Positions 1-20,668 of a stretch of DNA of 20,668 bases are shown in pieces. Source of the stretch: a virus; the IMG/VR virus record IMGVR_UViG_2124908038_000026, positions 1 to 20,668 of that record; one strand, given 5' to 3'. A model generated the notes under the pieces. The model did not search any database and was not told the DNA's origin. It was given only the letters and a program-made list of their open reading frames with translations. The position numbers and the translations under genes were made by a program. Numbering within the stretch: the stretch's first letter is position 1; every line of letters starts with the position of its first letter.

Positions 1-85
1 TCAGCAAGGTAGAAACCTCTTTTACCCGCTTCCATGTTCTTTCCCACCAAGCCTCTACTATACATTCACTAAGTAAATCGTGCAT
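1..85 (-). CDS. Partial small protein, N-terminal 28 residues
   Basis: The reading frame opens with ATG at 85-83 and runs off the left edge without a stop. A strong SD (GAGGGGG) sits about 6 bases upstream of the ATG, inside the last codons of the preceding leftward gene, so the two are translationally coupled. The visible residues begin MHDLLSECIVEAWWERTWKR and are rich in Trp and charged residues. I do not recognise the family. It is the most distal visible member of the leftward early operon that starts near 1740. Confidence 0.6.
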   Translation of the reverse strand, partial: MHDLLSECIVEAWWERTWKRVKEVSTLL

Positions 86-86
86 A

Positions 87-305
87 TTATTCCCCCTCAG
101 CTTTTTTAATTGCGAGTTCAAGAGTGACCTGGCAATCTATCACTTCGGCATCATATTTGCGGCTGATGTCGTCAAGAGTAATATTTTTGTGTAACAAAGA
201 TAATGCCTCTTTACACGCTTCCAAAAGTTCAGCAAATATGTTATTCCTAATTTCACCACAATGACCACCACATTGTGCGTATTTAGCAAGAACTTCCTCG
301 CCCAT
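87..305 (-). CDS. Small phage protein of unknown function (72 aa)
   Basis: I chose the ATG at 305-303, which lies just after the stop of the upstream gene and gives 72 residues starting MGEEVLAKYAQ. The same frame stays open to an ATG at 380, but that would overlap the upstream gene by about 50 bases and has no SD. The SD for 305 is weak (GGGAAAAAG, rather far), so the start is uncertain. The protein has a CGGHC cluster, then an ELLEACKEAL helix, and ends in AIKKAEGE. The helix and the AIKKA ending also occur in the neighbouring gene at 328-567, so the two may be distant paralogues. Function unknown. Confidence 0.65.
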   Translation of the reverse strand: MGEEVLAKYAQCGGHCGEIRNNIFAELLEACKEALSLLHKNITLDDISRKYDAEVIDCQVTLELAIKKAEGE

Positions 306-327
306 TTTTATGACAACTTTTTCCCAT

Positions 328-567
328 TTATGAATGTGTTTTTTGTTCACAACTCTCCTTAGCTTTTTTAATTGCATCATTTAGTGGCTTGTTTAGTATT
401 TTATATGTATCAACCGCATCGTCACATTGACCACCTGCGTCTCTAATCCGTTCTATTCCCACCTCCGCCAAATTAATAATTGTCTTAATGGCATATTCAC
501 ATGCCTCCAGCAGTTCCTTATTGATCGCCCTTAATCTGTCTATTTCTTCGTAAATTTTATTTCCCAT
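328..567 (-). CDS. Small helical phage protein of unknown function (79 aa)
   Basis: ATG at 567 is preceded by AAGGGA at a good distance and overlaps the end of the upstream gene (569-796) closely. The protein is mostly predicted helix: MGNKIYEEIDRLRAINKELL, then ELLEACEYAIK, a GGQC motif near the middle and AIKKAKESC near the end. ELLEAC-type helices are frequent in small accessory phage proteins, but that gives no function. It resembles the product of 87-305 in motif order. It belongs to the leftward early operon. Confidence 0.75.
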   Translation of the reverse strand: MGNKIYEEIDRLRAINKELLEACEYAIKTIINLAEVGIERIRDAGGQCDDAVDTYKILNKPLNDAIKKAKESCEQKTHS

Positions 568-568
568 G

Positions 569-796
569 TTACATTCCCTTTAATTCATTAATGTCGAATA
601 CTTTTCTGGCTGGATTAAATGAACAAACCTGACCTTTATTTTTAAGCACATTTACCGTTGCCATTAAACTCTTAGGATTGTTTTTTCTTCCTGCTGGACA
701 ATTTATTTTGTCCTTTTCCAAAAGAATGGGCGGTTGTTTACTGGGAAATCTCATTTCGCAATTTTTGCAATAATCTTTATTAAATTCTATTTTCAT
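569..796 (-). CDS. Small cysteine-containing phage protein (75 aa)
   Basis: The frame is open further upstream (ATG at 832), but the ATG at 796-794 has an excellent SD, AAGGAGAATT, directly before it, so I take this start. Residues C10, C13, C33 and C58 could form a zinc site (CxxC plus two single cysteines). The remainder is basic and hydrophilic, ending DINELKGM. No recognised family. The stop lies next to the ATG at 567, consistent with one leftward operon. Confidence 0.7.
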   Translation of the reverse strand: MKIEFNKDYCKNCEMRFPSKQPPILLEKDKINCPAGRKNNPKSLMATVNVLKNKGQVCSFNPARKVFDINELKGM

Positions 797-914
797 AATT
801 CTCCTTAATGTGGCAGGGGTGAGGTCGCTCATCTCTATTGTTACCTAATCTCATCACTCTCTTGGATATAAGAGTTTTATTGTGATTCGACCAATATCAA
901 TGCCCTCAATCCCC

Positions 915-1016
915 CTACCTTCTCCTCCCTTTCGGCAGGGGCTTATCCGGTGGTATCTGGCTGAAGGCTCTTGCCTTTCGCTTTCGTTTCTGCTGGCCGG
1001 ATAGTCCCCCTGCCAT
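915..1016 (-). CDS. Candidate very small basic protein (33 aa)
   Basis: The ATG at 1016-1014 follows a near-perfect SD (CAGGAGGTTAA), one of the best in the window, and lies 16 bases after the stop of the ORF at 1033-1191. The 33-residue product begins MAGGLSGQQKRKRKARAF and ends PLPKGRRR, so it is strongly basic and could bind nucleic acid. A different frame (854-1054) is also open here but has no SD. The case rests on the SD and operon position only; it may be a chance ORF. Confidence 0.4.
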   Translation of the reverse strand: MAGGLSGQQKRKRKARAFSQIPPDKPLPKGRRR

Positions 1017-1032
1017 TTAACCTCCTGTTTTA

Positions 1033-1191
1033 TTAAGGTGGGTATATGTTGCATGTCGTACTTGTTGCTTTCGCAATGTCCTTTCGAGGGGACTGGCTTG
1101 TTGCTTTGTCCAAGCGGAGTAATTCTAGCTTCCTCCGTTGTTGTCCGGTTATGACCGGAAACTTACCACCCTTTCGAGCCGCCAGATACAT
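1033..1191 (-). CDS. Candidate small basic protein with possible helix-turn-helix (52 aa)
   Basis: The frame opens at ATG 1191 (GTG at 1197 and TTG at 1212 are alternatives) and fills most of the gap after the coiled-coil gene. An SD (AGGGAGG) lies at about 1217-1224, rather far from the ATG. The product begins MYLAARKGGKFPVITGQQRR and contains SPRKDIAKATSTTCNIYPP, which reads like the recognition part of a short helix-turn-helix; that is an inference. A perfect hairpin (TCCGGT, loop, ACCGGA at 1144-1159) lies inside. The ORF sits in operon order between 1224-1598 and 915-1016. Confidence 0.4.
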   Translation of the reverse strand: MYLAARKGGKFPVITGQQRRKLELLRLDKATSQSPRKDIAKATSTTCNIYPP

Positions 1192-1223
1192 ACTCACTAC
1201 CCACCATTCCAAAGAACCTCCCT

Positions 1224-1598
1224 CTACACCAAATCTAATTTATCTTGACGTTCTTTCTGAGAGATTTCTTTTTGGTCAAGAACCTCTTGTGTGTCTTGGC
1301 GGATTAATCGGGCAAGACCCCCTGTAAAATTTCTTTCCCAAATACACTTTACCTGCCGATGTTCTTCACCAGTGCTGATTTTGCGAGCATCAATGTTTAT
1401 TTCAGCTTCGAGTTTCTTTATTTGTGCCTGAATATCAGCCATGACATTTTTCTTGCGATCTTCGGTTGCCGATAAATCCTGATTGAGGTGAGCAAGGTCA
1501 CGGGCGGTAACTAAAATCTCTTGTTCTGTAAGTTGACAAGGTAAAAACTTCTCGCATTTTTCTTCTTCAATTAAATCCTTTTTCTTTCCGGGTGTCAT
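1224..1598 (-). CDS. Conserved phage coiled-coil protein (124 aa)
   Basis: ATG at 1598 has a strong SD (GAAAGGAGATGGTGT). The N-terminal half is acidic and contains a cysteine pair (C15, C21). The middle, about residues 35-75, is a long charged helix (DLAHLNQDLSATEDRKK, then ADIQAQIKKLEAEI), followed by a beta-rich tail (VKCIWERNF, LARLIRQDTQEVLDQKEIS). This order of a helical hairpin followed by a CxWE strand and a DT-x-EV turn is one I recognise from a widespread family of small phage early proteins without assigned function. It is the first well supported gene of the leftward operon. Confidence 0.85.
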   Translation of the reverse strand: MTPGKKKDLIEEEKCEKFLPCQLTEQEILVTARDLAHLNQDLSATEDRKKNVMADIQAQIKKLEAEINIDARKISTGEEHRQVKCIWERNFTGGLARLIRQDTQEVLDQKEISQKERQDKLDLV

Positions 1599-1681
1599 AC
1601 ACCATCTCCTTTCAGATACTTTATTTTCCTTCTACTCTGCCGATTCTCCCGTTTATCTCGCACGCTGTATGCTGGTAACAT
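1595..1681 (-). CDS. Possible leader peptide overlapping the coiled-coil gene start (28 aa)
   Basis: A 28-codon frame starts at ATG 1681 in the leader of the leftward transcript and ends with a TGA that overlaps the next ATG as ATGA. The product is basic (MLPAYSVRDKRENRQSRRK...). The SD in front is weak (TAACGG), so support is the coupling geometry alone. If translated it could couple expression of the coiled-coil gene to ribosome flow. It may be a chance ORF. Confidence 0.25.
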   Translation of the reverse strand: MLPAYSVRDKRENRQSRRKIKYLKGDGV

Positions 1682-1741
1682 CCGTTAGCCGAGACGATAA
1701 GGTGCAAGATTCGGTAAGCCCAGCAATTAATCGTTGACGCT

Positions 1742-1770
1742 AATCTAGCACGAGTCAAAACGCTTGTCAA
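1742..1770 (-). promoter_or_regulatory. Leftward early promoter
   Basis: On the minus strand, TTGACA (1770-1765) is followed by a 17-base spacer and TAGATT (1747-1742). This is close to the sigma70 consensus. Transcription would start near 1735, leaving a leader of about 135 bases before the coiled-coil gene. Its -35 box faces the rightward promoter across an inverted repeat, so both are likely under the same control. Confidence 0.7.
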
Positions 1771-1771
1771 C

Positions 1772-1799
1772 AATTATTTTGCATAGTCTGAAAATAATT
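1772..1799. promoter_or_regulatory. Inverted repeat between divergent promoters, probable operator
   Basis: AATTATTTT (1772-1780) and AAAATAATT (1791-1799) are perfect 9-base inverted arms with a 10-base spacer. The repeat lies between the two outward-facing -35 boxes. The neighbouring Cro/C1-type protein (1847-2038) is the obvious candidate ligand, by analogy with phage switch regions; binding itself is inferred. The arms are AT-only, so chance similarity is possible. Confidence 0.5.
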
Positions 1800-1811
1800 T
1801 CATTTGGGGTA

Positions 1812-1840
1812 TTGACAAATCTACAATATTTTAGTATAAG
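1812..1840 (+). promoter_or_regulatory. Rightward promoter for the repressor-type gene
   Basis: TTGACA (1812-1817), a 17-base spacer and TATAAG (1835-1840) match the sigma70 consensus at 11 of 12 positions. Only six bases separate the -10 box from the ATG at 1847, so the expected transcription start falls on or beside the A of the ATG. No SD is present. This predicts a leaderless mRNA, as known for lambda cI from PRM. Confidence 0.75.
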
Positions 1841-1846
1841 ACAATT

Positions 1847-2038
1847 ATGGAACTCAACATTAAGAAAATTATCAAAGAACGTGACCGGCTAGGAATGACC
1901 AATTACGGACTTGCCAAAGCTATCGGCATACGACCTTATAACCTTCAATACATCTTAAAGACAAAGAGCACCAAGTTGGCAACTATCCAAAAGATTGCCG
2001 ATTACTTTGATGTCGGCGCTAAGGATTTAATAATATGA
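1847..2038 (+). CDS. Cro/C1-type helix-turn-helix regulator (63 aa)
   Basis: This is a compact XRE-family DNA-binding protein. Residues about 18-38 give the helix-turn-helix: TNYGLAKAIGIRPYNLQYIL, followed by the usual K-x-x-KLATIQKIADYFDV segment ending in DLII. There is no oligomerisation or protease domain, so it is Cro-like in size. It probably binds the inverted repeat at 1772-1799 and controls both divergent promoters. The start at 1847 has no SD and lies six bases from a -10 box, so translation from a leaderless transcript is likely. Its TGA overlaps the next ATG (ATGA). Confidence 0.9.
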   Translation: MELNIKKIIKERDRLGMTNYGLAKAIGIRPYNLQYILKTKSTKLATIQKIADYFDVGAKDLII

Positions 2039-2277
2039 CTTGCCCAGAATGTGACGAAGGCTTAGTTTATGGATTCTTTTGCTGTTCTGTCTGCCCTATC
2101 TGTGAGGGAACGGGAATCCTGCCGTCTCATTTTGGGTACAGACCAGCAATCGGGCAGGCATTAAAAGAGGAACGTATGAGAGCAGGAAAGACACTGCGCC
2201 AGTATTGCAAAGAGAAAAAAATGGACGCTCAATTACGGAGCGAGAGAGAAAGGGGCTATTTTAGGTATGAGCCTTAA
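2035..2277 (+). CDS. Zinc-ribbon protein with XRE-like tail (80 aa)
   Basis: The start overlaps the regulator stop by four bases. Cysteines C3, C6, C20 and C23 form a CxxC...CxxC ribbon with the DnaJ-like ending CEGTG. The second half (IGQALKEERMRAGKTLRQYC, ending SERERGYF) reads like the first helices of an XRE helix-turn-helix plus the usual S-x-x-ERG closing motif. Proteins joining a zinc ribbon to a short XRE domain are common in phages. It is likely a regulator or adaptor that works with the preceding gene; the role is inferred. Confidence 0.8.
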   Translation: MTCPECDEGLVYGFFCCSVCPICEGTGILPSHFGYRPAIGQALKEERMRAGKTLRQYCKEKKMDAQLRSERERGYFRYEP

Positions 2278-2344
2278 AGCCTACATATCCGCTTTGCTAT
2301 TAACGGCAATCATCATGGGAATTGTTTATCTGGTGGTGAGGTAA
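2267..2344 (+). CDS. Small single-span membrane peptide (25 aa)
   Basis: The ORF starts inside the end of the zinc-ribbon gene and its TAA overlaps the next ATG (TAATG), a typical coupled arrangement. The product, MSLKAYISALLLTAIIMGIV plus YLVVR, is one hydrophobic helix with a charged end, so it should insert in the inner membrane. AAAGGGG lies about 12 bases upstream. Function unknown. Confidence 0.55.
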   Translation: MSLKAYISALLLTAIIMGIVYLVVR

Positions 2345-2637
2345 TGGGTAAGAAGTTATTAACGACCCCTAGAAGTCGTGTCAGACAAGCAATCCGTCAT
2401 TTATGGCTAAGGAGCCGCGAAAGGGCGGCGGCAATCCAGAGGGATAAATATACATGCCAGAAATGCGGGGTGAAGCAGTCTAAAGCAAAAGGCAAGGAGC
2501 AGAAGGTAGAAGTACACCATTGCGAAAATATTGCCAACTGGGAAGCTGTTATTGACGCTGTCTTTGAGCATATCCTCTGTGATCCGAAATGGCTTGAAAC
2601 TTTGTGTCCTAAGTGCCATAAAAAGGAACTTAAATGA
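2344..2637 (+). CDS. HNH endonuclease (97 aa)
   Basis: A small HNH nuclease that cuts or nicks DNA with a beta-beta-alpha metal site. An arginine-rich N-terminal helix (WLRSRERAAAIQRDKYTC) precedes the zinc cysteines C38 and C41. The catalytic HH pair is at H58-H59 (KVEVHH) and the second zinc knuckle is C88/C91/H92 (LCPKCHKK). The layout is the usual one for phage HNH proteins of about 100 residues. It is encoded in the early operon rather than next to terS, so recombination or host-DNA processing is as likely as packaging. Start overlaps the previous stop and the end overlaps the next ATG. Confidence 0.85.
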   Translation: MGKKLLTTPRSRVRQAIRHLWLRSRERAAAIQRDKYTCQKCGVKQSKAKGKEQKVEVHHCENIANWEAVIDAVFEHILCDPKWLETLCPKCHKKELK

Positions 2638-2777
2638 AAATAATAGCAATAATATACCTTACATGGGTATTAATCAAATTCATCTTGTTATTAGAATCAC
2701 GACAAAAAATAGATTTAATTTTTAGTGTTGGAGAGGTTGTTGCATTTATTTTATCGCTTTTGGTTGTTTTTGGTTGA
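2634..2777 (+). CDS. Small two-span membrane protein (47 aa)
   Basis: ATG at 2634 overlaps the HNH stop (ATGA). The product has two hydrophobic helices: about residues 2-20 (KIIAIIYLTWVLIKFILLL) and about 32-47 (VGEVVAFILSLLVVFG), joined by a short charged loop ESRQKIDL. It is presumably an inner-membrane peptide. No family recognised. Confidence 0.6.
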   Translation: MKIIAIIYLTWVLIKFILLLESRQKIDLIFSVGEVVAFILSLLVVFG

Positions 2778-2793
2778 AGGAGCTTAGAGGCGT

Positions 2794-2991
2794 ATGATGT
2801 GCTTTTTTAAAAAAAAGAAAGAACCGTTCGAGCCGAAGGTTAAATACTGTACCGAGTGTGGCGGCTTATTCAAAGTCTATAAAATGACAAAGGTAGAGGT
2901 TATAAGAAGGCCAGCAAAAGTTCCAAGAGGTCACTGGTTTGAGCCCTACCTGGGACACGATTATTATTGCAAACATTGTAAAAAGACTTGA
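2794..2991 (+). CDS. Small zinc-ribbon protein (65 aa)
   Basis: Two adjacent ATGs (2794, 2797) follow AAGGAG and AGAGG; 2797 is better spaced from AGAGG, so the start may be one codon later. C19/C22 (YCTECGG) and C59/C62 (YYCKHCKKT) form a four-cysteine ribbon around a basic central stretch (KVEVIRRPAKVPRG). Role unknown; such proteins often bind nucleic acid or a host enzyme. The TGA at the end overlaps a possible -35 box of the next promoter. Confidence 0.7.
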   Translation: MMCFFKKKKEPFEPKVKYCTECGGLFKVYKMTKVEVIRRPAKVPRGHWFEPYLGHDYYCKHCKKT

Positions 2992-3016
2992 TTTTCTATT
3001 TTAAAGGTGATATGGT
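2988..3016 (+). promoter_or_regulatory. Possible promoter for the structured RNA at 3025
   Basis: TTGATT (2988-2993), 17 bases, then TATGGT (3011-3016): four of six matches in each box. The expected start near 3023 is exactly at the edge of the first helix of the RNA element. Weak on its own; position gives it weight. Confidence 0.35.
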
Positions 3017-3024
3017 AACTTCTA

Positions 3025-3127
3025 GGCGTGAGGTAAAAATGTTAACCATTACAATTAAAGCCATTGAGAGAGCCGTTCTGGAGTCTGACGATCCTTCGTC
3101 ACCTCACGCCACAGGACGGCTTTTTCT
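3025..3127 (+). ncRNA. Structured RNA with two crossing helices and U-tail (sRNA or attenuator)
   Basis: GGCGTGAGGT (3025-3034) pairs perfectly with ACCTCACGCC (3101-3110). AGCCGTTCTG (3071-3080) pairs with CAGGACGGCT (3112-3121) over ten positions, one a G-U. A third hairpin, TGACGA-TCCT-TCGTCA (3086-3101), stacks next to the first helix. The first two helices cross, so they form a pseudoknot or are mutually exclusive. The second is followed at once by TTTTTCTTT, like an intrinsic terminator. Two readings fit: a discrete RNA of about 100 nt from the promoter at 2988, or an attenuator in front of the replication gene. The first helix would also hide the GTGAGG SD of the 34-codon ORF at 3039. 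I know no named RNA family with this layout. Confidence 0.55.
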
Positions 3128-3143
3128 TTGGCGAAGAAGATAA
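3039..3143 (+). CDS. Possible leader peptide inside the structured RNA (34 aa)
   Basis: ATG at 3039 follows GTGAGG, an SD used by several genes here, and the frame ends with TAA one base before the ATG of the replication gene. The product begins MLTITIKAIERAVLESDD and ends RLFLWRRR. Most of it overlaps the paired RNA segments, so translation would disturb the helices and translational coupling to the next gene is possible. The ORF may instead be incidental to the RNA. Confidence 0.35.
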   Translation: MLTITIKAIERAVLESDDPSSPHATGRLFLWRRR

Positions 3144-3144
3144 T

Positions 3145-3879
3145 ATGAGTAAAGACCCGGCGGTATTATTTTATTATGAAGCATTTAGTAATGGAACCCA
3201 GTTTATGACTGATGACGAGGCGGGAAAATATATTAGAATACTTTGTTATCAGTTCGACAAAGGCCATTTATCTAAAGAGCTAGTGCTTCGCATTAGCAAA
3301 GCTAGTGCTTTTGAGAAAGTCCCGAAAAATATTGTAGATAAATTAAAAATTGATGAAAACGGATTATATTTTAATGAGAGAGCAGATATTGAAAAAGAAA
3401 AGCGTTTAAAATTCACAGCTTCTAGAAAAGCTAATGCAAGCACTAGCTCAGCTAGTGGCGAGCATGACATAAATAAAGATATAAATAGAAATATAAGTGA
3501 ATTATTATTAAATGAAATACTAAAAAGAAAGCCTGATATTAAAAAACCAGACTTAGATAAATGGGATGGAGATGTAGATTTAATGATTAGGATTGATAAC
3601 CGTAAACCAGAAGAAATAAAAAAAGTTATTATCTGGTGTCAACAGGATACATTTTGGAGAAATAATATTTTAAGCACATCTAAACTAAGGAAACAATTTG
3701 ACCAACTTTCATTAAAAATGAAGGAGAATAATAATGGAAATAAAAAATATACTACCACCAGAGAATCCGGCGGAAGAGCAGGGATACCGGAATATAAGGG
3801 AGAGCCGAAGCCAAGCGATGAAGAAATTAGACGAAATAAACAGGAATTGGAAAAACTCACAAAAAAAGCCTTCGGTTAG
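3145..3879 (+). CDS. Phage replication-initiation-type protein (244 aa)
   Basis: The N-terminus, MSKDPAVLFYYEAFSNGTQF, followed by MTDDEAGKYIRILCYQFDKG, matches the winged-helix type domain found at the start of many phage replisome organiser proteins (YdaU/DUF1376-like). A flexible Ser/Asn-rich linker follows (about 95-115), and the C-terminal part contains WCQQDTFWRNNILSTSKLRKQF, the W-x-x-N-I-x-S-x-x-KLR-x-x-F pattern typical of the same group. It probably binds the origin and recruits the host helicase. I start at 3145 because the frame upstream is the RNA element; the SD is GAAGAAG, moderate. The last 146 bases overlap the next gene in another frame. Confidence 0.75.
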   Translation: MSKDPAVLFYYEAFSNGTQFMTDDEAGKYIRILCYQFDKGHLSKELVLRISKASAFEKVPKNIVDKLKIDENGLYFNERADIEKEKRLKFTASRKANASTSSASGEHDINKDINRNISELLLNEILKRKPDIKKPDLDKWDGDVDLMIRIDNRKPEEIKKVIIWCQQDTFWRNNILSTSKLRKQFDQLSLKMKENNNGNKKYTTTRESGGRAGIPEYKGEPKPSDEEIRRNKQELEKLTKKAFG

Positions 3880-3970
3880 AATCACTTTGAGAATGGATGG
3901 AAAGACTTATTTATACGGTACTGAATTGGCAAGAGAACTTATTAAAAATGGAAAGGCGATGCTGGCATGA
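3734..3970 (+). CDS. Small phage protein overlapping the replication gene (78 aa)
   Basis: ATG at 3734 has a clear SD (AAGGAG, seven bases away) although it lies 146 bases inside the replication gene, in the +1 frame. The first 48 residues are therefore double coded. They are charged and Pro/Asn-rich (MEIKNILPPENPAEEQ...). The unique C-terminal part, RITLRMDGKTYLYGTELARE then LIKNGKAMLA, looks like a small strand-helix unit. Later ATGs (3818, 3892) lack an SD. Function unknown. The TGA overlaps the next ATG. Confidence 0.65.
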   Translation: MEIKNILPPENPAEEQGYRNIRESRSQAMKKLDEINRNWKNSQKKPSVRITLRMDGKTYLYGTELARELIKNGKAMLA

Positions 3971-4149
3971 CCAAAATATGTGAAACCTGCAAGAAACCTT
4001 ACGAAGTTGATAAGCATAATCCCCGGCAGAAACATTGCACAGCTTGCGCTAATGGACGGCGTAACGGAAAATTAAGAAGAGGCGCGAAGTGGGATAAGCC
4101 GGAAGGTTTCGACAGACCGATTGACAAAATAGAAGAGTTACCCTTTTGA
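3967..4149 (+). CDS. Small zinc-finger protein (60 aa)
   Basis: ATGA overlap with the preceding gene. C5/C8 (CETCKKPYEV) and C24/C27 (HCTAC) form a four-cysteine site, with H23 beside it; the rest is basic (GRRNGKLRRGAKWDKPEG) and ends in an acidic tail IEELPF. This pattern is common among short phage proteins that bind nucleic acids or partner proteins. No specific role can be given. Confidence 0.75.
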   Translation: MTKICETCKKPYEVDKHNPRQKHCTACANGRRNGKLRRGAKWDKPEGFDRPIDKIEELPF

Positions 4150-4155
4150 GGCCAT

Positions 4156-4239
4156 ATGAGCGAAGTTAAGATAATTAATGTCGATTGCATGATCGCAAAA
4201 ATAACACTTGACACACAATCACCATTTAAAGTAATATAG
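4156..4239 (+). pseudogene. Short ORF resembling a methyltransferase N-terminus (27 aa)
   Basis: The ORF begins MSEVKIINVDCMIAKI and stops after 27 codons. Its first 14 residues line up with the start of the methyltransferase at 4820 (MSDVRIYNQCCLEA): M, S, V, I, N, C and A are shared and E/D, K/R are conservative. The following residues do not match. The simplest reading is the stub of a methyltransferase gene, left when an HNH gene entered or a paralogue decayed. A real short gene is also possible. It has no strong SD. Confidence 0.4.
4208..4237 (+). promoter_or_regulatory. Possible promoter for the HNH gene
   Basis: TTGACA (4208-4213), an 18-base spacer and TAATAT (4232-4237). The predicted start near 4244 lies just before the SD AAGGGAG (4244-4250) of the HNH gene. 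A private promoter would fit a mobile homing-type gene inside an operon. Confidence 0.4.
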
Positions 4240-4256
4240 GCATAAGGGAGATATTT

Positions 4257-4823
4257 ATGCCAACTGGAATATATGACGTATCAAAAAGAAGGAAAACAAA
4301 ACACAAATTAAAAAGTCGTGTTATTTGTAAAAAATGCTGTACCGTTTTTTATCCTGATTTAAGTATTAAGCGAGGGAATCGTCCTTGTCCTAATTGTGGA
4401 GTAATTATAGACATAAGAGATAAAAAGGGATGGTATCAGGACTATTGCAAAAAACATCCTGAAAAAGCAACCTCAAGAAAAAACGCAATGATTGAGTGGG
4501 AAAAAGAACATAGCAGAGAAAGAGCAAAAAAAGGCAGAGGCGTAATAAGGAAAGTTATTTTCAATATTATATCAAACAATAATCCGGTGTGTGAAAATTG
4601 CGGGTGTGACGATTTACGTTTATTAGAGATAAATCATAAACACGGTGGTGGAACAAAAGAGTCTCAAAAAGGTAAAAATAGTAATCGTTTTTACTTAGAT
4701 ATTTATAAGGGTAGAAGAAAAACAGACGACCTTAACTTGCTTTGTAAGGTTTGCAATGCCCTTCATTATTTAGAATTAAAAAACGGTAAACTTCCCTTTG
4801 TTATTCAATGGAATAAAAAATGA
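4257..4823 (+). CDS. HNH endonuclease with N-terminal zinc ribbon (188 aa), homing-type
   Basis: Two metal sites are visible. The N-terminal ribbon has C24/C27 and C44/C47 (VICKKCC, RPCPNCG). The C-terminal HNH unit has C112/C115 (VCENCG), the catalytic H127-x-H129 (LEINHKHGGG), N160 and C163/C166/H170 (LNLLCKVCNALH). A basic helix lies between them (EWEKEHSRERAKKGRG), suited to DNA contact. Free-standing HNH genes of this build are often homing endonucleases of phages. It lies between a methyltransferase-like stub and an intact methyltransferase and has its own possible promoter, which supports insertion. The stop overlaps the methyltransferase ATG by four bases. Confidence 0.85.
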   Translation: MPTGIYDVSKRRKTKHKLKSRVICKKCCTVFYPDLSIKRGNRPCPNCGVIIDIRDKKGWYQDYCKKHPEKATSRKNAMIEWEKEHSRERAKKGRGVIRKVIFNIISNNNPVCENCGCDDLRLLEINHKHGGGTKESQKGKNSNRFYLDIYKGRRKTDDLNLLCKVCNALHYLELKNGKLPFVIQWNKK

Positions 4824-5476
4824 GTGATGTGAGGATTTACAATCAGTGTTGTCTCGAAGCCATGTCTCAGATGAAAGACAAAGAGTACGATTTGGCTATT
4901 TGCGATCCGCCGTATTTTTCGGGGCCCGACAAGCTTGGATATTTTGGCGCAGAATATACAAAAACAAAAGTTAAAAGGCAGAACTATAAAATATTAGGGG
5001 ACTGGACAGTTCCAACACAAAGTTATTTTAATGAGTTATTGCGCGTGAGTAAAAATCAAATTATATGGGGTTTTAATTATTTTAAAATTATGAATTTAGG
5101 AACAGGGAGGATTATTTGGGATAAGAAAAACGATGAATCAATGTTCTCAAAGTGCGAAATTGCTTATAATTCTACACGCGAACACGTTTCAATATTTAGA
5201 TTCGCATGGAATGGATTTATACAAGAGAATATGAAAAATAAGGAATTACGCACACATCCCACCCAGAAGCCAGTTGCCCTTTATCAATGGCTATTAAAGA
5301 ACTACGCAAAGCAAGGTGATAGGATTCTTGATACTCACGGCGGCAGTTGTTCATCGGCTATCGCTTGCGACATTATGGGATTTTCAGCAGACATATTTGA
5401 AATCGACAAGGACTACTACGAAGCGGCACTTGACAGATTTAACCGGCACAAACAACAGCAGGTAATGAATTTTTAA
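4820..5476 (+). CDS. DNA methyltransferase, beta-class, N6-adenine or N4-cytosine (218 aa)
   Basis: It transfers a methyl group from S-adenosylmethionine to an exocyclic amine of adenine or cytosine. The catalytic motif IV is DPPY at residues 29-32 near the N-terminus. THPTQKP (145-151) precedes the AdoMet-binding motif I, DTHGGSCSSA (171-180), and an acidic EID (194-196) follows. Motif IV before motif I places it in the permuted beta group. The usual phage form is a solitary enzyme used to evade host restriction; no cognate restriction gene is seen, although an HNH gene lies directly upstream. Length fits the family. Confidence 0.9.
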   Translation: MSDVRIYNQCCLEAMSQMKDKEYDLAICDPPYFSGPDKLGYFGAEYTKTKVKRQNYKILGDWTVPTQSYFNELLRVSKNQIIWGFNYFKIMNLGTGRIIWDKKNDESMFSKCEIAYNSTREHVSIFRFAWNGFIQENMKNKELRTHPTQKPVALYQWLLKNYAKQGDRILDTHGGSCSSAIACDIMGFSADIFEIDKDYYEAALDRFNRHKQQQVMNF

Positions 5477-5486
5477 GGAGGGCACA

Positions 5487-5840
5487 ATGAGTACAGATTT
5501 AATTATAGCAATGTGGTTTTTTGTATGTTGGGTAATTCTGATGGTATTTTTGGATTATCTTATTGGTTGGAGGGTAATCAAAAGAGTCGAAGATTATGTG
5601 AATAAAGGCAAAAAGGACGTGCTGGATTCGATTAAGGAAGTCTGGCCTCTAAAAATGGCGGAGGTTGAGGCGCGAATTGTGACAATCACAGATATAGCCA
5701 ACACCAACATAGATAAAACCATAAATGAAGCCAACGCCAACATAGAAACGGCAAATAAAATTATACAACAAGCAAACACAGTTAAAGCCAAGCCAGCCTC
5801 ACTCAAACTGACAGTCGATTTCAAGGGGATGAAGAAATGA
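5487..5840 (+). CDS. Membrane-anchored coiled-coil protein (117 aa)
   Basis: SD AAGGAGG. Residues about 5-27 form one hydrophobic span ([20 protein letters not shown]), followed by a long amphipathic region (30-105) with repeated N/T/A/I pattern ([20 protein letters not shown]) typical of a coiled coil. The protein would sit in the inner membrane with a cytoplasmic or periplasmic rod. No enzyme motif. The build is shared by many phage accessory membrane proteins. Confidence 0.7.
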
Positions 5841-5986
5841 AAATATCTTTAATGTTTGCCTGGTATGATTTTTGGATTGGTTTCTTTTGGGATAAGCAGA
5901 AAAAGATTTTATATTTATTACCGTTACCAATGTTTGGAATAAAAATTGAACAAGTGATTAAGGAGAAAAAGACATGGCAACCATAG
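5837..5986 (+). CDS. Conserved small phage protein, FAWYDFWIG type (49 aa)
   Basis: ATGA overlap with the preceding gene. The product starts [19 protein letters not shown], then [18 protein letters not shown]. The order FAWYDxWxGxFWD, basic stretch, LYxLPxPxxG is a pattern I recognise from small proteins in many phage genomes; no function has been assigned that I know of. The aromatic N-terminus could be membrane-associated. It overlaps the next gene by 13 bases. Confidence 0.75.
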
Positions 5987-6420
5987 ACCCATTTACCGAC
6001 AAGGCATATACCATTTCACTAATTGATTGCAACGCTACATTTATTTGTGCGCATACTTTATTTGAACAGAGGAAAGAGGCCTCGAGGGTGTATGTTATAG
6101 GCAAAGACCCTGAGGTAAAAAAACTTATTGAAGTTTTAGATAGTAGAATCAGGGAAGCGTTTTTGTTGGATGATATCGACAAGAAGATAACAGAAATACC
6201 TGCTAATGATAAAACATCTTTACAAGAACTAACCGAAAATTTTCTAAAAGGTAAAAACGAAAATATACCAATAGGCGGAAACATAGAAAAATACCTTGTT
6301 GATTGCTGTAATGAAGATTGCGGCTGGGCGGGATATTCAACTGAATGTGTATGTTTTAAACATGACAGAGATAAACTTTTTTGTCCTGAGTGCCATGAAG
6401 TTGTGGAGCCAGTACAATGA
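5974..6420 (+). CDS. Phage protein with C-terminal zinc-ribbon-like region (148 aa)
   Basis: SD AAGGAG nine bases before the ATG. The first 100 residues form an alpha/beta-looking region of no recognised family ([20 protein letters not shown]...). The last 40 contain clustered cysteines: C111/C112/C116, C125/C127 and C137/C140 ([14 protein letters not shown]), consistent with one or two zinc sites. Part of the rightward operon; function unknown. Confidence 0.75.
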
Positions 6421-6578
6421 AAAATCATATTTTCGTTATTGAGTGGAAAGTTGCCGATCGTAAATATATCCCCATTGATTATGAAAATGAGAGGCGCAGG
6501 GCAGTTAAAGTTATGCGAACGTATAAACGGCTAAACACAAAACATATTTACCGAATAAAAAAATATGTGAGTGAATAA
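6417..6578 (+). CDS. Small basic phage protein (53 aa)
   Basis: ATGA overlap at the start and TAATG overlap at the end. The product begins [20 protein letters not shown] and continues with a basic helix ENERRRAVKVMRTYKRLN; it has two beta-like strands then a helix. No recognised family. Confidence 0.65.
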   Translation: MKNHIFVIEWKVADRKYIPIDYENERRRAVKVMRTYKRLNTKHIYRIKKYVSE

Positions 6579-6757
6579 TGAACAAGATAGGAATCAGCAA
6601 AATAGACGAAAGACTGCCGCTAGAAAAGATAAATCGCAACAAGGTGGAGGGCTTTGTAAAGTATTTCCGCCAGCGACAGGGGCATTTAAAGAAGTTTTTA
6701 AGTGCGAGTTCAGCGAGGTCAACGCCAAACAGGAATTTAACAAAATACAGGAACTGA
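6578..6757 (+). CDS. Small protein in a two-frame region (59 aa)
   Basis: ATG at 6578 overlaps the previous TAA (TAATG). The product begins MNKIGISKIDERLPLEKINR; the LPLEKINRN stretch resembles the start of ParB-type domains, but the rest does not continue that match. A second frame (GTG 6571 to 6771, 66 aa) is also open across the same bases. I prefer 6578 for its ATG and coupling geometry; neither start has a good SD. Confidence 0.45.
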   Translation: MNKIGISKIDERLPLEKINRNKVEGFVKYFRQRQGHLKKFLSASSARSTPNRNLTKYRN

Positions 6758-6779
6758 TTTGGAATGGGTAAGGAGAATT

Positions 6780-7001
6780 ATGAGTAGAATCTGGAGTCCC
6801 AAAGAAGAAGAGATATTAAAAAAACTTCATTCTAAAGGTTATTCTATAAAAAAAATAACCACAGTTTTGAAATCAAGAAATTATGAAGGAATAAGAAAAC
6901 ATGGCATGTCTTTAGGTCTTGAATGGCATGAATATAAAATAAATATTGATTTTGAGGAGTTTAAAAAATTAATGAAATCATCGAAAGAGAGGACAATATG
7001 A
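6780..7001 (+). CDS. Small DNA-binding-type protein, SANT/Myb-like (73 aa)
   Basis: ATG at 6780 has SD AAGGAG at the right spacing, so I reject the in-frame ATG at 6759. The protein starts MSRIWSPKEEEILKKLHSKG, continues YSIKKITTVLKSRNYEGIRK and then HGMSLGL. This W-x-x-EEE-x-L, I-x-x-x-L-x-x-R, I-x-x-H-x-x-x-LGL order is the signature of small phage helix-turn-helix proteins of the SANT/Myb kind. It probably binds DNA. The TGA overlaps the next ATG. Confidence 0.7.
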   Translation: MSRIWSPKEEEILKKLHSKGYSIKKITTVLKSRNYEGIRKHGMSLGLEWHEYKINIDFEEFKKLMKSSKERTI

Positions 7002-7789
7002 TCTGGGCTATTGTTTCAGATGTGCAGGTAGGACACGAAGCGGCTTTGTGGCCTAAAAATTATGAACCGGAAGATTATAAAACTTTTCACACCCCTAATG
7101 TTTATCAAAAAATACTTTTAGATTATTGGAAAGATTTTTGGACGTATAGGGAAACAAAAGAAGCCGAAGTTATTTTAAACCTTGCAGAATCCATTGAGGG
7201 CAACAATAGAAAAGAATACGGAAGGAATTTAGTCACGCCAGACTTGGGCTATCAAAAGGACGGGTTTGTAGAATTGCTCCAGCCCTATATTCAAGGAAGA
7301 AAATATTTTGGCCTTAATGGTTCTGCTTATCATACATCACTTGATTATAATGTTGAAGAAGCAATCTCTAAAGATAAAAAAATAAAAGGAACCTTTTGCG
7401 GGGATATTCTTAATGCCAAATTAAAAAAAACAGGGCATACCGTTTGGGCTACACACAAGGCTGGAGATGCAATGCTGTATAAATCAACCATGCTTGACCG
7501 TAATAGTCTTTTCTTTTCAGCAATTAAAAGCAAACTACAGGAAGACCCAGATATAATAATATATGGTCATCATCACCAGCATTTTAGAGTTGATACAGCA
7601 ACAAGAATAAACCTAATCGCTCCGACATGGAAATTCTGGCATCCAATTAAAGGCTCTGCCAAATTCCCATATACGCAGCCCACAATCGGCGGCCTACTAA
7701 TTAAATTTCCAAACAACAGAGGGCAAATTGAAGTGATTAGAAAATTTTATCCGCTTGAACATATTTATTCAGCGTTAAGGGAAATATAG
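6998..7789 (+). CDS. Calcineurin-like metallophosphoesterase (263 aa)
   Basis: A two-metal phosphoesterase fold. The first metal motif is SDVQVGH (D8, H13), where DxH is more usual. The second is degenerate: NLAESIEGN at 61-69 stands where GDxxxxG is expected. LNGSAYH (106-112) corresponds to GNHD/E, with THK at 152-154, and GHHHQHF (190-196) is the clear GHxH metal motif. Many phage members have similarly altered motifs, and substrates (nucleotides, DNA ends, cyclic nucleotides) are unknown. It may act in nucleic-acid processing or against host defence signals; this is inference. The last gene before a 110-bp gap. Confidence 0.8.
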   Translation: MIWAIVSDVQVGHEAALWPKNYEPEDYKTFHTPNVYQKILLDYWKDFWTYRETKEAEVILNLAESIEGNNRKEYGRNLVTPDLGYQKDGFVELLQPYIQGRKYFGLNGSAYHTSLDYNVEEAISKDKKIKGTFCGDILNAKLKKTGHTVWATHKAGDAMLYKSTMLDRNSLFFSAIKSKLQEDPDIIIYGHHHQHFRVDTATRINLIAPTWKFWHPIKGSAKFPYTQPTIGGLLIKFPNNRGQIEVIRKFYPLEHIYSALREI

Positions 7790-7814
7790 TCAAGACTATT
7801 TTGCAGTTGACTAA

Positions 7815-7863
7815 AAAGTTGACAACTTTACGGCAAACCGATTTCAGAACTTGTAAACAAGTT
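7815..7863. promoter_or_regulatory. Two palindromes in an intergenic gap
   Basis: AAAGTTG-A-CAACTTT (7815-7829) and AACTTGT-AA-ACAAGTT (7848-7863) are both perfect. They lie in the only gap over 100 bp within the right operon and share the AACTT core. They could be protein binding sites or short RNA hairpins. The first contains TTGACA, but I see no good -10 box at a proper distance. Confidence 0.4.
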
Positions 7864-7901
7864 GTAATTACAAAGAATGTTAATTATCGTGAGGTTTGGA
7901 A

Positions 7902-8078
7902 ATGCAATATAAAATTACATATAGGATTTGCGGAAAAGAATATAAAATTAGAGTGCAGGCTAAATCACATGATCATGCTGAGGATAAGGTTCGTGCCTCT
8001 TTAACGATTATCAGATGTGACGCGGAAAACGACAAAACCCTTGATGAAATTTTAGATTTATTTCGAATGAAGAAATGA
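7902..8078 (+). CDS. Small phage protein of unknown function (58 aa)
   Basis: ATG at 7902 follows GAGG at seven bases; an in-frame TTG six bases upstream is less likely. The product begins MQYKITYRICGKEYKIRVQA and contains SHDHAEDKVRASL, then ends EILDLFRMKK: two strands followed by a helix and another strand-helix. No family recognised. Confidence 0.7.
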   Translation: MQYKITYRICGKEYKIRVQAKSHDHAEDKVRASLTIIRCDAENDKTLDEILDLFRMKK

Positions 8079-8094
8079 AAAGGAGAGTAATGAA

Positions 8095-8478
8095 ATGAAA
8101 AAATTAAGAATTTATGTCGCAGCACCTTACAATCCAGTGGGTTGTTCTACGCATGGAGCGGCAAAAGTAGCACAGCAAAATGTTGACAGGGTAATTGAGG
8201 CGGCAAACGCAATCCACGACAAAGGGCATTACGCTTTCGTTCCTCATTTATCGCATTATCTACATATTCATTATTCGTGCAAGGTTGACAGAGGTGTTTG
8301 GTATTATGACTATGATAATACTTTTCTTGACTTGTGGGCAAACGCTTTTCTTTATCTCATGCCGAGTTATGGCGCAGGTCTGGAACTGAAAAGATTTCAG
8401 GCTAAAAGGATATTCACCGAACAATCATATCCAATGCCTATATTTAAAAGCACTGATGAAATACCGGAGGCAAAATGA
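8095..8478 (+). CDS. Nucleoside 2-deoxyribosyltransferase-like / DUF4406-like protein (127 aa)
   Basis: SD AAGGAGAG. The N-terminal strand and loop RIYVAAPYNP (5-14), N29 and R32 in the following helix, GHYAFVPHLSHY (44-55) and PSYGAGLELKRF (90-101) match the nucleoside 2-deoxyribosyltransferase fold, in which the S-x-G-x-x-x-E segment carries the catalytic Glu (here E97). Such enzymes exchange bases on deoxynucleosides or hydrolyse nucleotides. In phages they probably serve nucleotide salvage or modified-base metabolism. The region between has an Asp/Tyr-rich insert (WYYDYDNTFLD). The stop overlaps the next ATG. Confidence 0.75.
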   Translation: MKKLRIYVAAPYNPVGCSTHGAAKVAQQNVDRVIEAANAIHDKGHYAFVPHLSHYLHIHYSCKVDRGVWYYDYDNTFLDLWANAFLYLMPSYGAGLELKRFQAKRIFTEQSYPMPIFKSTDEIPEAK

Positions 8479-8687
8479 GTGAACAAGAAGTAATCAATTT
8501 TTCTGAATTGTCAGAAGCAGAGCAGCAAATTTGGGTTGATATCAACCTCCATGAGGAGTTTAGGCATTATGAAGATATTCGGCGCTTGCAAAAGGAAAGG
8601 GATTTTGTCGAAAAGGAATTTGGCATAAAAGCGCGTAATATCTATGTGAATGCCTGGATAGAAATACTTAACGAAAAAAATCCATAA
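8475..8687 (+). CDS. Small acidic helical protein (70 aa)
   Basis: ATGA overlap and SD CGGAGG. Nearly all predicted helix and acidic: MSEQEVINFSELSEAEQQIW, then INLHEEFRHYEDIRRLQKER, ending WIEILNEKNP. No cysteine or known motif. Function unknown. Confidence 0.7.
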   Translation: MSEQEVINFSELSEAEQQIWVDINLHEEFRHYEDIRRLQKERDFVEKEFGIKARNIYVNAWIEILNEKNP

Positions 8688-8726
8688 CGTATAAAGTCTT
8701 AACACTTCTTAATAAGTGAGGTAATT

Positions 8727-9023
8727 TTGAAGATTCCGAAATTAATTATAGGCAAAAAATATGAAATAGTCTGGATGGATAACAACGTCCCGGCTCATAG
8801 TGGTTGGCTAGACGAAGAATCAATTAACGATTATATCAATGTCACTGAAGGGGATAAAGTAGAATCAGTGGGTTATTTATATTTACAGGATAAAACATTT
8901 ATTACTTTGGTTGCGTGTAACGCTTTAGGCCGGCCTAAATCATGGATGAACATAGTTAAAATATTTAATACATGTGTTCTTTCCATCGCGGTATGTAAAG
9001 CAAAGAAGATTTATGAAAGGTAA
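8727..9023 (+). CDS. Small phage protein of unknown function, TTG start (98 aa)
   Basis: The frame starts at TTG 8727, preceded by GTGAGG at about six bases, and no ATG fits better. The product begins MKIPKLIIGKKYEIVWMDNN; a beta-rich small-barrel look (GKKYEIVWMD, VESVGYLYLQDKTFITLVAC) and a C-terminal helix with KAKKIYER. It is the last gene of the rightward operon, followed at once by a terminator-like repeat. Confidence 0.7.
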   Translation: MKIPKLIIGKKYEIVWMDNNVPAHSGWLDEESINDYINVTEGDKVESVGYLYLQDKTFITLVACNALGRPKSWMNIVKIFNTCVLSIAVCKAKKIYER

Positions 9024-9047
9024 AAGGCTGACCGGAGCCAGCCCTTT
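9022..9047. terminator. Bidirectional terminator between convergent operons
   Basis: AAAAGGCTG and CAGCCCTTT form inverted arms with one bulged base around ACCGGAGC. On the minus strand the stem is followed by TTTTA, giving a proper U-tail for the leftward cassette; on the plus strand CTTTGACT is weaker. Its place between the stops at 9023 and 9050 fits. Confidence 0.6.
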
Positions 9048-9049
9048 GA

Positions 9050-9301
9050 CTAACCCTCGATTATTTTGCATACATCGTTGACGATATCAGCTATTAGTGG
9101 CCTTGCAACATCAGGATAGCGGCCCTTTAACATCATCCTGTTGGTAATAACTTCCGGGTCGTGATACTTTAGCAAGTTAGTTATTACCGCGTCCTTTTCA
9201 GCGTTGGCGGCTTTGAGAGCGCAAATCAGTTCGTAAGCATTTGGTAGAAAAGCCTGTTTATTCACCGCGGCTGTTAGTTCTTTCATCTCTTTATTTGTCA
9301 T
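9050..9301 (-). CDS. Small helical phage protein (83 aa)
   Basis: ATG at 9301 with SD AAGGAGG. The product begins MTNKEMKELTAAVNKQAFLP and contains ELICALKAANAEKDAVITNL, then a basic ITNRMMLKGRYPDVARP region and a final helix. The ICALKAANAEKDA helix is like those of small phage accessory proteins. Last gene of the leftward cassette, next to the terminator. Confidence 0.7.
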   Translation of the reverse strand: MTNKEMKELTAAVNKQAFLPNAYELICALKAANAEKDAVITNLLKYHDPEVITNRMMLKGRYPDVARPLIADIVNDVCKIIEG

Positions 9302-9329
9302 GGCTGGCCTCCTTATTTGTTTTTTTCAT
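9291..9329 (-). CDS. Possible 12-residue coupling ORF
   Basis: ATG at 9329 follows a strong SD (AAAGGAGGCTACA) and encodes MKKTNKEASHDK before a TAA just inside the next gene. The SD of that next gene lies within this ORF. It may be a true minimal ORF used for translational coupling, or a relic of a lost gene start. Confidence 0.3.
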   Translation of the reverse strand: MKKTNKEASHDK

Positions 9330-9343
9330 TGTAGCCTCCTTTG

Positions 9344-9472
9344 TTAGTTAGCTTTCTTTTCTTTTTTCTCTTGATATTGCTTGCAACTAGGGCAAGCCTT
9401 CGGTTTGTCAGTTCTGGGAATCCACTCATAGCCGCATTTATTACACCTTACTTTAATTAATTCTGTATTCAT
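9344..9472 (-). CDS. Small zinc-ribbon protein (42 aa)
   Basis: ATG at 9472. C10/C13 (VRCNKCGYEWIPR) and C27/C30 (KACPSCK) make a clean four-cysteine ribbon, followed by a lysine-rich tail (QYQEKKEKKAN). This RCxxCG-x-x-W...CPxC layout is common in short phage and bacterial proteins. It lacks a strong SD but lies two bases after the stop of 9474-9683, so coupled translation is likely. Confidence 0.75.
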   Translation of the reverse strand: MNTELIKVRCNKCGYEWIPRTDKPKACPSCKQYQEKKEKKAN

Positions 9473-9473
9473 G

Positions 9474-9683
9474 TTAAACCTCCTTCTTGTTTAATATTTC
9501 AACCGTTTTTTCTAATAGCTCATTTTCTTTTTCAAGGTCTTTTATTTTTTTTTCGCAATAAGAACAAGTCACTTTTATCGAGGCACTTTGATACTTTGTT
9601 GAATTTGATACTTCGGTATCATTGCAAATCCCGTAACCGCAAACCCCGCAATAAACATCAAAATTAGCTTCAAGTGTTGGCAT
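9474..9683 (-). CDS. Zinc-ribbon plus coiled-coil protein (69 aa)
   Basis: C12/C15 (YCGVCGYGIC) and C40/C43 (TCSYC) form a ribbon, followed by a leucine/glutamate coiled coil (EKKIKDLEKENELLEKTVEI). It may dimerise through the coiled coil. The ATG at 9683 overlaps the end of the upstream gene by 14 bases; GGAGG is present but about 13 bases away. Function unknown. Confidence 0.7.
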   Translation of the reverse strand: MPTLEANFDVYCGVCGYGICNDTEVSNSTKYQSASIKVTCSYCEKKIKDLEKENELLEKTVEILNKKEV

Positions 9684-9978
9684 ATACTTTATTTATGGCC
9701 TCCTGTAATGAAATATATTTTTCTTTTCCGTTAATGATAAAGTTTTTGGCCCCGGTAAATGTTCTAAACCGTTTTGATTTGTATTGATTGCCAAAAATAG
9801 GGATACTGTAAGCACTATAAGCTCCGATTAATCCGTCCTTTTGGCAATACTCACTGTAAAATATAGAGCCTTTTTCTTTGTCGTCTATTGTGATTGTGAA
9901 TGTTTTATCCCCTGACGGCTGACCGGCGTTTTCTCCACATTGATAAACTTCTTTTATTTCTTCAATTTCGATATTCAT
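9670..9978 (-). CDS. Small phage protein of unknown function (102 aa)
   Basis: SD GGAGGG nine bases before the ATG; overlaps the upstream stop by four bases. The product is beta-rich at first (MNIEIEEIKEVYQCGE..., TFTITIDDKEKGSIF), with an aromatic centre (GLIGAYSAYSIPIFGNQYKS) and a final helix ISLQEAINKVYANT. No family recognised. Part of the inverted cassette at 9050-10298. Confidence 0.7.
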   Translation of the reverse strand: MNIEIEEIKEVYQCGENAGQPSGDKTFTITIDDKEKGSIFYSEYCQKDGLIGAYSAYSIPIFGNQYKSKRFRTFTGAKNFIINGKEKYISLQEAINKVYANT

Positions 9979-10298
9979 ATTGCTAACCCTCCAAGTTTAT
10001 TAAGTAGATCAACTCTGATTTTATCGTCTACTTCTGTATATGGTTTGTCAGAGTGAAATCCTGCAATAGCGTTCTTTTGCAATTCTTTTTTGATTTTTAA
10101 TGTCTCAACTTCTTTTATAACAATGTTTCTAATCTTCGGGCCAAAGCTGGTATGGTTCAAGAAGTAATCAATTCCTAATTCCTGCGCTCTATAAATGCTT
10201 TCCTCTATAAGCTCAGGTAGTGCTGCGTTCATTCCTTTGGTTGCGTAACAGCCTATGTTTTTTAATTTCTCGGTGATGTTGCTTTGCAGTGTTGTCAT
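9975..10298 (-). CDS. Helical phage protein, first gene of the leftward cassette (107 aa)
   Basis: SD AAAGGAGG with a good spacing to ATG 10298. Mostly helical: MTTLQSNITEKLKNIGCYAT, then PELIEESIYRAQELGIDYFL and a basic VIKEVETLKIKKELQKNA. It has no catalytic motif that I can see. It is promoter-proximal, so it would be the first product made when the cassette is switched on. Confidence 0.75.
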   Translation of the reverse strand: MTTLQSNITEKLKNIGCYATKGMNAALPELIEESIYRAQELGIDYFLNHTSFGPKIRNIVIKEVETLKIKKELQKNAIAGFHSDKPYTEVDDKIRVDLLNKLGGLAI

Positions 10299-10328
10299 GG
10301 TGTAGCCTCCTTTTATTGTTTTGTTGAC

Positions 10329-10377
10329 TATATACTATCATAATAATAATATAAGTCAAGATAAATAATCATATCAA
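10329..10377 (-). promoter_or_regulatory. Leftward promoter(s) of the inverted cassette
   Basis: Two overlapping candidates on the minus strand: TTGATA (10377-10372), 18 bases, TATATT (10353-10348); and TTGACT (10359-10354), 19 bases, TATATA (10334-10329). Either would start 25 to 50 bases upstream of the ATG at 10298. The region is very AT-rich, so only one may be real. The upstream copy of the repeat at 10336 covers both. Confidence 0.45.
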
Positions 10378-10423
10378 AGCCATATATTTTAAGTGCTAAA
10401 TTATCATAGTAATAATAATATAT
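10336..10423. repeat. Two imperfect direct repeats in the divergent control region
   Basis: TATCATAATAATAATATA (10336-10353) recurs as TATCATAGTAATAATAATATA (10402-10422), with one substitution and one extra AAT unit. Starts are 66 bp apart, about six helical turns. The left copy overlaps the leftward promoter elements. They are candidate operators for a regulator; low-complexity drift is the alternative. Confidence 0.45.
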
Positions 10424-10469
10424 TGAAAGCGACTGCCTGTTGATAACTATTTTTACATATACAATTCTC

Positions 10470-10497
10470 TTGAAAATGGCAGGTGAAAGTGTATAAT
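10470..10497 (+). promoter_or_regulatory. Rightward promoter with perfect -10 box
   Basis: TTGAAA (10470-10475), 16 bases, TATAAT (10492-10497). Six bases later comes the ATG at 10504. This repeats the geometry at 1835-1847 and again predicts that the transcript begins at the start codon. Confidence 0.65.
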
Positions 10498-10503
10498 GAG
10501 GGT

Positions 10504-10767
10504 ATGACTTTAATTAATTATGTAACAATCAATGCCGATCATCTGACGATTAGAATCCCGGACATGGAAACGGACATTGAATCCTTGCAACGTTTGATTA
10601 ATGATCTGAATGAGTCCATAGGTAACTGGTTAGACTTTGAAAGGGCACAGCAACGAACCTGCAACGTTTGTCAAGTGCATTTTAGATCATCTGAACAGCA
10701 TGACTTCGATTTTTGTCCATTCTGCAATCATTTGTATTCACAAGCAAAACAAGATTTAATTAAATAA
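10504..10767 (+). CDS. Zinc-ribbon protein from a predicted leaderless mRNA (87 aa)
   Basis: I chose ATG 10504 over the in-frame GTG at 10483, because the -10 box (10492-10497) would lie inside the longer ORF. The N-terminal half is acidic and helical (ITINADHL-type strand, then DIESLQRLINDLNESIGNW). C53/C56 (RTCNVCQVHF) and C71/C74 (FCPFCNHLY) form a zinc ribbon. It lies alone between the inverted cassette and the late module, so it could be a regulator of late expression; this is inference from position only. Confidence 0.7.
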   Translation: MTLINYVTINADHLTIRIPDMETDIESLQRLINDLNESIGNWLDFERAQQRTCNVCQVHFRSSEQHDFDFCPFCNHLYSQAKQDLIK

Positions 10768-10770
10768 ATG

Positions 10771-10799
10771 TTGCTTAATTTTCAAATCCGTGCTATAAT
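10771..10799 (+). promoter_or_regulatory. Promoter upstream of the terminase genes (distal)
   Basis: TTGCTT (10771-10776), 17 bases, TATAAT (10794-10799). The perfect -10 and ideal spacing make it convincing although the -35 is only partial. It lies four bases after the stop at 10767 and would give a leader of about 360 nt before terS. Confidence 0.55.
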
Positions 10800-11026
10800 A
10801 TAATCATAGAGTAAATCATATCATCTTAGGTATTCCCAACCAAAACTTTGCCAACAATAGATAGTACATCGTCCGGGTTAAACTACAGCATGGTATTATA
10901 AAGGACAAAGCACAATCGTTCAACTAGGTCAATCCTAACAACAACTAATCTTAATCAACATCACTTAATATTAATGAATATATCGCTATATAGTGCTATA
11001 TTAACACACATCAATGAAAATAAACC

Positions 11027-11056
11027 TTGACTTTTAAATATCCCTTATTCTATAAT
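11027..11056 (+). promoter_or_regulatory. Late promoter candidate before terS
   Basis: TTGACT (11027-11032), 18 bases, TATAAT (11051-11056): 11 of 12 consensus matches. The start near 11063 gives a leader of about 105 nt to the terS ATG at 11169. Confidence 0.65.
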
Positions 11057-11063
11057 ACCGAAA

Positions 11064-11116
11064 CGCCGGGCAATGAGTAAACTTAAGCAAACGGCGACTC
11101 GATATCGAGTGCGCTG
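11064..11116 (+). promoter_or_regulatory. Potential folded 5' leader of terS
   Basis: CGCCG (11064-11068) can pair with CGGCG (11092-11096). Next to it ACTCGAT-ATCGAGT (11097-11110) is a perfect 14-base palindrome, extended by GCG and CGC with one bulge. It could be an RNA hairpin near the start of the late transcript or a protein site on DNA. Confidence 0.4.
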
Positions 11117-11168
11117 CAAACTAATAAACTAACCCAGCCTGGCGGATATAACTATAAAGGTATAACCA

Positions 11169-11609
11169 ATGCCTCAAATAGATCAAACCATACCAAAATT
11201 AACTCCAAAAGGATTGGCTCAAATGCAAATGATAGCTAATGGAGTTGACCCGAAAACAGCACTACTTCTTACCAACCCATATAAGGATACAATTACCAAA
11301 CAGGCCGTATGGAAAACTAAAGCAAAGTTTGATAAGTTAAGTCTCACAAGACCTGACCTAGTGAAATTAGCTCGTAATGCTGTTAAAGATTGCCTGGAAG
11401 ATAAACCGATTAATGGTGAGATATATCCCACACATAGCAACAAGCTAGCGGCTGCCTCAATGGTGTACGATCGCTTTGAGCCGGTCAAGAGCAACCAGGC
11501 AGAGGCTCCTCAAGGCAATACATACATCGATATGAGCGTGATCAATAACGTTGGAATGGGTATACCTTTGGGTATACGTGAAGACAAGGGTGTGATTGAT
11601 GTTAAGTAA
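11169..11609 (+). CDS. Terminase small subunit, probable (146 aa)
   Basis: It would recognise phage DNA and start packaging with the large subunit encoded 300 bp downstream. The N-terminus has a helix-turn-helix look (LTPKGLAQMQMIANGVDPKT, then QAVWKTKAKFDKLS), followed by LARNAVKDCLEDKPINGE and SNKLAAASMVYDRFEPVKS, a helical segment often seen in these proteins. The Gly-rich tail (NNVGMGIPLGIRED) may contact the large subunit. SD AAAGG eight bases from the ATG. Assignment rests on position plus this layout, as small terminases diverge strongly. Confidence 0.65.
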   Translation: MPQIDQTIPKLTPKGLAQMQMIANGVDPKTALLLTNPYKDTITKQAVWKTKAKFDKLSLTRPDLVKLARNAVKDCLEDKPINGEIYPTHSNKLAAASMVYDRFEPVKSNQAEAPQGNTYIDMSVINNVGMGIPLGIREDKGVIDVK

Positions 11610-11625
11610 TAACGCATACATACAC

Positions 11626-11662
11626 ATCGAGTTCGACTCCTTACATAGAAGCCGAACTTGAT
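11626..11662 (+). other. Hairpin between terS and the next gene
   Basis: ATCGAGTTCG (11626-11635) and CGAACTTGAT (11653-11662) pair over ten positions with one G-U and a 17-base loop. There is no U-tract after it, so it is not an intrinsic terminator. It may stabilise mRNA or mark a processing site. The 157-bp gap around it otherwise holds only a short C-run and a GGCAGATTTT direct repeat (twice). Confidence 0.4.
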
Positions 11663-11766
11663 AAGAATTACTTTCTAGACCCCCCATGCCCCCATTTGGA
11701 AGGTTCTCGGCAGATTTTCTATACCTTTCCTGTGGACGCGTAATATTTTTTAGAAAGGCAGATTTT

Positions 11767-11916
11767 ATGTTAATTGATTTAGTGTCAAAGGATTCTATAA
11801 AGAAATATGCTTCTAATATGAATTGGTTGATTAATAATGAGATGGACAAGCCTATTCCGGGGGAAGTCTTAAAGAAGGTCTTTGATGCAGAAGATAGTGA
11901 GGATGATCACACTTGA
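11767..11916 (+). CDS. Small protein preceding the large terminase (49 aa)
   Basis: I start at ATG 11767, which has SD AAAGG; the frame is open further upstream but without support. The product begins MLIDLVSKDSIKKYASNMNW and ends acidic (VFDAEDSEDDHT). The TGA overlaps the TTG start of the large terminase (TTGA). Coupled translation suggests a role with the terminase; no family recognised. Confidence 0.65.
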   Translation: MLIDLVSKDSIKKYASNMNWLINNEMDKPIPGEVLKKVFDAEDSEDDHT

Positions 11917-13577
11917 TTAAGTTTGAGCGACATCCTGAGATAGCTTTAAATCGTAAGGAATGGGCTACTGGACAATTCAAGTCCATGTATGCCAACGATT
12001 ACCTTGCTGGGTTCCAGAGAGTCAAGGAAGGAGTTTGGACTGAGCGTGATTTACTTAGGGGCTTATTTGTAAATGATTTATGGTTTTTGATTGTTTACGG
12101 TTTGGGAGTTACGTTTGCACATCATCCGTTTGTTGTTAAGATGGCGCATGAGGTTGAGAGTGGCCCGCAGAGCAACACATTGGATATATGGGCGAGGTTT
12201 CATTTCAAGAGTACGATCATTACGATAGGGGAGACGTTGCAGTATCACATAAAGAATCCTGAGCATTGTACGGGTATTCTTTGTTTTAATAGGCCGACAG
12301 CGAAGAAGCCTTTGAGGTCTATCAAGAATTTATTGGAGCAGTCTGATTTATTAAGGTGGTGTTTCCCTGAAGTATTTTGGGATAAGCCTGAGACACAGGC
12401 TCCTAAGTGGAGCGAGGATGATGGTTTGGTGTTTAAGCGTAAAGGAGCATCCCGGCCACAGTCAACCATTGAAGCACATGGTTTGGTAGAGGGTATGCCG
12501 GTTGGTTCGCATTATGAGAGGCTTGTGTTTGATGATCTAGAGACGGATGATATTAAGGATTCCCCCGACATGTTGGATAAGGTTTTCCGTAGGTTTGAGA
12601 TGGCGGAAGGCAACTTGGGAATGGGGAAGGATTCAGATATTGTCAGGATTATAGGAACGTACTATTCTCATTTCGGGCCGAATGTCAGGATCAGGGATAT
12701 GCAATACGAAAGTGGAGAGAAGATATATACATTAAGGCTTGTTCCTGCGACGGAAGATGGTACAAGAGAAGGCAAACCTGTTTATATGGAGGATAAGCCC
12801 TTTGAAAAGGAAAAAACTAAATCAACCTTTAATTCCCAACAGCTTTGCAATCCCACGCCTACAACAAGTTTAAAACTGGATAAGAATTATCTGAAGCCGA
12901 TCAATAGGAGATTTGTTCCCCGCAATATTTTAAAGTTCATGGTGATAGACCAGGCTGGAGGTGACGAGACTGATAAGCAGAGCATTGATATGTGGTCTTA
13001 CGGAATCATAGGAGTTGAACCTTGCTTGGATGAAGTCGGTCAGTCTAATATTTATCTGATGGATGTTGAAGCCGACAAGATGTCTCATTCTGAAGGTATT
13101 AATGGAATAGTTACCATGTATCTTCGCAACGGGATAATTGAGATGCTAGGCGTTGAGAAGGTTGGGTTGGCAACCACTGAAATTCATATAACAAATGCCT
13201 TGAGGGTTAGGGGACGTAGGCTTTCTTTAGAAGCCGGGAACCTTTTTTTATTAAGACCGGGGGGACGTTCCAAAGAAAGTCGGGTGGAACAGAGTCTTCA
13301 ATGGCCTTTGAATAATGGGAAAGTCCACTATTGCGACGATATTGATGATGTTTATATCAATAAAATTAGAGATGAAATGGACAAGTTCCCTTTCTTCCAT
13401 GTGGATATTCTGGATATGATTGCTTACGTTTACGATATGATGAAGGAATTTGATTTCGTTGTAAAGGGTCAGGCGAGGACACAGCAGGACGATATTCTTG
13501 ATGCGATTAAAAAAATAGAGAATCAGGGGAATATTAAAAACAATCCGCTTTATCACGGATTACAGGTGGTGGGATAA
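11913..13577 (+). CDS. terL: Terminase large subunit (554 aa)
   Basis: The packaging motor and headful or site-specific nuclease. The ATPase half shows a Walker-A-like ARFHFKST (94-101, K99), an adenine/arginine region (FNRPTAKK near 125-132), Walker B LVFDDLE (204-210) and a coupling motif IIGTYYS (246-252). The RNase-H-fold nuclease half shows VIDQAGGD (344-351), IYLMDVEADK (380-389) and a C-terminal acidic pair in HVDILDMIAYVYD (D498, D501). Length fits podovirus large terminases. The start is a TTG with GTGAGG about ten bases upstream; the first ATG in frame would remove conserved N-terminal sequence. Confidence 0.9.
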   Translation: MIKFERHPEIALNRKEWATGQFKSMYANDYLAGFQRVKEGVWTERDLLRGLFVNDLWFLIVYGLGVTFAHHPFVVKMAHEVESGPQSNTLDIWARFHFKSTIITIGETLQYHIKNPEHCTGILCFNRPTAKKPLRSIKNLLEQSDLLRWCFPEVFWDKPETQAPKWSEDDGLVFKRKGASRPQSTIEAHGLVEGMPVGSHYERLVFDDLETDDIKDSPDMLDKVFRRFEMAEGNLGMGKDSDIVRIIGTYYSHFGPNVRIRDMQYESGEKIYTLRLVPATEDGTREGKPVYMEDKPFEKEKTKSTFNSQQLCNPTPTTSLKLDKNYLKPINRRFVPRNILKFMVIDQAGGDETDKQSIDMWSYGIIGVEPCLDEVGQSNIYLMDVEADKMSHSEGINGIVTMYLRNGIIEMLGVEKVGLATTEIHITNALRVRGRRLSLEAGNLFLLRPGGRSKESRVEQSLQWPLNNGKVHYCDDIDDVYINKIRDEMDKFPFFHVDILDMIAYVYDMMKEFDFVVKGQARTQQDDILDAIKKIENQGNIKNNPLYHGLQVVG

Positions 13578-13578
13578 A

Positions 13579-13887
13579 ATGGCAGAATGGATTGGGCCGA
13601 CTCTGTATGGCGCGGGGCAAATAATAGGCGGTATGCTTGCTGACGCTGCACCGACTGCTATGGCGGCATCTTCAGTTGCGAGTGCTGGAATGGGAGCCTA
13701 TGGAATGATGAATTCTCCGAAAGCTCCCGGCGCTCCTACGCAGACGGATTATGCTAAGGAACAAGAAGCGGCGGCTACCGCGCAGGCGGAAGCACTTTTA
13801 AAGAGAAGGGGAATGTCCTCTACTATACTAACAAGCCCTCTAGGGGCCGGCGGAGCGCAAACAGGGAAAGCAACTTTGGGAGCGTAA
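13579..13887 (+). CDS. Conserved phage protein between terminase and portal (102 aa)
   Basis: It starts one base after the terL stop. The N-terminal half is Gly/Ala-rich and hydrophobic (GAGQIIGGMLADAAPTAMAA), the middle is Pro-rich (SPKAPGAPTQTDYAKEQEAA) and the C-terminus is LLKRRGMSSTILTSPLGAGG. The order PxAPxxPTxxDY, coiled segment, KRRGxxSTILTSPLG is a pattern I recognise from small proteins in the packaging/head region of many podoviruses. Probably virion-associated or an assembly factor; function not established. Confidence 0.8.
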   Translation: MAEWIGPTLYGAGQIIGGMLADAAPTAMAASSVASAGMGAYGMMNSPKAPGAPTQTDYAKEQEAAATAQAEALLKRRGMSSTILTSPLGAGGAQTGKATLGA

Positions 13888-13985
13888 TGAGTGAAGAAAC
13901 AAAACAGGTTGTTAAAATAATAATTCGCGGTATGAAGTTTACTATATCACTTCTTGAGAAGTGGCTTAGGGGCGAAAAGATATGA
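13887..13985 (+). CDS. Small phage protein (32 aa)
   Basis: TAATG overlap with the previous stop. The product, MSEETKQVVKIIIRGMKFTI plus SLLEKWLRGEKI, has a single amphipathic helix. Similar short ORFs follow this neighbour in related phages as far as I recall. Its stop overlaps the next ATG (ATATGA). Confidence 0.55.
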   Translation: MSEETKQVVKIIIRGMKFTISLLEKWLRGEKI

Positions 13986-14110
13986 AACAGACTGTTGGGA
14001 ACTTTGACTATAAAAAATATAAGACAGTTAGTAAAAAGACAATGGCTTATTGTAAGAAGATATTAAACAAGAAGTCAGAACTGTTACGCTCAATTCCTTG
14101 GGCTAAATAA
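13982..14110 (+). CDS. Small basic phage protein (42 aa)
   Basis: ATGA overlap with the preceding gene and an SD-like GGGGCG close by. Strongly basic: MKQTVGNFDYKKYKTVSKKT, then YCKKILNKKSELLRSIPWAK. Could bind DNA or the portal; not recognised. Confidence 0.55.
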   Translation: MKQTVGNFDYKKYKTVSKKTMAYCKKILNKKSELLRSIPWAK

Positions 14111-14163
14111 CTTATACCCTGCCTCTCTTCGGAAACGCAAGGATTAATTCAGAAACGCCACAG

Positions 14164-14191
14164 CCTCTCTGATAACACGGAGAGGTTTTTT
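14164..14191 (+). terminator. Terminator-like hairpin that contains the portal SD
   Basis: CCTCTC (14164-14169), ten-base loop, GAGAGG (14180-14185), then six Ts. It has the form of an intrinsic terminator, but the 3' arm GGAGAGG is also the only SD for the portal ATG at 14193. A second GCCTCTCT at 14121 could replace the 5' arm, and GAAACGC occurs twice between them (14132, 14152). The element may reduce portal expression or switch between readthrough and stop. Confidence 0.6.
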
Positions 14192-14192
14192 A

Positions 14193-16076
14193 ATGTATCC
14201 AGCGACAGTACAACAAGATGATACCGGTTTTAACCCGTCTAAACTAGGCCCTCGTTCTGACGATGAACGTGCCAAAGACTTAGAGAAAAACTTATCTCTT
14301 TTAGCTCAGTACAGACTATTATGGGAACCCATGATCGACAACCTGATTATGTATATCAATCATGGCCGGCGCAGTGTTCAGGATAAAGATTTATGGCCTG
14401 GACAACCCACGGGACAGTTTGTATTTTCTGATGAAGCTATACTAGCAAAGAACATGACCGTTGATGGAATGACCGGGTATATGTGTTCAAGGAATCAGCC
14501 CTGGTTCGCTTTACAGTTGCCAAGTAAAATGGTTTTTCCGAGATCAAGTATTCTGCGCGGATGGTCAGGAAAGCGCCTTGATGAATTTCCTGAGGTTCAA
14601 AGATGGCTTCAGAATACTCAGGAAGAAATGTATCTTGCTTTTAATCAATCCAATTTTTATGACATAGTTCCTGAATTCATAGGAGACGGCGTAAGTATTG
14701 GGACGGGATATATGCTGATTGAGGAAGATGTTGACAGTGCAAAATTGGCGTTCCTTGTACCTCATTTCAGGGAATGCTTTGTTGCTGAAAACCGTTACGG
14801 TAAAGTCGATACTCTTTACAGGGTTTACAAAATAACCTTGCGGCAGTTGGCTACTAAATTCGATTGGGACGAACTTAAAAAAATAGATAACAATCTGGAA
14901 AACAGATATAAATCCAACATGCACGAAGAAGTAGAAATACTTCATGCTGTTTACCCTCGTCAGGATTACACACCTTGGAGAATCGACTTGAAAGGTAAAC
15001 AATGGGAGTCTGTGTATCTGTATAGAAAGAGCGGAAAACTTATGGCTCCTTTGGCGGCTATCGGCTCGCCTGAAGATCAAAGTCGGGTGCTTTCATTAAA
15101 GGAAGGAGAATACGCCACAGCAGAAGGCGGTTATGATTCATTCCCCTATATTGCTTGGAGATGGAGAAAGAACAATGACGAAATTTACGGCAGGGGATGT
15201 GGGCATGATGCTTGGATTTCCATTGCTCTTGATAATCAAATGGGCCGGACAAATCTCAAGACCGGGCAGAGAGCCGCGGAACCACCTCTTGTTGCTTACT
15301 CGGATTTAAGGGGAGCTATTCAGAAAGACGCAGACGGCATTACTTTTGTCGAAAGCAATCGCGGAGATATAAGGACGCGCGCGCCCATGCCTCTTTATGC
15401 CGGTGGAGTTCAAAATCTTCCATTTTCTATTGAGTATCAAGATAAAGTAAAAGCCGTTATTAACAAGCATTTTCATACTGATGTCTTTATGCTCCTGACT
15501 CAACTTGCACAAAACAAGGCATCTGAGAGAATGGTCACAGAGCAGGTGTTTGAGTTGATGAATGAGAAGGCCGCCGTACTGGGTACGAGGGTTGGGAATC
15601 TTCAATCAGAGGCTTTTGATCCGCTTATCCGTAGGGTTTACAGTATCGAATCAAAGGCAAGAAGGACTCCTCCTCCTCCCGACATTTTACTTCAGACGAT
15701 TCACGGCCCAGTTGAAATCCAGTACCTTGGCCCTCTTGCACAGGCACAGACAAGATTGTCTAAAGTTAGGTCTATACAAACAGGATTGCAATTAACTGAG
15801 CAGGCGGCAAAGATACTAGGGCCTGAATGCGCTGACTATATTAACAAAGGGGAAACAATGAAGGATATTTTTAATTCGTGTGGATTCCCCGCCAAGGATA
15901 CGCAGGATGATAAAATGGTTATGCAGATTCAACAACAGCGCAACAAAATTCAAGAGCAAGAAAGGCAGGCAGAACAGGCTCCTAAGATAGCGAGGGCGAT
16001 TGCTACAATGCAGAAGACCACGGAAAAAGGAAGCCCACTTGCCGCACTGACAGGCGGAGGCGGTGAAGGTGGATAA
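14193..16076 (+). CDS. Portal (head-to-tail connecting) protein (627 aa)
   Basis: It forms the dodecameric ring at one capsid vertex through which DNA passes. The order of segments fits the podovirus head-to-tail connector family: N-terminal helix RAKDLEKNLSLLAQYRLLWE, DNLIMYINHGRR, the YMCSRNQPWFALQLP loop, FIGDGVSIGTGYMLIEED, PYIAWRWRKNNDEIYGRGCG, and the stem helix NKHFHTDVFMLLTQ followed by ASERMVTEQVFELMNEKAAV. The C-terminal barrel is a glutamine-rich coiled coil ending in a Gly-rich tail. Length is typical of the family. The SD is inside the hairpin at 14164-14191. Confidence 0.9.
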   Translation: MYPATVQQDDTGFNPSKLGPRSDDERAKDLEKNLSLLAQYRLLWEPMIDNLIMYINHGRRSVQDKDLWPGQPTGQFVFSDEAILAKNMTVDGMTGYMCSRNQPWFALQLPSKMVFPRSSILRGWSGKRLDEFPEVQRWLQNTQEEMYLAFNQSNFYDIVPEFIGDGVSIGTGYMLIEEDVDSAKLAFLVPHFRECFVAENRYGKVDTLYRVYKITLRQLATKFDWDELKKIDNNLENRYKSNMHEEVEILHAVYPRQDYTPWRIDLKGKQWESVYLYRKSGKLMAPLAAIGSPEDQSRVLSLKEGEYATAEGGYDSFPYIAWRWRKNNDEIYGRGCGHDAWISIALDNQMGRTNLKTGQRAAEPPLVAYSDLRGAIQKDADGITFVESNRGDIRTRAPMPLYAGGVQNLPFSIEYQDKVKAVINKHFHTDVFMLLTQLAQNKASERMVTEQVFELMNEKAAVLGTRVGNLQSEAFDPLIRRVYSIESKARRTPPPPDILLQTIHGPVEIQYLGPLAQAQTRLSKVRSIQTGLQLTEQAAKILGPECADYINKGETMKDIFNSCGFPAKDTQDDKMVMQIQQQRNKIQEQERQAEQAPKIARAIATMQKTTEKGSPLAALTGGGGEGG

Positions 16077-16293
16077 TAAATATGCCACATTGTTTCGTGA
16101 AGGAATAGGACGAGAAGTGTTGGCCGATATTCTTGTCTTTAATTGTCATTGGGGGGTAACTCTTGATTACGATAACAAGGCACAGATTGCCGAATATAAT
16201 GTTGGCTTAGTAATAGCAGCGAAAGCTGGAATTTTAAAGCAAATAGATTCACAGATTTTAGGACTTAAAAGAAAAACCAAAGAGGAGGTTTGA
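16069..16293 (+). CDS. Bbp19-like small phage protein (74 aa)
   Basis: Overlaps the portal stop. I prefer GTG 16069, eight bases after GGAGG, to GTG 16063. The product begins MDNKYATLFREGIGREVLAD, then ILVFNCHWGVTLDYDNKAQI, AEYNVGLVIAAKAGILKQID. The LF-x-x-G-x-GREVLADIL plus late NVGL-x-x-x-x-KAG pattern resembles the small Bbp19-type proteins next to portals in BPP-1-like phages. Function unknown; possibly an assembly factor. Confidence 0.7.
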   Translation: MDNKYATLFREGIGREVLADILVFNCHWGVTLDYDNKAQIAEYNVGLVIAAKAGILKQIDSQILGLKRKTKEEV

Positions 16294-16295
16294 TT

Positions 16296-16745
16296 ATGGC
16301 AATACCAACAGCACCAAAATACGATGATGTAAGAAGGGGAGGGCCGGGCGGCATTAGAATACCTCAGGAAGTGGGAGATGCCGCTTTTAAAGTAGTACAG
16401 AAAGTCTCAATCAATGCAAGTTTTATCGGCGGAAGTGCGACAACCAATGCGATTGCTTTAGTTCCATTTGTCAATCAGAACGTAGCAGATATTGCAGGAA
16501 GTGGTGTGGCTGGAGGCGCAGAAGCATCTTTAATAATTATCACTGGTGCAGGAAGTGGAGCGACTACACTTAGTCTTCCTGCCGCGTTCCCTGGTCATCT
16601 TTATTGTCTAGCAAACACTTCCGGTCAGGCTTGTACCCTTAAAGTAACGGGTCAGACAGGGGTTTCGGTAGCGAACAATTATTATCAATTACTGATGTGC
16701 AACGTTACCGACATAGTGGATATCGCGGCTGCGATTGCAGTATAA
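16296..16745 (+). CDS. Possible virion decoration or fibre-like protein (149 aa)
   Basis: ATG 16296 follows GAGGAGG at a good distance. The N-terminus is unordered and Gly-rich (PKYDDVRRGGPGGIRIPQEV). The remainder is beta-rich with low charge (ASLIIITGAGSGATTLSLPA, ANTSGQACTLKVTGQTGVSV, YYQLLMCNVTDIVDIAA). This VxxxSGQ-x-x-x-VxGQTGVxV...LMCNxTDxV repeat is seen in head-fibre and decoration-type proteins. Location between portal and scaffold also fits a virion part. Role inferred. Confidence 0.6.
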   Translation: MAIPTAPKYDDVRRGGPGGIRIPQEVGDAAFKVVQKVSINASFIGGSATTNAIALVPFVNQNVADIAGSGVAGGAEASLIIITGAGSGATTLSLPAAFPGHLYCLANTSGQACTLKVTGQTGVSVANNYYQLLMCNVTDIVDIAAAIAV

Positions 16746-16761
16746 GTAAGAAAGGAAAAAC

Positions 16762-17457
16762 ATGAATCAGGATGAAGCTGAAATTTATAAGGCTCCGGTA
16801 AAAAATTATAAGGTATATATTGCCATAGCTCCCCGTGGAGAGCCTTTTGACGAGAGCATGGATTCCTTGTTGAATATGATTAGGTTCACTCAAAATGCTG
16901 GCATAGTTGTTGCTTTGGAGAAAATAAGGAGAGGGGCACCGGGTTGGCATAACTGTGGCCCAGCAATAAGCCATTTTTTAAAGACAGACTGTACCCATGC
17001 TTTTGCGGCGGCTGATGACATGTTGTATCCACCGGATACTATTATCCGCCTCCTGAATGACGACAAGGATATTATTTCTGGGATTTATAGAAAAGCCTAT
17101 GTCACCAGAACAGAACCGGCAAATAGTTGTCGTTCTGCAGAGGAATGGCAACAGCGTTATGATTCTAAAGGAGTGTATGAAACTGATTTTTGTCCAGGAC
17201 ATACCATGCTTGTGAAAAGGGAAGTATACGAAAAGATGGTTATTGATTATCCAGAACTTGCTTATGTCAATAATGATGACCCGACTGAATCATTTTATGG
17301 TTTTTTTCTTCCCATTATAGAAGACAGACGTGCCTATGAAAGTGATTGGGCTTTTTCAATGAGAGCTAAACAAAGCGGATTCAAGATATGGACGGATTAC
17401 GGATGTCGGTGCAAGCATTACTGTTATGAATTTTTAGGATTTGAAGCGGAGGTGTAA
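16762..17457 (+). CDS. Glycosyltransferase-like (GT-A fold) protein (231 aa)
   Basis: SD AAAGG. Residues 16-24 (KVYIAIAPR) form the first strand; WHNCGPAISHFLKTDCTHAF (62-81) leads to AAADDMLYPPDTIIRLL (82-98), the metal/nucleotide-sugar loop with DD in place of DxD. DKDIISGIYRK (101-111) is the next strand, FCPGHTMLVKREVYEKM (143-159) resembles the acceptor-side helix, and ESDWAFSMRAKQSGFKIWTD (193-212) carries the ED/ExDW-type catalytic segment of family-2-like enzymes. It would add a sugar to a phage or host surface acceptor. It sits among head genes, unusual for a regulatory or host gene. Confidence 0.75.
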   Translation: MNQDEAEIYKAPVKNYKVYIAIAPRGEPFDESMDSLLNMIRFTQNAGIVVALEKIRRGAPGWHNCGPAISHFLKTDCTHAFAAADDMLYPPDTIIRLLNDDKDIISGIYRKAYVTRTEPANSCRSAEEWQQRYDSKGVYETDFCPGHTMLVKREVYEKMVIDYPELAYVNNDDPTESFYGFFLPIIEDRRAYESDWAFSMRAKQSGFKIWTDYGCRCKHYCYEFLGFEAEV

Positions 17458-17458
17458 A

Positions 17459-17617
17459 ATGCCTATAGGTGGTGGAAAAGGTGGAGCCAAGGGCGGTAAA
17501 GGAAGTCCTGCCTCGCTTTCTAACGAAGCAGAATTTAAGAACTGGGCTGAAAAGGAACGTAAAAAGAAAAAAGTAAATTACTTTCCTAAGAGCCCTCTTT
17601 CTCCAAACGGCAAATAA
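17459..17617 (+). CDS. Small Gly/Lys-rich protein with a scaffold-like C-terminal tail (52 aa)
   Basis: ATG lies two bases after the glycosyltransferase stop, with GGAGGTG upstream. The product starts with a Gly/Lys stretch (MPIGGGKGGAKGGKGSPASL), then a short helix EAEFKNWAEKERKKKK, and ends YFPKSPLSPNGK. The last twelve residues match the end of the scaffold protein (WFPNSPKSPTGK): aromatic-F-P-x-S-P-x-S-P-x-G-K. Coat-binding segments of scaffolds are often C-terminal, so this protein may bind the same capsid site. Function is inferred. Confidence 0.75.
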   Translation: MPIGGGKGGAKGGKGSPASLSNEAEFKNWAEKERKKKKVNYFPKSPLSPNGK

Positions 17618-17638
17618 AAAGGAAGGAGTTTAATTTTT

Positions 17639-18400
17639 ATGGAAGAAAACACAAACCAAAATGCCAACCAGAGCGATGGCGGTGCGTGGAAATCAGAATT
17701 ACCAGAAGCAGATAGAGGCCATGAGGCCTTCGCACCGTTTAAATCAAAGAGCGAATTGTGGGAAGGTGTAAAAAAATTACACACAGACTACAAAGCAACG
17801 GCGCAGAAAGCCACAGACTTGGAAGGTAAAATGAAGGATTATATTCCTCGGTTACCGGAAAATGCTTCGGATGAAGACAGGAACACTTTTTACAAAGCAC
17901 TTGGGCGTCCAGAAAAACCGGAAGAGTATGAACTCGAAGGTGCAGACAAGAATTCACCTGAATGGAATAAGATGGTGAAAGACAGTTTATTTAGAATGAA
18001 TATGCCTAAGGACATGGCAAAGGACGCGAGCAAATTCTGGAACTCTACAATTCAGAAAATGGTTGAGACTCACAATGCCAATGTCCAAAAGGAAATTCAG
18101 GGAGCCGCCGAGAAACTCAAAGGAGAACTGGGCGATAAGTACGATGCAGGAGTGGAACTGGCGAAGCGTATGTGGACAAAGCATAGCGAAGGATTCCCCG
18201 AAGAAGCAAAGGATTTTGACAAAGCCTTTACTGGTGAAACTTCGGCTTCTCGTTATGCGATGACAAGATTTTTATTAAACATTGCAAAATTGACGGGAGA
18301 GGATACTAGCCTAACCGGTGTTACAGGCGGGCCGACTAAAGGGGAAGCAGGCGCAAATTCCTGGTTCCCAAACAGTCCTAAAAGCCCGACAGGAAAGTAA
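17639..18400 (+). CDS. Capsid scaffolding protein (253 aa)
   Basis: Assists coat assembly and is removed before DNA entry. It lies directly before the major capsid gene and is acidic, helical and low in hydrophobics. An N-terminal disordered part is followed by FAPFKSKSELWEGVKKLHTD, the ALGRPEKPEEYEL segment common in phage scaffolds, a long helix (KMVETHNANVQKEIQGAAEK) and a Gly/Ser/Thr-rich linker ending WFPNSPKSPTGK. The C-terminal tail is the expected coat-binding element by analogy with other scaffolds. No protease domain. SD AAGGAG about 11 bases upstream. Confidence 0.85.
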   Translation: MEENTNQNANQSDGGAWKSELPEADRGHEAFAPFKSKSELWEGVKKLHTDYKATAQKATDLEGKMKDYIPRLPENASDEDRNTFYKALGRPEKPEEYELEGADKNSPEWNKMVKDSLFRMNMPKDMAKDASKFWNSTIQKMVETHNANVQKEIQGAAEKLKGELGDKYDAGVELAKRMWTKHSEGFPEEAKDFDKAFTGETSASRYAMTRFLLNIAKLTGEDTSLTGVTGGPTKGEAGANSWFPNSPKSPTGK

Positions 18401-18427
18401 TTTCTCCCGTGAAGGAGAGTATAAATA

Positions 18428-19489
18428 ATGTCAACACAACAAGTATTAACAGGGTGGTACACCCTTTTAGATGTGGTTCAGGACTATACGTCCATGGCTT
18501 CAAATGCTTTACTGCTTGAGATAGCCCGAATCATGGATAGGGAGATTCCGTTTTTAAAGATACTCCCTATGGTGGCTTCAAATGAAATTCTGTCCAATTT
18601 GGGTAACAGGACAGATTATTTGCCGAGTCCGGGGACGAGACGGTTTAATTCCGGTATTTTGGCATCCGCTTCCAAGGATATTCCTATTCGTGATGATATA
18701 GCCCTCTTTGCGGACTATGTTGAATTGGATAAGGAAATGTGGGAGATACAGAATGAACCGAATAAATGGAGAGCGAATAAGATTAAAGATCATCTTGTCG
18801 GCCTCGAAAAGAAACTGGAAACCGTTCTTTGGTACGGTAATCCAGCCTATGAACCTGGTTCATTTAGAGGAATAATGACCAGATTCAATAACCTAACCTC
18901 TGTGCCTAACGGCCTTACGGATTGGGTTCCGAATGTATGGTCAGGTGGAGCTTCATCCGGTTATATGACAAGTGCTGTTTTTATGGAATTAGGGCCGGAA
19001 AAGGTCTATGGGATTTATCCCAAAAACCTCGCTGGTGGTCTTCATATTCAAGATTTGGGTGAAGATACTAAGACGATAACCAATGTCGCGGGTAATGCTC
19101 AACTCAGTATGTATCAGGTGCTGCGCACCTATATTCGCTGGGCTTTGGGTATTCAGGTTCTTGATGAACGTTGTGTTCAAAGAATCGCCAACATCAATTC
19201 CGTTGCGTTGTCAACCAATAACTTCGATGAAAACATTTTCATCCAAGCGAAGAACTGGTTGCCAGGTAAAGGTGAAGCGGCAGGAACGGTTCTGTTTGTC
19301 AATCGTGCAGTAAAAACACAGATTGACATTCGTTCAGTATCTCAGAAACTTAACACTTATTTTACTCAGAATCAGGATACGGGTGACGTATTTGGAAGAA
19401 GTGTAACACGGTTCCAGAATATTCCAGTTCTTGTCTCTGAAATGATCTTAGGCGTTCCCGGTCAGACGACCGAGACCGCTGTTTCATAA
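18428..19489 (+). CDS. Major capsid protein, epsilon15 gp7/BPP-1 type (353 aa)
   Basis: The main shell protein, HK97-fold by family. The N-terminal arm (LLDVVQDYTSMASNALLLEI) and EIPFLKILPMVASNE lead to the E-loop (TDYLPSPGTRRFNSGILASA). Later segments are LEKKLETVLWYGNPAYEPGS (spine), VFMELGPEKVYGIYPKNLAG with LHIQDLGEDTKT, and YQVLRTYIRWALGIQVLDER with VQRIANI. This order (FGPexVxGIYPK, G-L-x-x-xDLGE, LRTxxxWxxGxxVxD) is that of the gp7-type capsid proteins of podoviruses. SD GAAGGAG. Confidence 0.9.
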   Translation: MSTQQVLTGWYTLLDVVQDYTSMASNALLLEIARIMDREIPFLKILPMVASNEILSNLGNRTDYLPSPGTRRFNSGILASASKDIPIRDDIALFADYVELDKEMWEIQNEPNKWRANKIKDHLVGLEKKLETVLWYGNPAYEPGSFRGIMTRFNNLTSVPNGLTDWVPNVWSGGASSGYMTSAVFMELGPEKVYGIYPKNLAGGLHIQDLGEDTKTITNVAGNAQLSMYQVLRTYIRWALGIQVLDERCVQRIANINSVALSTNNFDENIFIQAKNWLPGKGEAAGTVLFVNRAVKTQIDIRSVSQKLNTYFTQNQDTGDVFGRSVTRFQNIPVLVSEMILGVPGQTTETAVS

Positions 19490-19501
19490 GGAGGTGTCAC
19501 T

Positions 19502-20023
19502 ATGATATCAGATGCTACTTTATATATTCACGGAACTGGATCAATAGCCTTTGGGCCGCTTTCTGTTACTGCCCTTGGTGTTGTTGGAGATAGTTGCTGT
19601 TCATCCGCAACTCAGTACAGTAATTGTGAACTTGATTTTGGTGCGCCGGGTGTGGCTTCCGCCTATCCGTATATTTCTCAGTTCCCCAGCTATACAGAAA
19701 AAGGATATACCAATCCTCCTGAAGTTGTGGGCGTGGGTGGAGTGCCCTGGGGATTGAAAGTGCAGATTATGTCGTCTTTTGCAACTTCCACAAGCATTCG
19801 TTTTGATGTGTGCTCTGCTGCGACTGTTTCAGCGACTATAGCGATTGCGACTAGAACACTTACTCTGGCTCAGTTGCAGGTAATCGGGGCTTGTTATTTT
19901 ATACCTGTAAATCCCTATCAGGTACTAGAATTTAACAGGTTCTATGCGTATCTAACTGGTAGTGCGGCTACTGCAGGAACTATTATCTCATGGTTTGGGC
20001 CGAGAACTGGCGGAGAGATTTAA
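19502..20023 (+). CDS. Bbp16-like capsid cement (decoration) protein (173 aa)
   Basis: Follows the capsid gene with SD AAGGAGG. The N-terminal extension is variable (MISDATLYIHGTGSIAFGPL). The C-terminal jelly-roll-like part begins at PWGLKVQIMSSFATSTSIRF and runs through VLEFNRFYAYLTGSAATAGT to IISWFGPRTGG. In BPP-1 the cement protein gene also directly follows the major capsid gene. It would trimerise on the shell surface. Family assignment is from memory of the pattern and gene order. Confidence 0.75.
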   Translation: MISDATLYIHGTGSIAFGPLSVTALGVVGDSCCSSATQYSNCELDFGAPGVASAYPYISQFPSYTEKGYTNPPEVVGVGGVPWGLKVQIMSSFATSTSIRFDVCSAATVSATIAIATRTLTLAQLQVIGACYFIPVNPYQVLEFNRFYAYLTGSAATAGTIISWFGPRTGGEI

Positions 20024-20032
20024 TTAAACATC

Positions 20033-20062
20033 GAGGGAGGGGATTTTAATGTCCTCTCCCTC
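20033..20062 (+). other. Stable hairpin after the cement gene
   Basis: GAGGGAGGGGA (20033-20043) pairs with TCCTCTCCCTC (20052-20062) over eleven positions with one G-U and an eight-base loop TTTTAATG. It lies ten bases after the stop at 20023. There is no U-tract on either strand, so it is not a standard terminator. It may protect the upstream capsid message from 3' decay or lower downstream expression. Confidence 0.5.
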
Positions 20063-20086
20063 TACAAACACGAAAGGAAAAAAGTT

Positions 20087-20479
20087 ATGGGTAAAACAGT
20101 AAAGGCTGTATGTTTGAAACAGGTTTTTGACAGCAAGAAGTGTATTCATTATCGTCCCGGAGATATCGAAGAACAACTCGATCTGGATAACGAGGCTGCT
20201 TTGTTTTTCAAACTTATACCTGAAGACCGTAAATATGCAAGGGAAGTAGAAGCAAAACGTATTGAAGCACGAGAAAAAGAAATTCAGGAAATGACATCTG
20301 AAGGATTTGCTAACCTCTATGATTTCCGGCAGTATAAAAATCAGATCGAACAAGTTGAAGAAGGTGAAACAAATGTTGACTATGTTTGCATAAAGTGTGG
20401 AAAACCTTTTGATACTGCTAGTCAGTTACGCGGACACAACATGACCTGCGGAAAGAAAGAAGCTGCAAGTATAGCTTGA
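20087..20479 (+). CDS. Head-region protein with C-terminal zinc finger (130 aa)
   Basis: SD GAAAGGAAAAAAG. The N-terminal part (VKAVCLKQVFDSKKCIHYRP, then IPEDRKYAREV) is followed by a charged helix and a C-terminal YVCIKCGKPFDTASQLRGHN plus MTCGKKE, with C101, C104, H117 and C121 spaced as a C2HC (C2H2-like) finger. Proteins of this kind occur after capsid genes in several podoviruses. It may bind DNA or a head component; the role is not known. Confidence 0.7.
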   Translation: MGKTVKAVCLKQVFDSKKCIHYRPGDIEEQLDLDNEAALFFKLIPEDRKYAREVEAKRIEAREKEIQEMTSEGFANLYDFRQYKNQIEQVEEGETNVDYVCIKCGKPFDTASQLRGHNMTCGKKEAASIA

Positions 20480-20503
20480 GTAATTACATAAAGGAGAAAA
20501 ACA

Positions 20504-20668
20504 ATGGCAAAGTATTTAGATAACACAGCGGTAAAGGATGTAGGGTTAACAGCAATTAAGAATGGGGCAATCCGAGCAGTTTTCTGCTCCGCTGCTCCGG
20601 CTAACTACGCAGGAGTAGGCGCCGTTGCTTTAATGACTGCAACTATTTCTTCAACAGATTTGACTATT
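20504..20668 (+). CDS. Start of a further head/tail gene, truncated by the window end
   Basis: SD AAGGAG eight bases before the ATG. The first 55 codons are visible: MAKYLDNTAVKDVGLTAIKN, then GAIRAVFCSAAPANYAGVGA. The Ala/Gly-rich, weakly charged sequence and position fit a structural or head-completion gene, but the family cannot be named from this part. Confidence 0.65.
   Translation, partial: MAKYLDNTAVKDVGLTAIKNGAIRAVFCSAAPANYAGVGAVALMTATISSTDLTI

Follow-up and report, generated by a model that had tools for sequence, protein, structure and literature searches.

In leader-peptide transcription attenuators, a leader ORF and a hairpin with its U tract stand before the controlled gene, and in the RepY-RepZ system of IncB and IncI plasmids a leader peptide is coupled to the replication gene, with a pseudoknot in the leader. 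In the C4 RNA of P4, two hairpins stand inside an outer stem (arms from 8501 and 8435), and just 5' of the 3' arm of this stem lies the segment TTCTCACCCCC, which is complementary to GGGCGTGAGAA in the upstream leader. Gifsy-1 orf45 possesses two starts in one frame, its stop overlaps the gene that follows, and the 3' end of orf45 pairs with the leader RNA (PMC4825925).

The element described here lies immediately 5' of a DnaD-like replication gene in a 20.7 kb fragment of a podovirus-like phage (portal of PHROG 332, terminase and major head protein), and this whole stretch of DNA is called the window below. The same architecture, written in different letters, occurs 5' of replication genes in three other lineages (L048, L144 and L145), so that the element looks like a real control RNA, and apparently an uncatalogued one. 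On the strength of these comparisons we consider it very probable that it encodes a genuine and conserved pseudoknotted leader RNA.

The element and its setting in the window

Relatives of the window's portal, about 60% identical, were found in metagenomic viral contigs, and neither portal nor replication-protein relatives led to a host. The element sits in a rightward row of genes headed by a Cro/C1-type HTH gene (1847-2038). The replication gene that it precedes matches PHROG 2514 (E=2e-28), 4880 and 391, and DUF1376 weakly. Inside this gene are iteron-like repeats, AGCTAGTGCTT, at 3278-3288 and 3300-3310, with inverted or partial copies up to 3464, and this region (3277-3464) is likely a replication origin, as in lambda-O-type origins. 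The parts of the locus, all on the plus strand, are the following.

2988-3016, plus strand: putative sigma-70 promoter, TTGATT-17-TATGGT (8 of 12 matches), with a predicted RNA start at about 3023
3025-3034, plus strand: helix 1, 5' strand, GGCGTGAGGT, read directly, with counterparts in L048, L144 and L145
3039-3143, plus strand: leader ORF of 34 codons, from ATG at 3039 to TAA at 3141-3143, its frame passing through the terminator
3071-3080, plus strand: helix 2, 5' strand (terminator stem), AGCCGTTCTG, from direct reading, fold ranking and alignment
3086-3101, plus strand: inner hairpin TGACGA-TCCT-TCGTCA in the helix-2 loop, from folding
3101-3110, plus strand: helix 1, 3' strand, ACCTCACGCC, inside the helix-2 loop and one base before the helix-2 3' arm
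3112-3121, plus strand: helix 2, 3' strand, CAGGACGGCT, from direct reading and alignment with L048
3121-3129, plus strand: U tract, TTTTTCTTT, with the predicted RNA 3' end at about 3127
3145-3879, plus strand: replication gene, DnaD-like helicase loader or O-like replication initiation protein with a DUF1376-like N-terminus, from PHROG matches

A sequence-only reading of the locus had described two crossing 10-bp helices with a U-tail, and direct reading finds both where they had been placed: helix 1 (3025/3101) has ten perfect pairs, helix 2 (3071/3112) has ten including one G-U, and the U tract follows helix 2. The 6-bp hairpin described between them is also present, but not at full length alongside a complete helix 1, as A3101 is common to both and at most 5+10 or 6+9 pairs can form simultaneously. 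No base belongs to both helix 1 and helix 2, and helix 1 meets competition only from the extension of the inner helix (GAG/CUC). The loop lengths permit both helices; as A3111 is the sole base between the two 3' strands, they would have to be stacked end to end, with the spacer between helix 1 and the stem (36 nt) as the bridge. The helix-2 loop, 31 nt with its nested hairpin, is unusual for an intrinsic terminator. The predicted RNA measures about 105 nt (about 3023 to about 3127). Directly 3' of the U tract stands TTGGCGAAG, and the U run with this tail is common to L048.

The leader ORF bears out the earlier description of 34 codons coupled to the replication gene with a hidden SD: its GAGG SD (3030-3033) falls within helix 1, and a single base separates its stop from the replication gene ATG at 3145. 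The replication gene's own SD region, at about 3134-3140, lies outside both helices. An alternative in-frame start, ATG 3012 (43 codons), was judged less likely because it falls within the putative -10 and upstream of the predicted RNA start. The SD-type string of helix 1, GTGAGGT, recurs at 2333-2342, just 5' of an HNH-like gene at 2344, and is also found on the plus strand at 819-825 (region 816-825).

Weight of the two helices in the window

The helix-2 hairpin is the most stable 67-nt fold of the window, ranking first among all 67-nt windows on both strands, with a z of about -5 to -6 (-5.2 in the four-lineage comparison, in which the terminator hairpins of the three relatives have values of -5.3, -7.1 and -2.7). 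Its stem is stable, GC-rich and immediately followed by the U tract; judged by its sequence, helix 2 is a genuine intrinsic-terminator hairpin. The second most stable plus-strand fold (-29.9 kcal/mol) is found at 20561-20640, near the contig end.

The case for helix 1 cannot be made from the window, which has 2 perfect 10-bp inverted repeats with a loop of 30-120 nt where 3.2 +/- 2.3 are expected in Markov sequence; such repeats being no commoner in 20 kb than chance allows, helix 1 by itself is proof of nothing. Scored against the helix-2 loop at the window spacing it reaches P=0.0003, a value that is post hoc, and 9% of random window stretches give duplex energies as good when compared with the whole loop.

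The same architecture in other lineages

Scanning portal-related contigs for large-loop terminators yielded L048 and L051, and near-identical contigs of the L048 type are L050, L102, L106, L108-L110 and L120. L048 comes from a related podovirus, in which the element stands 5' of an HNH gene and a gene that translates as a probable primase/helicase. In a MAFFT alignment the helix-2 arms of the window and L048 fall in the same columns, each sequence holding a full 10-bp helix 2 at an equal distance from the U tract. Compensatory changes, which the earlier reading had looked for in both helices, are present in helix 2, where 12 of 12 pairs are kept with four changed on both sides and three on one; for helix 1 the result takes another form, the helix being re-formed with different letters in three lineages. 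Sliding the helix-2 partner by 1-3 columns lowers pairing to 28-67%, the observed pairing is equalled in 8 of 500 shuffles (three rows), and the 5' arm can move one column in shorter alignments.

Helix 1 of L048 joins GTGGGAGGCACG (2878-2889) to CGTGCCACTCAC (2968-2979) with 11 of 12 pairs and one A-A mismatch, its last (outer) three pairs competing with helix 2, and covers the SD of the L048 leader ORF. At the geometry set from the window it has P=0.003, or 0.10 with helix 2 kept at its full length. By eye, the leader ORFs of the window and L048 align without gaps over 29 C-terminal residues (K.I..[RK]..[VL]...AT.R.F), which suggests that they are homologous.

L144 and L145 were reached by fetching relatives of the L048 HNH gene and inspecting the DNA upstream.

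L144: helix 1, GGAAGGTTTCACC (2813-2825) with GGTGAACCTTCC (2912-2923); terminator stem 2863-2941
L145: helix 1, GAAGCGACTAA (2860-2870) with TTAGTCGCTTT (2937-2947); terminator 2908-2976

Against dinucleotide shuffles, and with the geometry fixed beforehand from the window (helix 1 ending 26-46 nt before the stem, its partner no more than 13 nt from the 3' arm), helix 1 has P=0.007 in L144 and P=0.005 in L145, with weak scores if the geometry is left free (0.2 and 0.04, respectively). A modest selection factor applies to both P values, as the two were chosen by eye among about nine HNH-relative lineages, others of which are without the element. In L144 the downstream genes translate as an HNH gene, a replication-type gene and a probable DnaB helicase; two frames traverse the terminator, one of them ending on the HNH start codon, and the leader start is uncertain. 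In L145 an HNH gene is followed by a DUF1376-type protein that starts MSKDPAFLFY like the window's replication protein, and the coupled stop is ATGGGTAA. In L145, internal loops interrupt helix 2, a stretch of 11 nt comes after helix 1, and the SD lies outside helix 1 (the host probably makes little use of SDs). The common denominator is therefore not SD masking, but a crossing helix at the 5' end of the RNA. The leader ORF is present and coupled in the window, L048 and L145.

All four lineages thus have the same layout, a helix-1 5' strand, a spacer (44 nt in L048, 37 in L144 and 37 in L145 against 36 in the window), a terminator stem with the helix-1 partner in its loop, and a U tract, in elements that share almost no sequence.

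Promoters and predicted transcripts

The promoter search played no part in picking the L048, L144 and L145 loci and therefore serves as an independent check. The modest promoter proposed earlier, with a start at about 3023 at helix 1, is not significant by itself in the window (8/12, P=0.18) and falls below the promoter scanner's threshold, but its placement recurs. In L144, the start predicted from TTGACA-17-TACAAT (11/12) coincides exactly with helix 1 (P=0.002), and in L048, TTGACA-16-TAGGAT (10/12) puts it 4 nt before helix 1 (P=0.003). L145 has TTG-N20-TACTTTTG, which we take to be a Bacteroidota-type promoter, with the start at helix 1; the same strand has no other match within 6.2 kb, and elsewhere in the record the pattern occurs once in 66,000 strand-nt. 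Predicted starts therefore lie 0-4 nt from helix 1 in all four lineages, with strong promoters in L048 and L144 and a weak one in the window, and the predicted RNAs measure about 105-135 nt. The RNA ends proposed for the window, 3023 and 3127, can be upheld as predicted placements, at the start of helix 1 and the end of the U tract, that recur in relatives with better promoters.

Searches for further members

An Rfam search with the window element gave no match at the gathering score, nor any at E<10 for the window and L048, in agreement with the earlier reading, in which the arrangement was not known from any named family. Neither the element nor the leader ORF, used as a query in sequence searches, had a match in plasmids, phages or viral contigs. 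A covariance search with a model of the window and L048 recovered near-identical L048-type contigs and no wider members, and missed both L144 and L145. One weak match to this model, L134 (E=0.4), was not counted, its crossing helix being of different geometry; on the minus strand at about 1274-1390 (G055) it has a hairpin resembling a terminator, crossed by a 12-bp helix, TATTAAGCAGGT/ACCTGCTTAGTA, with a spacer of about 11 nt, 5' of a small gene, which is possibly a variant or chance.

A motif scan of viral contigs (CAGGNCG, T run, TTGGCGAA) returned, by structure, the L048 group alone, and scans of up to 2.1 Mb with broad descriptors gave too much noise for any member to be claimed. The element is absent at the related HNH/replication loci of L136-L138, L143, L148, L162, L163, L205 and L206, at both HNH loci of phage LS06-2018-MD05 (L208, L209) and from several GenBank phages with related genes. 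In L093 (IMGVR_UViG_3300032799_000074), positions 2867-8616 hold HTH, HNH-like and phosphoesterase-like genes in common with the window (the last at 68%), the replication gene is located elsewhere, and the element is absent. Among the abstracts found in a literature search on this combination of features, no paper obviously describes such an RNA.

A proposed attenuating leader RNA and its alternatives

The elements themselves, their conserved geometry, the covariation, the placement of the promoters and the coupled ORF can be read from the DNA. In the reading that explains them best, to which we give a probability of roughly 0.55, they form a leader RNA, extending from promoter to terminator, that attenuates the phage replication operon. 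Termination, a pseudoknot in the cell, a translation-dependent switch and any action in trans are what we infer from this arrangement. Transcription would start at the helix-1 5' strand, at about 3023, and the nascent RNA would bear the SD and start codon of the 34-codon leader ORF before folding the helix-2 hairpin. By default, transcription would terminate at the U tract near 3127, and in the discrete RNA so released, about 105 nt long, the two helices would form a pseudoknot masking the leader SD. Read-through into the replication gene would need escape from the terminator, most simply by a ribosome initiating on the leader ORF before the helix-1 partner strand exists. As this partner would be transcribed only about 70 nt after the SD, an early ribosome could hold helix 1 open, and on translating the leader it would open both helices, the leader stop bringing it to the replication gene start codon; with late or failed initiation, helix 1 would shut over the SD (in the window and L048) and helix 2 would terminate. 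Such ribosome-dependent escape would tie termination to leader translation through the pseudoknot and keep the replication genes low by default. The terminated RNA would hold both strands of helix 1 and may therefore also pair with new leaders in trans.

The new pseudoknotted small RNA and the replication attenuator that had been offered as alternatives are mutually compatible and not separated by the data, and the helix-2 covariation, the recurring helix 1 and the promoter placement support the proposal as a whole. Several observations weigh against an attenuating leader: there are four lineages in all, and the window promoter is weak; helix 1 of L048 has its A-A mismatch and three outer pairs in competition with helix 2; L145 has internal loops in helix 2 and an SD outside helix 1, and the ORF start of L144 is uncertain; and L143, L148 and several GenBank phages have related genes without the element.

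The element could instead be a trans-acting antisense immunity RNA of the P4 CI/P1 C4 sort, in which the exposed 3' strand of helix 1 would pair with the SD of new leaders and shut off replication of superinfecting or extra genomes. It shares the topology of the P4 C4 RNA, in which the antisense segment adjoins the 3' arm of the stem on its 5' side, the P4 target likewise controls a leader 5' of replication genes, and the target strand covers the SD in the window and L048. We nevertheless think this unlikely, as neither Rfam C4 (RF01695) nor c4-a1b1 gives a match, even at E<10, target and antisense share a single compact RNA in which no separate leader terminator divides them, the antisense segment, if free, would be paired mostly in cis, and the L145 SD is not in helix 1. 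The position of the leader stop at the replication gene start, with a pseudoknot inside the leader, would suit a translational activator like RepY-RepZ, in which leader translation remodels the RNA and exposes the replication gene start; this is improbable given the U-tract terminator after helix 2 in all four lineages and the replication gene's SD region (about 3134-3140), which lies outside both helices, so that nothing needs exposing.

Were the locus just an ordinary intrinsic terminator separating early genes, the pairing of helix 1 would be chance complementarity to an SD. For the window this is tenable, since helix 1 alone is within chance, equal duplex energies occur in 9% of random stretches, and GTGAGGT is also found upstream of another gene (2333-2342), but crossing helices with equal spacing, unrelated sequence and helix-1-aligned promoters in three other lineages make it a rather poor prospect, if marginally better than the activator. 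The adjoining replication gene and the iteron-like repeats inside it could also suggest an element acting as DNA, either an origin or a single-strand priming hairpin; a promoter and a U tract that point the same way in each of the four lineages, with an ORF running through, make this very improbable.

Returning to the attenuating leader, if it is correct, one compact RNA design gates replication of diverse tailed phages, namely a terminator whose loop complements the RNA's own 5' end. The CI/C4 immunity RNAs of enterobacteria would then be linked to a wider group that escapes sequence searches, geometry being all that is kept, further members could be sought by the same recipe (promoter, helix strand, about 37 nt, terminator with the partner in its loop), and there would be a direct route to testing attenuation of replication genes. 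That the element represents a widespread, uncatalogued family of pseudoknot RNAs extending from promoter to terminator, each copy beginning with one strand of the crossing helix and gating phage replication modules across bacterial phyla, as both cis attenuator and trans immunity RNA, is a tentative and somewhat doubtful extension; its breadth is based on the occurrence of both sigma-70-type and Bacteroidota-type promoters among the four lineages.

Comparison with known regulatory RNAs

The strand order of the element, P1-P2-P3-P1'-P2', is that of HDV-like ribozymes. These were ruled out on anatomy, there being 36-44 nt between the P1 and P2 strands, no P4 and no J4/2 (a single base, A3111, stands in the place of the latter), and no Rfam ribozyme matches at E<10, so that the distinction drawn earlier stands. 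As in leader-peptide attenuators, a leader ORF, a hairpin and a U tract precede the gene. Unlike them, the element has no mutually exclusive antiterminator sharing terminator bases (helix 1, which shares no stem base with helix 2, is no classical antiterminator), its second helix crosses, and the ORF continues through the terminator to the next gene. It differs from RepY-RepZ in that a U-tract terminator follows and the downstream SD is unmasked by the helices.

The likeness to P4 CI, P1 C4 and the C4 RNAs of N15 and Gifsy-1 begins with a leader transcript before early or replication genes. Like C4 (RF01695), the element has an outer stem around one or more hairpins and, directly 5' of the 3' arm, an antisense segment complementary to the leader, and as in P4 a small ORF passes through the leader terminator (P4 frame ...APRVFFCVAINATER; APRVFFC). 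The P4 leader segments GGGCGTGAGAA and GAGCGTGAGAA (L124 8671-8409, minus strand) share GCGTGAG with helix 1 of the window, GGCGTGAGGT, probably by coincidence. The controls P4, N15 and Gifsy-1 match Rfam C4 (RF01695) and isrK (RF01394), the latter of which gave no match to the element. In contrast to C4 and isrK, target, antisense and terminator are packed here into one RNA of 105-135 nt, in which the antisense stem doubles as the terminator and no isrK-like terminator separates target from antisense. With this compact organisation and no match to either model, it resembles those RNAs in outline at most; most likely, the element has the topology of the P4 CI and P1 C4 RNAs and belongs to a family other than theirs.
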